From: Clostridia bacterium
GTDB lineage: Bacteria; Bacillota; Clostridia; Christensenellales; Borkfalkiaceae
Direction of reading: 5' to 3'
Assembly (NCBI GenBank): GCA_017886545.1
Contig: JAGHJS010000060.1
Span: 1 to 64,000, forward strand
DNA length: 64,000 nt
The notes below the pieces were generated by a model. The model was not told the DNA's origin and searched no databases. It saw only the letters and a list, made by a program, of their open reading frames with translations. Every line of letters begins with the position of its first letter. Position 1 is the first letter of the stretch. Made by a program: the position numbers and the translations under genes. Positions 1 to 64,000 of this stretch are shown here, one piece after another.

Positions 1-233
1 GCGCAAAGTTCTTCGCTCCGCTCGAACACGAACCGACGCCCGATACAACGCCCTATCCTTTTCAACTTTTCGTGCGGGCGTGGTTCTCGCATAAGGCTAC
101 CAAAAAAAGGAACAGGCTTTTGCCCCACGGGGGGCTTGCGCCTTACGGCGCAAAGTTCTTCGCTCTGCTCGAACACGAACCGACGCCCGATACAACGCCC
201 TATCCTTTTCAGCTTTTCGTGCGGGCGTGGTTC
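1..233. repeat. Two direct copies of an 86-bp repeat beside tRNA-Glu
   Basis: Positions 1-86 and 148-233 are nearly identical (offset 147 bp, only a few mismatches). The spacer 87-147 contains GCCCCACGGGG (123-133), which is identical to the start of the tRNA-Glu 3' end at 295-305. It also contains a short hairpin around 135-153. The array may continue upstream of the window. No protein is supported here. Confidence 0.8.
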
Positions 234-247
234 GATTCTGTAAGAAT

Positions 248-293
248 ACCAAAAGACAGGCACAGGACGTTTGTCCTGTGCCTGTCTTTTGGT
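248..293 (-). terminator. 21-bp perfect hairpin abutting tRNA-Glu
   Basis: Arms 248-268 and 273-293 are perfectly complementary around a 4-nt loop. The arm at 273-293 includes the encoded CCA of the tRNA and its discriminator base. Read on the minus strand it lies immediately after the tRNA, so it may end the transcript, but there is no real T-run behind it. Its length and perfection also suit a repeat or attachment-type structure. Confidence 0.5.
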
Positions 294-364
294 AGCCCCA
301 CGGGGACTCGAACCCCGGTTTTCGCCGTGAGAGGGCGACGTCTTAACCGCTTGACCATGAGGCC
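290..364 (-). tRNA. tRNA-Glu (anticodon CTC), CCA encoded
   Basis: The minus strand folds as a full cloverleaf. The acceptor GGCCTCA pairs with TGGGGCT (G1-U72 and one internal G-U wobble). The anticodon stem TCGCC/GGCGA encloses loop CTCTCAC with anticodon CTC. The T-arm is CGGGG-TTCGAGT-CCCCG. The body is 293-364 and CCA is encoded at 290-292. A consensus promoter lies directly upstream at 385-413. Confidence 0.95.
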
Positions 365-384
365 GTTTCCGAAATTGCTAGATG

Positions 385-413
385 ATTATAGCATAAATAA
401 AGGGGCTTGGCAA
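385..413 (-). promoter_or_regulatory. Promoter of tRNA-Glu
   Basis: On the minus strand -35 TTGCCA (413-408) and -10 TATAAT (390-385) are 17 bp apart, about 20 bp upstream of the tRNA. Confidence 0.8.
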
Positions 414-441
414 GCCGTTTTCGGCTCTTTTTCCAAAAAAA

Positions 442-465
442 TCAAAAAAGTTTGCGCCCTGCAAA
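442..465 (-). terminator. Possible terminator after the lipoprotein gene
   Basis: A short TTTGC/GCAAA hairpin (451-465) is followed on the minus strand by CTTTTTTG and more T-rich sequence. It lies 56 bp past the stop of the lipoprotein at 521. Confidence 0.4.
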
Positions 466-520
466 AGGCACGGAGACACGGGCGGAGAGCATGCCCCGCC
501 CGCGTACGTTTTGCCTGCGG

Positions 521-988
521 CTATGCCGTTTTGTTCCTTCTGCCGCGCACCGCAAAGACGATCAGCGCCGCGCCGAGCCCCGCCGCCGCCAGCCCCGCAA
601 ACAGCGCGATCAGCCAGTATTCCCCCTGCCCCGTCACGCGGATGTTTTCGACCCGCACGGAGCTCGTCGACAAACTTACTTCACTGCAATATACGCTCAG
701 CGTAAGCGGCGAATCTTCCGCGGTATACGGGCCCGACGTCGATTTGGTCTCGCGCCAGAGTTCCTCGCCCGCACTGTTCAACCCGACGACGTCGTATTCG
801 ATTTTTATCGCCGTTCCCGAAAGCAGCAACGAAAAACCGCCGCTGACCGAAGAATACCCTAAACTATCAAATTGATTGATCTCCGTTTGCAGGCTGTCTT
901 CATCCATATAATAGCCAACGCACCCTGTAAGGGAAAACAGCAGGCAGAGGAGAAGCAGCATACAACTCAAAAAGCCGCACTTTTTCAT
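521..988 (-). CDS. Predicted lipoprotein with C-terminal membrane anchor, unknown function
   Basis: The 155-residue protein starts with a lipoprotein signal: a hydrophobic stretch, then LTGC, which predicts lipidation at Cys22. A polar, Ser-rich domain follows (residues about 30-120). One transmembrane helix (about 126-147) ends in a basic tail (RGRRNK). The protein is therefore anchored at both ends with its middle outside the cell. GGAGG lies upstream, and the ATG overlaps the stop of the preceding membrane-protein gene by 4 bp (ATGA), so the two are translationally coupled and probably work together. I recognise no family; the function is unknown. Confidence 0.75.
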   Translation of the reverse strand: MKKCGFLSCMLLLLCLLFSLTGCVGYYMDEDSLQTEINQFDSLGYSSVSGGFSLLLSGTAIKIEYDVVGLNSAGEELWRETKSTSGPYTAEDSPLTLSVYCSEVSLSTSSVRVENIRVTGQGEYWLIALFAGLAAAGLGAALIVFAVRGRRNKTA

Positions 989-1533
989 ACCTGCGCCCCT
1001 CCGTTCTGTTCCGTATACCCCGCATACGGCGCGGACATGACCGCCGCAGCGTTCGCCTCCCGCCGTTTACGTCTCCCTTCGAGCACGAGCAGCGCCGTAA
1101 CGCCCGCGCTGAGCAGCACAACGGGCACCAGCACCTGCGCGAGCGTGGCGCAATACGCCGTCGCCGCCGTAAAAGCGGAGGAAGAAAGTTCCCCTTCCGC
1201 GTCAAAGGCAAGCCCCAGCACGACGTCCATGCCCACCGCGCAGAGCACGAAGAGCAGCGCCCCCGCCGCCAATGTTACGATGCGCACCGAAGACCTGCGC
1301 GACACCGCGCTCAGCACGCACCCCGCCATGAACGGGATGAGCAGCAAAAACAGCGCGAGCGACATCCACTGCGAAAATGCCGCCACCTCCGACGGACGCT
1401 CCCCCGAAACAATGTCCGTGCCGATATCGAGCGTGGCATAGTTCAGGATCAGCCCGACCCAGGCGAGGAGCAGCACGACCGCCGCCAACCCCGCGACCAC
1501 GCCGACAACGATCTTTGCAACGTTCTTTTCCAT
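985..1533 (-). CDS. Four-helix membrane protein of unknown function
   Basis: The 182-residue protein has four predicted transmembrane segments (about 8-30, 56-76, 85-108, 123-148) and a basic cytoplasmic tail after the last helix (EGRRKRRE). The start is supported by GGAGGGGAT directly before ATG. It forms a two-gene unit with the lipoprotein that overlaps its stop codon. A strong terminator separates this pair from acpP. No family is recognised. Confidence 0.75.
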   Translation of the reverse strand: MEKNVAKIVVGVVAGLAAVVLLLAWVGLILNYATLDIGTDIVSGERPSEVAAFSQWMSLALFLLLIPFMAGCVLSAVSRRSSVRIVTLAAGALLFVLCAVGMDVVLGLAFDAEGELSSSAFTAATAYCATLAQVLVPVVLLSAGVTALLVLEGRRKRREANAAAVMSAPYAGYTEQNGGAQV

Positions 1534-1541
1534 ATCCCCTC

Positions 1542-1576
1542 CATAAAAAAGTGCGCGGCGATCCGCCGCGCACTTT
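1542..1576 (-). terminator. Terminator of acpP
   Basis: A perfect 13-bp stem (1548-1560 with 1564-1576) is followed by TTTTTTAT on the minus strand. It begins a few bases past the acpP stop. Confidence 0.9.
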
Positions 1577-1580
1577 GCTT

Positions 1581-1808
1581 TTACTTTTGCAGCCCTTCGA
1601 GCATATTCACGATGTCCTGCACCGTTTTGACGTTGACAACGTCGTCTTCGGGAATGGACACGCCGTAATTATCCTCCAGGGAAATGAGCAGCTCCACCAC
1701 GTCCAGCGAATCCGCCCCCAAGTCCTTCACAACATCGCTTTCGGGTTTGATGACCTCAGGCTTGATGTTCAGCTGCTTCGCGAGCATTTCGCGCACTTTT
1801 TCAAACAT
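1581..1808 (-). CDS. acpP: Acyl carrier protein
   Basis: This 75-residue acidic protein is the usual length for ACP. It carries the phosphopantetheine site GADSLD, with the modified serine at residue 34. It shuttles acyl chains in type II fatty-acid synthesis in the cytoplasm. ATG at 1808 is chosen over an upstream in-frame ATG because AGGAGG sits 11 nt before it and homologues begin MFEK. It is transcribed alone, with its own promoter (1840-1868) and terminator. The Sfp-type transferase at 21994-22500 is a candidate modifying enzyme, which is inference only. Confidence 0.97.
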   Translation of the reverse strand: MFEKVREMLAKQLNIKPEVIKPESDVVKDLGADSLDVVELLISLEDNYGVSIPEDDVVNVKTVQDIVNMLEGLQK

Positions 1809-1839
1809 ACCGATATTTTCCTCCTGCGTTCTGCAATCT

Positions 1840-1868
1840 ATTTTAAGGGAAACGACCGAAAAAGTCAA
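1840..1868 (-). promoter_or_regulatory. Promoter of acpP
   Basis: -35 TTGACT (1868-1863) and -10 TAAAAT (1845-1840) with a 17-bp spacer on the minus strand. Confidence 0.75.
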
Positions 1869-1954
1869 TACCTACGCAAAAATTTTCCGCTTCTTCCGCA
1901 AAAAGCACGGGCAGGCAACCGAACAGCCGCGCCCGCAAAGCGAACGCCGTCCGC

Positions 1955-4141
1955 TTACTGCGCCTTGGCGCGCGGCTTTTTCATCGTGAGGGCGATGCGG
2001 TTCTTTTTGACGTCCACTTCCTTGACCCAGACGGTCACGCGCTGCCCCACTTCAAGCACATCGGAAGGATGCCGCACATAGCGGTCGGTGATCTCGGAGA
2101 GATGCACGAGCCCGTCCTGATGCACGCCGATGTCGACGAACGCGCCGAAATCGACGACGTTGCGCACCGTGCCGACCAGCTCCATGCCCGGCATCAGGTC
2201 GTTGATGTCCATCACATCGCTGCGCAAAACGGGCTTGGGCAGCGAATCGCGGACATCGCGCCCCGGCTTGATAAGTTCGGCAACGACGTCTTTGAGCGTC
2301 GGGACGTCCAGCCCGACCTCTTCGGCGGCGCGCGCTTCGCCGTATTCCTTCACCTTTTTGGGCAGATCGGCGATCCTGTTCGCCCGCACGTCCTCGTCGG
2401 TATACCCGAACAGCTTCAGCAGTTTTTCCGCAGCGTCATACGATTCGGGGTGCACTGCCGTATTGTCCAAAATGTTGTCGCCGTCCGTGATGCGCAAAAA
2501 GCCCGCGCACTGGGTGAACGCCTTTTCACCCAGCTTCGGCACTTTCAGGATCTGTTTGCGGTCGGTGAATTTGCCGTTCTGCTCGCGGTAGGCGACGATG
2601 TTCTTCGCCACGCCCGCATTCAGCCCCGCCACATAGCGCAGGAGGGAGACGCTTGCGGTGTTCGCGTCCACGCCGACGCTGTTCACGCAGTCTTCGAGCA
2701 CGCCTGCGAGCACAAAATCGAGCCGCTTTTTATCCATGTCATGCTGATACTGCCCCACGCCGATGGACTTGGGGTCGATCTTGATGAGCTCGGACAGCGG
2801 GTCCTGCAGCCTGCGCGCAATGGAAACGGCGCTGCGCTCGGCGACGTCGAAGTCGGGGAACTCCTCTGCCGCGAGCGGGCTTGCGGAATATACGGACGCG
2901 CCCGCTTCGGATACGACCGCATAGGCGACTTCCCTGCCCGTCTCCTCCTTGATCTCCTTGATGAGCCCCGCGACAAAGATCTCGCTCTCCTTGGACGCGG
3001 TGCCGTTGCCGATGGACACGATCTCGACGCCGTATTTTGCGATGAGTTCTTTGAGCTTTTTCTTCGCGCCTTCCTCGTCCTGCTTGGGGCCCGGGGTGGG
3101 ATAGACGACCGTTTTATCCAGCACTTTGCCCGTGCCGTCCACAACGGCGATCTTACAGCCGGTACGGTAAGCGGGGTCCAGCCCGAGGGTGATCTTATCT
3201 TTGATCGGCGGCTGCATGAGGAGCGGACGCAGGTTCACTTCGAACATTTTGATCGCCTGCTCGCTCGCAACTTCGGTGAGCGTCGCGCGGATCTCGCGCT
3301 CGACGGAGGGGAACAGGAGGCGCGTGCAGCCGTCGTCCACCGCCTCGCGCACGAGGCGGGTGCTTTCACCGCCGTCCTTTATGTAGCCCGCGCCCGCGAT
3401 GCGCTTGGCAATATCTTCGTTGACCGCCACTTTGACTTTGAGGAAGCCCTCTTTTTCGCCGCGGTTGACGGCGAGCACGCGGTGGCTTTTGATCTCGCCG
3501 ACGGGTTCGCTGTAGTCGGCGTACATCTCGTACGTTTTGGCGCCTTCTTTTTCCGCATCGACGAGGCGGGTGACCATCTCGCCGTTCTTCAGGAAGAGAT
3601 TGCGCAGCTTTTTGCGCACGTTCGCATCGTCGGAGACGATCTCGGCGATGATGTCTTTCGCCCCCGCGAGCGCGTCGTCCGCGGTCATGACGCCCTTTTC
3701 TTCGTCGACGTATTTCGCCGCTTCGGCGTACACGTCCGCATTTTTATCCTGCGCGAGCAAAAAGTCTGCCAGCGGCTGCAGGCCGCGTTCGATGGCGACG
3801 CCCGCGCGCGTCTTTTTCTTCTGTTTGTACGGGCGGTAAATATCTTCCACCTCGGTGAGGGTGGCGGCCGCGTCGAGCGCGGCGCGGATCTCGTCCGTCA
3901 TTTTCCCCTGTTCTTCGATCGCGGCGGCGACTTCTTCCTTCCGCTTTTCAAGGTTGCGGAGATAGATGAGCCGATCGTTGAACTCGCGCAGGAGCTGGTC
4001 GTCGATGCCGCCCGTCATCTCCTTGCGGTAGCGTGCGATAAAGGGAATGGTGTTCCCGTCGTCAATGAGGTTCACGATGTTCTGCGCCCTGTCGGCGCGG
4101 ACGGAAGGGAATTCCTCCGTCAGTTTTTTCAGAATGTCCAT
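1955..4141 (-). CDS. tex: Tex-family S1 RNA-binding protein
   Basis: The 728-residue protein matches the usual Tex length (about 720-780). It has the Tex N-terminal helical region, a YqgF/RNase H-like domain around residues 320-450 (LGLDPAYRTGCKIAVVD), helix-hairpin-helix repeats around 490-560, and a C-terminal S1 domain (GTVRNVVDFGAFVDIG). Tex proteins bind nucleic acid and are linked to transcription and stress tolerance; the exact reaction is not settled. The start at 4141 follows AGGGAGAG. The reading frame stays open 36 codons further upstream, but that stretch is Ala/Arg-rich and does not look like Tex. Confidence 0.95.
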   Translation of the reverse strand: MDILKKLTEEFPSVRADRAQNIVNLIDDGNTIPFIARYRKEMTGGIDDQLLREFNDRLIYLRNLEKRKEEVAAAIEEQGKMTDEIRAALDAAATLTEVEDIYRPYKQKKKTRAGVAIERGLQPLADFLLAQDKNADVYAEAAKYVDEEKGVMTADDALAGAKDIIAEIVSDDANVRKKLRNLFLKNGEMVTRLVDAEKEGAKTYEMYADYSEPVGEIKSHRVLAVNRGEKEGFLKVKVAVNEDIAKRIAGAGYIKDGGESTRLVREAVDDGCTRLLFPSVEREIRATLTEVASEQAIKMFEVNLRPLLMQPPIKDKITLGLDPAYRTGCKIAVVDGTGKVLDKTVVYPTPGPKQDEEGAKKKLKELIAKYGVEIVSIGNGTASKESEIFVAGLIKEIKEETGREVAYAVVSEAGASVYSASPLAAEEFPDFDVAERSAVSIARRLQDPLSELIKIDPKSIGVGQYQHDMDKKRLDFVLAGVLEDCVNSVGVDANTASVSLLRYVAGLNAGVAKNIVAYREQNGKFTDRKQILKVPKLGEKAFTQCAGFLRITDGDNILDNTAVHPESYDAAEKLLKLFGYTDEDVRANRIADLPKKVKEYGEARAAEEVGLDVPTLKDVVAELIKPGRDVRDSLPKPVLRSDVMDINDLMPGMELVGTVRNVVDFGAFVDIGVHQDGLVHLSEITDRYVRHPSDVLEVGQRVTVWVKEVDVKKNRIALTMKKPRAKAQ

Positions 4142-4289
4142 AACTCTCCCTGCAAGTTGCTCTTCCTTCGCCCCGCGCACTGCCGCAGCGGCAGCCGCGC
4201 GCCCGCCTGCGCCCGTTCCGCCGCATACGTACCGCGCACAGCGGCACAAGGTTCAAATACTATTGTACCATAACTCTTTTGCGATTTCA

Positions 4290-4985
4290 CTACTTTTTCA
4301 AAAGTTTTAAAAAATTTTTTTGTTCGTCGGTGAGGCGGTAGCTTTCGCGCGCCTTCTGGATGGCTTTGTTGACCGTCTTTGCGTCCAGCGCCGTCGTTTG
4401 CAGGAAGGAAACGCCGCGCTCGTAGAATTTGACCAGCACTTCCGCGATGAGCCACGCCGCACCCATATGCGTATAATAGTACTGCGTATGCGCCCGCTCG
4501 AGAAGGGTAAAGATGCGCGGAAGGTATTCCTCCGCCATATAACAGCCGAGCAGCAGGATGTACCCGAACCGCTGTGAAAATTCTGTGCCGAGCGCTATGT
4601 ACGCTTCGATGTGCGGCAAAAATTCTTCGCGGTGTTTTGCGATCTCTTTAAGCGTCGAACAGAACAGATCGCACACCGCCCAGCCGTCGATGACGGGCAG
4701 GCACGCTTCGATATAGCGCACCTTTTCGGCAAAGGGCATCTTTTTATACCCGACGGCAAAACACTTTAAAAGGCGCACTTCAAACACATCGTTCGGGAAA
4801 GCGAGCAGCGCGTCAAGGTCAAACCCTTCGCCCTTTACAAGCTCCTTGCCGAACGCGCGCAAAAGAGGCGTGCGCACGCCGATGCTCGTGCCCGCAGGCA
4901 CGTTCACGATGCGCTCGTTGAACTGCCTGTACGTTTCGTCTTTTTTCTCCGCAAGCGCCGCTAACAGCTGCTCATAGGTCATCAT
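4290..4985 (-). CDS. AlkD-like DNA alkylation repair protein
   Basis: The 231-residue, all-helical protein shows the HEAT-like pattern of the DNA alkylation repair family, with characteristic stretches VRTPLLR, WAVCDLFC and YYTHMGAAWLIAE. Family members excise bulky or positively charged N-alkyl bases. GGAGG precedes tandem ATG codons at 4985/4982; 4985 is chosen. The next gene downstream in the genome (5079-5576) is another DNA glycosylase family, so this is a small repair neighbourhood, although 93 bp separates them. Confidence 0.88.
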   Translation of the reverse strand: MMTYEQLLAALAEKKDETYRQFNERIVNVPAGTSIGVRTPLLRAFGKELVKGEGFDLDALLAFPNDVFEVRLLKCFAVGYKKMPFAEKVRYIEACLPVIDGWAVCDLFCSTLKEIAKHREEFLPHIEAYIALGTEFSQRFGYILLLGCYMAEEYLPRIFTLLERAHTQYYYTHMGAAWLIAEVLVKFYERGVSFLQTTALDAKTVNKAIQKARESYRLTDEQKNFLKLLKK

Positions 4986-5078
4986 CCGTCTTTCCTCCGA
5001 TAGTTTGTTTTGCAATAAATTAAAAAGAGGGCGGGACGAAAAAAACGCCCCGCGCCCTGCGGCGCAGGCAAGGCTGCC

Positions 5079-5576
5079 CTACCCGCGCGCGGACTCCTCC
5101 GCAAACGCTTCGGCGAGCGCGGCATGCCACACCGCTTCGCTGTACCGCGGATTGGCGGGGCTGGTGGAAGGCATGCGCCGATACGGCACGCCGATCCCCG
5201 CGTACCGCTCGTAAAAAATTTTGTACGCCGCCGCGCCGTTCAAAAGGATACAGCGGACGGCGGTGCAGGCAAGCAGCGCGGGGATATCCGCCGCGTCATA
5301 ATTTTTTATCGTTGCGTCGGAGGAACCGACGATCTCGCAGGACGCGACGACATCCCACAGCGCCACACCGTGCGCGCGCAGGAACGCGCGCTTTTCCTCC
5401 ACGCCTTCCCGCAGCGGCTCCCCGAAAAATCCGAACAGCATTTTCCAGAACCTGTTCTGTTTGTTCCCGTAATAAAAGCTCTGCTTTCTGCTCGCCACCG
5501 ACGGAAAGCTGCCGAGGATGAGCACGCGGCTCTTCGCCGTGTATTCGGGCGGAAAGCCCACGATTCTGTCACACAT
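5079..5576 (-). CDS. Hypoxanthine (deoxyinosine) DNA glycosylase, UDG family 6
   Basis: The 165-residue protein has the uracil-DNA-glycosylase fold motifs of the hypoxanthine-DNA glycosylase branch: GSFPS (22-26), YYGNKQNRFW (about 35-44) and STSPAN near residue 140, in the place of the substrate-binding HPSP loop. It would remove deaminated adenine from DNA. The length is normal for the family. Generic Mug/UDG assignment is the alternative. Confidence 0.85.
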   Translation of the reverse strand: MCDRIVGFPPEYTAKSRVLILGSFPSVASRKQSFYYGNKQNRFWKMLFGFFGEPLREGVEEKRAFLRAHGVALWDVVASCEIVGSSDATIKNYDAADIPALLACTAVRCILLNGAAAYKIFYERYAGIGVPYRRMPSTSPANPRYSEAVWHAALAEAFAEESARG

Positions 5577-5654
5577 AGTACTTTATTTTTGTTGATTTTT
5601 CCGATCTTCGCAAATAAGAATGGGGGTAAGGCTTTCCTTTTTTCTGTTCCATGT

Positions 5655-6911
5655 TTAAAACTGCAAGGGCGCCTTTACCTTGCCGACGAGCGCCGCAGCA
5701 CGCACGCCGCCCTTGAAGCACGCTGCGATTGCCTCGGAAACATCCTCCCTTGTGAGCGCGTCGATGCGCGCGATCCGCTCCTCGAAATCCAGCACTTCGC
5801 CGTTGAAGAGCATGCGCTTTCCGTATTGGATCATCTGCGCCGCCGTACTCTCCTGCCCCAGGATGAGCGACGATTTCAGCTGTTCCTTGCCGCGCGCAAA
5901 CTCTGCCTCCGTCGGCTTGTCCGCCGCAAATTCTCTGATCGTATCGAACACTGCCTGCTGCGCCCTGGCAACGTTTTTCGGGTTCACTCCCGCATAGACC
6001 GTGAGCACGCCGCTCTCCTCGTACGCCGTCAGATAGGAGTAGACGGTATACGCCAGCCCGAGCTGTTCGCGCACGCGCTGAAACAGGCGCGAACTCATTC
6101 CGCCGCCCAGCACGATGTTTGCGACCTGCGCCGCATCGAACAGCGAACTGTCCCGTTCGGGCGCGCCGTAGGCAAAGGCGATATGCGCTTGCTCAATATC
6201 TTTGGTGCGGAACAAGCTGCCGCCGCGCACCGCATACGAGCGCACGCGCGGCGCGAGCGCCCGCGCCGCAAGCAGGGGCGCGAAATACGTTTGCACCAGC
6301 GCTTCCGCCTCCTCCGCCGTAATGTTCCCCGCGAAAGAGATGACAAGGTTTTCGGGCGCGTAACGTTCGCGGACGTAGCCGAACAGGTCGTCGCGCGTGA
6401 AGTTTTTTACGTTTTCCGCAGGACCGAGAATGGTGCGCCCATACCCTTCCGTGCCGAAATACGCTTCGGAAAGCACGTCGAGGCACAGCTCGTCGGGCGT
6501 GTCTTCGGTCATGGCGATCTCTTCGAGCACGACCCCCTTCTCGCGCCCCATCTCCTCCTGCGGGAACACCGAGTCGAGCACGAAATCGGCAAGGATGCCG
6601 AACGCCTCCCCCGCATGGTCCGAAGTCGCCTTGGCATAGTAGCAGGTGATCTCCTTGGAGGTGAACGCGTTCACCTGCGCGCCGATGCGGTCCATCGCAT
6701 CCGAAATTTCAAAGGCGGTGCGCTTGTTCGTCCCTTTGAACATCATGTGTTCGAGGAAGTGCGAAATGCCGTTCTCCTCCGCCCGCTCAAAGGACGAGCC
6801 AGTGCCGACGAGCACGCCCATGCTGACCGACAAAAGCCCTTCCATGCGCTTTACGACCAGCCGCAGCCCGCTCGGGTATGTTTTTCCGTAAGTCTGTTCC
6901 GTTGCTTTCAT
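5655..6911 (-). CDS. M16 family zinc peptidase (MlpA/YmxG-like)
   Basis: The 418-residue protein has the inverted zinc motif HFLEH (51-55) and the distal Glu at 130/131, plus the second, inactive M16 half with the R-Y-type motif region (GGGMSSRLFQRVREQ). ATG at 6911 follows GGAG; the frame is open further upstream but without family similarity. The polysaccharide-deacetylase-like gene lies 52 bp upstream in the same direction. This matches the ylxY-mlpA order known in Bacillus, so co-transcription is likely. The substrate is unknown. Confidence 0.9.
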   Translation of the reverse strand: MKATEQTYGKTYPSGLRLVVKRMEGLLSVSMGVLVGTGSSFERAEENGISHFLEHMMFKGTNKRTAFEISDAMDRIGAQVNAFTSKEITCYYAKATSDHAGEAFGILADFVLDSVFPQEEMGREKGVVLEEIAMTEDTPDELCLDVLSEAYFGTEGYGRTILGPAENVKNFTRDDLFGYVRERYAPENLVISFAGNITAEEAEALVQTYFAPLLAARALAPRVRSYAVRGGSLFRTKDIEQAHIAFAYGAPERDSSLFDAAQVANIVLGGGMSSRLFQRVREQLGLAYTVYSYLTAYEESGVLTVYAGVNPKNVARAQQAVFDTIREFAADKPTEAEFARGKEQLKSSLILGQESTAAQMIQYGKRMLFNGEVLDFEERIARIDALTREDVSEAIAACFKGGVRAAALVGKVKAPLQF

Positions 6912-6963
6912 GTTGTTTTTCTCCGTTTTTTGTTTCTTGTTTTGCTGCATGCGGGCAGGCGGC

Positions 6964-7677
6964 TTACGCCCTGCCTTCCGCGATGTTGGCGGATACGACG
7001 CTCTGCAAAAGCCCCATCCGCGCATAGTGTTCGAGCACGGACGGCAGCGCTTCGAGCGTCGCTTCGGTCGGATGCATCAGCACGAGGTCTCCGCCCTGCG
7101 CGTTCTGTGTAGCGCGGCGGTAGATGAGCGACGCGTCGTGGTCGCGCCAGTCGATGGTATCCTTCGACCACATTATAACACTGTAACCGAGGTCCTCGGC
7201 GGCGCGCACGGTCTGTTCGGCATACGCGCCCGAAGGCGGGGCGAAGAGGGTGACTTCCTGCCCCGTCAGCGTTTCGACGAGCTTGCCGCAGGAGGAGATC
7301 TCCTCCGCGTTCTGCTCGTACGAAAGCGCGCTCTGATCCTTATGGAAATACCCGTGGTTGCCCAGCTCGTGCCCGCGGTCCGCGATCTCTTTGACAAGTT
7401 CGGCGTTGTCGTCCGCCCAGCAGCCGCCGATAAAGAAGGTGGCGCGCACGCCGTACTGCTCCAGCACGTCCATTATGCCGCCGAGGAACTCGCCGCCCCA
7501 ATACACGTTGAACATCAGCGAGATGCGGCAGCTCTCCCTGTTCCCGTTGTAATACACCCTGTCCGCAAGCGACGCGGCGGGAATGCCCGCCGGCAGGAAG
7601 CAGACGGCGGCGACCGCCAGCACCAGCAGCGCCAGGCAGACGTTGGTGATAACAGCGAGTTTTGTCCTTCTCTTCAT
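6964..7677 (-). CDS. NodB-like polysaccharide deacetylase, YlxY type, altered motif 1
   Basis: The 237-residue protein has an N-terminal membrane segment (about 8-30) and an extracellular NodB fold. Motif 2 HGYFH (108-112) supplies the two metal-binding histidines. Motif 1, normally TFDDG with the catalytic base and a metal Asp, reads FNVYWG (56-61) here, so both aspartates are missing. Activity on peptidoglycan or another glycan is therefore doubtful. It precedes the M16 peptidase as ylxY precedes mlpA in Bacillus. Confidence 0.88.
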   Translation of the reverse strand: MKRRTKLAVITNVCLALLVLAVAAVCFLPAGIPAASLADRVYYNGNRESCRISLMFNVYWGGEFLGGIMDVLEQYGVRATFFIGGCWADDNAELVKEIADRGHELGNHGYFHKDQSALSYEQNAEEISSCGKLVETLTGQEVTLFAPPSGAYAEQTVRAAEDLGYSVIMWSKDTIDWRDHDASLIYRRATQNAQGGDLVLMHPTEATLEALPSVLEHYARMGLLQSVVSANIAEGRA

Positions 7678-7822
7678 AGTGTACCTCTTTGCGCGAATAC
7701 TTTGCAGGAAAGCCGAACTTTCCGCTGTATTTTATTCGCACAGAGAGGGAAATATGTAAGCGAAGCCGCCCTCCCCTTTGAGCCGAACCTCCGCCCGCTG
7801 CATTCAGAGAAGGGAGCCGCCG

Positions 7823-7945
7823 CTTATTTTACAGTGACGGCGCTCTGCCGCACTATTTTACGGTGACGGCGCCCAATCACTTATTTTACAGTGACGTCGC
7901 CCCGCCGCTTATTTTACGGTGACGTCGCCCCGCCGCTTACTTTAC
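7823..7945. repeat. Tandem 28-bp repeats copied from the mutS2 3' end
   Basis: Four degenerate units (period 28, one of 29) run from 7823 to 7936, and a fifth is the end of mutS2 itself. On the minus strand each unit repeats the VTVK-stop coding end (GTCACYGTAAAATAA). The rest of the 7678-7936 gap shows nothing else I can name. Confidence 0.85.
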
Positions 7946-10315
7946 GGTAACGACGGTGACGCCGCCCTCCCCTTCGCCGTAGACGCCGCCGCGGAAAGAC
8001 GCGACGTGCGCGTGCCCGCGCAGGTGGCTGCGGATACCCTCGCGCAGCCTGCCCGTGCCCATGCCGTGGATGATGCGCACCTCTTCAAGCCCCGCAAGGG
8101 CGGCGCGGTCGAGGAAAGCGTCCACCTCCTGCACCGCCTCTGAAACGGTGCAGCCGATGACGTTCAGCTCCGTCTTTGCCTCCGCCGCGGGGGCGACGCG
8201 GCGGACGACCTGCACATTGTTTTGCCGCGCCTGCCCCTTCGACTTTTCCGCGCGCCTTTGTGCCGTCTGAAGCACCGCAAGTTTTACGTTCAGATGCACG
8301 CCGCCGCACTGCACTTCCGCCTCGCCCTTGCGGCGGTTGACGGAGAGCACCTTCCCCTCGCTGCCCATGGCGGGCACGAACACGTCGTCGCCCGCCTGCA
8401 CCGCCGCAGGATCGACGGGCCTGCGCACGGCGGGCTGCTCCTCCTCCGCCTCCAGTGCGTAAGCGGTATCGGCGAGCCTGTTTTTCAGGGTGCGGGCGCG
8501 GATGAGATCCGCCTGCGTGGGTTCGCTCAGTCTGGCAAGCCGCTCGATCTCTTCGAGCAGTTCCTCGGCGCGGGCGGCGCGCTCGTTGACGGCGCGGCGG
8601 GTCTCCGCGCGCGCGGTGCGCGCAAGTTTTTCGCGCTCCGCCGCCAGACGGCTGCGCTCGTTCTCCGCTTCGGCACGCTTCTGCTCCCATTCGCGGCGCA
8701 GTTTTTCCGCCTGCGCCTTCGCCTCGTCCGCCTCGATGCGGCTCTGTTCGGCGGCGCGGAGCACGTTTTCAAACTTTCTGCCGCCCTCGGACAGGTTGGC
8801 GACCGCGTCCTGCAAAATGCTTTCGGCAAGCCCCAGCCGCCGCGAAATGGCGATGGCGTTGCTGCTGCCGGGCACGCCGGGTTTAAGCCGATACAGCGGC
8901 TGCAGGGTGTTCATGTCGAACTCCATGCTCGCATTTTCGATGCCCTCTTCGGCGTAGGCGAACTCTTTGAGCGCCGTATAGTGCGTGGTGACGATGCCGC
9001 GGCAGCCGCGGCGCAGAAGGTACGCGAGCACCGCCTTGGCGATCGCCTGCCCCTCTTCGGGATCGGTGCCGCCGCCGAGCTCGTCGATGAGCACAAGACT
9101 GCCCTCGTCGGCGCGGTCGGTAATGGAAATGACGTTTTTGATGTGCGATGAAAAGGTGGAAAGGCTCTCCTCGATGGACTGCGCGTCGCCGATGTCGCAG
9201 AACACCTGCGAAAAGACGGAGAGCACCGTCCCTTCCGCGGCGGGGACGAACAGCCCGCACGCCGCCATCAGGCAGAACAACCCGCACATTTTGAGGGTGA
9301 CCGTCTTGCCGCCCGTATTCGGGCCCGAAACGAGCAGGAAGCGGCAGGTCTTGCCGAGCGAGAGCGAAACGGGCACTGCCGTCCTGCGGTCGAGCAGCGG
9401 GTGCCGCCCCTTTACAATGGCGATCTCGCCCTGTTTTGAAAGCTGCGGGCGGGAGCAGCCGTTCCGATACCCGTACTCCGCCTTGGCGAAGGCGATATCC
9501 AGCTGCACGAGCCGCGCGACGTCCTCTTCCAGCTCCGCACGCAGCGCGCCGACGCGGCGGGAAAGCTGCGCAAGGATGCGCTCCACCTCCTCCCGCTCTT
9601 CGGCGGCAAGTTCGCGCAGTTCGTTGTTCATTTCCAGAATGTACTCGGGTTCGATGAAGAAGGTCGCGCCGCTGGCGGAACGGTCGTGCACGAAGCCGCG
9701 AACTTTCCCCTTGTACTCCGCGCGAACGGGAAGGACGTAGCGGTTGTCGCGCACGGTGACGATGCCCTCGCGCAGGTACTTTGCCTCCTCGCCCGCAAGC
9801 GCCTCCGAAAGGCGGGAGCGGATGCGCTCGTTCAGCGCACGGATGCCCGTACGGATGCGGTACAGCTCCGCGCTCGCCGTGTCGCTCACCTCGTCTTCGG
9901 AGAGGATGCTGCTGCTGATGTCCGTTTCCAGCGCCGTATCCGACCGCAGCCCGCGCACGATGTCGGCAAGCAGCGGAAACCCCTCGCCCAACGCATGCAC
10001 CGCGTTGTACGCCGTACGCGCGGAGCGCAGCAGCGCCGCCGCGGCGAGCAGTTCGCCGCAGGTGAGCGAAGCGCCCTTTGCCGCCCGCGCAAGGCTGTCG
10101 CCCGGCTCGGGGAAGGGTTCCACCCTGCCGCACCCGAATTTGTACAACGCAAGCTCCGCCTCCGCCGTGAGCGAAAGCAGGCGCTCCGCCTCGGCAAGAT
10201 CGCAGGCTGGCTCCTCCCGCACGAGCGCGTACTTCGTCGCCCCGAGCGCCGCGCCGTTTGCGACCGCCGCAAGGATCTTATTCAGTTCCAGTTTTTCGCA
10301 GATACTGCCGTCCAT
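7937..10315 (-). CDS. mutS2: MutS2 endonuclease / ribosome-rescue ATPase
   Basis: The 792-residue protein has the MutS core helices, an ABC-type ATPase with Walker A GPNTGGKT (about 328-335) and Walker B LVLIDELGGGTDP, a long charged coiled coil (about 510-620), and a C-terminal Smr nuclease domain with HGMGTGRLR. It lacks the mismatch-recognition domain, as expected for MutS2. In Bacillus MutS2 acts on collided ribosomes and in recombination control. The C-terminus ends VTVVTVK, and its last codons are duplicated in tandem just after the stop. Confidence 0.96.
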   Translation of the reverse strand: MDGSICEKLELNKILAAVANGAALGATKYALVREEPACDLAEAERLLSLTAEAELALYKFGCGRVEPFPEPGDSLARAAKGASLTCGELLAAAALLRSARTAYNAVHALGEGFPLLADIVRGLRSDTALETDISSSILSEDEVSDTASAELYRIRTGIRALNERIRSRLSEALAGEEAKYLREGIVTVRDNRYVLPVRAEYKGKVRGFVHDRSASGATFFIEPEYILEMNNELRELAAEEREEVERILAQLSRRVGALRAELEEDVARLVQLDIAFAKAEYGYRNGCSRPQLSKQGEIAIVKGRHPLLDRRTAVPVSLSLGKTCRFLLVSGPNTGGKTVTLKMCGLFCLMAACGLFVPAAEGTVLSVFSQVFCDIGDAQSIEESLSTFSSHIKNVISITDRADEGSLVLIDELGGGTDPEEGQAIAKAVLAYLLRRGCRGIVTTHYTALKEFAYAEEGIENASMEFDMNTLQPLYRLKPGVPGSSNAIAISRRLGLAESILQDAVANLSEGGRKFENVLRAAEQSRIEADEAKAQAEKLRREWEQKRAEAENERSRLAAEREKLARTARAETRRAVNERAARAEELLEEIERLARLSEPTQADLIRARTLKNRLADTAYALEAEEEQPAVRRPVDPAAVQAGDDVFVPAMGSEGKVLSVNRRKGEAEVQCGGVHLNVKLAVLQTAQRRAEKSKGQARQNNVQVVRRVAPAAEAKTELNVIGCTVSEAVQEVDAFLDRAALAGLEEVRIIHGMGTGRLREGIRSHLRGHAHVASFRGGVYGEGEGGVTVVTVK

Positions 10316-10496
10316 ATCCTACCCATGCGGCGCAGCGCGCCGCCCGATTATTCAGAAAGCCCCTATCTTTTTCCGCCGAAAAGCAGAGCGCCGTCTAACG
10401 AGCTTCTGCATATTTTCAGCCGCGACATAGGAACACCGTTCTTTGCTGCATTATGTAAACTCTTCTATGAAACGCCCGTCGAAACGTCCGTCTACA

Positions 10497-12758
10497 TCAG
10501 TTGATCACGCGGCGGAACGCGCCCGCCGTATGCGGGAGCGAACTCCCTTCCCCAGCCAGGAAGGCGCCCTTCTCCGCATCCGCCAGCCCCGTAAAGTCGT
10601 ACAACGCGCACGCGCCCAGCCGCTCCGCCACGTCCGCGGCAAGCGGCGAAGGGTTGTAGAGCTCAAAGCGGCAGACGGACGTTTCGTAGCGCAACAGCGG
10701 AAACCGCCTGCCCGCCTCGTCGGTTAGGATGTACCGCCTGCGCTTATCGCAATCGGCACAGCTGCGCCCGAAGGGGCAATGGATCAGGTCCATGACCTTC
10801 ACCCCGCCGCCAACCAGAACGAAAGAGCCCTTCGCCCCCGCTGCGGCAAGCTCGGGCACGGACAGCTCTTTGGAGAGCGCCAGCCGCTCCGCGCCGTGCG
10901 CCCGCGCACCCTGCGCAGAGAGAGAATTGAAGAGATTGAAACCAACGCCCGCAAATAAGCGCAAGCCCTTCTCCTTACAAAACTGCGCCGCCCAGACGCC
11001 TTCCCCGTACACGCCGTAAAATTGCGGCAGGTACCCTTCGACGGCTTTCAGCTCGCTTTCGGTCATAAATACAGGAAGATACAGCCAATTATGCGACGCA
11101 TAGTACTCTGAATTCTTTAAAAAATCCTCTATCACGGCGGTGTCGCGATAGTTTTTTGGTTTAAATATAGCATGACCGATCTTCCGCGCCCGATAGCACG
11201 GCGAGGCAAAATCGTCGTCGATGACCGCAATTTCCGCTTCCGTTTCCGCCGTTTTTTCGGGTTCGCGCGGCGGAAGTGCGAGCGTGACGGGCGGGCGGAC
11301 CGCGCCCGCGAGCGCCTCCTCCACCCCGTCGAACACGGCGCGGCGGAAGGTGTTGAGCGCCGAACGCACGACAAAACAGTCGCCCGCAATGTGCACTTCC
11401 TGAAAGGAAACGTCGAAGGGCGCTTCGCCCGTGCGGGCAAAACAGCGGCGCAATTCCTCCTCCGTCAGCGGACTGCTGCGCGCAGGCTCGGCGCAAAAAT
11501 CCGCCGTAAAGCGGCATTCGCCGAACGCCCCGCGCGCCACAGCCACGGGCGGCTCCCCCGCCGCGACCGTAAGGGAGAGCGATACGGGAATAAGCCGCCT
11601 TTCCGCTGCAATGCGCGCGGCGAGCGCCGTATCTAAGGTGAGGTATACGCCGTCGCCGACCTGCCAGCCGCGCTCCGCCGCAAGGTAAAATCCGCCCGCG
11701 TCACCGCCGAAAGGCGGGCGCCAGCTGCTGCCGCCGAGCTCCTCTTTTCCGCCACGGAGCACTTTGAACCCGTCCCCTTCCTGCGGGCGGAACGACGAGC
11801 GCACATATGCGCGTTTTGCATCTTTTGTAAGGCGCGCGATCGTGCCGATCTTCTCCCCGATATGCCCCTGCACGGCGGCCGCGTGCAGCGACGCGTCCTC
11901 GCCGAAGGCATAGCCCGCAGTATAATCGCCGCGGTTGTAGGTACGCTTCAACGCCGAACGGTCGGCGGCGAGCGCCGCCCCGTCCGCACCCGCGAAAAGG
12001 TCTTTATAGTATTTTACCGCCGCGCCGACGTACGCCGCCGAGCGCATCCTTCCCTCGATCTTGAAGGATGTGACGCCCGCCGCGGCGAGCTCGCGCACGC
12101 GCGCGCCGACGCTCAGGTCTGCAAGCGAAAGCGCGTAGCTTGCCCGTTCAAAACCCTTCCTGTCCACGGTGTAGCGCTTGCGGCAGGGCTGCTTGCACAA
12201 GCCTCTGTTGCCGCTGTTGCCGCCCGCAAAGGAGGAAAGGTAGCACTGCCCCGAAAAGCAGGTGCACAGCGCGCCCTGTACGAACACCTCCGTTTCGATC
12301 TCCCGCGCGATGGCGGCGATCTCTGCAAGCGGCGTTTCCCGCGCGAGAATGACGCGCGAAAAACCGCACGACTTCGCCAGCCGCGCGCCGTACACGTTGC
12401 AGGTGCCCGCCTGCGTGGAGAGGTGCAGCACGAGCTGCGGGCACTGCCGCTTCAATTCCGCGCCGAGGAACACGTCCTGCACGATGAGCGCGTCTGCTCC
12501 CGCGTTCCACGCCTCCTGCGCGCTCGCAAAAAAGGCGGAAAGTTCCCCTTCCTTGACCAGCGTGTTCAGCGCCACATGCACGCGCGTGCCGAACAGGTGC
12601 GCGCGGCGGATGAGCTGCGCCAGCCGTTCGGGCGTAAAATTTGCGGCATTTGCGCGCGCGGAAAAACTGCGCAGACCGAGATAGATCGCGTCTGCACCCG
12701 CATCCAACGCGGCAAAAAACGCCGCTTCATCGCCCGCAGGCGCCAAGATCTCACACAT
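10497..12758 (-). CDS. U32 family protein (RlhA-like, DUF3656 region)
   Basis: The 753-residue protein begins LAPAGDEAAFFAALDAGADA, typical of U32. It has the conserved Cys cluster (LCTCFSGQCYLSS, GLCKQPCR) that binds an iron-sulfur cluster in this family. The C-terminal half fits the DUF3656 extension of RlhA-type proteins, which hydroxylate 23S rRNA C2501 in E. coli; transfer of that role here is inference. The ATG has only AGAGGT directly against it, and a TAAAAT box 6 bp upstream suggests a leaderless transcript. The 10316-10496 gap holds nothing I can identify. Confidence 0.85.
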   Translation of the reverse strand: MCEILAPAGDEAAFFAALDAGADAIYLGLRSFSARANAANFTPERLAQLIRRAHLFGTRVHVALNTLVKEGELSAFFASAQEAWNAGADALIVQDVFLGAELKRQCPQLVLHLSTQAGTCNVYGARLAKSCGFSRVILARETPLAEIAAIAREIETEVFVQGALCTCFSGQCYLSSFAGGNSGNRGLCKQPCRKRYTVDRKGFERASYALSLADLSVGARVRELAAAGVTSFKIEGRMRSAAYVGAAVKYYKDLFAGADGAALAADRSALKRTYNRGDYTAGYAFGEDASLHAAAVQGHIGEKIGTIARLTKDAKRAYVRSSFRPQEGDGFKVLRGGKEELGGSSWRPPFGGDAGGFYLAAERGWQVGDGVYLTLDTALAARIAAERRLIPVSLSLTVAAGEPPVAVARGAFGECRFTADFCAEPARSSPLTEEELRRCFARTGEAPFDVSFQEVHIAGDCFVVRSALNTFRRAVFDGVEEALAGAVRPPVTLALPPREPEKTAETEAEIAVIDDDFASPCYRARKIGHAIFKPKNYRDTAVIEDFLKNSEYYASHNWLYLPVFMTESELKAVEGYLPQFYGVYGEGVWAAQFCKEKGLRLFAGVGFNLFNSLSAQGARAHGAERLALSKELSVPELAAAGAKGSFVLVGGGVKVMDLIHCPFGRSCADCDKRRRYILTDEAGRRFPLLRYETSVCRFELYNPSPLAADVAERLGACALYDFTGLADAEKGAFLAGEGSSLPHTAGAFRRVIN

Positions 12759-12764
12759 ACCTCT

Positions 12765-12792
12765 ATTTTACCACCTTTTGCGCCGTTTGAAA
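12765..12792 (-). promoter_or_regulatory. Candidate promoter placing +1 at the U32 start codon
   Basis: -10 TAAAAT (12770-12765) ends 6 bp before the ATG. A weak -35 TTTCAA (12792-12787) lies 16 bp upstream. Confidence 0.45.
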
Positions 12793-12935
12793 AGGGTTTT
12801 ATGCAGAAAAATCGCCGCGGCGCCCAAACCCCGGTTCCCAAACTGATTCGTCATGCGCCCCGCGTGCAAACGGGCGCCCGGCGATGCACAGCCGCCCAAT
12901 GTGCCGCCGTACCATCGCTCTGCACTTACGGCAAG

Positions 12936-12970
12936 AAAAAGGGCGGCCGCGGCAAATGCCGCAGCCGCCC
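12936..12970 (-). terminator. Terminator of pheST
   Basis: A 14-bp stem with one mismatch (12941-12954 with 12957-12970) is followed by TTTTTCTT on the minus strand, just past the pheT stop. Confidence 0.88.
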
Positions 12971-12985
12971 GCTTCCTTTTTCTTT

Positions 12986-15373
12986 TCAGCGCTGCGAAAG
13001 CCCCAGCTTTTCGCCGAGCGCCTTCACGATACGGCGGATATAGCCGTCCGCGTCCTCGGGCGCGATCGCCTTTTCGCGCGGGGTGAACGTGACGGAGAAC
13101 GCCATGCTCTTTTTCCCCTCCCCGACCTGCGCGCCGCGGTATACGTCGAACAGGCGCACGTTCGTAACAAACTTGCAGCTTTCGCGGATGACCGCTTCCG
13201 CCTCGGCGCAGGTCACACCCTCGTCCGCAAGCAGCGCGAGGTCGCGCTTCACCTCGGGGAATTTCGGCAGCGGCGTGTAATGCACTGCCGCGTCCGCCTG
13301 CGCCGCCACGGCGGCGTAATCCAGCTCGCCGAGGTAGACGGGCACTTCAACGGAGAGTTCCTCCGCAAGGTCGGGCGCAAGCTCGCCGAGCACGCCGACA
13401 GGCTGCCCGCCCAGGAGCACGGCGGCGCATTTGCCGGGGTGCAGGTACGGGCGTTCGGCGGCGGTATACGCAAACTGCACGCCCAGCTCCGCCGCAAGCG
13501 CTTCAAACGCGCCCTTGGCGGTATAGAAATCTTCCGCGCCGCCCCAGACGGCGATGCCGAGCGTTCTGCGCTCTTCGGGCAGTTCGGTGATCGGCTGCTG
13601 TTTGGCAAGGTAAATATTTGCCAGCTCGTACAGCCTGCCCTGCTCGTTCCCGCGGCGCACGTTGCGCACGGCGGCGTCCAGCATGGACGGCATGAGCGTG
13701 GTGCGCATCAGGCTCATATCCTCGCCGATGGGGTTGACGATCTTGATCGCACGCTGCGCCTCGTCCGCAATGCGCAGGAGCGCATAATCTTTGGGTGAGA
13801 TGAAAGAATAGGTGATCGCCTCGCTGTACCCCTGCTCGCGCAGCGCGTTCCCCGCGCGCGCTTCGAGCTTCTGCGCGTCGGTCAGCCCGCCCATCGTGTT
13901 GGAGGCGTTTTTGAGGAAGGTACCTTCGATGCGGTCATAGCCGTACATGCGGATGACCTCTTCGGCGATGTCGGGATACCCTTCGATGTCCTCGCGGTAG
14001 GCGGGGGCGGTAACGGTCAGCTCGTCTTTATTGCTCGTCACGCTGAAATTGAGGGCGGTGAGGATGCGCTTGATCTCCTCTTTCGGCACCTCGATGCCGA
14101 GCAGCGCGTTGATGGCGGAGACCGTCGTCTTTACGACCGCGGGCTCTGTCACCTCTGCCATCACGTCAAAGCGGTCGCGCGCGATCTTGCCGCAGCCCAG
14201 CTCCTCCACAAGGTGCAGCGCGCGGTTGATGGCGATCCCCGTGGTATATGCGTCCACACCCTTTTCGTAGCGCGCGGAAGAATCGCTCTTCTGCCCGAGC
14301 GCGCGCGAGGTGCGGCGCACGTTGGCGCGCTCGAATTTGGCGCATTCAAAGAGCACGGCGGGGGTATCCGCCTCGATCTCGCTGTTCAGCCCGCCCATGA
14401 TCCCAGCGAGCGCAACGGGCTTTTCCGCGTCGCAGATGACGAGGTTTTCGGGCGAAAGTTTGAATTCTTTTTCGTCGAGGGTGACGATCTTCTCGCCCTC
14501 CCTTGCCCTGCGCACGACGATCTGTTTGCCCGCGAGGTGCGAAATATCGAACGCGTGCATGGGCTGCCCCATTTCGAGCAGGACGAAGTTCGTGATGTCG
14601 ACGACGTTGCGGATAGAGCGCAGCCCGCACAGCGCGAGGCGGCGCCGCATCCACAGCGGCGTAGGCGCGTCGTTCAGGTCGGAAACGTAGTGCGCGATGT
14701 AGCGCGGGCACAGGTCGGGCGCCTCGACGGTGACCGTCACCTGCTGCGCCGTCGAAACGTCTGCGGGCGTGTAGTCGAGCGCGAGCGGACGGAGCGGTTT
14801 GCCGAGCAGCGCCGCGACTTCGCGCGCGATGCCGTACACGCTCTGGCAGTCGGGGCGGTTCGCCGTGACCGCGATATCCAGCACATAGTCGTCCAGCCCC
14901 ACGACGGGACGGATATCCGTGCCCGGGGCGGGGTCGCCGTGCAGGAGCAGGATGCCGTTCACGTCCGCACCCTCGTACCAATCCTCGTTGATGCCCAGCT
15001 CTTCGCCCGAGCAGAGCATGCCGTTCGACTCGACGCCGCGCAGCTTGCCCTTTTTGATCTTTACCCCGCCCGCGAGCGACGAACCGTCCAGCGCGACGGG
15101 CACCAGATCTTTTTCACGGATGTTGTGCGCGCCCGTCACGATCTGGATCGCCTCGCCGTACGAACCGCAGTTCAGCGTGCAGATCTGCAGGTGGTCGGAA
15201 TCGGGGTGCGGCACGATCGTTTCGATCCTGCCGACGACGCAGCGCTCGATCTCCTGCCCGACGTAGACGATCTCCTCCACTTCCAGCCCGCAGGAAAAGA
15301 GCTTTTGCGCAAGTTCTTCGACGGGGATATCCACGTCGACGTAATCTTTCAGCCAACTCAAAGGCACTTTCAT
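12986..15373 (-). CDS. pheT: Phenylalanyl-tRNA synthetase beta subunit
   Basis: The 795-residue protein is full length. It has the N-terminal tRNA-binding OB fold (about 40-150), the B3/B4 editing region (about 210-380), B5 (about 400-475) and the C-terminal FDX-ACB domain (about 705-795). With PheS it forms the heterotetramer that charges tRNA-Phe. ATG at 15373 has GGAGGG 8 nt upstream and gives the standard MKVPLSWL start. It lies 14 bp after pheS and shares its T-box control. Confidence 0.97.
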   Translation of the reverse strand: MKVPLSWLKDYVDVDIPVEELAQKLFSCGLEVEEIVYVGQEIERCVVGRIETIVPHPDSDHLQICTLNCGSYGEAIQIVTGAHNIREKDLVPVALDGSSLAGGVKIKKGKLRGVESNGMLCSGEELGINEDWYEGADVNGILLLHGDPAPGTDIRPVVGLDDYVLDIAVTANRPDCQSVYGIAREVAALLGKPLRPLALDYTPADVSTAQQVTVTVEAPDLCPRYIAHYVSDLNDAPTPLWMRRRLALCGLRSIRNVVDITNFVLLEMGQPMHAFDISHLAGKQIVVRRAREGEKIVTLDEKEFKLSPENLVICDAEKPVALAGIMGGLNSEIEADTPAVLFECAKFERANVRRTSRALGQKSDSSARYEKGVDAYTTGIAINRALHLVEELGCGKIARDRFDVMAEVTEPAVVKTTVSAINALLGIEVPKEEIKRILTALNFSVTSNKDELTVTAPAYREDIEGYPDIAEEVIRMYGYDRIEGTFLKNASNTMGGLTDAQKLEARAGNALREQGYSEAITYSFISPKDYALLRIADEAQRAIKIVNPIGEDMSLMRTTLMPSMLDAAVRNVRRGNEQGRLYELANIYLAKQQPITELPEERRTLGIAVWGGAEDFYTAKGAFEALAAELGVQFAYTAAERPYLHPGKCAAVLLGGQPVGVLGELAPDLAEELSVEVPVYLGELDYAAVAAQADAAVHYTPLPKFPEVKRDLALLADEGVTCAEAEAVIRESCKFVTNVRLFDVYRGAQVGEGKKSMAFSVTFTPREKAIAPEDADGYIRRIVKALGEKLGLSQR

Positions 15374-15387
15374 GGTCTGTTCCCTCC

Positions 15388-16416
15388 TCAATCCTTGAAC
15401 TGCCGCAGAAAACGCACGTCGTTTTCAAACAGCAGGCGGATGTCGCCGATGCCGTACTTGATCATCGCGATGCGCTCCAGCCCGATGCCGAACGCAAAGC
15501 CCGTGTACACGTCGGGGTCGATGCCGCAGTTTTCGAGCACGCGGCGGTTCACCATGCCCGCGCCGAGCACTTCGATCCAGCCCGTCCCCTTGCAGATGCG
15601 GCAGCCCTTGCCCCCGCAGTTCTTGCAGGAGAGGTCGACCTCCACACTCGGTTCGGTGAACGGGAAGTACGACGGGCGGAAGCGCGTCTTTGTTTCGGCG
15701 GTGAACATCCTGCGCGCAAACTCGTCGAGGATGCCCTTTAAGTCGCACAGCGTGATGCCCTTATCGACGACCAGCCCCTCCATCTGATGGAACATGGGCG
15801 AATGCGTCGCGTCCGAATCGGAGCGGTACACCCTGCCCGGGCTGAGCACCTTGATGGGCGGCGCCTGCTTTTCCATGACGCGGATCTGCCCGCTCGACGT
15901 CTGCGAGCGCAAAAGGTACTCCCCGCCCACGAAAAAGGTATCCTGCATGTCCCGCGCGGGATGGTCGGCGGGGATGTTCAGCGCCTGGAAGTTATAATAG
16001 TCGCGCTCGATCTCGGGGCCTTCAAAGATGTTGAAGCCCATACCCGAAAAGATCTCTTCGAGCTCTCTGCGCACGAGCGTGACGGGGTGCACCGACCCGC
16101 CCGCATGGAATTTGGCGGGCATGGTCACGTCGATGCGCTCGCCCGCGACCTTTGCCGCAAGTTCGCGGCGCTTGAGCTCTTTTTCGCGCGCGTCGAACTG
16201 CTCCTCCGCCCAGGCACGCAGCTCGCCCAGGAGCCTGCCCGCCTCGGGGCGCTCTTCGGCGGGCACGTCGCGCATGCCCTTGGAGAGAGCGGAAATTTTG
16301 CCGCCCTTGCCGAGGTATTCCATTTTCAGCTCGATCAGTTCCTTGCTCGTCGCGCATTCGCCCGCCGCAAGCCGCTGTTCGATCTCTTCACGGATCGCCT
16401 GTGTCTTCTGCTTCAT
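15388..16416 (-). CDS. pheS: Phenylalanyl-tRNA synthetase alpha subunit
   Basis: The 342-residue class II synthetase subunit has the N-terminal coiled coil, the catalytic core (motif 2 around [17 protein letters not shown]) and the Cys-containing insert [17 protein letters not shown] common in Clostridia. Motif 3 is near the C-terminus ([10 protein letters not shown]). It is the first gene of pheST, preceded by AGGAG and a T-box leader. Confidence 0.97.
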
Positions 16417-16437
16417 GGTCTTTTCTCCTCATACAAA

Positions 16438-16692
16438 ACAAAACGCCCTGCGGCAAACTGCCGCAGGGCGCAAAAAGCGCGGTACCACCTGCATTCGCGG
16501 AACAAAAAAACAGCGTTCCGCCTCCTTCTCCGCTTAACGCGCGGCGCACGCCCGCCCCTACTCTCGCTCTGGTTTCGGCGCGGAAGCTCGAAAGGGAATA
16601 CCGGAACATCCCTCGGGGCGGCCTTTCAGCCCGTGAGCAGCCCTCTCTTGCAAGGAACGGCGTTCCGTCTGTCTTTCTCGTCGCTTTCTATT
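16438..16692 (-). promoter_or_regulatory. T-box riboswitch leader of pheST
   Basis: The minus strand carries the T-box sequence AGGTGGTACCGCG (+ strand 16479-16492). It is followed by the terminator stem 16444-16455/16459-16470 and a T-rich run before pheS. Upstream sequence can form stem I. A TTC triplet at 16606-16604 is a candidate Phe specifier. Uncharged tRNA-Phe should stabilise the antiterminator and allow pheST expression. Confidence 0.92.
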
Positions 16693-16698
16693 GCGATA

Positions 16699-16727
16699 AT
16701 CATACCGCAAACCCGCAAAAAAGTCAA
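16699..16727 (-). promoter_or_regulatory. Promoter of the pheST leader
   Basis: -35 TTGACT (16727-16722) and -10 TATGAT (16704-16699), 17-bp spacer. Confidence 0.85.
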
Positions 16728-16736
16728 CAAAATGAG

Positions 16737-16763
16737 GGGCGCGGGAACAAAATTCCCGCGCCC
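16737..16763 (-). terminator. Terminator of yunB
   Basis: An 11-bp perfect stem (16737-16747 with 16753-16763) is followed by CTCATTTTGTT on the minus strand. It ends just before the pheST -35 box. Confidence 0.75.
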
Positions 16764-16842
16764 GCCCTTGCCTTTACCCGCCGCCGCGCAACGCCCCACA
16801 GGCGCGCGGCAGCGCATTCGCGCAATGCGCGCGCCCGCCCCT

Positions 16843-17535
16843 TCACTGTACGCCGATGCCGCCGAACAGGTTGCCGCCAAGGTAAGCGTCCGGCACCTTC
16901 CCCACGATGACGCGCTCGCATAGAAGGATCTGCGCGTCCGCCGAGATCTCCTGCGTGCCCGAGGGCATGACCACGCTCACCGTGGCGGTGAGCAGGATGG
17001 AAACGGAATGCAGCGTCTGGTTGACGCCCGCCTGCTCGAAATCGGAGAGGAATTTGCAGGTGACGGTGCTCACGGGGATGATGCGGAAGGTGACGCTCGG
17101 GCCGAAGCCCGCCAGCCATTCGATGCCCGTGAACGCGCCGATTGGCACCTGCACGCCGCCCGAACAGTTCTCGTTGAGGTTCGCCGACGTCAGCGTGACT
17201 GCCTGCCGTGCGATGAGGTTGGCGTTGGCGGCGTTGGCGGAGATGCTGAGCACGTTCCCCTCGCCGTCGCTGGTTACGGTCACGAGGTCGTCGTACGCCG
17301 CCCTGTTCCACGTCAGCGTCTCCGCGACCGCGTCGTTGACGGCGGCGGCGGTCGCAGAGCGCACCGTCGCGCAGCTGAGCGAATACAGGATGCCCGAAAC
17401 GTTGCTCTGCAGCCACACGATGAGCAGGATGAGCGCCAGCAAAACGGCGGCGGCGATGATGTACTTTTTACGCACCCGATGCTTTTTGTACCGCTTGTAG
17501 CGGTAACCCGAGTCGTAATAGCGATAGCGCGGCAT
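16843..17535 (-). CDS. yunB: Sporulation protein YunB
   Basis: The 230-residue protein has a basic, Tyr-rich N-terminus (MPRYRYYD...RYKRYKKHR), one membrane helix (about 27-47) and the extracytoplasmic YunB domain with VNDAVAETL, VQVPIGAFTG and a late ATVSVVMPSGT stretch. In Bacillus yunB is under sigma-E control and needed for normal spore development, so its presence implies endospore formation. ATG at 17535 follows AGGATATAAGACC. It is monocistronic between two terminators. Confidence 0.9.
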   Translation of the reverse strand: MPRYRYYDSGYRYKRYKKHRVRKKYIIAAAVLLALILLIVWLQSNVSGILYSLSCATVRSATAAAVNDAVAETLTWNRAAYDDLVTVTSDGEGNVLSISANAANANLIARQAVTLTSANLNENCSGGVQVPIGAFTGIEWLAGFGPSVTFRIIPVSTVTCKFLSDFEQAGVNQTLHSVSILLTATVSVVMPSGTQEISADAQILLCERVIVGKVPDAYLGGNLFGGIGVQ

Positions 17536-17584
17536 GGTCTTATATCCTATGCCGCACGGATGCGTTTCATGCCCGGACCGTGAA

Positions 17585-17617
17585 AAGCGGCTCCGCCGAG
17601 GATCGGCGGAGCCGCTT
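17585..17617 (-). terminator. Terminator of the GH51 gene
   Basis: A 15-bp perfect stem (17585-17599 with 17603-17617) is followed by TTTTCA on the minus strand. Confidence 0.85.
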
Positions 17618-17659
17618 GTTCTGCTTATTCCATGCCGCAGCGGGCGCGGAACATTCGTT

Positions 17660-20251
17660 TTATTCGATGACGAAGATGGTAACGCTGTTTTTGTCCAGCG
17701 AATATTCGAGCACGTTGTCATGGAGCGCCGCTTCCGACTCTACGGGTACAATGTTGTGCTCGCAGCCGTAGTTCGTGCCGATGGTGTTGATGACGTTCTC
17801 GTCCTCGTCGGAGAGGGTGATGACGTGCGCCTTCTTCTTTTTGCCGAAGTTTACAAGATCCGCGCGCAGCTTCTGCGGTTCGCCGCTCGCATTGACGACC
17901 TTGAGGTACACCTTTTCGCCGTCCACCGTTGCGGACTGGAAGATGCGTTCGTTGACGCGCCAGGTGTTTTTATCGAACAGGAAGTGCCACTGCCCGTCTT
18001 TGAGGAAATGGCAGACGAGTTTGTCCTGCGTGTAGCGCAGGCGCAGCGTGTTGCCCTCGGGCGAATAGCCGACGAACTTATCCTTGCCCATCAGCTCGCA
18101 CGCCGTGCGCATGAAGTCGACGCGCTTGTCGAAGGAGACGTCGTACCCCTTGTGGTGTTTGCCGTACTGGCAGCTGATGGAGAAGCCGTTGCAGTCCATT
18201 GTGCCGCGGTCCTCCACGTCCTTGACGCCTACGCCCGCGATAAAGCTGTACGCACCGCCGAGGCGCTTCATGTCCACTTCCACTTCGCAGTTTGAAAAAT
18301 CGCCGTCGAGGTAGTAGCCGTTGAAGGCGTCCGCAACGCCGATGTACAGCGCGCCGCCACGCAGCTCGCCGCCCACGCAGCGCGGGTACAGCTTCCAGCC
18401 GCCCATGCCGTCCTTGAAGTTGTGCTTGTAGACGAGCTTGCCCGTGGCGATGTCTTTGACGCGCACCTCGTATACTTCGACCGCCGTGGCATGCGCGCCG
18501 ACGAGCAGCCCGCCCGCGTTGGTGCGGTCGATGGTCTCTACGTCATTGAGGATATATCTGCCCGTATTGCCCGCAAACATCTGCTGCACAAAGTAGTTGG
18601 GGGTGTACATCACGTCGCGCGGATTGAACCAGATGAGGTTGGGCGTCCACTTGTAGTTCGCCGTGGAGGCGAACAGCGGCGCATAGCAGGTGAGCTTTAC
18701 GACGTCGCTGTTGCGCTCGCAGCCCGTGAGGAACGCCGCCTCCGCGATCGCCGAACGCAGGTTGTTTTCGCCGTTGAGCCGCCCCCTGCCGTCGCTCATC
18801 GTGTGCATGGCGTACTCGCCCATGAACACCTTGGCGCCGCTGCGGTCATAGCTGTCGTAGCGGCGGGTGTTGTCGATGAACCACTGATAGGAATTGTAGA
18901 CGTGCTCGTCGACGATGGTGTCGCGGTACTTGTCGTTGATGACTTTCCAGTTGTCGTTGGAATCCTGCGGGCGGATGTCCACGCCCGCGGTGGTGACGAT
19001 GGTCACGCCGAACTGTTTGATGAGGTCGACCTGCTTGCCCGCGTACTCATACTGGCGCAGCCCCATCAGGCAGGCTGCAAAGTTCTCAAAATACACGTCG
19101 CCCCAGTTCTCGTTGCCGATGCCGACGTATTCGAGCTCGAAGGGAGCGGGGTGCCCCATCTCCGCGCGCACATTCGCCCAATACGCTTCGTTCGGGTCGG
19201 CGGAACCGACGCTGCCCTTTGCAAAGAACAGCAGGTCGGCGACGTTGTCGATGACCTCCTCTTTGAACATGCGCGTGCCGGGCATGATGCGGCGGTAGTT
19301 TTCGCCGCGCTGGGTGCCGACGCGGATCTGGCACAAAAGCCCGCAGTGCAGCACGGGCAGCGGCGCCATTTTCAGATCCTCGCACAGGCAGAAGTATTCA
19401 TAAAAGCCCACGCCGTAGGACTGCAGGTACCCCCATGTGTTCGCGATCTGCCTGCGCTTTTCGAGCGGGCCGACCGTGTTGCGCCAGCGGTACTGGTTTT
19501 CAAACACTTCGTCCCCTTCGACGACGCACCCGCCGGGGAAGCGCAGGAAGGAGGGATTGCACTCTTTGAGCGCGCGCACGATGCGCGGAGAGAGCTTGCC
19601 GTTGCGGTATTTGTCGGGGTCGCCCCATACCGTTGCGGGGAGCAGCGAGATATAGTCCACGCCGATGTGCCCGTTCCCTTTGAAGAGCATGACCAGCCGC
19701 CCCAGCTCCGTTTCCTGCGCTTTGAAGGAGCCGCTGACCTTGACCCATTCGCCGTCGTCGCCCGAAAGTTCGATCACCGCCTTGGTGGTGAGGACTTTGC
19801 GCGCGCCGCGGACGTACACTTCCGCCCTGCCCGTGAAGCCGAGCTTTTTCACCCACATGCTGAAATTGTACGTTTCGCCCTTTTCCAGCGCCATGCCGTA
19901 ATAGTTCCAGGCGCCGACCGCGTAACCCGGGTTTTCGACGCGGTAAATGCCGCCCACGCACATGACGAGGTAAGAGGGATTGGAGGGCGCGATGCCCCCT
20001 TCCGTACTGATGTAATGCGGGCCCGCCCCGGAAATATCCCAATAAGCGAGCTTTTGCTGCCGCAGCGCAACGGGCGCAGAAGCATTGAAGGCGTCGTATG
20101 CGAAATACTCGAATTCAAACGAATTGTTGATGACCATTTCCGCATTCAGCCCGCCGTCCGCTGACTGGTTGATGTCCTCGAAAAACAGCCCGTACAAATG
20201 CTTGCTGACTTCGATGCCCTGCTTGCTTTTGTCAAGCGTGTACCTGACCAT
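17660..20251 (-). CDS. Alpha-L-arabinofuranosidase, GH51
   Basis: The 863-residue protein has no signal peptide, so it acts in the cytoplasm on imported arabino-oligosaccharides. Features in order: an N-terminal beta-rich region with a carbohydrate-binding-like insert (about 60-200), the (beta/alpha)8 barrel with LRFPGGCV, the acid/base motif GIGNENWG and the nucleophile Glu in FMGEYAMH, then a C-terminal beta domain. The C-terminus holds a further concanavalin-like insert (about 640-790). ATG at 20251 has AAGGAGAG before it and a promoter at 20289-20317. It is transcribed alone. Confidence 0.92.
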   Translation of the reverse strand: MVRYTLDKSKQGIEVSKHLYGLFFEDINQSADGGLNAEMVINNSFEFEYFAYDAFNASAPVALRQQKLAYWDISGAGPHYISTEGGIAPSNPSYLVMCVGGIYRVENPGYAVGAWNYYGMALEKGETYNFSMWVKKLGFTGRAEVYVRGARKVLTTKAVIELSGDDGEWVKVSGSFKAQETELGRLVMLFKGNGHIGVDYISLLPATVWGDPDKYRNGKLSPRIVRALKECNPSFLRFPGGCVVEGDEVFENQYRWRNTVGPLEKRRQIANTWGYLQSYGVGFYEYFCLCEDLKMAPLPVLHCGLLCQIRVGTQRGENYRRIMPGTRMFKEEVIDNVADLLFFAKGSVGSADPNEAYWANVRAEMGHPAPFELEYVGIGNENWGDVYFENFAACLMGLRQYEYAGKQVDLIKQFGVTIVTTAGVDIRPQDSNDNWKVINDKYRDTIVDEHVYNSYQWFIDNTRRYDSYDRSGAKVFMGEYAMHTMSDGRGRLNGENNLRSAIAEAAFLTGCERNSDVVKLTCYAPLFASTANYKWTPNLIWFNPRDVMYTPNYFVQQMFAGNTGRYILNDVETIDRTNAGGLLVGAHATAVEVYEVRVKDIATGKLVYKHNFKDGMGGWKLYPRCVGGELRGGALYIGVADAFNGYYLDGDFSNCEVEVDMKRLGGAYSFIAGVGVKDVEDRGTMDCNGFSISCQYGKHHKGYDVSFDKRVDFMRTACELMGKDKFVGYSPEGNTLRLRYTQDKLVCHFLKDGQWHFLFDKNTWRVNERIFQSATVDGEKVYLKVVNASGEPQKLRADLVNFGKKKKAHVITLSDEDENVINTIGTNYGCEHNIVPVESEAALHDNVLEYSLDKNSVTIFVIE

Positions 20252-20288
20252 ACCCTTTCTCTCCTTGTTATTTTTTACTGCCGATTGT

Positions 20289-20317
20289 ATTCTAACATAC
20301 GGTCGCGCGATAGTCAA
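20289..20317 (-). promoter_or_regulatory. Promoter of the GH51 gene
   Basis: -35 TTGACT (20317-20312) and -10 TAGAAT (20294-20289), 17-bp spacer. Confidence 0.75.
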
Positions 20318-20370
20318 TGAACAAACGAAAAAAATTTTTTCCGTGAACGTTTCGACTTTTCATAAGACGA

Positions 20371-20391
20371 AAAAAAGCACGCCGTGCGTGC
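20371..20391 (-). terminator. Terminator of fruK
   Basis: A 6-bp GC-rich stem (20377-20382 with 20386-20391) is followed by TTTTTTT on the minus strand, 57 bp after the fruK stop. Confidence 0.65.
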
Positions 20392-20447
20392 CTTTCTCCG
20401 CATGAAATTATGCCCTTCCCTGACGGAGCCGCCTGCCCTGCGGCCCG

Positions 20448-21347
20448 TCACGCGCGCTTTAAAAGAGCTTCGATCTCCGCGCGGGTCGCAAGCCCTGCCT
20501 TGAAGGAAGTCGCGCAGCCCGCCGCGACCCCGCGGCGCAGCGCCTCTACGTCCGTGCGCCCCATCTCCTTTGCGGCAAGGAAGGCGGCGACGAGCGCGTC
20601 GCCTGCACCGACGGTATCTACCACGTCGCCGATATAGGCGGGAACGGACATCTCCTCCCCCTTTTCGTTGATCATCATGGCGCCGTACCCGCCGAGGCTG
20701 ACGATGACGTTACGCGCGCCCATTTCGCAGAGACGGTGCGCATAGCGCTCGACCTGATCGCGCGCGGTGAAGCGGACGCCGAAGATCTCGCCCAGCTCTT
20801 CAAGGTTGGGCTTGATGAGCCAGGGACGGTATTGCAGCACGTTCACGAGCAGCGCACCCGACGCGTCCACCGTCACGCGCAGGTCCCTCCTGTTCACCAG
20901 CCCCAGCAGGCGGGCGTAAAAATCGCCCGACAGCCCGTTCGGCACGCTGCCCGCCAGAACGACGCAGGCGTTTTCGGGCAGCGCCGCAAGTTTTTTTGCC
21001 AGCTCTTCCGTCACGGACTCCTGCAAAACGGGACCGCTGCCGTTGATCTCCGACTCTCTGCCCGTCTTGATCTTCACGTTGATGCGCGTGAATCCGTCGG
21101 CACGGATGAAATCGGCGGGAACGCCGCGCTCTTCCAGCATGCCGAGCAGCACGTCGCCCGTGAACCCCGCGGCAATGCCCATCGCAAGCGTGGGAATGCC
21201 GAGGTTTTTCAGCACGAGCGAAACATTGATGCCCTTGCCGCCCGGCGCTATGCTCTCCCCGTAGGAGCGGTTGGTCGCGCCTTCTTTGAATTTATCCATC
21301 CGCACCACATAGTCGAGCGCGGGGTTGCAGGTCAATGTATAGATCAT
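20448..21347 (-). CDS. fruK: 1-phosphofructokinase (PfkB family)
   Basis: The 299-residue kinase starts with TCNPALDYVV and PGGKGINVS, the sugar-phosphate-binding signature of the FruK/LacC branch. It ends with the PfkB anion hole and catalytic base GAGDALVAAF. It phosphorylates fructose-1-phosphate to fructose-1,6-bisphosphate. No fructose PTS gene is next to it, so tagatose-6-phosphate kinase (LacC-type) activity is an alternative. GGAGG precedes the ATG. Confidence 0.88.
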   Translation of the reverse strand: MIYTLTCNPALDYVVRMDKFKEGATNRSYGESIAPGGKGINVSLVLKNLGIPTLAMGIAAGFTGDVLLGMLEERGVPADFIRADGFTRINVKIKTGRESEINGSGPVLQESVTEELAKKLAALPENACVVLAGSVPNGLSGDFYARLLGLVNRRDLRVTVDASGALLVNVLQYRPWLIKPNLEELGEIFGVRFTARDQVERYAHRLCEMGARNVIVSLGGYGAMMINEKGEEMSVPAYIGDVVDTVGAGDALVAAFLAAKEMGRTDVEALRRGVAAGCATSFKAGLATRAEIEALLKRA

Positions 21348-21386
21348 ACGCTCCTCCCGTTCTTAAACAGCCGCATTATCCTGTGC

Positions 21387-21450
21387 GGCGCTTTCGGCGC
21401 GCTGCGATCCGGCGCTTTCGGCGCACTGCGATCCGGCGCCCTTTGCGCAC
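21387..21450. repeat. Tandem 24-bp repeat, 2.7 copies
   Basis: Units at 21387-21410 and 21411-21434 differ at one base. A third partial unit runs to about 21450. They fill the gap between fruK and the Cys-rich gene. Confidence 0.85.
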
Positions 21451-21467
21451 TTTGAACGCGCCCGGCG

Positions 21468-21926
21468 CTACGCGTCAATGCCCTGTTCGCGCAGATACTC
21501 CGCCAGAATGCCCGCCGCCGCGGCGCACAGTTCGGGGCAGGGACGCTTTTTATAGTACTCCTGCGTGCGCGCCTCCGCCTGCGGCGCATCCGTCGCGCCC
21601 GTGCCCGCAAGCAGGTCGCGGCAGACGATGCAGCCGAACTTTTCGCGGAAACGCGCCGCGACTTCCTGCTCGCGCGCGTAGAGCGCGGACTTTTCCTCCA
21701 GCGTAACGTGATCCGCGTCGTAGAACAGCAGCCCTATCACCATGCACATGCCCGAGACCGCGCCGCACACTTCGCGCATCCTGCCCAAGCCCCCGCCGAG
21801 GGGCGCCGAAGCGCGCAAAAGCTGCTTTTCGCTCAGATCGACGAGGTCGGAAAAGGCGAGCACCACTGACTGCGAACAATTGTATCCTTTAAAAAAATTC
21901 TGCCTCGCGCGTTCTTCCCTGTCCAT
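21468..21926 (-). CDS. C_GCAxxG_C_C family protein
   Basis: The 152-residue Cys-rich protein matches the C_GCAxxG_C_C pattern: GYNCSQSV (Cys at about 17), the Gly-rich GGGLGRMREVCGAVSG, then FGCIVC and CPELC. The family is predicted to bind a redox or metal centre at the membrane, but its function is unproven. ATG at 21926 has GGAGAACCCG upstream. It diverges from the phosphopantetheinyl transferase, with only 67 bp between their starts. Confidence 0.85.
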   Translation of the reverse strand: MDREERARQNFFKGYNCSQSVVLAFSDLVDLSEKQLLRASAPLGGGLGRMREVCGAVSGMCMVIGLLFYDADHVTLEEKSALYAREQEVAARFREKFGCIVCRDLLAGTGATDAPQAEARTQEYYKKRPCPELCAAAAGILAEYLREQGIDA

Positions 21927-21959
21927 CGGGTTCTCCTTTCCGCTATTTTTGAAATATGC

Positions 21960-21987
21960 TTGCATTCCCGTAAAATCGTGGTATAAT
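21960..21987 (+). promoter_or_regulatory. Promoter giving a leaderless Sfp-type mRNA
   Basis: -35 TTGCAT (21960-21965) and -10 TATAAT (21982-21987), 16-bp spacer. The -10 box ends 6 bp before the ATG at 21994, so +1 should fall on or next to the start codon. Confidence 0.7.
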
Positions 21988-21993
21988 GAAGGT

Positions 21994-22500
21994 ATGTTAG
22001 AGATATTTTACACAAAAAAGCCTGTGTTATCGGAAGCCTTCATTAAAAACATCTTGACCGCCTATTATAATATACCAAATCCGACGATTTGTAAAACGAT
22101 TCACGGCAAGCCATACCTTATAAAAAGCAAAATTTGCTTTAACCTCACGCACAGCAAGGGGCTGACGGCGCTCGCCGTCGGAAAGCATCAGATAGGATTC
22201 GATTGCGAAAGCCTTTCCGGCAAGCCGCGCCCCGCCGTACTCAGCAAATTCACCGAGCGGGAGAAGGGCGAAATTTTGACCGTGCAGGACTTTTACAGGC
22301 ACTGGACGGCGCGGGAGAGCTACATCAAATATCTCGGCGAACAGCTTGCCGCGCTTTGGCGGAAAGTCGAATTTTACCGCGGCAGGATCTATCTGCGCGG
22401 CGAAGATGCGGGCGTGCACATCCTGCAATTTGAAACGGAGAACTGCGCGTTCAGCATCTGCGGCGACTATACAAAATTCAGCATCAAATGCGTGGACTGA
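21994..22500 (+). CDS. Sfp-type 4'-phosphopantetheinyl transferase
   Basis: The 168-residue protein is short for an Sfp transferase but has the core motifs: FNLTHSKG, then IGFDCES (metal-binding Asp/Glu) and WTARESYIKYLG, the counterpart of W-x-x-KEA-x-x-K with Arg/Ser in place of Lys/Ala. It would transfer phosphopantetheine from CoA to carrier proteins; AcpP or an unseen synthase could be the target. No usable Shine-Dalgarno sequence is present, and the promoter predicts a leaderless message. It is the only plus-strand gene in the first 50 kb. Confidence 0.82.
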   Translation: MLEIFYTKKPVLSEAFIKNILTAYYNIPNPTICKTIHGKPYLIKSKICFNLTHSKGLTALAVGKHQIGFDCESLSGKPRPAVLSKFTEREKGEILTVQDFYRHWTARESYIKYLGEQLAALWRKVEFYRGRIYLRGEDAGVHILQFETENCAFSICGDYTKFSIKCVD

Positions 22501-22579
22501 CGCCGAAGGCTATACCACGACAAAAACGGATACGGCTGCAAAAAACAGGACAGTGAGCGCTCAGGCAGCAGGAAAAGAC

Positions 22580-22616
22580 GCGCCCTGCGGGCAATGCCCG
22601 CAGGGCGCAGTGTTTT
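22580..22616 (+). terminator. Terminator of the Sfp-type gene
   Basis: A 13-bp perfect stem (22580-22592 with 22596-22608) is followed by AGTGTTTTTTT on the plus strand. The convergent gene ends 15 bp further on and may also use it. Confidence 0.85.
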
Positions 22617-22630
22617 TTTGTTCTTACGCC

Positions 22631-24262
22631 TTATGCCGAAAGTTTGACGTCCTCATGCGGCACGTTCTGCTTGATCAGACGAATGAACGTTTCAGGATTT
22701 ACGACGACCACGTCTTCATCCAGGAGCCCGACCATCTCGACGACGTCGTTATAATCCATCGACCAGACATGCAGGTTCACATAGGTGTACCCTTCGATCG
22801 AGGTGGCGTCCGCGGGATAGGCGTTGATCTGATTGGCAATGCCCTGCGCCGTCGCGTTCCACATCGTGGCGCGGCATGTTACAAACGGTTTGCCGTTTTC
22901 AGACCAATAGACCGAACCGTGTTCACCGACATAGCTGTCCGCATAGGTGCAGAACAGGAACCCTTCAGCGTTCTCCATTTCGGAATAATACTTGATCGTA
23001 TTTTGCGAAAGACCGCTGTCAAGGATCTTCACGACGGAAAGATCGGTCTTGCCGAGATAGCCGTCCAGAACCGTGCAATACCGCTTGAGCGCCTCCACCG
23101 AATACGACTGCGGATAGGTATACCCCACCCCCGAAACGCTGCAGACAAAGGTATCCCCTGCCTTTGCATTCTTGTAAGTGTGCGCAAGGATGTTCGGCGC
23201 AACGCTGTACAGAGCGGGGCTGACGGACCAGCCGAATTCAAAATCGCCGCGCTGCGCTCCCATGTACTGCGATTGCTCGAACGTGCCGCCGTACCAGCAC
23301 TGCAGGTTGTCGCCGTCGCTGTTTACGATCGTAATATAGTGCTTATCCGTCGGATATGCGGAAAGATCGGTATCCGTTTCGTTCGGCTGCGTGAACTGCT
23401 CTTCCCCGTAGAACTCCGTGCAGGAGAAAACAGACATATTGTAGCAATAGTCGGAAGCCAGCGTAAAGCTGCCGTAATTGGAACTGAACCCGACGTCCGT
23501 CCCTTCATCCAACGGGCACCAGCCGTACACCGCACAGCCCGCGCACCACTCCTGTACCTTACCGCGGAAAGTCAGGCTCGGTACGTTGTTGCTCGTGATA
23601 AAATAGCAATAATACTTGTTCGCGATCGCCCAGTCGGTCAGCTGTACAAGACTGCCGTTCTGCTGTACGAGCCCGGAAGGCTCGAGCTTATCCTTGTATG
23701 TATCAAAACAGTCTTCCGCCGTCATCTCGGTAGCGTCGACCTTCTGCTCAAGCCCGTTCTCGTCCGCCCAGTTTTTGAGGGATTCGTCCACCATCGCGAT
23801 GCCTTCCGCCCCCGCGACCGTGCGGGCGCAGTTGGTCGATTCGCCGTCCGTCGAATCATAAAGAACATACCCCGTACCGATGTTCGCCTTATAGTCGGCA
23901 AGCATTTGGGCGACGGTAACGTCGGTATTCCCCTTGCCGTATTCCAATTCGGTCTCATTCAGCCAGGTTTCGTAGGCGTCCGGCCTGTAATGATAATATT
24001 TGGATTCGCCCTTCTGCGCAAACAAGCCCTGTACGGACTCCGCAAAGAATTCCTGCGCTTTGTTCAGGTTTTCGGTCCGCCCGTAGACGAGCAGGTCACC
24101 GTCCGTGATCGTAAAGGACTTGAAATATCCTTCCGCCTCCGGTTCATCGTCGCCGCCGTTATCGGACGGACTGCCTTCACAGGCAGCCATACCGAACAAA
24201 CTTGCAAAAGCCAGCAGCAATGCGAGCAGCAGCGATCCGACTTTGGCAAAACGTACTTTCAT
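22631..24262 (-). CDS. GxGYxYP-domain lipoprotein (putative glycoside hydrolase)
   Basis: The 543-residue protein has a lipoprotein signal (GMAAC, Cys about 28) and then the GxGYxYP fold, with the name-giving stretch SGVGYTYP, VNSDGDNLQCW, FEFGWSVSPAL and NLHVWSMDY. The family is predicted to act on polysaccharides, but no substrate is known to me. It is the last gene of a run that starts with the Ig-like lipoprotein and includes a sugar ABC importer. A terminator-like hairpin separates it from the longer paralogue upstream. AAGGAG precedes the ATG. Confidence 0.85.
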   Translation of the reverse strand: MKVRFAKVGSLLLALLLAFASLFGMAACEGSPSDNGGDDEPEAEGYFKSFTITDGDLLVYGRTENLNKAQEFFAESVQGLFAQKGESKYYHYRPDAYETWLNETELEYGKGNTDVTVAQMLADYKANIGTGYVLYDSTDGESTNCARTVAGAEGIAMVDESLKNWADENGLEQKVDATEMTAEDCFDTYKDKLEPSGLVQQNGSLVQLTDWAIANKYYCYFITSNNVPSLTFRGKVQEWCAGCAVYGWCPLDEGTDVGFSSNYGSFTLASDYCYNMSVFSCTEFYGEEQFTQPNETDTDLSAYPTDKHYITIVNSDGDNLQCWYGGTFEQSQYMGAQRGDFEFGWSVSPALYSVAPNILAHTYKNAKAGDTFVCSVSGVGYTYPQSYSVEALKRYCTVLDGYLGKTDLSVVKILDSGLSQNTIKYYSEMENAEGFLFCTYADSYVGEHGSVYWSENGKPFVTCRATMWNATAQGIANQINAYPADATSIEGYTYVNLHVWSMDYNDVVEMVGLLDEDVVVVNPETFIRLIKQNVPHEDVKLSA

Positions 24263-24310
24263 GCGTCTGTCTCCTTATCGTTATGATCATGCCGCCGTAT
24301 CCGCGGCGGC

Positions 24311-24339
24311 AAAAGCAGCGCGCGCCCCGCGCGCGCTGC
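24311..24339 (-). terminator. Terminator or attenuator between GxGYxYP genes
   Basis: An 11-bp perfect stem (24315-24325 with 24329-24339) is followed by TTTTGCC on the minus strand, 15 bp after the stop of the 998-residue gene. The short T-run may allow read-through. Confidence 0.6.
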
Positions 24340-24353
24340 CCTTTAGCAACTGT

Positions 24354-27350
24354 TTATGCGGTTTCTTTGCCCGCCCAGTTAATGCGGAAGTAAGAGAGGT
24401 TGTAATCCTGCCCTACGCCGTTATCGCCCGAAGCGTTGTCGCGCACCTCGTACACAAAGGTGACCTGCTTGCCCGCGAGGCTGGCCGTGTCGTCGCCGAC
24501 GGCTTCGCGGTATGCCTGCGTCAGGCTGACTTCCTTTGCGCCGAGCGTGCTCGAAGTCGCCCAATCCTGCAGGACAATGTAGTACCCGTCCACATACATG
24601 GCAAGTTTGCACTTTGCGCCGCCGCCGATCTCCGTGGCGAGCGTCAGTTCATCCTGCGTATCGGGCATTGCGACGCACTTTGCGAACCATACGTTCGTAT
24701 TGCCGTTGCGCTTTTCATCGCCGCCGCCGTCGGAAGCATCGACCTGCAACTGACCTTTCGCCGTACCCGATTCACGGTCGATCGCCGACCAATGATAGTA
24801 CTGGCTGGTCTGCCACTGATCGCCGAGCATCCAGTCTTCCGTGCGTCCCTCTTCAAATTCGTTGGAATACGGATCTTCGCACAGGGTATCGTCGCCTTCA
24901 ACGATATAACGGTCGGTCACCCGGAACATATCCAGCTTGATGCCGATGCTGCCCGTCACTTCAAGTTTGACGGTCGCCTGTTTCCCTTTGTACTCGGGGA
25001 AATATTGCGCCAGCGGGAACGCGAACGCCTGCCAGCCGTCGCCCGTAACAGTCGCCGTATTCGTTCCTGCAACACCTTTCAGCGTTGCCGAAGCGATCAC
25101 CGTTTTTTCCACACCGTCTACCGTCATGGTCATCTTAAACGTTGTCGATTCGGACGCATTCGTGCTGTTGGCGCGCGCATAGAAGCTGATCCACACGTCG
25201 TCCACGTTGGGCAGTGTGAATGCCGCTTTGTTCGCCGTGCCATTGCCGGAAATGCCGATGTTCGTTTTGAAGGTAGGGTACACGTCGCTGGTCGCGTCGT
25301 CTCCAGAGTAATAGGTAACATCGCCGCTCCAATCCTCTTCCCAGAGCAGGAAGTCGTTTTCCAGCGGATCGGTCGGGATGACGGAAGGATCCTCTTTCAG
25401 ATCGTCCTCGGTGATGGTCTGCCCCGAACCGCTTGCGGGAATTTCAAACTCAGTGGAATCCGCCTGATCGGTCACGTTTTCGCGCATCATGTTCACGATG
25501 CAATCCAGCGAAACGACTTCAACGTTGTCATTGAGCATGCCGACGATCGTGCGGATATCCTCATAATTGTGCGACCAGGGGTGCACGTTGATGACGGAAT
25601 ACGCGTCGATGTTCGTGGGGTCGTGACCCGTAGCCGTAGCGGAATACATGTTGATCCTCGCCGCGATGTAGGCAGGCGTGGTGCTCCACAGCGAATCGCG
25701 GGGAACAATGAACGGCTTTCCGTTCTTCCAGTATACGCCGCCCGAATAAGCGCCGCCAAAGTACTTGTTGCCGTGGAGCACGAGTCCGCCCTCAAGCGAC
25801 TCGACCCCTGCGTACGCATTCAGCGTGCCGTAAATGCCGCCGCTGTAGTTTTCGGCGCCGATGATGGTCGTCACGCTCAGGTCAGAGCGTTTCAGATAGG
25901 TATCAAGGTTACCGAGGAAGGTGTTCATATACTCCGCACCGGCATTGTAGAAGTTACCGGCGTCGATGTACCCCTGCCCCGAAACAGGCGCACAGAAATA
26001 ATCGTTTTCCGTCGTGATGTTGCCATTGTACGCCGTATCCATGACCAGCGGCATGAGTTCGGCGATCGAAGGCGAAATGGACCAGGTAACGGCAAAATCA
26101 TCGTTCTCACGGCCCGTTGCGTTCATATAGCTCGTGGAGAAGATCGCCGTGTTCTGCCAGTACTGCGCATTGTCGCCGTCGGAAACGACGAACGCAACGT
26201 AATGTTTGCCCTGCTCCGCCTGCTTGGTGGTATCGTCGTTCGGCTGGGTGAAGCCGTCAGCCTGACGGAAATCTTCCGCAAGATGGAACGTGACGTTCAT
26301 GGAATAGTCGGTCGGAACAAGGAACTGCCCGTACTGGCTGAACAGCGCCACATCCTGCGTTTCATTGAAGGCATACCCGAGGATGGGGATGTTTTTATCG
26401 AGGAAGCTGTGGATCTGCTTGCGCAGCGACTGCGGCGCATTGATGTCGCTGTCATAATACACGTACATGTATTTGTTCATGACGCCGATATCGCGCACAT
26501 AGTAGTTGGTCAGCCCGTTCTGCACATAATTCTGATGGATCAGCCCACCCGAAGAAAGTTCCGTCATGCAGGCATTGAACAACCAGTAGTAATCAAACAG
26601 CCCGCTGGTCACATCCATCTTTTTGACCAGCCCCATCTCGTCGTATTTTTCGGTATCGTCTTCCGAGACCGGCAAAAAGCCCGTGATGCCCGCAAGGGTG
26701 CTGGCGACGTTTACCGAAACCTGCCCGGAACGATAGACGATATAGCCGGGGGAATTGTACCCCGCTTCTGCGGAATCCTGATCCTCTTCCTGATATGCGT
26801 TATACGCGCCGGAATCGTCTTTGAATCCCTCTTTCAGATCGATCTGGCTGCCCCATGTGCCGTCGGCTACCATCTCGTCCCAGCTGTCGATATACATCTG
26901 TACCGCTTCCTGAAGGGTAGACTCTTCGGCGGTAATACCGTATTTCTCCTCCGCCTCGGTCATGTAATACTGGTCCGCGTTGGTGCCGTTGGTGAGGTAT
27001 TTGCCGTCGATGTAGAAGGTGACTTCCTTACGGGCAAACAACCCCTGGATAGCGGATGCGGTATTGAGGTCGTCGTTGCTCATCTCACCGCCGTAGTTCA
27101 GCGTATAGACTTTTTTGTCCTCGCGCAGCGCGGTCGTCGCATAGTACGAAAAATCATCGTCGCCGGTGATGTCGCCGCCGCCCGGGTTATAGTTCGGATC
27201 CGCCTCGCCGCAAATGGTACAATATCCGTTTTCGTAATGGTGGGTATGTTCGCCGTCGCCCGTTTCCTTCGGAGCGCACGCGGCGGCAAACGAGAACAGC
27301 ATCGCAAAAACAAGCAGAATGCTTACGATTTTTGCAAGATGTTTTTTCAT
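24354..27350 (-). CDS. Large GxGYxYP-domain lipoprotein with C-terminal binding modules
   Basis: The 998-residue lipoprotein has its lipobox at FAAAC (Cys about 25). A His/Cys motif follows (HTHHYENGYCTICG), then a GxGYxYP catalytic-like region (about 70-640) with SGQGYIDAG, VSDGDNAQYWQ and NVHPWSHNY. Two beta-sandwich, carbohydrate-binding-like regions (about 690-840 and 850-995) end the protein. The GxGYxYP motif itself is altered: GQGY is kept but the YP is lost. It follows the ABC permeases by 24 bp and is probably co-transcribed with them, which links it to the imported sugar. Confidence 0.8.
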   Translation of the reverse strand: MKKHLAKIVSILLVFAMLFSFAAACAPKETGDGEHTHHYENGYCTICGEADPNYNPGGGDITGDDDFSYYATTALREDKKVYTLNYGGEMSNDDLNTASAIQGLFARKEVTFYIDGKYLTNGTNADQYYMTEAEEKYGITAEESTLQEAVQMYIDSWDEMVADGTWGSQIDLKEGFKDDSGAYNAYQEEDQDSAEAGYNSPGYIVYRSGQVSVNVASTLAGITGFLPVSEDDTEKYDEMGLVKKMDVTSGLFDYYWLFNACMTELSSGGLIHQNYVQNGLTNYYVRDIGVMNKYMYVYYDSDINAPQSLRKQIHSFLDKNIPILGYAFNETQDVALFSQYGQFLVPTDYSMNVTFHLAEDFRQADGFTQPNDDTTKQAEQGKHYVAFVVSDGDNAQYWQNTAIFSTSYMNATGRENDDFAVTWSISPSIAELMPLVMDTAYNGNITTENDYFCAPVSGQGYIDAGNFYNAGAEYMNTFLGNLDTYLKRSDLSVTTIIGAENYSGGIYGTLNAYAGVESLEGGLVLHGNKYFGGAYSGGVYWKNGKPFIVPRDSLWSTTPAYIAARINMYSATATGHDPTNIDAYSVINVHPWSHNYEDIRTIVGMLNDNVEVVSLDCIVNMMRENVTDQADSTEFEIPASGSGQTITEDDLKEDPSVIPTDPLENDFLLWEEDWSGDVTYYSGDDATSDVYPTFKTNIGISGNGTANKAAFTLPNVDDVWISFYARANSTNASESTTFKMTMTVDGVEKTVIASATLKGVAGTNTATVTGDGWQAFAFPLAQYFPEYKGKQATVKLEVTGSIGIKLDMFRVTDRYIVEGDDTLCEDPYSNEFEEGRTEDWMLGDQWQTSQYYHWSAIDRESGTAKGQLQVDASDGGGDEKRNGNTNVWFAKCVAMPDTQDELTLATEIGGGAKCKLAMYVDGYYIVLQDWATSSTLGAKEVSLTQAYREAVGDDTASLAGKQVTFVYEVRDNASGDNGVGQDYNLSYFRINWAGKETA

Positions 27351-27374
27351 CTGGTCTGTTTTCCTCCTTGCTTT

Positions 27375-28262
27375 TTACTTCAACCCGGCTATGTTGCTTT
27401 GGTTGAGGATATATTTCTGGAATACAAGATACATGATGATGATCGGGATCGTGATCAGGATCATGCCGGCAGAACGGACATACGTATCCGCATTGCCGCC
27501 GAAATTGGGGTAAAAACTCTGCATCGCAAGCTGTAAGGTATACAGCGAGTCGGAACCGGAGGTGGAATACAGCACCATCGGGAAAAGATACTCGTTCCAC
27601 GTTCCGATAAAGGTAATGATGACATACGTCATGATGATGGGCACCGACATGGGTACCACGATCGTGACGATTTTTTTCAGTTCGCCGCAGCCGTCGATGT
27701 CGGCGGCTTCAAGCACACTGTCCGGCACGGACGCCATGTATTGTTTGACGAGGAAGATGCCGAACACATTGACGATACCCGGCAGGATAATACCGAGGAT
27801 GTTGCTGTTGATACCGAAAAAGATCGTGATCTGATAGTTTGCGGCGAGCAGCACTTCACCGGGGATCATGAGCGTCGTCAGAAGCAACATGCTTACGATC
27901 CCTTTTCCGCGGAAATTGATCTTTGCAAGAACGTAGCCAACGACCATCACCACACAGAGGCTGAGGAACGTAAATCCACAGGTATGCGCAAGGCTGACGC
28001 CGAGCGCAAGATACAGGCGCGCCGACTCGATGACCGTCCAAAAATTTTCAAGGGTAAACGCCTCGAACCAGATGTAGACCTTCCCCACTTCCGGAAGAAA
28101 ATCCGGGCTGTGCGTCGCGTCTACCAGTTTTAGCCAGAAAGGAAGCAGCTGAATGACCGCAACGATCGTAAGGAAGACGATACTGATCACGTTGAACTGT
28201 ATCTCCTGCCGCCGCTGGCTTGCGCGCGTTTTTACTTTTTTTACCGAAACCGCGTCATTCAA
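27375..28262 (-). CDS. Sugar ABC transporter permease (MalG type)
   Basis: The 295-residue inner-membrane protein has six predicted helices and the EAA loop (EAADIDGCGELKKIVTIVVP) that docks the ATPase. TTG at 28262 is the best start: AGGAGG lies 9 nt before it, and the codon overlaps the end of the upstream permease gene by 8 bp, so the two are translationally coupled. It pairs with the MalF-type permease and the binding protein. No ATPase gene is nearby, so a shared MsmX-type ATPase elsewhere is likely (inference). Confidence 0.92.
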   Translation of the reverse strand: MNDAVSVKKVKTRASQRRQEIQFNVISIVFLTIVAVIQLLPFWLKLVDATHSPDFLPEVGKVYIWFEAFTLENFWTVIESARLYLALGVSLAHTCGFTFLSLCVVMVVGYVLAKINFRGKGIVSMLLLTTLMIPGEVLLAANYQITIFFGINSNILGIILPGIVNVFGIFLVKQYMASVPDSVLEAADIDGCGELKKIVTIVVPMSVPIIMTYVIITFIGTWNEYLFPMVLYSTSGSDSLYTLQLAMQSFYPNFGGNADTYVRSAGMILITIPIIIMYLVFQKYILNQSNIAGLK

Positions 28263-29280
28263 TGTTCGATTCCTCCTTCCCTGCAATGACCTTTTGGATG
28301 ATGGACACGATCAGGATAAAGATGAACAGCACAAAGGCATAGGCGCAGCCCTGCCCGATGCGGGCGGGTGCATTGAACACCGATTTGTAGATGAGGAGCA
28401 TTGCCGACTGCGTGCTGTTGGCAGGTCCGCCGTCGGTGACCAGCTGCATGGGACCGAGCACTTTGAAGCCGTCGATGATGGAGAGCAGCGTGTTCAGCAC
28501 GAGCGCGTTCTTCATAAGCGGAAAGATCACACGGATGAAGATGCGGACGCGGCTCGACGTTTCGAGGCTCGCCGCCTCTTCATATGTATCGGGAATGGAT
28601 ACGAGCGTCGAATAGTAAATGAGCATCTTCTGGCAGAACCCGAAAAAGAACGGAATGACCATCAGCGCCCAGATCGCCGTGTTCGGATCTTCGAACCACG
28701 CGACGGGCGACCCGCCGCAGGCAATGATGATCTGATTCACAACGCCCGTATTATCCGACTGGAAAAGCGTCGACGTGATATCCGCGCCGACGACCGCCGA
28801 AACGAGCGACGGCCAGAATAGCAGAGCGAGGAACACTTTTCCCCCGCGCTTGATCGCTTTGATGAGGAACGCGCACAGGATGCCCATGAAGTTGTTGCCG
28901 ATCATCATGACGACCGTCCAGATGACGGTCACTTTCATGCCGTTCCAGAACGCTTCCGCCTGCGCCGACCCTGCCGTAAAGATGTTGATGTAATTATCAA
29001 ACGAAATGTTGTTGACAAAATCAAAACCGTAGCCGCCGCGCATATCGGTAAAGCTCGTGCAAAAAGCCCAAACGAGCGCGACGACAAAGAATACGCACCA
29101 CCAGACGAGCGGAATGCCGATCAGCGAATACGCAAGGATCTCCTTCTTAAAGCGCTGACGGAACGGCTTCTTTTTCGGCTTGCCTGCAGAGCCGGGCGCC
29201 AGCGGAACTTTTACAAGCTCTTCCGACACCTCTGCCCCCTCGGCGGCGAGCCTCTGCGCTTCAATGCTTTCGTTTTGCAT
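28255..29280 (-). CDS. Sugar ABC transporter permease (MalF type)
   Basis: The 341-residue membrane protein has a 45-residue cytoplasmic Lys-rich N-terminus, six predicted helices and the EAA loop (EEAASLETSSRVRIFIRVIFP). Together with the MalG-type partner it forms the carbohydrate channel. Strong GGAG/AAGGAG signals lie before the ATG. A stable hairpin (29307-29331) separates it from the binding-protein gene. Confidence 0.93.
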   Translation of the reverse strand: MQNESIEAQRLAAEGAEVSEELVKVPLAPGSAGKPKKKPFRQRFKKEILAYSLIGIPLVWWCVFFVVALVWAFCTSFTDMRGGYGFDFVNNISFDNYINIFTAGSAQAEAFWNGMKVTVIWTVVMMIGNNFMGILCAFLIKAIKRGGKVFLALLFWPSLVSAVVGADITSTLFQSDNTGVVNQIIIACGGSPVAWFEDPNTAIWALMVIPFFFGFCQKMLIYYSTLVSIPDTYEEAASLETSSRVRIFIRVIFPLMKNALVLNTLLSIIDGFKVLGPMQLVTDGGPANSTQSAMLLIYKSVFNAPARIGQGCAYAFVLFIFILIVSIIQKVIAGKEESNIE

Positions 29281-29306
29281 TATCCCCTCTCCTTTTCTCC
29301 CCTTCT

Positions 29307-29331
29307 TCCGCGGCGCGGGAAGCGCCGCGGA
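29307..29331 (-). other. Stable hairpin between binding-protein and permease genes
   Basis: A 10-bp GC stem (29307-29316 with 29322-29331) has no T-run. Such hairpins usually protect the 3' end of the upstream message and raise binding-protein levels over permease levels. Confidence 0.7.
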
Positions 29332-29343
29332 GACAAGTGATCA

Positions 29344-30642
29344 TCAATAAATTTCATTGATCGCACGCTGCACACGCGTATTCAGTGCCGTGCATTCCAT
29401 TTCGATATCTTCAGCAGTCTTGTACTTTTGCTGCACAAGATTGGTGAGGAAGGTATGCAGCTCCGTTTCAATATCCGTCCAGACGGGCGAACCGGGGCGC
29501 ACGACGGCGTTGTCGAGCTGATCGATGTACACCTGCCAGATATCGCCCGAATAGTGAGAGTCTTCCAACGCAGAGACCGTGGTGGGGATCAGGTTCTGCG
29601 GCGTTGCGAAAGCGAGCTGATATTTATCGTTGGAGGTAAGGAACGCCGCGAAGTCTGCCGCGATCTCAGAGTCGGCGTTCTTGGTCACGACCAGGCTGTA
29701 CAGACCGATCGTGCTGCCCGCATTGCCGCCTTCTGTAAAAGGAATGGACGTTGAATAGCCGACTTCCCATTCATACTGCTCGGAATACTTTTCGTAGTCC
29801 TCGATCTTCCAGGAGCCCATTTCGATGAAGCCGACTTTGCCGCTTTCAAACTTCGCTTCGGCAAAGGTGTTCGGCGCGTACTTGCCGAGTTCCGCAAGTT
29901 TTTTCGCCGCGTCCTTGCTGGCGTCGGTCGCAAGCTGCGCCGTTTTGAGATCGGCGGAGAGGATGCCGTCGCCGCCGCAGCGGTCGACAAACGCGAGATA
30001 CGACATCGCCGCCATGGACGTATTGCCCGTGCCCGAAGGAAGCGTAATGCCGTAATACGGGTCGTTTGTCGTCGTTTCGTCGTTCAGCGCATAGATGTCC
30101 TCGCACAGAGCGAGCAGTTCATCGTAGTCCGTCGGCAGCTTGATGTTGTCGACCGTGGTACCCTGCGCCTCGGCAATCAGCGTTTTGTTGTAGACCGTAG
30201 CCAGCACGTTTGCACTCATGGGCAGACCGTACAGCCCTCCCTCGTACAGGTTCGGCTCCCACAGCGAAGGAACATACTTGCTTTCCAGATCGTCGCAGCC
30301 ATACTCCGTAAGATCGGCGATGTAACCGTAATAGGCGAGCGTCTGCACATACACGTGATCGACGTACGCAATATCGGGAGCAGACGTACCGGACATCGCC
30401 AGAAGGTAAGCATTGAAGAAATCCGGCGTGGACTGCCCGATGATCTTGATCTCTACACCGGGGTTTTCCGCCTCATAGTCCTCTTTTGCCTGCTCGATCG
30501 CCTGCATCTCCACGCTGGAGCCAGGCCACCAGATCGTAATTTCGCCGTCACCGCCTTTTCCTCCTCCGCCGCAGCCGGCAAGAGCGAGCGCCGCCGTAAG
30601 CGAAAGAACGAGCGCACACAGCACGGAAAGTGCCTTTTTCAT
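29344..30642 (-). CDS. Sugar ABC transporter substrate-binding lipoprotein
   Basis: The 432-residue protein has a lipobox LALAGC (Cys about 24) followed by a Gly-rich linker and a family 1 extracellular solute-binding fold, with ITIWWPGSS, YVDHVYVQTLAYYGYIADLT and ELLALCEDIY. It captures a sugar outside the cell and delivers it to the two permeases downstream. The substrate cannot be read from the sequence; the neighbouring GH92 and GxGYxYP genes suggest a glycan fragment. GGAGGATT precedes the ATG. Confidence 0.93.
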   Translation of the reverse strand: MKKALSVLCALVLSLTAALALAGCGGGGKGGDGEITIWWPGSSVEMQAIEQAKEDYEAENPGVEIKIIGQSTPDFFNAYLLAMSGTSAPDIAYVDHVYVQTLAYYGYIADLTEYGCDDLESKYVPSLWEPNLYEGGLYGLPMSANVLATVYNKTLIAEAQGTTVDNIKLPTDYDELLALCEDIYALNDETTTNDPYYGITLPSGTGNTSMAAMSYLAFVDRCGGDGILSADLKTAQLATDASKDAAKKLAELGKYAPNTFAEAKFESGKVGFIEMGSWKIEDYEKYSEQYEWEVGYSTSIPFTEGGNAGSTIGLYSLVVTKNADSEIAADFAAFLTSNDKYQLAFATPQNLIPTTVSALEDSHYSGDIWQVYIDQLDNAVVRPGSPVWTDIETELHTFLTNLVQQKYKTAEDIEMECTALNTRVQRAINEIY

Positions 30643-30779
30643 GAAATGAATCCTCCGATAAAAGTTTTTATGCCGAGAACGGCTTATTTTTTCTGTCTGA
30701 TCGGCTCACGCCGCCCGCAGGCATTCCGCCCGCGGGCAACGCGGCCATAAGAAGGAAAAAGAATGAAGCTGTCTGTTTT

Positions 30780-33700
30780 TTACGAGAGCGCTACGTCCGT
30801 AATGACGCAGTGCGTACCCTGGTCGATGCCGATACGGATCTCGACCGTCTGCCCTGCATACGCAGAGAGATCGTACACGAATTCGTTGCGGGCATCAAAT
30901 TTTGCGTCGTCAAACGTCATCGTAATCTCATCATCGTAACCATTTGCGTTAATACGAGTTTCTTCCCCATCTACGACAACGGATACATACATCACGGCAG
31001 GTGTTTCTTTTGCGGCATCATCCGGATTTGAGCGATAGAACACCCTTGCGCCGAGCGTGAGCGTATTCAAATCCGTCAGAGTGACCGTTTTGGAGAGATA
31101 GGTATCTATGCCCTGATGCACCAGGTCTGCGCCTTCATTGATCGAATCGCACCGACCCGTAACGCCCCAGCCGATATAATCGTCGAGGATGTCCTCTTTA
31201 TCTTCCCACTTCGTCACATTGTCGACCGTTACCGTAACGGTGCCGCTGACGCTCGGATCGTCCTGCAGGGCGACCGTGATCACATAATCGCCGAGCACGG
31301 CGTTCGCCGCAGGCGTGAACTTGCCGTCTGCAAGCGTGAACATATCATCCGTAGCCCCATCGGGCTTCTGCGTGACCGTCATGGTGACTTCCGCAGCGCC
31401 GGGAACGGTTTCATAGCTGAGCGTATAGCTGTCGCCGCGTTCGATGGTTCGGGATGCCTCTTTGATCGTGACGGACTTATCGACCGCCGCGATAACGACC
31501 TTCACTTCAAAGGTGACCGACTCGCCGTTCTGCGCCGCCGCTTCTACATACAGGGTGCCCGTTCCGTTCGCAACAGGCGTGATCACGCCGTTTTCGATGG
31601 TGAAATAGCCCTCATCGGACGCAGTGTACATGAGCGTGGGAGCATCGCTTGCCGCACTGTTGTTCAATGCGGGGAATACACCCCAAGGATACAGCGAGGA
31701 AGCAACCGACGCGCTGTAGAACGACGTCGTGGTGAGCGCGAGCGTGGTAGCCTCACTCAAAGACCCTGCATAAGTAAGGGTGAGCGGCTGATACACCTTC
31801 TCCGTATTATAAGAACCCGTGCTTCCGTTGGCGCTGACCGTCCAGCCTGCCGCCGCAAGCGAAGCGTTTGCATACATACGCAGCTCTTCGACCTGTCCGC
31901 CCGTCGCCGTCAGCGCGCCTGCAGGAGCTTCCGCAAGCAGACGGATGTTGCCGAGGTACAGATACGCGCCCGCAGAAGAGTCGGACCCCTTCGGGTATGT
32001 GCCAGTCCCGTTCTGGAAGCCGCCCGTCATCTCAAAGAGAATGACGATATTCTTCCCCTGGTAAGCGGAGACATCCAACGCGATCGTGAACCACTCGTCG
32101 CCCTGCTTCCAGCGGCTGGCAACGGTCGTCCAGTTGAGAAGCGTCGCCGTCGTCCAACCGTCGTCGTTCGTAAGCACGCGTACGCGGAAGTTGCTGCTTT
32201 CCAGGATACGGTCGTCGCTGTGCCCATGGACGTTGAAAACGAGGTAGTTCACATCGCTGCCGACGCTCACATAGTTGTAGCCGACGTTGACGGGGTTCGT
32301 GTTGTTCGTTACGACCGTATGGCTTTCAAACTGCATCACATCGCCGTCGTAATTGTACTTGGCATTGCCATGGCTCTTATCAACGGTGTTGTAGTAGAAG
32401 TTATGCATCTGCGCGTTGTTCGCCCACAGGGTGCTCGTATCCGCCGACATCAGCCCCACAGAGGTCGACGTAATGTGCGTTCCAGCGACAAGCTGATACT
32501 CGACCACGTTCACGGTAAAGCTGATCGCAAGGTCTTCGTTGTCCGTCGGGGTGATCGTGATTTCGCTGGTGCCCACCGCGTTGAAGGTGAACGTGTTATT
32601 GTCTGCATTCCATGCCACGCCCGTGCCGTTTACGGCAACGCTGTACGTCACAACGGAAGCGTTCTCGTTGAACTGTGCCGCAAAGGTGAGCGCGGGGTCG
32701 GTGTAAATGCCGTTCGCGTCATAGGACGCCGTAAGCGCAGCACCGTCAAGCTGCCCTGCCGTGCCGTAGTTCACTTCTCTGCCGCCGAGGGAGAGCGTGC
32801 CGTTGAATTCGGTAACGGCAACGTACTCCGTAACGGTGAGGGTGAAGGTATCCGTCGCCTCAGCATTGTCGTTGGACGTGATGGTGATCGTGTACGCACC
32901 GGGCACCGCGTCAGGCGATACGGAGATGACCCCGTTGCTGTTCACGGTGATGTCCGTAGTATAGCCGGTTTCGGGCGCTGTCGTTACTGCATAGGTAAGG
33001 CTCTTATCCGTAGCGTTGGCAGGAGCGACCGTCGTCTGGACGGTGTACTGCCCGCCCTGCCCGACGGAAGCCGCGTCAGGGTTCGCCGTTACGCTTTCAA
33101 CGGGCGTATACGTCGCGATCTGAATGTCTTTGACGATCGCCTCGATGTTATCGTTGGCTTTGCTCAGCGCGTACTCGATGACGAGCGCGCCCTCTTTACC
33201 CTTGGCGGATTCGGGGATGGTGTACGTTGCGTTCGTACCCGTGCCGTCCTCTTCCTTGGCGATCCAGCCGCCCGAAATATCCGAAACGCTGCCGTCGCCC
33301 GCCACAAACACGACGCGGTAATTCAGGAAGTCCTTATTGCCCGTATTTGTGCCGATCTTGATCGTGAACGTCGTCGCCTGTGCGGGCATGTTAACCTTCG
33401 CCCACATCAGTGCGATGGTATTGTCCGTATTGGCGTTCAGCCCCGTAGAGCTGTCGACGCGCAGTTCCATATCGACGCCGTACACGCGGTCCGGATCGCC
33501 GGCATAGAAGATCTTCTGCCCGCCGTCGCCGCCTTCGGCTGTGCTGCCTGCGTCGCTTGTCGTCTTGTTCATGACGAGGTTCCAGTCGGAATACAGAGCC
33601 ATCGCCTTTTCGGCATCGCCCTCGCCCCAAGGATCGGGGAATCCGTCAAAGTTCCAGCCCGTCTTGTCGCTCGTCGTTTCCGCCGCGTACGCTGAAGAGA

Positions 33701-34832
33701 GGATGCCCGTGTACAGCGTATCCTCTACGGTCACCTTGATGGTGATCGAAGCCTCTTCAGGAACGTTCGTAACGGTAACGATCGTTTCGCCCGCCGCGTC
33801 TGCCGACCAGGTGCCGCTGTTGGGATCCAGCGTGAAGATGCCTTCCTTCGAATAGCTTGCCACCCACGTCGTGGACGACGCTTCTGCGGGAACAGGCGTA
33901 AAGGTCATGGCATACAGCGAAGCAAAGTAGGTCAGGTTCTCTTCAAGCGGAATCTGGTACTGCGTTTTGCCCGCACCGCCAGCAAGGATGGTCTCGCCCC
34001 TGTTGGACATGCCGTTCGTCATATCCCACGAAGTGCCCTTCGCCGTAACGAGTACATAGTCGTATTCGTCGGTGCTGTCCTCCGTCAGGTTCGCCTCAAT
34101 ACCCGTAAGCTTTGTGTACTCGGTAACGGTGACCTGCAGATACACCGTAAAGCCGCCCGCCTGTGCCGTACCGCGCAGAGCATAAGTGCCGATCTGCTCC
34201 GTCGACGTGATCGTGAGCTTCGTACCGTCCTGCGTTGCGGAGATCGCATCGCCGCCTGCGGTGAAGGTACCGTTTTCAATGGCGCCGACTTCCCATGTGA
34301 ATGTATTGTCCGCACCGTTCGGGCGTACAACGAGCGTATGTTCGGAGGAATTGCTCTCCGCCATCGAAACGGTATACGGGTCAGCGATGGTGCCCGTTCC
34401 GCCCCTCGTGTTTGAAATGCTTACGCCCGTTACGTCTTCATCCGCACCGGGATCTTCCGACGCCGTTACCGTAACGTTGATAACAAGGTCGTTCGCCTTT
34501 TCGGAAGCCTCCGAAACAGTAAGTTTTGCACTGCCTTCTGCAAGTGCTCTGACAGTGAGCTGCGTTCCGCTGACGCTACCCGTCGCCACTTCGGACGCAG
34601 AGCTTGTGACGGAGAAAGAATAGTCGGTAAGTGTGCCGACGATAAGGGTGTATGCACCGCTCTTCCCCTCCTCCAGCGTCAGGGAATACTCCCCGTCCGC
34701 ATCCGCCGTCTGCCCGCCGATGCCGATCGTCGCCTTCGTGTCGTCTGTAGACGGCTCGCAGGCGGCAAACGTGAAGCATACGCCGAGCAACAGCGCGAAA
34801 ACGATACAAAGCAATGCTTTTACTCGTTTCAT
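30780..34832 (-). CDS. 1350-residue lipoprotein with Ig-like and beta-sandwich repeats
   Basis: The lipobox FTFAAC (Cys about 25) is followed almost entirely by beta-strand-rich, Thr/Val/Asp-rich sequence. At least six Ig-like (bacterial Big type) segments can be picked out by recurring endings such as ITVTPVAN, YTLTVTEY and YTITITSND. Interspersed regions of about 150-170 residues (about 360-530, 830-990, 1215-1350) look like carbohydrate-binding modules. No catalytic motif is visible, so it is probably a cell-surface glycan-binding or scaffold protein. It is the first gene after a LacI-type operator promoter and precedes the ABC importer. Confidence 0.8.
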   Translation of the reverse strand: MKRVKALLCIVFALLLGVCFTFAACEPSTDDTKATIGIGGQTADADGEYSLTLEEGKSGAYTLIVGTLTDYSFSVTSSASEVATGSVSGTQLTVRALAEGSAKLTVSEASEKANDLVINVTVTASEDPGADEDVTGVSISNTRGGTGTIADPYTVSMAESNSSEHTLVVRPNGADNTFTWEVGAIENGTFTAGGDAISATQDGTKLTITSTEQIGTYALRGTAQAGGFTVYLQVTVTEYTKLTGIEANLTEDSTDEYDYVLVTAKGTSWDMTNGMSNRGETILAGGAGKTQYQIPLEENLTYFASLYAMTFTPVPAEASSTTWVASYSKEGIFTLDPNSGTWSADAAGETIVTVTNVPEEASITIKVTVEDTLYTGILSSAYAAETTSDKTGWNFDGFPDPWGEGDAEKAMALYSDWNLVMNKTTSDAGSTAEGGDGGQKIFYAGDPDRVYGVDMELRVDSSTGLNANTDNTIALMWAKVNMPAQATTFTIKIGTNTGNKDFLNYRVVFVAGDGSVSDISGGWIAKEEDGTGTNATYTIPESAKGKEGALVIEYALSKANDNIEAIVKDIQIATYTPVESVTANPDAASVGQGGQYTVQTTVAPANATDKSLTYAVTTAPETGYTTDITVNSNGVISVSPDAVPGAYTITITSNDNAEATDTFTLTVTEYVAVTEFNGTLSLGGREVNYGTAGQLDGAALTASYDANGIYTDPALTFAAQFNENASVVTYSVAVNGTGVAWNADNNTFTFNAVGTSEITITPTDNEDLAISFTVNVVEYQLVAGTHITSTSVGLMSADTSTLWANNAQMHNFYYNTVDKSHGNAKYNYDGDVMQFESHTVVTNNTNPVNVGYNYVSVGSDVNYLVFNVHGHSDDRILESSNFRVRVLTNDDGWTTATLLNWTTVASRWKQGDEWFTIALDVSAYQGKNIVILFEMTGGFQNGTGTYPKGSDSSAGAYLYLGNIRLLAEAPAGALTATGGQVEELRMYANASLAAAGWTVSANGSTGSYNTEKVYQPLTLTYAGSLSEATTLALTTTSFYSASVASSLYPWGVFPALNNSAASDAPTLMYTASDEGYFTIENGVITPVANGTGTLYVEAAAQNGESVTFEVKVVIAAVDKSVTIKEASRTIERGDSYTLSYETVPGAAEVTMTVTQKPDGATDDMFTLADGKFTPAANAVLGDYVITVALQDDPSVSGTVTVTVDNVTKWEDKEDILDDYIGWGVTGRCDSINEGADLVHQGIDTYLSKTVTLTDLNTLTLGARVFYRSNPDDAAKETPAVMYVSVVVDGEETRINANGYDDEITMTFDDAKFDARNEFVYDLSAYAGQTVEIRIGIDQGTHCVITDVALS

Positions 34833-34901
34833 GTCTGCTCTTTTTCCTCCTTAAATTTTTAATAAAGAACTGCAAAATGCAGGACTTTTTGGCTTAAATA
34901 T

Positions 34902-34917
34902 GCAAAAACGGTTTTCT
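34902..34917 (-). promoter_or_regulatory. Candidate LacI-type operator in the leader
   Basis: GCAAAAACGGTTTTCT matches the AAAANCGNTTTT palindrome found at three other sites near this regulator. It lies about 220 nt into the transcribed leader. Confidence 0.5.
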
Positions 34918-35042
34918 GCCGAACAAAGGAAAGCGGAGCATTTTTATTGTATTTTTGTACAACGCTCGGCGAGCTATGCACGCCTCGCTTCCATCTGCTC
35001 CGTTTTCCTCTATTTTTGCCGCTCTTTTTCTGTCAAACACCT

Positions 35043-35082
35043 GCCTCTTTCGGTTATAACCGAAAGAGGCGACTAGTCGCCT
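35043..35082. promoter_or_regulatory. Two overlapping perfect palindromes in the leader
   Basis: A perfect 28-bp palindrome (35043-35070) shares four bases with a perfect 16-bp palindrome (35067-35082). Both lie in the predicted 5' leader of the Ig-like lipoprotein operon. They could be mutually exclusive RNA hairpins or a second regulator site. The rest of the 34833-35259 gap holds the promoter, operators and lacI terminator listed here. Confidence 0.65.
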
Positions 35083-35122
35083 GCCAAAATTTTGCGTCTT
35101 TTTCCGATTTCCTCTATTTTTT

Positions 35123-35138
35123 AGAAAATCGTTTTTCT
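35123..35138 (-). promoter_or_regulatory. Candidate LacI operator at +1
   Basis: AGAAAATCGTTTTTCT is a 14/16 palindrome with a central CG. It starts at the predicted transcription start, a classic repressor position. Confidence 0.65.
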
Positions 35139-35144
35139 GCCTTT

Positions 35145-35173
35145 ATTGTATCACCAAACGTTCTGTTTGTCAA
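35145..35173 (-). promoter_or_regulatory. Promoter of the Ig-like lipoprotein / ABC importer operon
   Basis: -35 TTGACA (35173-35168) and -10 TACAAT (35150-35145), 17-bp spacer. It implies a leader of about 300 nt. Confidence 0.85.
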
Positions 35174-35213
35174 TACCTTTTTTGAAAAAATTTTTTATCT
35201 TTTCATTTTTTGT

Positions 35214-35242
35214 TAAAAAGCCCCGCCGCGGACGCGGCGGGG
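35214..35242 (-). terminator. Terminator of the GH92-GxGYxYP-lacI operon
   Basis: A 10-bp perfect GC stem (35221-35230 with 35233-35242) is followed by CTTTTTAAC on the minus strand. Confidence 0.88.
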
Positions 35243-35259
35243 AGCCGGCTCTGTATCGC

Positions 35260-36219
35260 TCAGACGACAAAGCAATCCGTACAGATCTGTTTCACTTCCG
35301 TATCGCCGTTGATCTCGCCGATAAGGATCTCCGTTGCGATCTCGCCGAGTTTACGGTAATCCTGCCGCGCGAATTTCCAGGGGATGCCGATGCCCGCGTT
35401 GTCTTCGCCCAGGGAATAGATGATGATGTCGCGCAGCGGATCGAGCCCCGCCGCCTCGGCTGCTTTGTAGATCCCGCGCGCGACCGTACCGTCCGAAGCG
35501 ATAAACGCCATCCCCACCTCGAGGAATGCCGCGGCGGCGCGCCGCCCTTCTTCTTCGGTGCTGTCTGCCGTATAAACGACCTCCGTACGCACGCCGCTCA
35601 AATCTTCAAACGCCTCACGGAACCCTTCTGCACGGTCGGCGGAGATCGTCTTGTTCTCTTCGCTGTTGACAAGGCAGAACTTGCGCACGCCCTGCAAATA
35701 CAGGCGGCGTGCCGCCTCTTTGACCAACTGCACGTTGTTCACGTCCACATAACTGATGTTGACCCCGTCTGCAGGTCTGCCGATGATGACGCAGGGAATG
35801 CGCTGCTGTTCGAGCTGCGAGATGCGGGCGTCTTCGGTGAGCGGCGTCATGACGATGGCTCCGTCGATCGGCGCTTTGTCGCGTTTGAGCATGGTAATGA
35901 CCGAATCTTTATCGATGCCGCTGTACACGAGCAGGTGCCGCCCGTACCGCGCCGCCGTACGCAGGCAGGCGACGATAAGATCGCTGTAAAAGCCGCGGAA
36001 TTTTACGTTGCTGTCCTCTTCGAGCACGAGCGCGATGATGTTCGTATTCCCGCGCGCGAGCGTCGACGCGTAAAAATTCGGCTGAAAGTCCAGCTCCTTG
36101 CAGGCGTCCAGGATTTTTTGTTTGAGCTCGGGACTGACATATTTTTTACCAGTCAGGGCGTTGGATACGGTCGATTTTACCACCCCGCACCGTTTTGCCA
36201 CGTCGTTGATCGTTACCAT
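35260..36219 (-). CDS. LacI-family transcriptional regulator
   Basis: The 319-residue protein has the LacI helix-turn-helix (residues 4-24) with the hinge helix (about 45-57), then a periplasmic-binding-like sugar sensor domain. It is the third gene of the GH92 operon, 12 bp after the GxGYxYP gene, with AAGGAGGG before its ATG. Palindromes with a central CG at 35123, 34902, 39885 and 39906 are its likely operators. It should therefore repress its own operon and the ABC importer operon until a sugar from the glycan binds. Confidence 0.93.
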   Translation of the reverse strand: MVTINDVAKRCGVVKSTVSNALTGKKYVSPELKQKILDACKELDFQPNFYASTLARGNTNIIALVLEEDSNVKFRGFYSDLIVACLRTAARYGRHLLVYSGIDKDSVITMLKRDKAPIDGAIVMTPLTEDARISQLEQQRIPCVIIGRPADGVNISYVDVNNVQLVKEAARRLYLQGVRKFCLVNSEENKTISADRAEGFREAFEDLSGVRTEVVYTADSTEEEGRRAAAAFLEVGMAFIASDGTVARGIYKAAEAAGLDPLRDIIIYSLGEDNAGIGIPWKFARQDYRKLGEIATEILIGEINGDTEVKQICTDCFVV

Positions 36220-36231
36220 ACCATTCCCTCC

Positions 36232-37743
36232 TTATACCGCATGCGGTACGTTTTCCCGTATCAGAGCGAGCAGTTCTTCCGCGTATACGACTTCGATATG
36301 CGGCGCCAGGCGTGACAGCACATAGTCTACCCTGCGCATATCCATCGTCCACGGATGCACGTTCAGGAATGTATAGCCGCATTCGGAATGAATGTCTGCC
36401 TGCCGCGCATTGAGCTGCCGCACGATGCCGTCCAGCCATTCGTCCGTGACCTTGGCGGGGTCGCAGGACGGGTGCCACAGCGAAACGCCCACACTCACGA
36501 ACGGTTTGCCGTTCGACCAGAAGATCTTCCCCTTCCCGCTCTCGTAGCGGTCGGGGTCGAGCTGCCAGATGCCGCCCTCGATCTGTTCCTGCGCGGAAAA
36601 ATACGCGAGCCTGCGCTCTGCGTTGCCGCCGCCCGTATGGGCAACGTTATCCAACAGCGCGAGCACATGCAGGTCCGCCTCACGCATCGCCTGCGCCGTT
36701 TGTTCGGCATAGTGCGGAAGCAGCTCTTCGGGATAGGTCATGCAATTTGTGTACCCTATTCCCGAAACGCCGCAGACGAACGTGTCGTTCTTTGCCGCGG
36801 CATACGCCTTCCCGAGCGCGGGCGGGCAGATGCGCGCCAACAAGGGCGGCGCGGTCCAACTCATTTTACGGGAACACGCTCCCGCCGTGCGCTGCCCGAA
36901 CAGCCCGTCACCCAAAAAATTGCGTTCCAGCCACTGCACGTTGTCCCCGTCGCTGACGACAACGGCAAGGTAATGCTTCCGCGGGTCGGCTTTTATTTTG
37001 GCAGGCACACAATGCTGCCGCTGCCGTACGGGTGCCTCGCCGCCGAAAAAACTGTGGTTGCAGGACCAGTCGCTCGGCACCACATAGTCGCCGAAGCGCG
37101 AAAGAGTACGGACGAACGCGATTTCGTTGTCCGTCCAGCCGTATACGGGGATGCCGCGCTCCGCCCAGCCGAGCACTTCTTCCAAAAAGGCGTTATCCTC
37201 GCCCGTCTTTGCAAAAAAGGTGAATGCGCCGCAGGCGATCGCCGCGTCGCGCAGATGCGGGCGGTACGCCTCGCCCTCCGTGACCTGATGGAACAGGCAG
37301 TCGCGTCGGAGTTTGCCGCGGCAGCGAAGCCAGACGGTACGCTGGCGTTCCGCATCGCCGCCGCGCACATCTGCCGCATCGAACGCAACGGGAAGTCCGT
37401 ACTTTCCGAGCGACGGCAGCTGCAAACGAGGCACGCCGAGATACCCTTCCGCCGCGCAGACGGCTGCGGCAAGGTTGATAGAAACGTCGCCTTCCGCGTA
37501 GTCAAACACCGCAAGCGCAGGCAGGTCGGGCGCAAAAGCGTCCAGCGCCTCCGCAAGGCGCATGCGCCTGTACGGAAGAGTGAGATAGTCTGTATATCGG
37601 TCAATGTCCAGGCAGATCTTTTTTCCGCCGCGGTTGACGGCGCCCTGTAAAAATACCGCGAGGGCAAGCTCTTCGGGTGAGAGCGTTTCCGTTCCGATCA
37701 GGCAGACGGGCGCCGCGCCGGAAAGAACGCCTTCCCCGCTCAC
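36232..37743 (-). CDS. GxGYxYP-domain protein without signal peptide
   Basis: The 503-residue protein aligns by eye with the two lipoprotein paralogues: VVSDGDNVQWLERN, MSWTAPPLLA, SGIGYTNCMTYP, NGKPFVSVGVSLW and NVHPWTMDM. It has no export signal, so it should act in the cytoplasm, unlike its paralogues. It starts with GTG overlapping the GH92 stop (GTGA), which shows tight coupling to the mannosidase. The reaction is unknown; a glycoside hydrolase role is only predicted for the family. Confidence 0.85.
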   Translation of the reverse strand: MSGEGVLSGAAPVCLIGTETLSPEELALAVFLQGAVNRGGKKICLDIDRYTDYLTLPYRRMRLAEALDAFAPDLPALAVFDYAEGDVSINLAAAVCAAEGYLGVPRLQLPSLGKYGLPVAFDAADVRGGDAERQRTVWLRCRGKLRRDCLFHQVTEGEAYRPHLRDAAIACGAFTFFAKTGEDNAFLEEVLGWAERGIPVYGWTDNEIAFVRTLSRFGDYVVPSDWSCNHSFFGGEAPVRQRQHCVPAKIKADPRKHYLAVVVSDGDNVQWLERNFLGDGLFGQRTAGACSRKMSWTAPPLLARICPPALGKAYAAAKNDTFVCGVSGIGYTNCMTYPEELLPHYAEQTAQAMREADLHVLALLDNVAHTGGGNAERRLAYFSAQEQIEGGIWQLDPDRYESGKGKIFWSNGKPFVSVGVSLWHPSCDPAKVTDEWLDGIVRQLNARQADIHSECGYTFLNVHPWTMDMRRVDYVLSRLAPHIEVVYAEELLALIRENVPHAV

Positions 37744-39788
37744 TTTTTCCGCACCATTGCGGCAAAGTCGCCGCCCTGCATCAGTTCGGCATAGCCGATC
37801 TTATTCTTCATTGCCGCGGGATCGAGCTTGTCGCGCTCGATGACGAGCGTTTTGCCGTTCGCCAACCGCACGGTGATCTTTTTGAAAAGGGGCAGGCTGA
37901 GCGTGAAATCCGCGCGCGAAGGGCTCATCTGGTACAATCCGAGCGCCGTGAGCACGAACCACGAAGCGAGCGAGCCGTTGTCTTCGTCGCCCGGATAGCC
38001 GTCGGGCGTATTGCGGAACGCCTCCGCCAGCCGCCCTGTAAGCTGCGCCGTCTTTGCAACGTCGCCCAATTCCGCATAGATATACGGGATATGGAAGGAA
38101 GGCTGGTTGGAAATAGCGCACTGTCCGAACTTTGCGTCCGCCATTTCACTCATTTCATGGATCTCGCCGCCGTAGCCGCCGATCGTGAAATAGCGCGGCG
38201 AAGCGACGAGCTCGTCGATCTTTTCGGCGAGTTTCCCGCCGTACAGCTTGTTCAGCCCTTCCATATCGTGATAGACGGCAAAGGAGCTCTGCCAGGCGGA
38301 ACCTTCGGTATAATCCCTGCCCCAGGCGTAACAGTCAAACGCTTCGTCGCGGAAGTTCCCCTTTTCGTCCTTACCGCGCATAAAGCCGACGGACGGGTCG
38401 AACAGGTGCCGGTAGTTATGCGTATAGCCGTCGTAACGCGCGGCGATCTCTTTGTTGCCGAGCTTGTGCGCCGCCTGCGCGATGCAGTAGTCGCCGTAAC
38501 AGTTATCCAGCGTTTCGTTCACGCTCTCTTTTGCGGCGGTGTACGGGATATAGCCGAGCGCACGGTATTCGCGCACCGCTTCGCGCCCGACCCCGGGCTC
38601 GTCGCAGGCGCAGTCGCCGTCGTGCACAAGCGCTTCGAGCATCTTTTCGCCCAGCGCCTGCGGCACGATGTCCTTTACGATCGCGTCGGCGAGCACCGCC
38701 TCGACCAGCATGCCCGGCATGCAGTTGAAATTGTTCGGGCACAGCCATTTCGGCAGCCAGCCGCTATCCTTATAATAATTATAACAGCTCTCCGCGACCT
38801 TTGCATACAGGTCCGTATCCATGAAAGAAAGATACGGGTATAAGGTGCGGTATGTATCCCAGAAGCCGTTGTCCACATACATGTAGCCGTCTACGATCTC
38901 GCCCGTTTCCAGGTTGAGGTGGCGGACGCGCCCCTCGGCGTCCTCCTCCCAGAACCTGCGCGGCCACAGATACGCGCGGTACATGCTCGTGTAAAACACG
39001 GCTTTGCGCTCTTCGTTTTCGTCCTCGACCTCGATCCCGGAAAGGTAGCGCTCCCATTCGTCGCGCGCCGCGGCGGAGAGCGATTCAAGCGTTTTCCCCT
39101 CGAGCTCACGGCGATAATTGAGAATCGCCTGCCCGGCGGAGAGGAAGGACGTTGCAAAGCGGCATTCCGCCTGCCGCGCCGTCGTAACGAGGGAGACTGC
39201 ATTTTTGCCGTACTCCGCCGTGAACGGCACGTTCAGCGTAAAGACAAAATATTCTTTGAGCTCGCCGTATGCCACGGGATGCGCGGCAGCCGTCGTATAG
39301 CCCGAGACCATGCCGCTCGCTTCGTCATAGGTAAACACCGTGCGCTCGTCGCCGATGATGTTGACACGGTTGCACGTTTCGTCCGAAAAGGTGAACCGGA
39401 TCGCCGCGCCGCTGTTGGTCGGCGCAAGCTCAAAGGTATAACGGTCGCGGTAGACATACCCCTTCATATAAGCGGGTTCGAGAACGCAGCCCTCGTTGTC
39501 AAAAGACGACCATCTCTTCTCTTCCTCAAAAAAGAGTTTCCCGCGCTGCCCCGTGATGATGAGCTGCCCGTAATCCTGCAGCCAGGGCGACGGCTGATGC
39601 GTGAGGCGTATCCCTTCAAAACTCTTTGACCGCGGAGAATAGAACCAGGGTGAAGCCGCCTTTTCGTTCTGTAAAGTGAACGACGCCATGCCGTGCGGCA
39701 CCGCCGTGAGCGGCAGAACGTTGCCGCTCGAAAACCGCCTTACATTTTCAGTCCCCAATTTAACGTTAACATAGCGATAGTTTTTCAT
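37740..39788 (-). CDS. Alpha-mannosidase-like glycoside hydrolase, GH92
   Basis: The 682-residue protein shows GH92 signatures: the N-terminal beta-sandwich with GTENVRRFSSGNVLPLTAVP, the (alpha/alpha)6 domain with DNGFWDTYRT, EGSAWQSSF and the acidic GYPGDEDNGSLASWF that supplies the catalytic base region. GH92 enzymes are Ca2+-dependent exo-alpha-mannosidases that act on N-glycans or mannans. No signal peptide is present, so it acts on imported fragments. ATG at 39788 follows GGAGCAG. It heads an operon with GxGYxYP and lacI. Confidence 0.92.
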   Translation of the reverse strand: MKNYRYVNVKLGTENVRRFSSGNVLPLTAVPHGMASFTLQNEKAASPWFYSPRSKSFEGIRLTHQPSPWLQDYGQLIITGQRGKLFFEEEKRWSSFDNEGCVLEPAYMKGYVYRDRYTFELAPTNSGAAIRFTFSDETCNRVNIIGDERTVFTYDEASGMVSGYTTAAAHPVAYGELKEYFVFTLNVPFTAEYGKNAVSLVTTARQAECRFATSFLSAGQAILNYRRELEGKTLESLSAAARDEWERYLSGIEVEDENEERKAVFYTSMYRAYLWPRRFWEEDAEGRVRHLNLETGEIVDGYMYVDNGFWDTYRTLYPYLSFMDTDLYAKVAESCYNYYKDSGWLPKWLCPNNFNCMPGMLVEAVLADAIVKDIVPQALGEKMLEALVHDGDCACDEPGVGREAVREYRALGYIPYTAAKESVNETLDNCYGDYCIAQAAHKLGNKEIAARYDGYTHNYRHLFDPSVGFMRGKDEKGNFRDEAFDCYAWGRDYTEGSAWQSSFAVYHDMEGLNKLYGGKLAEKIDELVASPRYFTIGGYGGEIHEMSEMADAKFGQCAISNQPSFHIPYIYAELGDVAKTAQLTGRLAEAFRNTPDGYPGDEDNGSLASWFVLTALGLYQMSPSRADFTLSLPLFKKITVRLANGKTLVIERDKLDPAAMKNKIGYAELMQGGDFAAMVRKK

Positions 39789-39873
39789 GTTCTGCTCCGC
39801 AAAAAATAAATTCTTTCCGCACCGTCCGTTCTCCTTCCCTTCCTCAGGCGGGAACGGCGATGTTTCTATATTT

Positions 39874-39902
39874 ATTATAAAATAAGAAAAACGGTTTGTC
39901 AA
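39874..39902 (-). promoter_or_regulatory. Consensus promoter of the GH92 operon
   Basis: -35 TTGACA (39902-39897) and -10 TATAAT (39879-39874), 17-bp spacer, perfect consensus. Confidence 0.92.
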
Positions 39903-39922
39903 TACAAAAAACCGTTTTTTCT
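39885..39922 (-). promoter_or_regulatory. Pair of candidate LacI operators at the GH92 promoter
   Basis: One site with AAAAACGGTTT (39885-39900) lies in the promoter spacer. A second, AAAAAACCGTTTTTT (39906-39920), sits just upstream of the -35 box. The centres are 21 bp apart, about two helical turns. Confidence 0.65.
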
Positions 39923-39963
39923 CTATCAAAATTCACATTTTTTTTGAAAATCAAACTTTTTCA

Positions 39964-39992
39964 GGCGAGCCGCCGTTCAAAACGGCGATTCG
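39964..39992 (-). terminator. Possible terminator of manA-ROK
   Basis: An imperfect stem (AGGCGA/TCGCC outside, CGCCGTT/AACGGCG inside) is followed by TGAAAAAGTTTGATTTT, a poor T-run, on the minus strand. Confidence 0.4.
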
Positions 39993-40007
39993 CCCGCATT
40001 TGTCCGC

Positions 40008-40967
40008 TCATTTCCTGCACATCGCCAGGCGCGCGGCGCCGCAGAGCCCCGCGTCGTTGCCGAGGCTTGCCGCGACGATCGCAACGGGCGCGTAGTCCGC
40101 GCCGCCGAACAGCCAGGGCGAAACTTTTTCGCGCAGGGGCGCAAGCAGCGTTTCCCCTTCCGCGCATACGCCGCCGCCGAGCACGATCGCTTCGGGGCGG
40201 AAGATGTTCACAAGGTTTATAACGCCTTCCGCAAGGTAGGAGATGTACTCGTCCACGACCTGTTTTGCCGCAGCGTCGCCCGCGCGCATGCCGTCGAACG
40301 CCGTCTTCCCGTCCACGTTCTCCAAGCTGCCCGCGATCTTCCACATGGCGCTCTCTTTATGCGCCACCATGCTCTCGCGGGTGCGGCGGATCAGCCCCGT
40401 CGCAGACGCGTACGCTTCAAAACAGCCCTTGCGCCCGCAGGTGCAGTCCCAGCCGCCGCGTTCGATGACCATATGCCCGATCTCGCCGCCTGCGGAACGG
40501 AACCCTTCAAACAGTTCGCCGTTGAGGATGACGCCGCCGCCCACGCCCGTACCGAGCGTGATAAAGACCATGGAGCCGAACTGCTTGCCAGCGCCGCAGA
40601 AGTGTTCGCCCAGCGCCGCGGCGTTCGCGTCGTTCGTGATGCACACGGGCAGCCCCAGCCGCTCCTGCACCGCGCCGCACAGCGGCACGTTTTCCCAGCG
40701 GATGTTGTTGCTGTACACGATGACGCCGTGTTCCGCGTCGATCAGCCCGGGCGACCCGATGCCGACGCCCGCGACCTGCCCTTCCTGCAGCCCCGCGCGC
40801 GAAGCAAGGTCTTTGACCAACTGCGCCATATCCGCCGCGATCGCGCCGTAAGGGCGTTCGCGCCCCGTCGGGATCTTATCTTTGATGACGATACGCCCCT
40901 GCTCGTCTACAATGCCGCCCTTTACAAAGGTGCCGCCGAGGTCCAGCCCCGCATAATACTTTTTCAT
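40008..40967 (-). CDS. ROK-family sugar kinase (glucokinase type)
   Basis: The 319-residue kinase has the ATP-binding GLDLGGTFVKGG, the GTGVGGGVI loop, the catalytic Asp in TNDANAAALGE and the ROK zinc motif CTCGRKGCFE. It phosphorylates a hexose in the cytoplasm. Glucose is the default for this subgroup, but mannose would make sense because the start codon overlaps the stop of manA (4 bp) and GH92 lies downstream. AAGGAG precedes the ATG. Confidence 0.92.
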   Translation of the reverse strand: MKKYYAGLDLGGTFVKGGIVDEQGRIVIKDKIPTGRERPYGAIAADMAQLVKDLASRAGLQEGQVAGVGIGSPGLIDAEHGVIVYSNNIRWENVPLCGAVQERLGLPVCITNDANAAALGEHFCGAGKQFGSMVFITLGTGVGGGVILNGELFEGFRSAGGEIGHMVIERGGWDCTCGRKGCFEAYASATGLIRRTRESMVAHKESAMWKIAGSLENVDGKTAFDGMRAGDAAAKQVVDEYISYLAEGVINLVNIFRPEAIVLGGGVCAEGETLLAPLREKVSPWLFGGADYAPVAIVAASLGNDAGLCGAARLAMCRK

Positions 40968-41887
40968 TCTTTTTCTCCTTCGCCCGTCAGAATGATGCGC
41001 GCGTTCCCCTCAAGGGTGAACGCCTCGCCGCAGGGAACAAAAAAGCTGTCGCCCGCGCGGAAGGGCACGCCGTCCGCCCTGCCCTCGCCCGAAAGCACGT
41101 TCACTGCCGTGAAAGAACGCTCGTTCTGCTCGCTATACGTCCCCGCAAGGCTCAGTTCACGGCAGGAAAAATACCTGCATTCGGTCAGCTTGCGCAGCGA
41201 ACCGCCCGCAACGCTCTGCGGCGCGCCGCTGCCCGTTTCGTCTTTGAACGCCGAAAAGTTGATGACCTGCACCGCCTTTTCCACATGCAGCTGGCGCGGC
41301 TTGCCGTCCGCGCCGCGGCGGTTGTAGTCGTACACGCGGTAGGTGACGTTGCTGCTCTGCTGCACTTCGCAGATGACGCATCCCGCGCCGATCGCATGCA
41401 CCGTGCCCGCTTTGATGAGGTAGCAGTCCCCTGCTTTGACGGGGATAAAGTTCAGAAGCTCCTCCACCGTGCCGTCCGCAACGCGCTGCAGAAATTCCTC
41501 TTTGCCCGTATCGCGGCGGAAGCCGCAGTAAATGCCCGCGCCCTCGTCCGCCTGCACGATGTACCACATCTCCGTCTTGCCGTTGTCGTTTTCCTCGCGG
41601 CGCGCGAACGCGTCGTCGGGGTGCACCTGCACGGAGAGGTTCTGCGCCGCGTCTATGTATTTGATAAGGACGGGGAAGGCGCTCCCCTCGCGGTCCACGG
41701 CGTTCGGATGCGCGCGCAGATAATCGGCGAACGTGCCGCCGCCTTCACACACGCTCTGCCCGTCGGGGTGGACGGAAACTTCCCAGCTTTCGCTCATCTT
41801 TTTGCCGCCGTTGTCCCTTCCGAACAGCGGACCCAGCTTCATGCCTCCCCAAATGTAATCTTTGAGGACAGGATGCAAACGGATCAT
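40964..41887 (-). CDS. manA: Mannose-6-phosphate isomerase, class I
   Basis: The 307-residue cupin enzyme has the zinc site motifs VQVHPDD, KTEMWYI and GTVHAIG. It interconverts mannose-6-phosphate and fructose-6-phosphate, so it can feed mannose released by GH92 into glycolysis after phosphorylation by the ROK kinase encoded next to it. ATG at 41887 follows GAGGAGG. The length equals that of the short clostridial form. Confidence 0.94.
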   Translation of the reverse strand: MIRLHPVLKDYIWGGMKLGPLFGRDNGGKKMSESWEVSVHPDGQSVCEGGGTFADYLRAHPNAVDREGSAFPVLIKYIDAAQNLSVQVHPDDAFARREENDNGKTEMWYIVQADEGAGIYCGFRRDTGKEEFLQRVADGTVEELLNFIPVKAGDCYLIKAGTVHAIGAGCVICEVQQSSNVTYRVYDYNRRGADGKPRQLHVEKAVQVINFSAFKDETGSGAPQSVAGGSLRKLTECRYFSCRELSLAGTYSEQNERSFTAVNVLSGEGRADGVPFRAGDSFFVPCGEAFTLEGNARIILTGEGEKE

Positions 41888-41914
41888 AGATACCTCCTCA
41901 TAAAACCGCTTTTT

Positions 41915-41943
41915 ATTATAACAAATCGTTTCGCCTTTTGCAA
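41915..41943 (-). promoter_or_regulatory. Promoter of manA-ROK
   Basis: -35 TTGCAA (41943-41938) and -10 TATAAT (41920-41915), 17-bp spacer. Confidence 0.8.
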
Positions 41944-41972
41944 CCGCGCGAACGCTTTTTTTCGGCACGGCA

Positions 41973-41999
41973 TAAAAAAACGCCCGTACGGGCGTTTTT
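41973..41999 (-). terminator. Terminator of metA
   Basis: An 11-bp perfect stem (41976-41986 with 41989-41999) begins at the metA stop codon and runs into a TTTTTTT tract on the minus strand. Confidence 0.9.
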
Positions 42000-42904
42000 C
42001 AGAATTTAAAAGGCGTGACCTGATAGACGTAGTAGTTGAGCCAGTTGGTATAGAACAGGTTCGCCGCGCTCGTCCACGTCACCCTCACTTTGGTGCAGGA
42101 ACTGTCGGTAAAGTAATGCGCGGGCGGGTCGATGGGCAGCCCTTTGGCGACGTCGCGCTCGAACTCCGTTTTGAGCGTATCACGGTCGTACTCCATGTGC
42201 CCCGTCAGAAAGATCTTTTTGTTGTCGTGCGATTTGGCGATGGAAAGCCCCGCTTCGTCGGAAACGCTCAGGATCTGCAGCCGCGGCTCGCGCGCGACGT
42301 CCTCCACGTTCACCGTCGTATGGCGGGAATGCGGGATGTAGAACACGTCGTCGATGCCCTTTAAAAGCGGGTCGTGCAGGTCAATGTTTTTCCGATGCGG
42401 GAAGATGCCGAACAGTTTTTTGGGCAGCAGGTGTTTTTCGATGCCGTAGTGATAGTACAGCGCCGCCTGCGCGCCCCAGCAGATATAGATGGTGCTGGTG
42501 ACGTTGCTGTCCGCAAAGTCAAAGATCTTCGTCAGTTCCTTCCAATAGGCGACCTCTTCAAAAGGCATGACCTCGACGGGCGCGCCGGTGATGATCATGC
42601 CGTCGAAGTGCTTTTCCTTGATGTCGTCGAACTTCTTGTAAAAGCGCTCGAGGTGCGCCGCGGCGGTGTTCTTGCTCTTGTACGATTCGGTGTACACGAG
42701 CGTGATGTTCACCTGCAGCGGCGAATTGGAGAGAAGGCGCAGAAGCTGCGTCTCCGTTTCGATCTTGGTCGGCATGAGGTTGAGGATCGCGATCTCCAGC
42801 GGGCGGATGTCCTGCGTGAAGGCACGCTCGGAATTCATGACGAAGATGTTTTCGGACTGCAATGCCGAATAGGCGGGTATTTCTTTTGAGATGACGATTG
42901 GCAT
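41999..42904 (-). CDS. metA: Homoserine O-acetyltransferase (MetA fold)
   Basis: The 301-residue protein has the MetA catalytic Cys142 (ICWGAQAAL) and the substrate loop TGAPVE with Glu111. In this family Glu at 111 is known to select acetyl-CoA and Gly succinyl-CoA, so the product should be O-acetylhomoserine. This fits the O-acetylhomoserine sulfhydrylase gene at 43734. ATG at 42904 has GAGG upstream. The upstream gap is filled by structured element A; I see no SAM riboswitch. Confidence 0.95.
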   Translation of the reverse strand: MPIVISKEIPAYSALQSENIFVMNSERAFTQDIRPLEIAILNLMPTKIETETQLLRLLSNSPLQVNITLVYTESYKSKNTAAAHLERFYKKFDDIKEKHFDGMIITGAPVEVMPFEEVAYWKELTKIFDFADSNVTSTIYICWGAQAALYYHYGIEKHLLPKKLFGIFPHRKNIDLHDPLLKGIDDVFYIPHSRHTTVNVEDVAREPRLQILSVSDEAGLSIAKSHDNKKIFLTGHMEYDRDTLKTEFERDVAKGLPIDPPAHYFTDSSCTKVRVTWTSAANLFYTNWLNYYVYQVTPFKF

Positions 42905-42920
42905 AAGCAAACCTCTGTCT

Positions 42921-43303
42921 CGTAAAAATCTCGGCAGGCTGCTGCCTGCGATTTTTACGATTTTAGGACAACCGCCGCTACCTCGTCGGAGCAGTCGGCT
43001 GCACTCTCGCATTGCCCAAAAGGGCAAAGCTCGCATGCGCGCTCCGCTCCTCCTCTTCCCAAAAATCTCACTCCGTTGCGATTTTTGGGAGCCCTGTTTA
43101 TTGGTCGGGATAGCGAAGGTTTTCCTCGCCGCACGATAATTCAGGGCACACCATTATAAAAATCGTGCGGCTTCACCTTTCCTGCATAAGCCGTAAGCAT
43201 ACGGCAAATTGGGGGCGCTTTTCCAAAGGCGTGGCTTTGGAACGCGCAATTTGGTTTATTGAAATGGTTCCCGAAAATCACAATGAAATGAGGTTTTCGG
43301 GAA
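42921..43303. repeat. Structured intergenic element A
   Basis: This 383-bp non-coding stretch is made of hairpins. In plus-strand order: 42921-42959 (10-bp stem, TC/TGC internal loop, inner stem 42933-42946); the shared box CAACCGCCGCT (42969-42979) with a small hairpin; 43058-43089 (second TC/TGC hairpin); 43128-43171 (10-bp stem around conserved loop TTCAGGGCACACCATTATA, 43140-43158); 43190-43205 and 43206-43252 (hairpin plus long stem with loop GCGTGG); 43268-43303 (inverted-orientation hairpin with an ACA/GA loop). Element B (60441-60755) shares the boxes and folds but not the stem sequences. Confidence 0.8.
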
Positions 43304-43315
43304 GCGGAAAACACC

Positions 43316-43732
43316 TCACCCCGCGGGCACGAACGAAAGGACGAGCCCGCTCCATGCGCCCGTAACGGCAAGCATTTCCGTGCCGTTTGCCTGCCGCGAA
43401 ACGCCGCAGTTCCAGTACGCCGTTTCCCCGTTCATGACAAGGGCGAGCTGCAGCGAGCCCTCCCCCGCCGCCTGCACGGTATACCTTCCCGAACAGACAA
43501 CGGTTTCGTTTTGCCGCAGGATGTACTGCGCGCCGTCAAACGAGCAGGTGTAAAACCGTTCGGTGACTTCGCTGCCTTCGTACTCGTCGCCCACGGCGTA
43601 GTTCTACGCCCCGTCCCCGAAAAAGGAAAGCTCCCACTCCCCTTGTTCGGAAACGCCGCCTCCGCACGCCGCGAAGGCAAACAGCGCGGCCGCGCACAGG
43701 AACATGGCAAAAACGGCGAGGCTCTTTTTCAT
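43316..43732 (-). pseudogene. Small lipoprotein gene interrupted by an in-frame TAG
   Basis: ATG at 43732 opens a lipoprotein signal (AFAAC, Cys about 23). After 42 codons an in-frame TAG (43606-43604) interrupts it. The same frame then continues for 95 codons (NYAVGDEYEGS...) with no other disturbance, to a normal stop at 43316. Total length would be about 138 residues. It lies directly after metY, whose stop ends 2 bp away. It is either a recent pseudogene, a sequencing error or read-through; function is unknown. Confidence 0.75.
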
Positions 43733-43733
43733 G

Positions 43734-45005
43734 TTACACCTTTTCGAGCGCCTGTTCGAGGTCGGCGAGGATGTCCTCGGGGGCTTCGATGCCGACGGAG
43801 AGGCGCACGAGGTTTTCGGGCACGCCCGCCTCTTCCAGCTCCTCTTTGGAGAGCTGGCGGTGCGTCGTGGAAGCGGGATGCAGCACGCAGCTGCGCACAT
43901 CGGCGACGTGCGTCTCCTGCGTGATGAGCTTGAGCGCCTCCATGAACTTCGCCGCCCGCTTCACGTCGCCCTTGATGCCGAAGCTGAGCATGCCGCCCGT
44001 GCCCTTCGGCAGATACTTCTGCGCGATCGCATGGTACTTGTTATCGGGCAGGGACGCATGCCAGACCCAGTCGATCTTCGGGTGCCCCGCAAGGTACGCC
44101 GCGACCTTTGCCGCGTTCGAAGAATGCCGCTCCATGCGAAGAGCGAGCGTATCGCAGCCCAGCCACGCGAGGAAGGCATTCTGCGGCGCCATCATCGCGC
44201 CGATGTCGCGCATCATCTGCGCGCGGCACTTGGTCGCGAACTGCGCCGCGGGCAGGTCCGCATACACCAGCCCGTGATAGCTTTCATCGGGCACGTTGAA
44301 GGAGGGATAGCGCGGGTTCCCCTTGAAATTGAAGTTGCCTCCGTCCACGATCATGCCGCCGAGCGCCGCCGCGTGCCCGTCGAGGTACTTGGTCGTCGAA
44401 TGGATGATGAGGTTCGCGCCCCATTCGAAGGGACGGCATAGGACAGGCGTGGCGAGGGTATTATCCACGGCGAACAGCACCTGATGCTTTTTCGCGATCG
44501 CGGCGATCTTATCGAAATCCAGGATTTTGATGGCGGGGTTGGCGACCGTTTCGGTGAAGATGAGCCTCGTCTTATCGTCGATGAGTTTTTCGATCTCCTC
44601 GGCGGGAGCGTCGGGGTCAAAAAAGCGCGTTTCGATGCCGAGTTTGGGCAGCGTGACCGAAAAGAGATTGAACGTGCCGCCGTAGATCGCGGAGGAGGAA
44701 ACGATGTTATCCCCCGCCCCGCACACGGTGAACACCGCGAGCGTGGAAGCCGCCATGCCCGACGAGCAGCCGATGCCCGCTACGCCGCCCTCCAGCTCCG
44801 TCACTTTCCCTTCAAACGCCGCGACGGTCGGGTTGGCAAGACGGGTATAGAAATAGCCGTCCGCTTTGAGGTCGAACAGGTCCGCCATGCCCTGCGTGCT
44901 TTCATAATAAAAGGTCGTGCTCTGCGCGATGGGCGGGATGCGGCTTTCGCCGTTCTTCGGGCGGTAGCCCCCCTGCACACAGATGGTATCGGGTTTGTAA
45001 GCCAT
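43734..45005 (-). CDS. metY: O-acetylhomoserine sulfhydrylase (PLP enzyme)
   Basis: The 423-residue protein belongs to the Cys/Met-metabolism PLP family. It has the start VQGGYRPKNGESRIPPIAQSTT without its first residues, the cofactor lysine in HSTTKYLDGHAAALGG and the C-terminal ATTHRQLS. It converts O-acetylhomoserine and sulfide to homocysteine. ATG at 45005 follows AAGGAGA. MetA with Glu111 is encoded nearby and would supply its substrate. Methionine gamma-lyase is a less likely alternative. Confidence 0.9.
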   Translation of the reverse strand: MAYKPDTICVQGGYRPKNGESRIPPIAQSTTFYYESTQGMADLFDLKADGYFYTRLANPTVAAFEGKVTELEGGVAGIGCSSGMAASTLAVFTVCGAGDNIVSSSAIYGGTFNLFSVTLPKLGIETRFFDPDAPAEEIEKLIDDKTRLIFTETVANPAIKILDFDKIAAIAKKHQVLFAVDNTLATPVLCRPFEWGANLIIHSTTKYLDGHAAALGGMIVDGGNFNFKGNPRYPSFNVPDESYHGLVYADLPAAQFATKCRAQMMRDIGAMMAPQNAFLAWLGCDTLALRMERHSSNAAKVAAYLAGHPKIDWVWHASLPDNKYHAIAQKYLPKGTGGMLSFGIKGDVKRAAKFMEALKLITQETHVADVRSCVLHPASTTHRQLSKEELEEAGVPENLVRLSVGIEAPEDILADLEQALEKV

Positions 45006-45099
45006 GGTTTTGTATCTCCTTGTAAAAGATTTTAAGCGAATTGCTGCGCGCACAGGCAAAAACGCCTTTTCGCCGGCGCGAAACAACAGGCGCAAATAA

Positions 45100-45549
45100 T
45101 TATAGAAATTCTTTTATTCTTCTGTCCGCGTCGCGTTTGAGGTCCTTTTCTTTCAGGCTCTGCTTTTTGTCGTAGGTGTGCTTGCCGCGGCAGAGCGCCA
45201 CTTCGACTTTGACGAGCGACCCCGCAAAATACACTTTGAGCGGCACGAGGGTGTAGCCCTTCTGGTTGACTTTGCCCGCGATCTTGGCGATTTCCGCCTT
45301 ATGCAGCAAGAGCCTGCGGTCCCTGCGGGAATCGCGCGTGTTGAACGCGCCGCTCTTGTCGTACACGGCGATGTGCATGTTTTTGAGCGTGACCTCGCCG
45401 GCACGGACAAAACAGAAGCTGTCCGCCAGGTTGCAGTTGTTCTTGCGGATGGACTTGACTTCGCTGCCCTCCAGCACGATGCCCGCCTCGAATTTTTCCT
45501 CGATGAAATATTCAAAGGACGCGGATTTGTTCACCGCAACAACTTTCAT
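45100..45549 (-). CDS. smpB: SsrA-binding protein SmpB
   Basis: The 149-residue protein shows the full SmpB pattern: EAGIVLEGSEVKSIR, the tmRNA-binding barrel, then RGKHTYDKKQSLKEKD and the basic tail RDADRRIKEFL. It delivers tmRNA to stalled ribosomes. It lies 9 bp after a GNAT gene and downstream of rnr and secG, the usual secG-rnr-smpB order with one insertion. I found no ssrA gene beside it. Confidence 0.97.
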   Translation of the reverse strand: MKVVAVNKSASFEYFIEEKFEAGIVLEGSEVKSIRKNNCNLADSFCFVRAGEVTLKNMHIAVYDKSGAFNTRDSRRDRRLLLHKAEIAKIAGKVNQKGYTLVPLKVYFAGSLVKVEVALCRGKHTYDKKQSLKEKDLKRDADRRIKEFL

Positions 45550-45558
45550 AAAACACCT

Positions 45559-46065
45559 TTATTCTTTGATGAGCGCGTACAGCCGCGCGTCGTGGAACGC
45601 GCCGCTCTTCCACACGCTTTTGCGGAGCGTGCCTTCGAGGGAAAAGCCGCACTTTTCGAGCACGCGGCAGGAAGCCGCGTTGTCCGCAAACGGCTCGGCG
45701 AAGATGCGCACGAGGTCGCTTTCCGCAAACACCTGCGCGCACAGCCGCCCGACCGCCTCCGTCATGACGCCCTTCCCCCAATACGCGGGAGCGAGCCAGT
45801 AGCCCAGCTCGCCGCTGCGCTTTGCCACGTCCTGCCCGCGCGTGACGGCGACGCCGCCGACCGCTCTGCCTTCCGCCACGATCGCGCGGTACCATTCGCC
45901 GCGCGCGTTTTCCGCCGATGCAAAGGCGATGAACGCGTCCGCGTCCTCCCGCACATACGGGTGCGGGAACACGTCGCGCAGCCACTTTGCGATGCGAAGA
46001 TCGTCCGCCGTCTCCGCAAGCGAGGGCGCAAGATCCGCGCTCCACTCCTTCAATACAAATTGCAT
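45559..46065 (-). CDS. GNAT-family N-acetyltransferase (RimJ/RimL-like)
   Basis: The 168-residue protein has the RimJ/RimL-type GNAT fold with the acetyl-CoA loop GYWLAPAYWGKGVMTEAV and the C-terminal NAASCRVLEKCGFSLEG. It acetylates an amino group; the substrate is unknown. ATG at 46065 follows AAGGAG. It sits between rnr and smpB, so it is probably transcribed with them. Confidence 0.9.
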   Translation of the reverse strand: MQFVLKEWSADLAPSLAETADDLRIAKWLRDVFPHPYVREDADAFIAFASAENARGEWYRAIVAEGRAVGGVAVTRGQDVAKRSGELGYWLAPAYWGKGVMTEAVGRLCAQVFAESDLVRIFAEPFADNAASCRVLEKCGFSLEGTLRKSVWKSGAFHDARLYALIKE

Positions 46066-46129
46066 ACCGCGCTCCTTCCGCGCGCTTTCTACCATTATAG
46101 CACAAACGCGCGCGATTGCATACAGATTT

Positions 46130-48205
46130 TTATTTGTCCGCGAGCAAAAATTCGCACTTTCTTGCGCCGAGGTCGCACCCCGCGACGGTGATGCGCACCG
46201 CGTCGCCGAGGCGGAAGGTATGCGCCCCGTTGGAAAGGGTGAGCCGCTCTTCGGCGAACACATACCCGTCGCCCGGCAGATTTTCGGTGCGGACCAGCCC
46301 TTCGACGGTGTTTTCCAGCTGCACGAACACGCCGAACGCGGTCACGCCCGAGACGACGCCCGCAAACTCCTCGCCCAGGTGCCCGCGCATGTACCAGACC
46401 TTGTACAGCTCGTCCACATTGCGCTCCGCCTCGTCCGCGCGGCGCTCGCGCGCCGAGCAGTGCGCCGCCGCGTTCGGAACGAAGGAGCCGAACAGCTTTT
46501 CCGCTTCCGCCGCCCTGCCGTCCAGCACGGCGCACACCACGCGGTGCACGATGAGGTCGGGATAGCGGCGGATGGGCGAAGTAAAGTGGCAGTAGCACTT
46601 GGACGCCAGCCCGAAGTGCCCGCAGTTTTCGGGACTGTACTTCGCCTTCGCCATCGAACGGAGCATCACATTGTTCACGACCCCGCGCAGCGGCCTGCCC
46701 TCCAGCCCGTCCAAAATTTTCGCATAGTCGGCGGGGCGCACGTTTTCGGGGGAAAACCGCGCGTTGACGCCCACCTCACGCAGGTACGCTTTGAACGCCG
46801 CCGCCCGCTCCTCGGTCGGCTGTTCGTGGATGCGGTACACGAAGGGCAGCTCGTACCCCGCCGCAAATTCGGCGACCGCCTCGTTGGCGAGGATCATGAA
46901 CTCTTCGATGATGCGCTCCGAAACGCCGCGCTCGCGCGCGTCGACATGCACCTCGCCGCCTTCGCCGAGCGTGATGTGCGCCTCCTTCACGTCGAGGTCG
47001 ACGCCGCCGCGCGCCTGCCGCCGCGCCGTAAGTTTTTCCGCAAGCTCCCGCATCAGCTCGAACATGGGCACGAGGGGCGCGTACTGCTCCCGCAGCGCCG
47101 CATCGCCCGCGAGGATGGCGTTCACTTTGTTGTAGGTCATGCGCGCGCACGAGCAGATGACGCCGCGCACGAGTTCGGAACCGAGCACCCTGCCCTGCCC
47201 GTCCAGACGGATGAGGCAGGAGAGCGTGTAACGGTCCTCCCCTTCGTTCAGCGAACACGCGCCGTTGGAGAGGGATTCGGGCAGCATGGGCAGCACGCGG
47301 TCGGGGAAGTATACGCTCGTGCCGCGCTCGTACGCCTCCTTGTCCGTATCCCCGCCCCGCCGCACATAGTGCGAAACATCCGCGATGTGCACGCCGAGGA
47401 AGTACCCCTCTTCGGTGCGGGAAAGGGTCACGGCGTCGTCGAAGTCGCGCGAGTCGTCGCCGTCGATGGTAACGATCGGCTCGTTCCTAAAATCGCGGCG
47501 CATACCCAAGATGACGCGCTCCGCAGCCGCCTTTTCCGCCTCCGCGAGCGCGCGGGGCGGGAAGGATTCGGGGAGCCCCGCCGAGGCAATGAGCGCGTCC
47601 TCCTCCGTTCTGAGGTCGCCGCTCCGCCCGAGCACGCGCACGATCTCCCCTTCGGGCGGCCTGCCGTCGGGGTAGGCGGTGAGGCGCACCAGCACCTTTT
47701 CGCCCGTAACGGCGCGCACCCCGCCCGTGATACGAACCTTATCGCCGAACCTGCGTTCGTCCGGCTCGATGAAGCCGCCCTTCTTCTCGCGGTAATAAGT
47801 GCCCGCAAGCTCCTTCATGCCGCGGGCGACGATGGTATGCACGCGCGCCTCGTCGCCGCGTTCGCCGCCGACGAGCACCGCGTACACCGTATCGCCGTGC
47901 AGCGCGCCGTGCATGCCGTGGCGGGGCAGGAACAGGTCCTCCCCTCCGTCCTCGCGCAGCAGGAAGCCGAACCCGCGCTCGTTGCCCTGCACGGTGCCCT
48001 TGATGAGCCCGAGTTTATCGGGGGTGACGAGCCGACCGCGCGCGTCGCGCACGAGCGCACCCGCCCCTTCCAGCGTTTTCAGCGCGCGGCTGAGCGCGTC
48101 GCGCTCGCCGCGGTGCGAAATGCCGAGCAGGCGCGCGATCTCGTTCGCCTTTTTGTATTGCAGCTGCCCGCTTTCAAAGCGGGATAACAGTTCTTCCGTC
48201 AACAT
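46130..48205 (-). CDS. rnr: Ribonuclease R
   Basis: The 691-residue exoribonuclease has an N-terminal winged-helix and cold-shock domains (about 1-210), the RNB catalytic domain with TIDGDDSRDFDDAV (Mg-binding Asp cluster), SLNEGEDRYTLSC and HFTSPIRRYPDL, and a C-terminal S1 domain (FAGVVSGVTAFGVFVQLE). It degrades structured RNA and partners SmpB/tmRNA in non-stop mRNA decay, which explains the gene order. It follows a terminator after secG, so it may have its own promoter (weak TACAAT near 48255). Confidence 0.96.
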   Translation of the reverse strand: MLTEELLSRFESGQLQYKKANEIARLLGISHRGERDALSRALKTLEGAGALVRDARGRLVTPDKLGLIKGTVQGNERGFGFLLREDGGEDLFLPRHGMHGALHGDTVYAVLVGGERGDEARVHTIVARGMKELAGTYYREKKGGFIEPDERRFGDKVRITGGVRAVTGEKVLVRLTAYPDGRPPEGEIVRVLGRSGDLRTEEDALIASAGLPESFPPRALAEAEKAAAERVILGMRRDFRNEPIVTIDGDDSRDFDDAVTLSRTEEGYFLGVHIADVSHYVRRGGDTDKEAYERGTSVYFPDRVLPMLPESLSNGACSLNEGEDRYTLSCLIRLDGQGRVLGSELVRGVICSCARMTYNKVNAILAGDAALREQYAPLVPMFELMRELAEKLTARRQARGGVDLDVKEAHITLGEGGEVHVDARERGVSERIIEEFMILANEAVAEFAAGYELPFVYRIHEQPTEERAAAFKAYLREVGVNARFSPENVRPADYAKILDGLEGRPLRGVVNNVMLRSMAKAKYSPENCGHFGLASKCYCHFTSPIRRYPDLIVHRVVCAVLDGRAAEAEKLFGSFVPNAAAHCSARERRADEAERNVDELYKVWYMRGHLGEEFAGVVSGVTAFGVFVQLENTVEGLVRTENLPGDGYVFAEERLTLSNGAHTFRLGDAVRITVAGCDLGARKCEFLLADK

Positions 48206-48280
48206 GATGTCCTGTTTCCTTTCCCGCCGCCCGCGCTCTCTGCGGAACGGCTGTATTGTAGTATGGCGCGCTTTTTATAA

Positions 48281-48319
48281 ATAAAAAACGGCGGCAACCT
48301 CTTACGAAGTCAGCCGCCG
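48281..48319 (-). terminator. Terminator of secG
   Basis: A 7-bp stem (48289-48295 with 48313-48319) around a 17-nt loop is followed by TTTTTTATTTAT on the minus strand. Confidence 0.75.
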
Positions 48320-48338
48320 AAAACATCCTACAAACCTG

Positions 48339-48644
48339 TTAAGGTCTCTCGTAGCCAATCCACCAAATCGTGTCGAACTGCAGGATAAAGAACACGAGCG
48401 CAAGCACTGCAAGAATGACGAGGACGATGATCGTCCACTTTTTCATCTTGCTCTCCATCGAGCGCCCTTTGTTCTTGCCGAAAAAGGTTTCGCTCGAACC
48501 GCCGAGCGCGTCGATACCCTGCGAATTGCCCGGCTGGAACAGCACGAGGATGATCGCGGCGATCGCGCACAGCATCATCAGAACGAGCAGAACGATGATG
48601 ACGACGTCATGCACCGTCTGGATTGTAAGGTTAGGGAAAACCAT
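48339..48644 (-). CDS. secG: Preprotein translocase subunit SecG
   Basis: The 101-residue protein is a bit longer than the usual 75. It has two membrane helices (about 13-36 and 69-91) joined by the SecG loop QPGNSQGIDALGGSSETFFGK. It assists SecYE-mediated export. GGGAG precedes the ATG and a promoter lies at 48690-48718. Confidence 0.94.
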   Translation of the reverse strand: MVFPNLTIQTVHDVVIIVLLVLMMLCAIAAIILVLFQPGNSQGIDALGGSSETFFGKNKGRSMESKMKKWTIIVLVILAVLALVFFILQFDTIWWIGYERP

Positions 48645-48689
48645 TGCAACGACTCCCGTAAAAGTTTATTCAAACGCAAATGCTTGTAT

Positions 48690-48718
48690 AGTATAGCATA
48701 CAAAACGCGATTTATCAA
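48690..48718 (-). promoter_or_regulatory. Promoter of secG
   Basis: -35 TTGATA (48718-48713) and -10 TATACT (48695-48690), 17-bp spacer. Confidence 0.8.
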
Positions 48719-48757
48719 CCGTTTTTACGCCGCATTTGCGAAAAAATTTCGGCTTTT

Positions 48758-50296
48758 TCAGCGCACGATGAGCGACTTGCCCGTCATCTCTGCCGGAACG
48801 GGGATGCCCATCATGTCGAGCAGCGTGGGCGCAAGGTCGGCGAGCACGCCGCCTTCGCGCAGCTTCACGTTTTTGAGCGCGTCGCACACGAGCACGACGG
48901 GCACGGGGTTGGTGGTGTGCGCGGTGAAGGGCGAACCGTCCTCGGCGATCATCTTGTCCGCATTGCCGTGATCCGCCGTCAGCAGCGCGCCGCCGCCCAT
49001 CGAAAGGATCTTTTTAAGCACCTTGTCCACGCAGTCGTCCACGGCGGCGACCGCCTTTTCCGCCGCTTCCAGAACGCCCGTATGCCCTACCATGTCGCAG
49101 TTTGCAAAGTTCAGGATCATCGCGTCGTACTCCCCCGTCGAGAGCTGTTCGAGCACTTTTTCGGTCACTTCGTAGGCGCTCATTTCGGGCTTTAAGTCGT
49201 ACGTCGCCACCTTCGGCGAAGGCACGAGCACGCGCACCTCGTTCGGGTTAGGCGCCTCGACGCCGCCGTTGAAGAAGAAGGTGACGTGCGCGTACTTCTC
49301 CGTTTCGGCGATGCGCAGCTGTTTTTTGCCGAGCGAGGCGAGGTATTCGCCCAGCGTGTTTTTCAGGCTCTGCGGCTTGAACGCAACGTGCACATGCGAA
49401 AACGTCGCGTCATACTGCGTGAAGCAGACATAGTACGGCGCAAGATACCCCGTTTTGCGCTCGAAGCCGGAAAACTCCGGCTCGGTGAACGCGCGGGTGA
49501 TCTCCCTTGCGCGGTCGGGGCGGAAATTGAAGAAGATGATGCTGTCGCCCGCTTCGACGAGCGCGACGGGCTTGCCGTCCTTCACGACGTTTGTGGGGAG
49601 GATAAATTCGTCGGTCACGTCCTTTTTATAGGACTCTTCGATCGCGGCGGCGGCGTCTTCCGCGGGAATGCCGTTGCCGAGGGTGAGCATCTCATACGCT
49701 TTGACGACGCGCTCCCAGCGGTTGTCGCGGTCCATCGCGTAGTACCTGCCGCACACCGAGGCGACAGTGCCGAACCCGAGCGCATCCATCTCTTTTTGCA
49801 GGTCGCGCACGAAGCCCGCGCCCGAGGTGGGCGATACGTCGCGCCCGTCCATAAAGCAATGCACATAGGCGTTTTCAAGCCCCTGTTCCTTGCACATTTT
49901 CAGAAGCGCGTACAGGTGCGTGTTGTGGCTGTGCACGCCGCCGTCGGACAAAAGCCCCCAGATGTGCAGCTTTTTGCCGTTCTTTTTCGCGCTCTCCATC
50001 GCGCCCGAAAGCGCCTCGTTCCGGAAAAATTCCCCGTCCTGTATCTCCTTGGTGATCTTTGTAAGTTCCTGGTACACGATGCGCCCCGCGCCCATGTTCA
50101 GGTGCCCGACCTCGGAGTTGCCCATCTGCCCGTCGGGGAGCCCGACGCTCATCCCGCTCGCGCCCAGCTGCGACGAAGGATATTCGCGCTCGTACTTTTT
50201 TACGTTGGGGCTGCCCTCCAGCTCAATGGCGTTCCCCTCTTTGTTTTTATTGATCCCGTATCCGTCCATAATGATGATCGCGTAAGGTTTTTTCAT
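48758..50296 (-). CDS. gpmI: 2,3-bisphosphoglycerate-independent phosphoglycerate mutase
   Basis: The 512-residue enzyme has MDGYG (metal Asp11), the phosphorylated serine in GNSEVGHLNMGAGR (Ser61), DGRDVSPTSG and the C-terminal TADHGNADKM. It interconverts 3- and 2-phosphoglycerate with Mn2+. ATG at 50296 has GAGG upstream and a consensus promoter at 50331. It appears monocistronic; I see no clear terminator. Confidence 0.97.
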   Translation of the reverse strand: MKKPYAIIIMDGYGINKNKEGNAIELEGSPNVKKYEREYPSSQLGASGMSVGLPDGQMGNSEVGHLNMGAGRIVYQELTKITKEIQDGEFFRNEALSGAMESAKKNGKKLHIWGLLSDGGVHSHNTHLYALLKMCKEQGLENAYVHCFMDGRDVSPTSGAGFVRDLQKEMDALGFGTVASVCGRYYAMDRDNRWERVVKAYEMLTLGNGIPAEDAAAAIEESYKKDVTDEFILPTNVVKDGKPVALVEAGDSIIFFNFRPDRAREITRAFTEPEFSGFERKTGYLAPYYVCFTQYDATFSHVHVAFKPQSLKNTLGEYLASLGKKQLRIAETEKYAHVTFFFNGGVEAPNPNEVRVLVPSPKVATYDLKPEMSAYEVTEKVLEQLSTGEYDAMILNFANCDMVGHTGVLEAAEKAVAAVDDCVDKVLKKILSMGGGALLTADHGNADKMIAEDGSPFTAHTTNPVPVVLVCDALKNVKLREGGVLADLAPTLLDMMGIPVPAEMTGKSLIVR

Positions 50297-50330
50297 GGAA
50301 GTTACCTCGTTTTCTGAAATTTCAGATAAT

Positions 50331-50359
50331 ATTATATACCATTTTCCGTCTTTTTGCAA
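50331..50359 (-). promoter_or_regulatory. Promoter of gpmI
   Basis: -35 TTGCAA (50359-50354) and -10 TATAAT (50336-50331), 17-bp spacer. Confidence 0.85.
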
Positions 50360-50523
50360 GCAGGGCGCGGGCACGAATCAGAAAAACCTGCGCGCAGACC
50401 GCGCCGATTGCGGCGCGGCGCCCCCGAAAACAGCGCACTTTTTATTCCGAAAAAAGAGCCGAAATGACCCGAAAAATAAATACGTTTTCTTTTCTTTTGT
50501 AAAAAAACAGTCTGGTTATTTGC

Positions 50524-50552
50524 TTGACAAACAGGAATGAAAATGCTATTAT
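50524..50552 (+). promoter_or_regulatory. Promoter of the XRE regulator gene
   Basis: -35 TTGACA (50524-50529) and -10 TATTAT (50547-50552), 17-bp spacer. It gives a leader of about 150 nt (50559-50710) in which I see no known riboswitch. Confidence 0.85.
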
Positions 50553-50710
50553 TACTTTAAAGTGGGGTACCGTTATACGGAAAAACAGGATTTTTTGTGC
50601 AATATTTCCGCACGCTTCCCCATCGTTTCGCTGTCACTAAAGAAATTTTTGGCGTTTTACCGACGGAACATTTTCCGCTTTAAAATTTATGACGCCGATC
50701 GAGGTACATT

Positions 50711-51037
50711 ATGTTTGCAAAAATACTAAAGTCCTTGCGCAAGTCGAACGGCACTACGCAGTGTGAACTTGCCGAAAAGCTTGGCGTGAAGCAGTCTACC
50801 GTCAGCAGCTGGGAGATCGGCAGATCCCGCCCCACCTTTGAACAGGTGATCGAGATCTCGAACATTTTCTCCTGTTCGACCGACTACCTGCTCGGCAAAG
50901 CGGATAACGACAATAATTACGTCTATACCGACAACAAAACGATGCAAAACTTCTACGTCGATTTTTCGCAGCTTTCCAAAGCGGAACAGACTTTTCTCGT
51001 AAAAGCCGTAAAAGCATACGTAGAAAGTTCAAAATAA
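50711..51037 (+). CDS. XRE-family helix-turn-helix regulator
   Basis: The 108-residue protein has a Cro/CI helix-turn-helix in residues 3-60 (TQCELAEKLGVKQSTVSSWEIGR with the middle recognition part), followed by a short helical C-terminal part (QLSKAEQTFLVKAVKAYVES). It is flanked by its own promoter and terminator. Targets are unknown. It looks like a chromosomal SinR-like or housekeeping XRE regulator rather than a prophage repressor, since no phage genes are near. Confidence 0.88.
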   Translation: MFAKILKSLRKSNGTTQCELAEKLGVKQSTVSSWEIGRSRPTFEQVIEISNIFSCSTDYLLGKADNDNNYVYTDNKTMQNFYVDFSQLSKAEQTFLVKAVKAYVESSK

Positions 51038-51075
51038 TTTTATCGGGTTTTCTTGAACAGGAGAGCTTATGAAAG

Positions 51076-51102
51076 GGCACGGGTTTTTTCGTGCCTTTTT
51101 TT
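51076..51102 (+). terminator. Terminator of the XRE gene
   Basis: Stem GGCACG/CGTGCC (51076-51081 with 51090-51095) followed by seven T on the plus strand. Confidence 0.85.
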
Positions 51103-51124
51103 AACACTGCGAACTATTAACCAT

Positions 51125-51157
51125 AAAAAAGCAGCCGACCGGGTCGGCTGCTTTTTT
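51125..51157 (-). terminator. Terminator of the ferritin gene
   Basis: A 15-bp perfect stem including A/T flanks (51125-51139 with 51143-51157) gives a T-run on either strand. Confidence 0.9.
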
Positions 51158-51174
51158 GTTTTGCCCTGCCGCCT

Positions 51175-51696
51175 TCAGTTCGCCGCGTCGCCCGCAACGA
51201 ACGGCGTATACACGCGCGCCGCAAGGTCTTTGTCCAAAAGATACAGGCTGCGGGGATCGCTGCCGAACAGTTTCATCTTCTTGATGAGGTCTTCGGCGTT
51301 CTTTTCCTCTTCGCCCTGCTCTTTGACAAAGGCGTCCAAAAACTGCATGGTCTTGAAATCCTTTGCTTCGGCGGCAACGGCGTACACCTCGTTGATGCTC
51401 GCGCTCACATAGCGCTCGTGCGCAAGCCCCGCTTCCAGCACGGCGGCGGCTTCGTCGAACACTTTATCGGGACGCGCGACGGCGTCCAGTCGCACACGGC
51501 AGCCGCTGTCGCACAGATAGGTACGGATGGCGAGCGCGTGGTCGAGCTCCTCCTTTGCCTGCACCTCATACCAATGCGCAAATCCCGTGAGCCCTGCGTC
51601 CTCGAACCAGTTCGCAAAATCCAGATACAGATACGCCGAATAAAACTCTTTGTTCAGCTGCTCGTTGAGCAGGCTTGCAACTTTCTTGTCCAGCAT
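51175..51696 (-). CDS. ftnA: Ferritin (FtnA type)
   Basis: The 173-residue four-helix protein has the ferroxidase ligands: Glu17 (NKEFYSAY), Glu50/His53 (KEELDHA), Glu in VLEAGLAHE and the EQGEEEKNAE stretch. It stores iron in a 24-mer cage in the cytoplasm. AGGAGG precedes the ATG and the promoter is at 51727. No Fur box was evident to me. Confidence 0.94.
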   Translation of the reverse strand: MLDKKVASLLNEQLNKEFYSAYLYLDFANWFEDAGLTGFAHWYEVQAKEELDHALAIRTYLCDSGCRVRLDAVARPDKVFDEAAAVLEAGLAHERYVSASINEVYAVAAEAKDFKTMQFLDAFVKEQGEEEKNAEDLIKKMKLFGSDPRSLYLLDKDLAARVYTPFVAGDAAN

Positions 51697-51726
51697 CGAA
51701 AAATACCTCCTGCAAATTTCGTTTTC

Positions 51727-51755
51727 AGTATACCCTCTTTTCCGGAAAAAGGCAA
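51727..51755 (-). promoter_or_regulatory. Promoter of the ferritin gene
   Basis: -35 TTGCCT (51755-51750) and -10 TATACT (51732-51727), 17-bp spacer. Confidence 0.8.
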
Positions 51756-51837
51756 CTGTTTGAAGGCGCGCCCCGCACGAAAAGGGGGCGGAAATCGGCG
51801 CCCGCCGAAACGGAAACGCCGCCGCGCAAGAACGAAA

Positions 51838-51863
51838 CGCCGCCCGCCGGACGGCGGGCGGCG
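51838..51863 (-). terminator. Possible terminator of the ECF-coaX-hom operon
   Basis: A 12-bp perfect GC stem (51838-51849 with 51852-51863) is followed by TTTCGTTCTT on the minus strand. Confidence 0.6.
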
Positions 51864-51880
51864 CAACAGCTGCCTTGTTC

Positions 51881-53164
51881 TCAGCCCTCGACCCGGATCA
51901 GGCTGTCCACGGAAAACACGTCGGGCAGCTGACGGATCTTTTCGACGGCGCGGCGCACGGCAAACTCGTGCGTTTCATGCGTGATGAGGATGACGGGCGT
52001 ACCGCTCTCGTCGTTGTCCCCTTTCTGCAACAGGTCGGCAATGCTGATGTTGCTCTTTGCAAAAATGCCTGCGACCTTTGCCAGCACGCCCGCCCTGTCC
52101 TTGACGGTGAAGCGGATGTAATAGCGGCTCTTGAAGTCGTTCACGAACCTCACGCCCTTTTCGGGGAGAAGCGTATTTTTGAACGTCGCGTACTTGTGAT
52201 CGGCGTGCGTTGCGGCATAGATGACGTCCGAAACGATCGCGCTTCCCGTGGGGAGCGCGCCCGCGCCCCTGCCGTACAGCATCACGTCGCCGACGCTGTC
52301 GCCCTGCAAAAAGACGGCGTTGAAGCTGTCGCTGACCGACGCGAGCGGGTGATCTTTACGGATAAACGCGGGGTGCACGCGCACCTCCACGCCGTTTTCG
52401 TTGTTCTTGCCGATGGCAAGGAGTTTGAGCACATAGCCGAGGTCCTTGCCGTGCGCGATGTCTACGGCGGATACGTTCGCAATGCCTTCGCGGTACACTT
52501 TTTCAAGCGGAACGCGCGTATGGAACGCCAGGCTTGACAAAATGGAGAGCTTGTACGCAGCATCGAACCCTTCCACGTCCGCGGTCGGGTCCTTTTCGGC
52601 ATAGCCGAGTTTCTGCGCGTCCTTCAATACGCTTGCGTAGTCCGCCCCTTCGCGGGTCATGCGGGTAAGGATGTAGTTGGTCGTGCCGTTGATGATGCCC
52701 GTAAGGCGGGTGATGACGTTGGACTGCACGCCGTCGGTGAGGGTGCGGATGATCGGCACGCCGCCGACGCAGCTCGCCTCGAAGTACAGCCCCGCGTTCG
52801 TGCGCTTCGCCGCCTTTTCGAGTTCGTACCAGTGCTTGCAGAACAGCTCTTTGTTCGAGGTGACGACGGTCTTTCCGCTGTGCAGCGCCGCCAGAACGAA
52901 GCTGCGGGCGGGTTCGACGCCGCCGATGACTTCGACCACGATGTCCACTGCGGGATTGGAAACGATCTCGGCGATGTTGTCCGCAATGCGGTTTTCTTCG
53001 ACGCCGAGTTCGAGCGCGCGCTGCCTGTTCAGCTCAAGCACGCTTTCGACAACGATGTCGACGCCCTGCGTGCGGCGATAGAAATCCCTGTGATCGCGCA
53101 AAATTTTATAGGTCCCGCTCCCGACGACCCCCAGCCCGAGGATCGCGACGCCCACCGTTTTCAT
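51881..53164 (-). CDS. hom: Homoserine dehydrogenase
   Basis: The 427-residue enzyme has the NAD(P) motif GLGVVGSGTYKIL, the catalytic region GIINGTTNYILT with KLGYAEKDPTADVEG, and a C-terminal ACT regulatory domain (about 350-427), usually the site of threonine feedback. It reduces aspartate semialdehyde to homoserine, the substrate of MetA. ATG at 53164 overlaps the coaX stop by 4 bp and GGAGGG precedes it. Confidence 0.96.
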   Translation of the reverse strand: MKTVGVAILGLGVVGSGTYKILRDHRDFYRRTQGVDIVVESVLELNRQRALELGVEENRIADNIAEIVSNPAVDIVVEVIGGVEPARSFVLAALHSGKTVVTSNKELFCKHWYELEKAAKRTNAGLYFEASCVGGVPIIRTLTDGVQSNVITRLTGIINGTTNYILTRMTREGADYASVLKDAQKLGYAEKDPTADVEGFDAAYKLSILSSLAFHTRVPLEKVYREGIANVSAVDIAHGKDLGYVLKLLAIGKNNENGVEVRVHPAFIRKDHPLASVSDSFNAVFLQGDSVGDVMLYGRGAGALPTGSAIVSDVIYAATHADHKYATFKNTLLPEKGVRFVNDFKSRYYIRFTVKDRAGVLAKVAGIFAKSNISIADLLQKGDNDESGTPVILITHETHEFAVRRAVEKIRQLPDVFSVDSLIRVEG

Positions 53165-53940
53165 TTTTTACCCTCCGCATTCAAATCATACAAATACTTC
53201 AGCCCCTGCAGCGTGAGCAGTTTGTCCACCACGTTGATGCAGGAGATCTCTTTGGCGATGATCTCGCTGAACCCGCCCGTTGCCACGACGGGCATATCCG
53301 GCCGCTTCATTTCGCGGCGGATCTTTTTTACGATGTAATCGACCAGCCCGGCAAAGCCGAATACCAGCCCCGCCTGCATGTTCGTGATCGTGTTTTTCCC
53401 GATCGCGCTCTTCGGCGTTTCGATCTCCACGCGCGGCAGTTTCGCCGTGCCGGACACGAGCGAATCCATCGAACCGCGGATCCCCGGCGCGATGACGCCG
53501 CCGATGAATTCCCGCTGTTCGTTGATCACGTTGAAGGTCGTCGCCGTCCCGAAGTCGATGACGATGACGGGCGCGCCGTACTTACGGATCGCCGCAACGT
53601 CGTTGACGATGCGGTCCGCCCCGACTTCGCGCGCGTTGTCCACGCGCAGGTCATGCCCCGTCTTCAGCCCCGCACCGACAAGCAGCGGTTCGACGCCGAG
53701 ATACGCCGAACACATGTGCGAAACGGTATAGTTGAGCGAAGGGACGACGGACGAGATGATCGCGCCGGCAATGTCGGTCGCGTAGATCCCCTTCACGGCG
53801 AGCATGTCGATGATCGCCGTGCCGTACTGGTCGCTCGTCCTGTTCAGGTCGGTCGCGACGCGGAAGCTGACTTTCAGCTCGTCGCCTTCGAACAGCCCGT
53901 ACTTGATGTTGGTGTTGCCGATGTCGATGCAAAGTATCAT
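53161..53940 (-). CDS. coaX: Type III pantothenate kinase
   Basis: The 259-residue ASKHA-fold kinase has CIDIGNTNIKYGLFEG at the start, DNAREVGADRIVNDVAA and DFGTATTFNVI. It catalyses the first step of CoA synthesis. ATG at 53940 is chosen from the family start MILCIDIGNTN. The S-component gene ends 4 bp upstream and hom overlaps its stop, so the three form an operon. The context suggests that the transporter imports pantothenate. Confidence 0.96.
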   Translation of the reverse strand: MILCIDIGNTNIKYGLFEGDELKVSFRVATDLNRTSDQYGTAIIDMLAVKGIYATDIAGAIISSVVPSLNYTVSHMCSAYLGVEPLLVGAGLKTGHDLRVDNAREVGADRIVNDVAAIRKYGAPVIVIDFGTATTFNVINEQREFIGGVIAPGIRGSMDSLVSGTAKLPRVEIETPKSAIGKNTITNMQAGLVFGFAGLVDYIVKKIRREMKRPDMPVVATGGFSEIIAKEISCINVVDKLLTLQGLKYLYDLNAEGKK

Positions 53941-53944
53941 GGTT

Positions 53945-54703
53945 TCAGTTCCCGTTTTTCTGCGCGGCGGGTTTTCCGGGCGCGGGCGCGTCCTCTGCCT
54001 GTGCGTCCTCCGCGGGCGCTCCTTCGGCAAGCCCGCCGTTTTTGCTGACGCCGCACGCATCGGCTTCCGCCGCCTGCCGCTGCGCCGGCTGCTGTTTCTT
54101 CCTGACCGATCTGCCCACGACGCGCACCACCGTATAGATCGCGGGCGACGCCACTGCGTTGATGGCGAATTCAACGAGGAAATTCACTCCCGCGCAGCCG
54201 ATGATCAGAAAATAAATGACCGTCGACCCGTCCGCCACGAAATTCGCCTCGAGCGTGCCGCTCATCAGCAGTCCGCCGAGGATGAAAAGCCCCGTGTTCA
54301 CGATCGGCGCCGACACGGAGGCGACGAAGATCGCCGCGTAGGCGTTCTTTTTGGAAATAAGTTTAAACAGCAGCCCCGCGACCAACCCCGCAGCAGTGCC
54401 CTTGACAAGGCACAGCGCGCTCGTAAGCACGGGATGATCGACGAACAGGATGTTCGTAAACGCGTCGACGCCCGTAATGCCGTAGATGAGCACGATCAGC
54501 CCGAACACAAAGCCGAGAAACGCGCCGGCAAGCGGACCCAAAAGCACCGCGCCGAGCACGATGGGCACGAGCACGAACGAAAGGCTCGTCGCGCCGATGC
54601 GGATGTACCCGCCCCAGATCTGCAGCACGACGACAAGCGCCACCAGAACCGCCAGAAAGGCGATGTTCTTCGCCGTAAAAAACGGCTTCCTCTTTGCTTC
54701 CAT
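53945..54703 (-). CDS. ECF transporter S-component, probably for pantothenate
   Basis: The 252-residue membrane protein has about six helices within residues 12-195 and an ECF S-component layout (YIRIGATSLSFVLVPIVLGAVL, then GPLAGAFLGFVFGLI). A 55-residue hydrophilic Ala/Glu/Gln-rich tail follows. S-components bind a vitamin and dock with a shared EcfAAT module, which is not encoded here. The 4-bp spacing to coaX points to pantothenate (PanT-like); this is inference. GAGGAGG precedes the ATG. Confidence 0.85.
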   Translation of the reverse strand: MEAKRKPFFTAKNIAFLAVLVALVVVLQIWGGYIRIGATSLSFVLVPIVLGAVLLGPLAGAFLGFVFGLIVLIYGITGVDAFTNILFVDHPVLTSALCLVKGTAAGLVAGLLFKLISKKNAYAAIFVASVSAPIVNTGLFILGGLLMSGTLEANFVADGSTVIYFLIIGCAGVNFLVEFAINAVASPAIYTVVRVVGRSVRKKQQPAQRQAAEADACGVSKNGGLAEGAPAEDAQAEDAPAPGKPAAQKNGN

Positions 54704-54874
54704 AAGAAGACCTCCTCGGATTTCCCTCCAACAGGAATATCCGTGAAAAAAATATATTTATGCGTTTTGTATAAGGTAAAGCCCGCAGAGCGGTGCCCTC
54801 CTCGCGCATATCATGACTGCGGCGCCCCGCAAAACGCGGCGCGCGGGCTGCGGAATACCTCCGCAGCGCATAAT

Positions 54875-54903
54875 ATTATACCAAATTCCGCACAGTATGG
54901 CAA
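54875..54903 (-). promoter_or_regulatory. Promoter of the S-component-coaX-hom operon
   Basis: -35 TTGCCA (54903-54898) and -10 TATAAT (54880-54875), 17-bp spacer. The leader of about 165 nt starts with a 7-bp hairpin (CTGCGGA/TCCGCAG) but matches no riboswitch I know. Confidence 0.85.
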
Positions 54904-55225
54904 GCAAATCGCAGTCAGAAAAGTTTTGTGAAAGCGCGCCGCCGACGGCGCGCGGGCAAAACGGCGCGGCATCCGCACCCCGTACGGGCAACGGCGCCCG
55001 TTCCCTGCGCGGGCTGTACGGCACGGCGCGGCGCACACTTCCCGCGCATACAGTACGGCACGGCAACGTTCCCCGCGCGGGCGTAACATTTTGCGCACCC
55101 GCCGCGTAAAATGAAGTATGGGCAGCCGAAATAACCGGCCGCGGCGCGCGGCTTCGGCGCCCGAACGCCCGGCGGCAGAAACGCCAATACATATCATCCT
55201 GCCGCCAAACAGGAGGAAATCATCA
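54904..55225. other. GC-rich intergenic region without supported genes
   Basis: The stretch has several short inverted repeats (for example around 54938-54960 and CCCGTACGGG near 54981) and a repeated GTACGGCACGGC. A weak plus-strand promoter (GTAACA 55083-55088, TAAAAT 55107-55112, 18-bp spacer) may serve the small Cys-rich gene. Open frames here have no ribosome sites or recognisable protein features. Confidence 0.5.
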
Positions 55226-55429
55226 ATGAATCTTTTCGGAAATCTCTGCGGCGATAACGGATGCCTCTGGATCCTCATCCTTTTGCTCATCGTCTGCTGC
55301 TCGCAGAGCGGCATCCTGAGCAATATACTCGACAGCTGCTACCTGCCTCTCATTCTCGCGGTGGCGTATTGCGCCTGCAAAAAGGGCGGACTCTGCAACC
55401 TGTTCCGCTCCGGCTGCGGCTGCAAGTGA
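55226..55429 (+). CDS. 67-residue Cys-rich hydrophobic small protein
   Basis: AGGAGG lies 9 nt before the ATG. The protein has ten cysteines (8, 13, 24, 25, 38, 49, 51, 57, 64, 66) and two hydrophobic stretches (14-24 and 39-48), ending in CGCK. It would be a membrane micropeptide with cysteine pairs able to bind metal or form disulfides. I recall similar anonymous small proteins in Clostridia but can give no function. It has its own terminator. Confidence 0.75.
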   Translation: MNLFGNLCGDNGCLWILILLLIVCCSQSGILSNILDSCYLPLILAVAYCACKKGGLCNLFRSGCGCK

Positions 55430-55457
55430 TCCTTCGCCTTTCTGCCCCTTGTTCCGA

Positions 55458-55487
55458 AAAAAAGCACGGTGTGAACCGTGCTTTTTT
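55458..55487. terminator. Bidirectional terminator
   Basis: A 13-bp perfect stem with A/T flanks (55458-55470 with 55475-55487) serves the plus-strand small gene and the minus-strand NUDIX gene. Confidence 0.92.
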
Positions 55488-55496
55488 GCTTGCGTT

Positions 55497-56039
55497 TTAT
55501 CGTTCCCCTTCCGCCTTATCCAGCAAATAACGCTGCACCGCGGCGATGGTCTTTGCGTCGCGGATCCGCCCGTCGGCGATCATCGCGGAAACGTCTGCAA
55601 GCGGGATGCGGACGACGCTGACGAATTCATCGTCGTCGGGGTGGACATGCCCCATATGTACGCCGTGCGCCAGAAAAACGTGCAGTTTTTCATTCGTGTA
55701 GCCGGGCGTCGGATAGAGGGTGAACAGCTTTTCCACGCGTTCCGCGACGCGTCCCGTCTCCTCTTCCAGTTCGCGTGCGGCGGCGTGCGCGGGATCTTCG
55801 CCCTTGTCGAGCTTGCCCGCGGGGATCTCCAAAAGTTCTTCGCCGTAAGCGTAACGGAACTGCCGCACGAGCAGCACCTTCCCCTCCTCCACGCAGAGCA
55901 CGGCGGCGCCGCCCGGATGCTCGACCATTTCGCGCTTGCACGGTCTGCCGTCGGGCAAAAGCGCGTCGTCCACGCGCAGATTGATGATAAACCCTTTATA
56001 GAGGGTATGCTTTTCGACTGTTTTTTCGGTCAGGTTCAT
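55497..56039 (-). CDS. NUDIX hydrolase, ADP-ribose pyrophosphatase type
   Basis: The 180-residue protein has a perfect NUDIX box (G-x5-E-x7-REL-x-EE-x-G within AGKLDKGEDPAHAAARELEEETG) and the upstream VRQFRYAYGEELLEIPAG typical of ADP-ribose pyrophosphatases (NudF/YqkG). It hydrolyses ADP-ribose to AMP and ribose-5-phosphate. Its ATG overlaps the stop of the upstream gene by 4 bp (ATGA), so the two are coupled. Confidence 0.92.
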   Translation of the reverse strand: MNLTEKTVEKHTLYKGFIINLRVDDALLPDGRPCKREMVEHPGGAAVLCVEEGKVLLVRQFRYAYGEELLEIPAGKLDKGEDPAHAAARELEEETGRVAERVEKLFTLYPTPGYTNEKLHVFLAHGVHMGHVHPDDDEFVSVVRIPLADVSAMIADGRIRDAKTIAAVQRYLLDKAEGER

Positions 56040-56746
56040 AACGTCTCCTTGATCTGATCGAGCGCCTGCGAAAATTTGGAAACGGTGTCGACGCCGAATC
56101 CCGCGCCGCGCGCGAAGGCGAGGTAGCCCACGAGCACGCCCGCAAGCGTTTCGGGGTCGCTCACGCTGCTTTCCGCCGCGTTGAGAAGAAGCAGCGCGTC
56201 CACTTTCACCGCGTCCGGGATACGCGCGGTATACACGCGTTTGCGTTCCGCCCCGATGACGGGAGCGAGTGCGGAAGCGGCGCGCACCGCGCCGAGCTTT
56301 TCCGCCTCCGCCGCCGCCCCGCCGCGGAACATCGTTTTGACCGCGTTGCGGAACGGTTTGATGACCTGGTTGCAGAAGGCGTAAAAACTGCCGTGCAGGC
56401 TGCCGTCCGCATAAAAATATTCCTGCAGGAAGGCGGACAGATCGATGGACTTCGCGTCGATCTCCGCGAGGATGAAGAACGTGAACGCCAGGCGTTCGGC
56501 GGGGTCCTCGGGAAAGAGCAGCACCCGCCGCGAAGAGCCGGGCGGCGTATAGTTCATATACCTGCGTTTCGCCGCTTCGTAGTCGTATCCGTTCGTCGCA
56601 TCCTTGAAAAAGGCATACAACGCGTCGGAGGAAACGATCGACTTCAGCAAATCGGATATGCGCGTATCCGCAATGATGAAACCGGACCGGATCACATCGT
56701 CGCACCGCTTCAGAAACAACTCAACCTGTTCTCTTGCTCCCGCCAT
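56036..56746 (-). CDS. Conserved-looking protein of unknown function
   Basis: The 236-residue soluble, mostly helical protein starts at 56746 after GAGGAGG. Visible features are an N-terminal helix-rich part (VELFLKRCDDVIRSGFIIAD), RRYMNYTPPGSSRRVLLFPED in the middle and an Ala-rich C-terminal half. There are no membrane segments and no motif I can name. It has its own promoter and is translationally coupled to the NUDIX hydrolase, so a role in nucleotide or ADP-ribose metabolism is possible but unproven. Confidence 0.75.
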   Translation of the reverse strand: MAGAREQVELFLKRCDDVIRSGFIIADTRISDLLKSIVSSDALYAFFKDATNGYDYEAAKRRYMNYTPPGSSRRVLLFPEDPAERLAFTFFILAEIDAKSIDLSAFLQEYFYADGSLHGSFYAFCNQVIKPFRNAVKTMFRGGAAAEAEKLGAVRAASALAPVIGAERKRVYTARIPDAVKVDALLLLNAAESSVSDPETLAGVLVGYLAFARGAGFGVDTVSKFSQALDQIKETL

Positions 56747-56795
56747 ATTGCCTCCTCTTCTGTGCACTTTTTACATGCCTTGCCCTTTGGATATC

Positions 56796-56824
56796 ATTAT
56801 AGCACAAAAATTTTATTTTATTAA
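56796..56824 (-). promoter_or_regulatory. Promoter of the unknown gene and NUDIX pair
   Basis: -35 TTAATA (56824-56819) and -10 TATAAT (56801-56796), 17-bp spacer. Confidence 0.65.
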
Positions 56825-56843
56825 CTTATTTTTCGGAAATATC

Positions 56844-56872
56844 TTGATTTTCAAAAAATTTTTGGGTATAAT
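56844..56872 (+). promoter_or_regulatory. Promoter of the HPr-like gene
   Basis: -35 TTGATT (56844-56849) and -10 TATAAT (56867-56872), 17-bp spacer. Confidence 0.85.
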
Positions 56873-56900
56873 ATAGAAAATGCTTTTTGGAGGTTCTTTT

Positions 56901-57125
56901 ATGAAATCCGTCAAAATTTCTCTCGAAATGGCACAAAAGGTAAAAGACTTCGTGAAGATCGTGCAGGACTACCCGTACGAGATCCTTCTCAAGAGCGACA
57001 AATACGTCGTCGATGCGAAATCCATCCTCGGCATTTTCAGCCTCGACCTCTCCAAGCCGCTCACCGTTGAGATCTATTCGGACGACTGCGCCGATCTTTT
57101 GAAATCGCTCGAAGCATTCGCATAA
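56901..57125 (+). CDS. HPr-like protein lacking the PTS histidine
   Basis: The 74-residue protein has the HPr core around the regulatory serine (DAKSILGIFSLD, Ser41 corresponding to Ser46) and the usual length reduced by about ten residues. The segment that should hold the phosphorylated His15 (HARPA) is replaced by MAQKVKDFV, so it cannot carry PTS phosphate. It resembles Crh in keeping only the serine, and may act in HPr-kinase or CcpA-type signalling. GGAGG precedes the ATG. Confidence 0.85.
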   Translation: MKSVKISLEMAQKVKDFVKIVQDYPYEILLKSDKYVVDAKSILGIFSLDLSKPLTVEIYSDDCADLLKSLEAFA

Positions 57126-57169
57126 GGGCACGCGGCGCGGCTTGCCGCGCGGAACACGGATGACACAAG

Positions 57170-57200
57170 ATCCGCTTTTTCCTCAAAAAGCGGATTTTTT
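57170..57200 (+). terminator. Terminator of the HPr-like gene
   Basis: An 11-bp perfect stem (57170-57180 with 57185-57195) followed by TTTTTG. Confidence 0.92.
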
Positions 57201-57235
57201 GTCCGCACTTCTATTTTTGACACAGGATATCCCCC

Positions 57236-57760
57236 ATGCAGATCCAGGGCGAAACTTTCGTTAACAAACTCATAGTATTGTTCGTGTTCGACAAAATGGA
57301 GAGCGCCCTTTCCGAAAGGACGATCGTCGACATGTGCTCTACGAGCAACGACTGGATCAACTACATGGATTGCGTGATGATCATTTCGCAGCTTCTGGAG
57401 GACGGGTTCATCTGTACCGTGGACGTGAACGACGACACGCTGTACAGCATCACGCCCGACGGGCGCGGATGCCTTGCGAATTTTTACATCAACATTCCCA
57501 AGAGCACGCGCGAAGAGATCTCCGTCTTCGTCAAAAACAACAGCGCGCGCTACCGCAACAGGCAGGAGTGCAAATCCGACTATTATCAGAACAAAGACGG
57601 GACTTATACGGTGTTTTTGCGCATCCTCGCCCCTGCGCAGCCCTTGCTGGAACTGAAATTTGTTGTGCCCGACAGAAAAACGGCACAGAATATCTATAAA
57701 AAATGGGAGCTGAAGGCGGCGGACGTTTACGCCGTCATCTATGAAAATCTGGTCGACTGA
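57236..57760 (+). CDS. DUF4364 family protein
   Basis: The 174-residue protein matches the DUF4364 family of Clostridia: an N-terminal winged-helix-like part (residues 8-75, with LIVLFVFDKMESALSE, and LLEDGFI, YSITPDGRGCL) and a C-terminal alpha/beta part. It may bind DNA, but no target is known. AGGA lies before the ATG. It is followed by the TSCPD gene 35 bp on, probably one transcript up to the terminator at 58082. Confidence 0.88.
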   Translation: MQIQGETFVNKLIVLFVFDKMESALSERTIVDMCSTSNDWINYMDCVMIISQLLEDGFICTVDVNDDTLYSITPDGRGCLANFYINIPKSTREEISVFVKNNSARYRNRQECKSDYYQNKDGTYTVFLRILAPAQPLLELKFVVPDRKTAQNIYKKWELKAADVYAVIYENLVD

Positions 57761-57795
57761 GCGCGGGCGCGCGCCGGCGGCCGTCTGAGGGAGCA

Positions 57796-58068
57796 ATGTT
57801 TACTTATACTACCAGAGGCACTTGTTCGCGTCAGATCTTGTTCGACGTGGACGAAGAGAACCGTCTGCACAACGTGAAATTCATCGGCGGGTGCAGCGGG
57901 AATTTGCAGGGCATAGCAAAACTCGTGGAAGGCAGGGACCTCGACGAGGTGCAGCGGACGCTCAAAGGCATCAAATGCAAGGGCAACACCTCCTGCCCCG
58001 ACCAGCTTTCGCGCGCGATCGCTCAGTACAAAGAGCGGATGAACGCACGCGCGGAACAGACAACGTAA
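57796..58068 (+). CDS. TSCPD-domain protein (TIGR03905 type)
   Basis: The 90-residue protein has the TSCPD domain: FIGGCSGNLQGIAKLVEG in the middle and the name motif SCPDQLS near the end. The domain occurs at the C-terminus of some ribonucleotide reductases and as stand-alone proteins of unknown role. Four cysteines may form a metal or redox site. GAGGGAG precedes the ATG. Confidence 0.9.
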   Translation: MFTYTTRGTCSRQILFDVDEENRLHNVKFIGGCSGNLQGIAKLVEGRDLDEVQRTLKGIKCKGNTSCPDQLSRAIAQYKERMNARAEQTT

Positions 58069-58081
58069 ATACGGAACAGAC

Positions 58082-58112
58082 GCCGCCGCGGATCGATTTG
58101 ATCCGCGGCGGC
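58082..58112 (+). terminator. Terminator of the DUF4364-TSCPD pair
   Basis: A 13-bp perfect stem (58082-58094 with 58100-58112) followed by ATTTCTTTT. Confidence 0.88.
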
Positions 58113-58181
58113 ATTTCTTTTCCTCATTATATGGAGAGCTTTCCGACGCATCCGCTCACGCGGGCGGAAGAAAGCCCCCTT

Positions 58182-59291
58182 TTACGGCTTCGACGCAATG
58201 ACCTTGTTGTTGCGGGCGATCATATTGAGATACCCGTCGATGGTGCGCAGGTACGCGTCGCATTCGCCCTGCCGCTGCGAAAAGGAGCGGTAGCGCGCAA
58301 GGTAGGTCTTGATCTGCGCGACGATGTTCACGAGGGAACGGAACAGCTCGAACACCGTGAACTTGTAGAACTTGTCGTCGCGGATGGCGACCACCCAGGC
58401 GGACGGATGCAGGATCTTGCTCGCGCTCGCGTACGCGGCGTGCCGCGCCGTCTGCCCCGCTGCCTTTTGCAGGCCGTCTTTGAAGTTCAGGCGGTACTCC
58501 TTGCCGTACCCTTCGCAAAAGCCGTCCAGATGCACCAGCCAGCCGTAATTGACGTAAGCGTTGCGCTCCTTGATGCCGTACTTTTTGCACTCCTCCGAAA
58601 GGCGCGCCTGCACCGCTTCGGCGTCGGGGTTGTGTTCGAGGTCGAAAAACTCCATGTGCCGCACGTATTCGAAGAACATCTCGTCCCCTTTCGTATTCAG
58701 CACGATGAGCACGCATTCGAGTTCGTGCAGATGCCGCCAGAGGATGACCGCGTCGCAGCTGTTGCCCGCCGCGAGCAAAGCGGCGATGCTCTTCGCCGTA
58801 ACGAGCGACTTTTTGAAAAGGTTGTTGATGCCGAGCATGCGCCTGTCCTCCCCGCGGAAGGAACCGAGCACGAACAGCGAATAGCTGCACGCCATGTTGT
58901 AGGCGGCGATCTCGGGGGAGTACGGCGAAGTGTTCGAACGCTTTTCAACGTTCAGGTGCTCGTTGATGACGATGTACACGGCGACGTCGCGCACGAGCAC
59001 GGCGCGGTAGTTTTCGTCCGCCTCGAGCTTTTCCACCGTTTCGGGCGGCAGGTGCGAGGTATGAAAGCGATGGTAGTAGAACACATAACTGACCACTTCG
59101 TCCAGCCGAGCGCCGTCCAGCGGGTGCAGGCGGATCTTGCGCCGCTTCAGCTCTTCGATATACTGTTTGCGCACGAGCGCGTACATCTCGCGCAGAAATT
59201 CCGCATGCGGCTGCGTGCCCGTGACGCGCGCCAACCTTGCGAGCTGGGCGTCAAACAGGTTTTCTTCCATGCGGTCTAAAATGCTTGGCAC
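58182..59291 (-). CDS. Helical protein of unknown function (DUF5677-like?)
   Basis: The 369-residue soluble protein starts with GTG at 59291, supported by AGGAGG 8 nt upstream; an ATG 21 bp later is the alternative. It is helix-rich, with KKSLVTAKSIAALLAAGNS and LWRHLHELECVLIVLNTKG around residues 165-210, a layout reminiscent of DUF5677 proteins, and a C-terminal RYRSFSQRQGECDAYLR. No catalytic motif or membrane segment is visible. It is monocistronic and convergent with the TSCPD gene. Confidence 0.7.
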   Translation of the reverse strand: MPSILDRMEENLFDAQLARLARVTGTQPHAEFLREMYALVRKQYIEELKRRKIRLHPLDGARLDEVVSYVFYYHRFHTSHLPPETVEKLEADENYRAVLVRDVAVYIVINEHLNVEKRSNTSPYSPEIAAYNMACSYSLFVLGSFRGEDRRMLGINNLFKKSLVTAKSIAALLAAGNSCDAVILWRHLHELECVLIVLNTKGDEMFFEYVRHMEFFDLEHNPDAEAVQARLSEECKKYGIKERNAYVNYGWLVHLDGFCEGYGKEYRLNFKDGLQKAAGQTARHAAYASASKILHPSAWVVAIRDDKFYKFTVFELFRSLVNIVAQIKTYLARYRSFSQRQGECDAYLRTIDGYLNMIARNNKVIASKP

Positions 59292-59386
59292 GGAAAACGC
59301 CTCCTTTTTTCCGCAGTTTGCCCTATTATAACGCAAAAGCGCGGAAAAAGCAAGAGAACGAAGCCCCGCGCCGCCGCGCACGGGTC

Positions 59387-59415
59387 TTGACATTGCCGCG
59401 CCTTCGGAGTATAAT
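59387..59415 (+). promoter_or_regulatory. Consensus promoter of the aldo/keto reductase
   Basis: -35 TTGACA (59387-59392) and -10 TATAAT (59410-59415), 17-bp spacer, perfect consensus. Confidence 0.92.
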
Positions 59416-59460
59416 ACAGACAGACACAAAAAGCCGCTTTTATGCGGCAAGGAGAATACT

Positions 59461-60435
59461 ATGCAATACAGGAATCTCGGCAAGTGGGGACTGAAAGTGA
59501 GCGAGATCGCGCTCGGCAGCTGGATGACGGACCTGAACGGCGCGGGCGCGGCGGAGACCGCGCGGCAGTGCATCCGCGCAGCCTACGACGCGGGCGTGAA
59601 CTTTTTCGACTGCGCGGACGCGTACAGCGGCGGCGAGGCGGAAAAATTCCTCGGCACGGCGCTGCGCGATTACAGGCGCTCTTCGTACGTCGTCTCTTCC
59701 AAGGTGTTCTTCCCCATGGGGCGGGGCGCGAACGATTGGGGGCTTTCGCGCAAACATATCATCGAACAGCTGGACAACACGCTGAAAAACATGCGGCTGG
59801 ACTACCTCGACCTCTACTTCTGCCACCGCTACGACCCGACCACGCCCGTCGAAGAGACGCTGCAGACCCTTTCGGACATGGTCGCCGCGGGCAAGATCCT
59901 CTACTACGGCGTGAGCGAATGGTCGCCCGTGCAGCTGTGCAAAGCGTTTTCGACGGTCAAAGAACTGCACCTGCGCCCGCTCTCCGTCATTCCGCCGCAG
60001 TACAACATGGTCGACCGCTACATCGAGGACGAGATCGTAGCGATCTGCGCCGAAAACGGGGCAGGCATCGTGCCCTTCTCGCCGCTGGCGCAGGGGCTAC
60101 TGACGGGCAAGTACCGCAAGGGGCAGCCCCTGCCCGCAGGCTCGCGCGCGACGCACCAGGCGGACAGGCAGATCAACAACCTGCTCACCGACGAAAACCT
60201 GACCAAGGTGGACGAACTCTCCAAAATCGCGGACGGGCTGGGCGTGAGCCTTTCGGTGCTGGCGCTCGGCTGGATCCTGCGCCTGCCGCAGATCTCCTCC
60301 GTCATCACGGGCGCTTCCCGCCCCGAACAGCTGGAGGCGAACATCGCCGCGAGCGGGCTGCACATCCCGCAGGAAGCGCTGGACGAGATCGAACGCATCC
60401 TCAACTACCATCCGTTTGTGAGGAAGATCGGGTGA
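59461..60435 (+). CDS. Aldo/keto reductase (potassium-channel beta-subunit-like)
   Basis: The 324-residue TIM-barrel enzyme has the catalytic tetrad parts DCADAYSGGEAE (Asp, Tyr), SSKV (Lys) and LYFCHRYD (His). The NADPH-binding C-terminus includes SPLAQGLLTGKY and SSVITGASRPEQLEAN. The order and the FFPMG/NDWGLSR stretch resemble the channel beta-subunit/YghZ subgroup. The substrate aldehyde is unknown. AAGGAG precedes the ATG. Element B follows 5 bp after its stop. Confidence 0.93.
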   Translation: MQYRNLGKWGLKVSEIALGSWMTDLNGAGAAETARQCIRAAYDAGVNFFDCADAYSGGEAEKFLGTALRDYRRSSYVVSSKVFFPMGRGANDWGLSRKHIIEQLDNTLKNMRLDYLDLYFCHRYDPTTPVEETLQTLSDMVAAGKILYYGVSEWSPVQLCKAFSTVKELHLRPLSVIPPQYNMVDRYIEDEIVAICAENGAGIVPFSPLAQGLLTGKYRKGQPLPAGSRATHQADRQINNLLTDENLTKVDELSKIADGLGVSLSVLALGWILRLPQISSVITGASRPEQLEANIAASGLHIPQEALDEIERILNYHPFVRKIG

Positions 60436-60440
60436 TAGAT

Positions 60441-60755
60441 TCACGCATTCCTCGCGCAAAGGCGCTGCGGAATGCCGTGAGTTTAAGGGGCAACCGCCGC
60501 TCTTACGAGACAGCGGTTTCTCCCTCTTTCGGGCACTTTTCAGGGCACACCGTTATAGAAGTGCCCGAAATTCACCCTCTTCCGTCACGCTTTCCGCAAA
60601 GCGCAATGGGCAAAAGCAAAAAGCGTGGGTTTTTGCTTTTGCAAAAAATTATTTAAGTGCGGCGCATTCACCTTTCCCCAATAAGCCGAAAGTTTTCGGC
60701 AAATTGAGTGCGCTTGCAAAAAGTGTGATTTTTGCAAGCGCAATTTGATTATTGG
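60441..60755. repeat. Structured intergenic element B
   Basis: In plus-strand order: hairpin 60441-60480 (11-bp stem with one bulge, TC/TGC internal loop, inner GCGC stem); shared box CAACCGCCGCT (60491-60501) with a CCGCT/AGCGG hairpin; 60527-60570 (12-bp perfect stem around TTCAGGGCACACCGTTATA, 60539-60557); a first module at 60588-60642 (hairpin, then a 13-bp stem with loop GCGTGGG); and a second module at 60678-60755 (CCAATAA/TTATTGG outer stem, GCCGAAA hairpin, AAATT/AATTT and GCGC stems, loop GTGTGA). Boxes match element A; stem sequences do not. Confidence 0.8.
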
Positions 60756-60770
60756 AAAGGAAGTACCTTA

Positions 60771-60990
60771 CGTCATCCTGAGCGGAGCGGCGGGCTTCCT
60801 TCCCGTCATCCTGAGCGGAGCGGCGGGCTTCCTTCCCGTCATCCTGAGCGGAGCGAAGCGGAGTCGAAGGATCTCTATGATAATAATGACGATATTCGTA
60901 TAGAGATCCCTCGACAAGCTCGGGATGACAAGGGGAGAGGCTGCCACTCCGTGTCACCCTGAGCGGAGCGGCGGCTCCGCTCGAAATGAC
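60771..60990. repeat. CTGAGCGGAGC repeats: 33-bp tandem array and inverted copies
   Basis: Three units starting CGTCATCCTGAGCGGAGC begin at 60771, 60804 and 60837 (period 33). The third continues into GTCGAAGGATCTCTAT and is matched by an inverted copy ending GGGATGAC at 60929, giving a long inverted repeat (60838-60929). A further unit with its own GAGCGGAGC/GCTCCGCTC stem lies at 60953-60990. Confidence 0.85.
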
Positions 60991-61061
60991 GCCGAGGGAG
61001 AACACGCCTTCGAAATGGCACGGGCATGCAGCAAATGCAGACGTATGCCCACCGCAAAGCG

Positions 61062-61104
61062 ACCGCCCGCCGCAGGGTTTCCCTGCGGCGGGCGGTTTTG
61101 TTTC
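61062..61104 (+). terminator. Strong terminator-like hairpin, plus-strand orientation
   Basis: A 16-bp perfect stem (61062-61077 with 61081-61096) is followed by TTTGTTTC on the plus strand. The nearest plus-strand gene ends 630 bp upstream, so a plus-strand transcript may cross element B and the repeats. On the minus strand it follows asnA without a T-run. Confidence 0.7.
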
Positions 61105-61163
61105 ACATCAAATAAGCAGCCTGCCCGTTCCCGTCCTTTGTACCGGTACGCGCAGCACACCGC

Positions 61164-62147
61164 TCACATCAGCGGGATGTTGTGCAGTTTGCAGTCGTCT
61201 TCGTTCGCCTTATCCCAGACGGATACCTGCACTTCGCCGATGTGCTGTTTGTTCAGAAGGAACATGCACAGGCGCGACTGCCCGATGCCGCCGCCCATCG
61301 TGAGCGGCAGCTCCCCCGCCGCGAGCGCCTTGTGGAAAGGTAGGCGCAGGCGCTCCGTGCAATGCTCCGCCTCGAGCTGGCGGACGAGGCTCTTTTCGTC
61401 CACGCGGATGCCCATAGAGGAGAGTTCGAACGCGCAGTCCAAAACGGGATAATACAGCATGATGTCGCCGTTCAGCTCCCAGTCGTCGTAGTCGGGCGCC
61501 CTGCCGTCGTGCTTTTCGCCCGAATTGAGCTTTCCGCCGATCTGCATGATAAAGGTCGCGCCGTGTTCGCGCACATACGCCGTTTCGCGCTCCTTCGGCG
61601 TACGGTCGGGGTACATGTCCTCCAGCTGCTGCGTGGTGACAAAGCCGATCTCCTCGTCGAGGAAGTTATCGAGCGCGGGATACAGGCGGCAGATCTTTTC
61701 CGCCGTTTCACGCAGCGCCGCATAGATCTTTTTCACCGTCTCGCACAAAAACGCGCGCGTACGGTCGCCGCGGGTGATAACGACCTCCCAGTCCCACTGG
61801 TCGACGTACAGCGAATGCAGGCGATCCGGCGTTTCGTCACGGCGGATGGCGTTCATGTCGCAGTACAGCCCGAACCGCGGCCCGAAACGGTACTTCGCCA
61901 AAGCATAGCGCTTCCACTTTGCAAGCGAATGCACGACCTCCGCAGTCTCGCCCGTCGCGCCGATGTCGAAGGCGACGGGGCGCTCCACGCCGTTCAGATC
62001 GTCGTTCAGCCCGCTCGACTTCAACACGAAGAGCGGCGCGCTGATGCGCGTCAGGTTGAGCGCCGCCGAAAGCTGCGCTTCGAACTCGCGCTTGATCTGC
62101 GTGATGGCATGTTCTGTTTCAATGAGATTGAGTTTCGGTGTGTACAT
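61164..62147 (-). CDS. asnA: Aspartate-ammonia ligase
   Basis: The 327-residue enzyme is close to the 330 residues of E. coli AsnA and shares its class II synthetase-like fold motifs: VQVHxx-free start TEHAITQIKREFE, VDQWDWE, GGGIGQSRLCM and EVQVSVWD near the end. It makes asparagine from aspartate, ammonia and ATP. ATG at 62147 follows GAGGGAAG and lies inside the last 29 bp of the HAD gene, so the two are translationally coupled. Confidence 0.95.
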   Translation of the reverse strand: MYTPKLNLIETEHAITQIKREFEAQLSAALNLTRISAPLFVLKSSGLNDDLNGVERPVAFDIGATGETAEVVHSLAKWKRYALAKYRFGPRFGLYCDMNAIRRDETPDRLHSLYVDQWDWEVVITRGDRTRAFLCETVKKIYAALRETAEKICRLYPALDNFLDEEIGFVTTQQLEDMYPDRTPKERETAYVREHGATFIMQIGGKLNSGEKHDGRAPDYDDWELNGDIMLYYPVLDCAFELSSMGIRVDEKSLVRQLEAEHCTERLRLPFHKALAAGELPLTMGGGIGQSRLCMFLLNKQHIGEVQVSVWDKANEDDCKLHNIPLM

Positions 62148-62844
62148 ATGCTTCCCTCTGCGCCCGTTCGCCGAACAGGCGATAGTTTTCAAGTTCGGAA
62201 AAAGTACGGACGAACACGTCCGCCTCCGCCATGAGCTGCGGCGCCGTATCGCGCGCGGCTTCGTCGAACACCCCCACCGTGAACATACCCGCGCGCTTTG
62301 CGGCGCGAAGAGCGGTGAGGTTATCCTCGAACACGGCGCACTGCGCAGGCTCTGCGCCCAGTTTTTGCGCGCTCAGGAAAAAGATGTCCGTACAGCCCTT
62401 GTGCGCGCCCGCCTCGTCCACCGTGGTGAATGCGGAAAACAGCTCCCGTATGCCGCCCGCTTCCAGAACGGGCAAAAACAGCTCGGGCGCGGACGCCGTG
62501 GCAACGCCCAGCCGCACCCCCGCCGCATGCAGCGCGCGCACATACGCCTGTGCGCCTGCTTTGAAGTAGCGTTCCGCGTCCGCCGAAGCGTATTTTCCCG
62601 CGACCTGCGCGCGCCACTCCTCCAATACGGCGGGCACGCTCTCCTGCGGGAGATACTTCGCCACCGTGAATTCCGCGCTCGCGCGGAACCCGAGGTGCGC
62701 GATCTCTGCCTGGTAATGTTCGGGGACGGGCATATTGCGGCGAGCGAAGAACTCTTCGTCCACCTCCTGCCAGATGCGCATGCTGTCGATCAGCGTGCCG
62801 TCGAGGTCAAAGACCGCCGCCGTGAGCGTACCGCGTTTATTCAT
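62119..62844 (-). CDS. HAD-family phosphatase (beta-phosphoglucomutase-like)
   Basis: The 241-residue protein has HAD motif 1 FDLDGTLIDS (nucleophile Asp in residues 12-16), motif 2 ATAS, the lysine in AGAHKGCTD and motif 4 FEDNLTALRAAKRAGM. A helical cap lies between. It dephosphorylates a small phosphometabolite. No Shine-Dalgarno sequence is present; the -10 box ends 7 bp before the ATG, so the message is probably leaderless. asnA overlaps its 3' end. Confidence 0.9.
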   Translation of the reverse strand: MNKRGTLTAAVFDLDGTLIDSMRIWQEVDEEFFARRNMPVPEHYQAEIAHLGFRASAEFTVAKYLPQESVPAVLEEWRAQVAGKYASADAERYFKAGAQAYVRALHAAGVRLGVATASAPELFLPVLEAGGIRELFSAFTTVDEAGAHKGCTDIFFLSAQKLGAEPAQCAVFEDNLTALRAAKRAGMFTVGVFDEAARDTAPQLMAEADVFVRTFSELENYRLFGERAQREAYVHTETQSH

Positions 62845-62851
62845 ACTGTCG

Positions 62852-62880
62852 ATTATAGCACACATTCCGTAAAATGGCAA
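62852..62880 (-). promoter_or_regulatory. Promoter giving a leaderless HAD-asnA mRNA
   Basis: -35 TTGCCA (62880-62875) and -10 TATAAT (62857-62852), 17-bp spacer. The ATG begins at 62844, so +1 should fall on or next to it. Confidence 0.8.
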
Positions 62881-62911
62881 CCGCGCGCGGGGAAAAATTC
62901 CCCGCGCGCGG
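62881..62911 (-). terminator. Terminator of the DUF1989 gene
   Basis: A 14-bp perfect stem (62881-62894 with 62898-62911) directly abuts the -35 box of the next promoter. The T-run (TTGCCATTTT) is poor. Confidence 0.65.
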
Positions 62912-62990
62912 AAGAATGGCGCATTTTCCTGTTGTCCTTACCCCGTTCAGCGGGCGGCGAGCCGTTCCAAACAGGAATGTTCCATCGCGT

Positions 62991-63572
62991 TCAGTCCTCT
63001 ACCGCGATGAGCACGCCCGTGCACTTCCCGCCGTTGCACGCGCTTTCGGATACGCTGCATGCCGCAACGCCCAGCCGCACGTCCGCCTCCGCCAGCAAAA
63101 CGACCGTATCGCCCGCTTTGGACAGGGGCGCGGCGACCTTGCACGAGCCGTCCGCCGCGACCTGCGTGTTCATGAACAGGTTGACGGGGTGGATGATAGG
63201 CCTGCGGCTTTTCAGGCAGGCGTTGATGGTATCATGGCAATTCGGATGCCCCGCGCCGTTCCCGTAAAAAAAGTCGTACATCTCGGGGCGGCAGCACGGA
63301 TGCAGCAGATCGTGCACGCCCACGTCGTCGGACAGGACGCGGAACATCGGCGTGTACCGATTGGAATAGATGCGGTCCCCGACCCGCAGGCGCAGCGAAT
63401 CGTTGCAGTCGATCGTAACGCCCGTGGAGAGAAATTCATCCGGGTCGCCCGCCATCTCCGCAAAAAAGTCGACGACCTGCCCGCCCTCCGTATCCGTAAC
63501 GGCGATCTTCTGCCCCCTGCGCACTTCGATCGCCCGCCCGCTGCAGGGCGGGATCTCATATTCCAGACGCAT
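62991..63572 (-). CDS. DUF1989 (urea carboxylase-associated type) protein
   Basis: The 193-residue protein has the DUF1989 pattern: GQKIAVTDTEGGQVVDFFA, STGVTIDCNDSLRLRVGDRIYSN without its first residues, MFRVLSDDVGVHDLLHPCC, and HPVNLFMNTQVAADG. The family is linked to urea/guanidine metabolism and may bind zinc through His/Cys residues. No urea carboxylase genes are present here, so the role is open. ATG at 63572 follows GGAG. Confidence 0.88.
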   Translation of the reverse strand: MRLEYEIPPCSGRAIEVRRGQKIAVTDTEGGQVVDFFAEMAGDPDEFLSTGVTIDCNDSLRLRVGDRIYSNRYTPMFRVLSDDVGVHDLLHPCCRPEMYDFFYGNGAGHPNCHDTINACLKSRRPIIHPVNLFMNTQVAADGSCKVAAPLSKAGDTVVLLAEADVRLGVAACSVSESACNGGKCTGVLIAVED

Positions 63573-63619
63573 ATCTTTTTTCTCCGTTTCCTCTTTTTCG
63601 CCCGCGCCGCTTCTCCCGT

Positions 63620-64000
63620 TCACTCCACCGATTTGAGCGCTTCGGTCATGTTGACGCGGAGGATCTTGGGCAACAGCAGAAGGTCGACCGCCGCCACGAA
63701 CACGAGCACGAGCGCCGCGCTCAGAAGATACGAATACCACGCCACGTCCGACAGCGCGCCGAATTCGAGATAGGCGACCACGAACTGCACCAGCCCCACG
63801 CCGAGCGGGATGCCGATGCAGATGCCCATCACCGCCATGATGAGCACTTCGCGGTAGATGTACCCCGCCGCCTCCCTGCCGCGGTACCCGAGCACGCGCA
63901 GCGTGGCGATCTCGCGCACGCGCTCGCTGATGTCCATGTTCGTGAGGTTGTACACCACGAAGGCGCACAACAGCAGCGCGAACACGATGACAAGAAGGGA
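63620..64000 (-). CDS. FtsX-type ABC transporter permease, C-terminal part
   Basis: The gene runs off the right edge of the window. The visible 126 residues carry three membrane helices, the cytoplasmic loop VREIATLRVLGYRGREA typical of the FtsX domain, and an ending LPKILRVNMTEALKSVE (consensus RIxxMxPxEALRxE). It is the last transmembrane block of a MacB/FtsX-like exporter permease; substrate unknown. Confidence 0.85.
   Translation of the reverse strand, partial: SLLVIVFALLLCAFVVYNLTNMDISERVREIATLRVLGYRGREAAGYIYREVLIMAVMGICIGIPLGVGLVQFVVAYLEFGALSDVAWYSYLLSAALVLVFVAAVDLLLLPKILRVNMTEALKSVE

Follow-up and report, generated by a model that had tools for sequence, protein, structure and literature searches.

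The window analysed here is a 64,000-nucleotide stretch of a Clostridia genome, and it contains two structured intergenic elements, A and B. The outer edge of the first hairpin of A adjoins the Shine-Dalgarno region of metA (minus strand, start codon at about 42904). The first hairpin of B begins 4 nt past the stop codon (60433-60435) of an aldo/keto reductase gene. The features of the two elements are as follows.

42920-42960, plus strand: P1 hairpin of A (TCGTAAAAATC...GATTTTTACGA), with P1 homologues in other copies.
42964-43127, plus strand: P2 of A, with 5' strand TAGGACAACCGCCGCTA, 3' strand TAGCGAAGGTTTTCCTC (43111-43127) and an inserted repeat in the loop.
42981-43099, plus strand: palindromic repeat inside the P2 loop of A, with 27 matches in the genome.
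43128-43171, plus strand: P3 of A, with arms GCCGCACGAT/ATCGTGCGGC and loop AATTCAGGGCACACCATTATAAAA, the conserved box.
43172-43182, plus strand: TTCAC and Y-tract of A (TTCACCTTTCC), covarying with P2.
43190-43205, plus strand: hpA of A (GCCGTAAGCATACGGC).
43206-43261, plus strand: GCGC stem with hpB of A (TTCCAAAG/CTTTGGAA), 3' end near TTTATTGAAA.
60440-60480, plus strand: P1 hairpin of B (TTCACGCATTCC...GGAATGCCGTGA).
60486-60526, plus strand: P2 of B (AGGGGCAACCGC...GCGGTTTCTCCCTC).
60527-60570, plus strand: P3 of B, with arms TTTCGGGCAC/GTGCCCGAAA and the conserved box as loop.
60571-60652, plus strand: TTCAC and Y-tract (TTCACCCTCTTCC), hpA and hpB of B, 3' end AATTATT.
60649-60755, plus strand: truncated second unit (97.8 bits), with a TTAT junction, orphan 3' arm GTGCGGCGCA, TTCACCTTTCC, hpA GCCGAAAGTTTTCGGC and hpB TTGCAAAAA/TTTTTGCAA.

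A full unit measures about 240 bp and reads P1-P2-P3(box)-TTCAC-Y-hpA-hpB from 5' to 3'. P1 is a long hairpin, often TTCACG...CCGTGA, that starts with TTCACG or with TCGCG/TCGTA. P2 has the form GAGG.../...CCTC, and P3 is a 10-bp stem whose loop of about 24 nt carries GGC...TTATA. TTCAC and a pyrimidine tract, the Y-tract, lie 3' of P3. They are followed by hpA, a 6-bp stem with a loop that is mostly NGYN, and by a GCGC stem that encloses hpB (AAAA-GYGYG-TTTT), and the unit ends near ATTATT. The box occurs in at least six variants, each with its own stems. On the reverse strand the P3 box (43139-43161 in A) reads TATAAT in many copies, which resembles a -10 element. A promoter was considered for this motif, and no -35 element was seen by eye.

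An earlier, sequence-only reading had described A and B as two isolated elements that present common boxes on unrelated stems. Every box that it named is present in both elements: CAACCGCCGCT lies at 42969-42979 in A and at 60491-60501 in B, and the 19-nt box at 43140-43158 and 60539-60557, respectively. The core of the box has two exact matches in the window, and four with at most three mismatches against 0.79 expected. The stem proposed beneath the box in A (43128-43137/43162-43171) is exact. In B the stem is 60527-60536/60561-60570 (10 bp, extensible by TT/AA). Compared with shuffled sequences, B folded as RNA gave z = -6.8 and A folded as DNA gave z = -6.6, and 0 of 100 shuffles equalled either element. 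The hairpin and long stem that had been assigned to the 3' part of B (60653-60755) belong instead to the truncated second unit, a member of another subfamily (arm GTGCGGCGCA), which is fused to the unit of B at TTAT (60649-60652).

Both elements also have repeats of other kinds in or beside them. In the P2 loop of A lies a distinct repeat, roughly 119 bp long (about 42981-43099); the same insert is found at loci L010, L013, L023 and L026, and an insert-free version of this P2 occurs at locus L064 of a relative, G100. The inserted palindromic repeat (GTCGGAGCAGTCGGCTGC...GGGAGCCCTGTTT) often sits in the loops or stems of the main elements, and its first hairpin resembles P1. A tandem second repeat, GTCATCCTGAGCGGAGCG, directly follows B at 60772-60970 (four copies against 0.12 expected) and is also found 3' of other copies of the element.

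A and B are not isolated: they belong to a family of mosaic repeats with a high copy number. In the genome of the window (G000; 2.06 Mb, 91 contigs, 85% complete), the box TTCAGGGCACACCNTTATA has 31 matches with at most three mismatches, against none in a reversed control. Element B used as a DNA query matched 76 places in this genome, mostly partially, which shows that the family is mosaic. A covariance model (R1) found at least 83 copies there. Copies in this genome are often at or near contig ends (contigs C2, C18, C19, C28, C34, C42, C43, C70 and C71). The assembly thus probably broke at the repeats, and copy number is underestimated.

Matches to R1 were found in 37 of the 40 genomes of the genus, with at least 83-84 matches in several of them, and the number of copies per species ranges from 0 to at least 84 within this one genus. 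At the family level, 95 of 251 genomes had matches, mainly in three genera, and at the order level 17 of 297, including genomes of families f6 and f14. The architecture is kept in these other families, and conservation between families extends to the loops, TTCAC and the hpB loop. A scan of named genomes gave model-confirmed matches only in uncultured Clostridia genomes (labelled Clostridia or Firmicutes). Pattern matches in Pedobacter, Zeaxanthinibacter, Agathobaculum, Pseudoflavonifractor and others were discarded as chance, with no model match in those tested. In the genome G084 the model has many short matches that are all confined to positions 58-120, which cover hpA and hpB (for example L314 and contig C10); this may be a T module that exists on its own in another genus.

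We then examined pairing. In an alignment of 40 units, 87.8% of cells pair and both sides change in 19 of 28 pairs. None of 500 shuffles matched the covariation score and pairing fell to 29-49% when partners were slid, a control that leans in favour of the structure because this alignment itself defined it. For a second set of 165 copies the anchors were the box and TTCAC, not the pairing, with the offset of the 5' arm set to the best-pairing one within a small range; in 143 of these copies P3 has at least 9 of 10 Watson-Crick pairs, and the set contains 43 distinct stems. Under a tree-based null with fixed spacing, two P3 pairs reached E = 0.005, and the next-ranked pairs were mostly in P3 or hpA and individually not significant; this null is home-made and is conservative because the tree was built from the same short columns.

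The sequence-only reading had taken the pattern as the compensatory one of a selected RNA or single-stranded-DNA structure, and had proposed a covariance-model search of the genome and its relatives. This part of its interpretation held up, as the search returned many further copies with strong covariation, and its failure to place the elements in a known RNA family was borne out by the lack of an Rfam match. Membership of a high-copy repeat comes close to one of the outcomes that it had itself named as refuting, repeat or transposon-like DNA, yet no known transposon end matches.

Selected RNA helices normally accept G-U pairs far more than A-C. Of the roughly 2,640 stem cells of P1, P3 and hpA, Watson-Crick pairs account for 2,608, G-U for 17 and A-C for 13. 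G-U is thus about as rare as A-C, which leans to recognition of DNA rather than RNA, with the qualification that the copies are related and the counts small.

The Y-tract tracks P2 by subfamily. The combinations are GAGGA/TTCCTC/TTCACCTTT, GAGGGG/CCCCTC/TTCACCCCTT, GAGGG/TCCCTC/TTCACCCTCT and GAGAGA/TCTCTC/TTCACTCTTT (P2-5'/P2-3'/Y), so that the 5' strand of P2 can pair with either partner. Across 95 distinct triples, P2-5' and Y paired better than in any of 1,000 permutations, a modest gain (6.14 versus 5.77) that is uncorrected for kinship. Read by eye, the same rule apparently applies in other families of the order. From these sequences, the alternative pairing of P2-5' with P2-3' or Y is a possible switch.

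Where do the units sit? Using gene calls from our own codon-usage model, we found 119 of 202 full units after the end of a same-strand gene and 68 facing a gene start; 26 lie between convergent genes, 5 between divergent genes and 2 overlap coding sequence. Of 46 strictly detected P1 hairpins, 32 start 0-14 nt past a stop codon; P1 may otherwise lie against the next gene's ribosome-binding region or against the end of another unit. This placement is tighter than mere tolerance of insertions predicts, and it counts against a mobile-repeat reading.

The site downstream of asnS illustrates how such a position evolves. A unit is present there in 21 of 30 species and the site is empty in 9, as read from the site comparisons (taken alone, the script detected P1 in 11 species and P3 in 16). 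Strictly detected P1 hairpins, 11 in all, begin 5-10 nt past the stop codon, and no two have the same sequence. Of their 187 pairs, 184 are Watson-Crick, and neither G-U nor A-C occurs. Even closely related species differ in the subfamily found at this site. Comparison of the relative G100 with the window's genome revealed decayed remnants or empty sites at several loci, and no target-site duplication was definable at the empty sites. Thus, copies are dispensable and apparently replaced as whole hairpins. Several copies are found at the same orthologous position in more than one species, so vertical descent accounts for part of the distribution.

These observations bear on a serious rival, which we nonetheless consider rather unlikely: the unit may be a host-selected 3' UTR RNA, in which P1 at the stop codon, the alternative pairing of P2, and P3 would together form a module for mRNA processing, stability or termination that selection maintains at each gene. 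The tight, sense-oriented spacing of P1 after stop codons, the excess of units after same-strand gene ends over those facing gene starts, and the pairing retained by 11 different P1 sequences at asnS all fit such an RNA, as do the triple covariation of P2 with Y, suggestive of a switch, and the conservation of architecture across the order. However, whole species and 9 of the 30 asnS sites do without the element, copies decay in G100, and many copies are antisense or lie against start codons. The stems have no excess of wobble pairs either. An intrinsic terminator was rejected, as no U-tract is conserved across clades (copies in G332 lack a T-run), and terminator-like sites in the region of B were no more frequent than chance (1 against 0.9 expected).

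Similarity between copies ends at hairpin borders. Units often occur in tail-to-tail pairs or in tandem, and nested inserts are also common; the tail-to-tail pairs have their 3' ends in common and resemble long inverted repeats. A MITE would carry terminal inverted repeats together with a target-site duplication. The 5' P3 arm is missing from 34 of the 115 T units. Most of these arm-less units are fused at TTAT, 8-9 nt ahead of the orphan arm, to the unit before them, at its 3' end. The same joining was found for units of several subfamilies. The P3 loop (ATTATAGAAA) and the unit end (ATTATTGAAA) are near-direct repeats, so site-specific joining or short-repeat recombination could explain the junctions. 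The examined set from the window's genome contained no near-identical full-length pair at different loci, so that any recent movement is conjectural.

Could palindromes be perfected without selection? Template switching during replication would copy one arm onto the other and would generate covariation without function. Nearly all pairs are Watson-Crick with few intermediates, and hairpins are replaced in mosaic fashion, as this process predicts. However, arm copying explains neither the conservation of the loops, TTCAC and the hpB loop between families nor the covariation of P2 with the distant Y-tract, and the decayed copies in G100 were not repaired. We therefore regard this explanation as improbable.

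We searched for a mobiliser. The hairpins with conserved unpaired tags, the same short sequence at the two unit ends, the absence of an ORF and the dimers resemble REPs (PMC3733652), and would suit a non-autonomous element of IS200/IS605 or REP/RAYT type that a Y1 HUH transposase moves. The data already contradict this idea, which is very unlikely: Y1_Tnp was missing from eight carriers of copies (G000, G100, G076, G167, G155, G064, G128 and G240) and present in three genomes that gave no copies (G043, G124 and G158), and neither the GTAG nor the CGTC tag of REPs was seen. Some other carriers (G085, G010, G028 and G084) do have Y1_Tnp. TnpB was absent or below cut-off in nearly all copy-rich genomes tested. 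Tyrosine integrases occur in 20 of 20 genomes and are hence uninformative. The mobiliser searches gave the same result in G064 (97% complete, 20 contigs) as in the less complete genome of the window.

A structured, non-coding, high-copy sequence might also be a fragment of a retro-element or group II intron spread by a reverse transcriptase, or be borne by phages or plasmids. We consider this extremely improbable and contradicted by the present data, since RVT_1 was absent from the window's genome and absent or below cut-off in nearly all copy-rich genomes tested, no Rfam intron matched, and the element had no match in 2.9 million viral contigs, phages and plasmids. Rfam 15, searched at gathering and relaxed thresholds, gave nothing credible; the best score over an element, for Clostridiales-1 (23 bits against a threshold of 48, with many broken pairs), was rejected.

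Among known kinds, the interspersed mosaic repeat, represented by BOX and BIME/REP, comes closest. BOX elements of Streptococcus are modular, enriched between convergent genes, slow to move and likely parasitic, and are linked to an IS via shared terminal repeats (PMC3049150). Our family resembles them in its structured modules of variable order and number, its intergenic, non-coding and convergent-enriched placement, its strong predicted structure, its low recent movement and its likely parasitic nature. REPs are single hairpins of 20-40 bp with GTAG ends and a Y1 transposase (PMC3733652, PMC2817692, PMC3116915). REP/BIME/REPIN systems with RAYTs are similarly high-copy and extragenic, with variable stems, conserved unpaired tags, dimers and mosaics; here, by contrast, the unit has five hairpins over about 240 bp, GTAG is missing and most copy-rich genomes tested have no Y1. 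CGTC REPs are also palindromic, high-copy and without a dedicated transposase, yet none of their 8-9 bp stems, 4-5 nt loops or CGTC ends (PMC3733652) is found here. The folded single strand, guide-like pairing and same short sequence at both ends recall IS200/IS605-derived miniature elements, but here most copy-rich genomes tested have no Y1 gene, and no target site is defined. Integron attC sites likewise work as folded strands, with stems that vary and unpaired bases that are conserved, whereas here there is no cassette array and the copies are dispersed between housekeeping genes; an attC identity seems unlikely, as a comparison by eye with P2 showed no RYYYAAC/GTTRRRY boxes. The family is set apart from BOX, BIME and REP by hypervariable but strictly paired stems on fixed loops, by P1 abutting stop codons, by P2/Y covariation and by the missing mobiliser.

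Taken together, these results lead us to favour, with roughly even confidence, the view that A and B are dispersed non-coding mosaic repeats which spread and exchange parts in one Clostridia lineage, and that a mobility or recombination activity most likely recognises them in the form of folded single-stranded DNA. In such a mechanism the hairpins would present fixed unpaired boxes, namely GGC...TTATA in P3, the Y-tract and the hpB loop. A presumed enzyme would break and join strands at the direct repeat ATTATWGAAA, present in the P3 loop and at the 3' end of the unit, and this joining would append, swap or truncate units. Stem sequence would be free to change while it stays complementary, and insertions would survive chiefly where a stop codon has just been passed. 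Ordinary recombination between short repeats is another possible source of the ATTATWGAAA junctions. More tentatively, the family may consist of order-wide multi-hairpin DNA elements lodged at stop codons, whose hairpins are replaced whole around fixed loops by a recombination or copying system unlike Y1 transposases, reverse transcriptases or TnpB.

Repeat DNA can yield strong compensatory covariation, and comparing G-U with A-C counts offers a simple check. Throughout one Clostridia family, the repeats described here shape the sequence between genes; the window's genome has at least 83 copies per 2 Mb, and Rfam contains no such family. If the units are indeed recognised as DNA, they point to gut bacteria having a mobility or hairpin-copying activity of a new kind; if they act as RNA, they would be a portable 3' UTR module.
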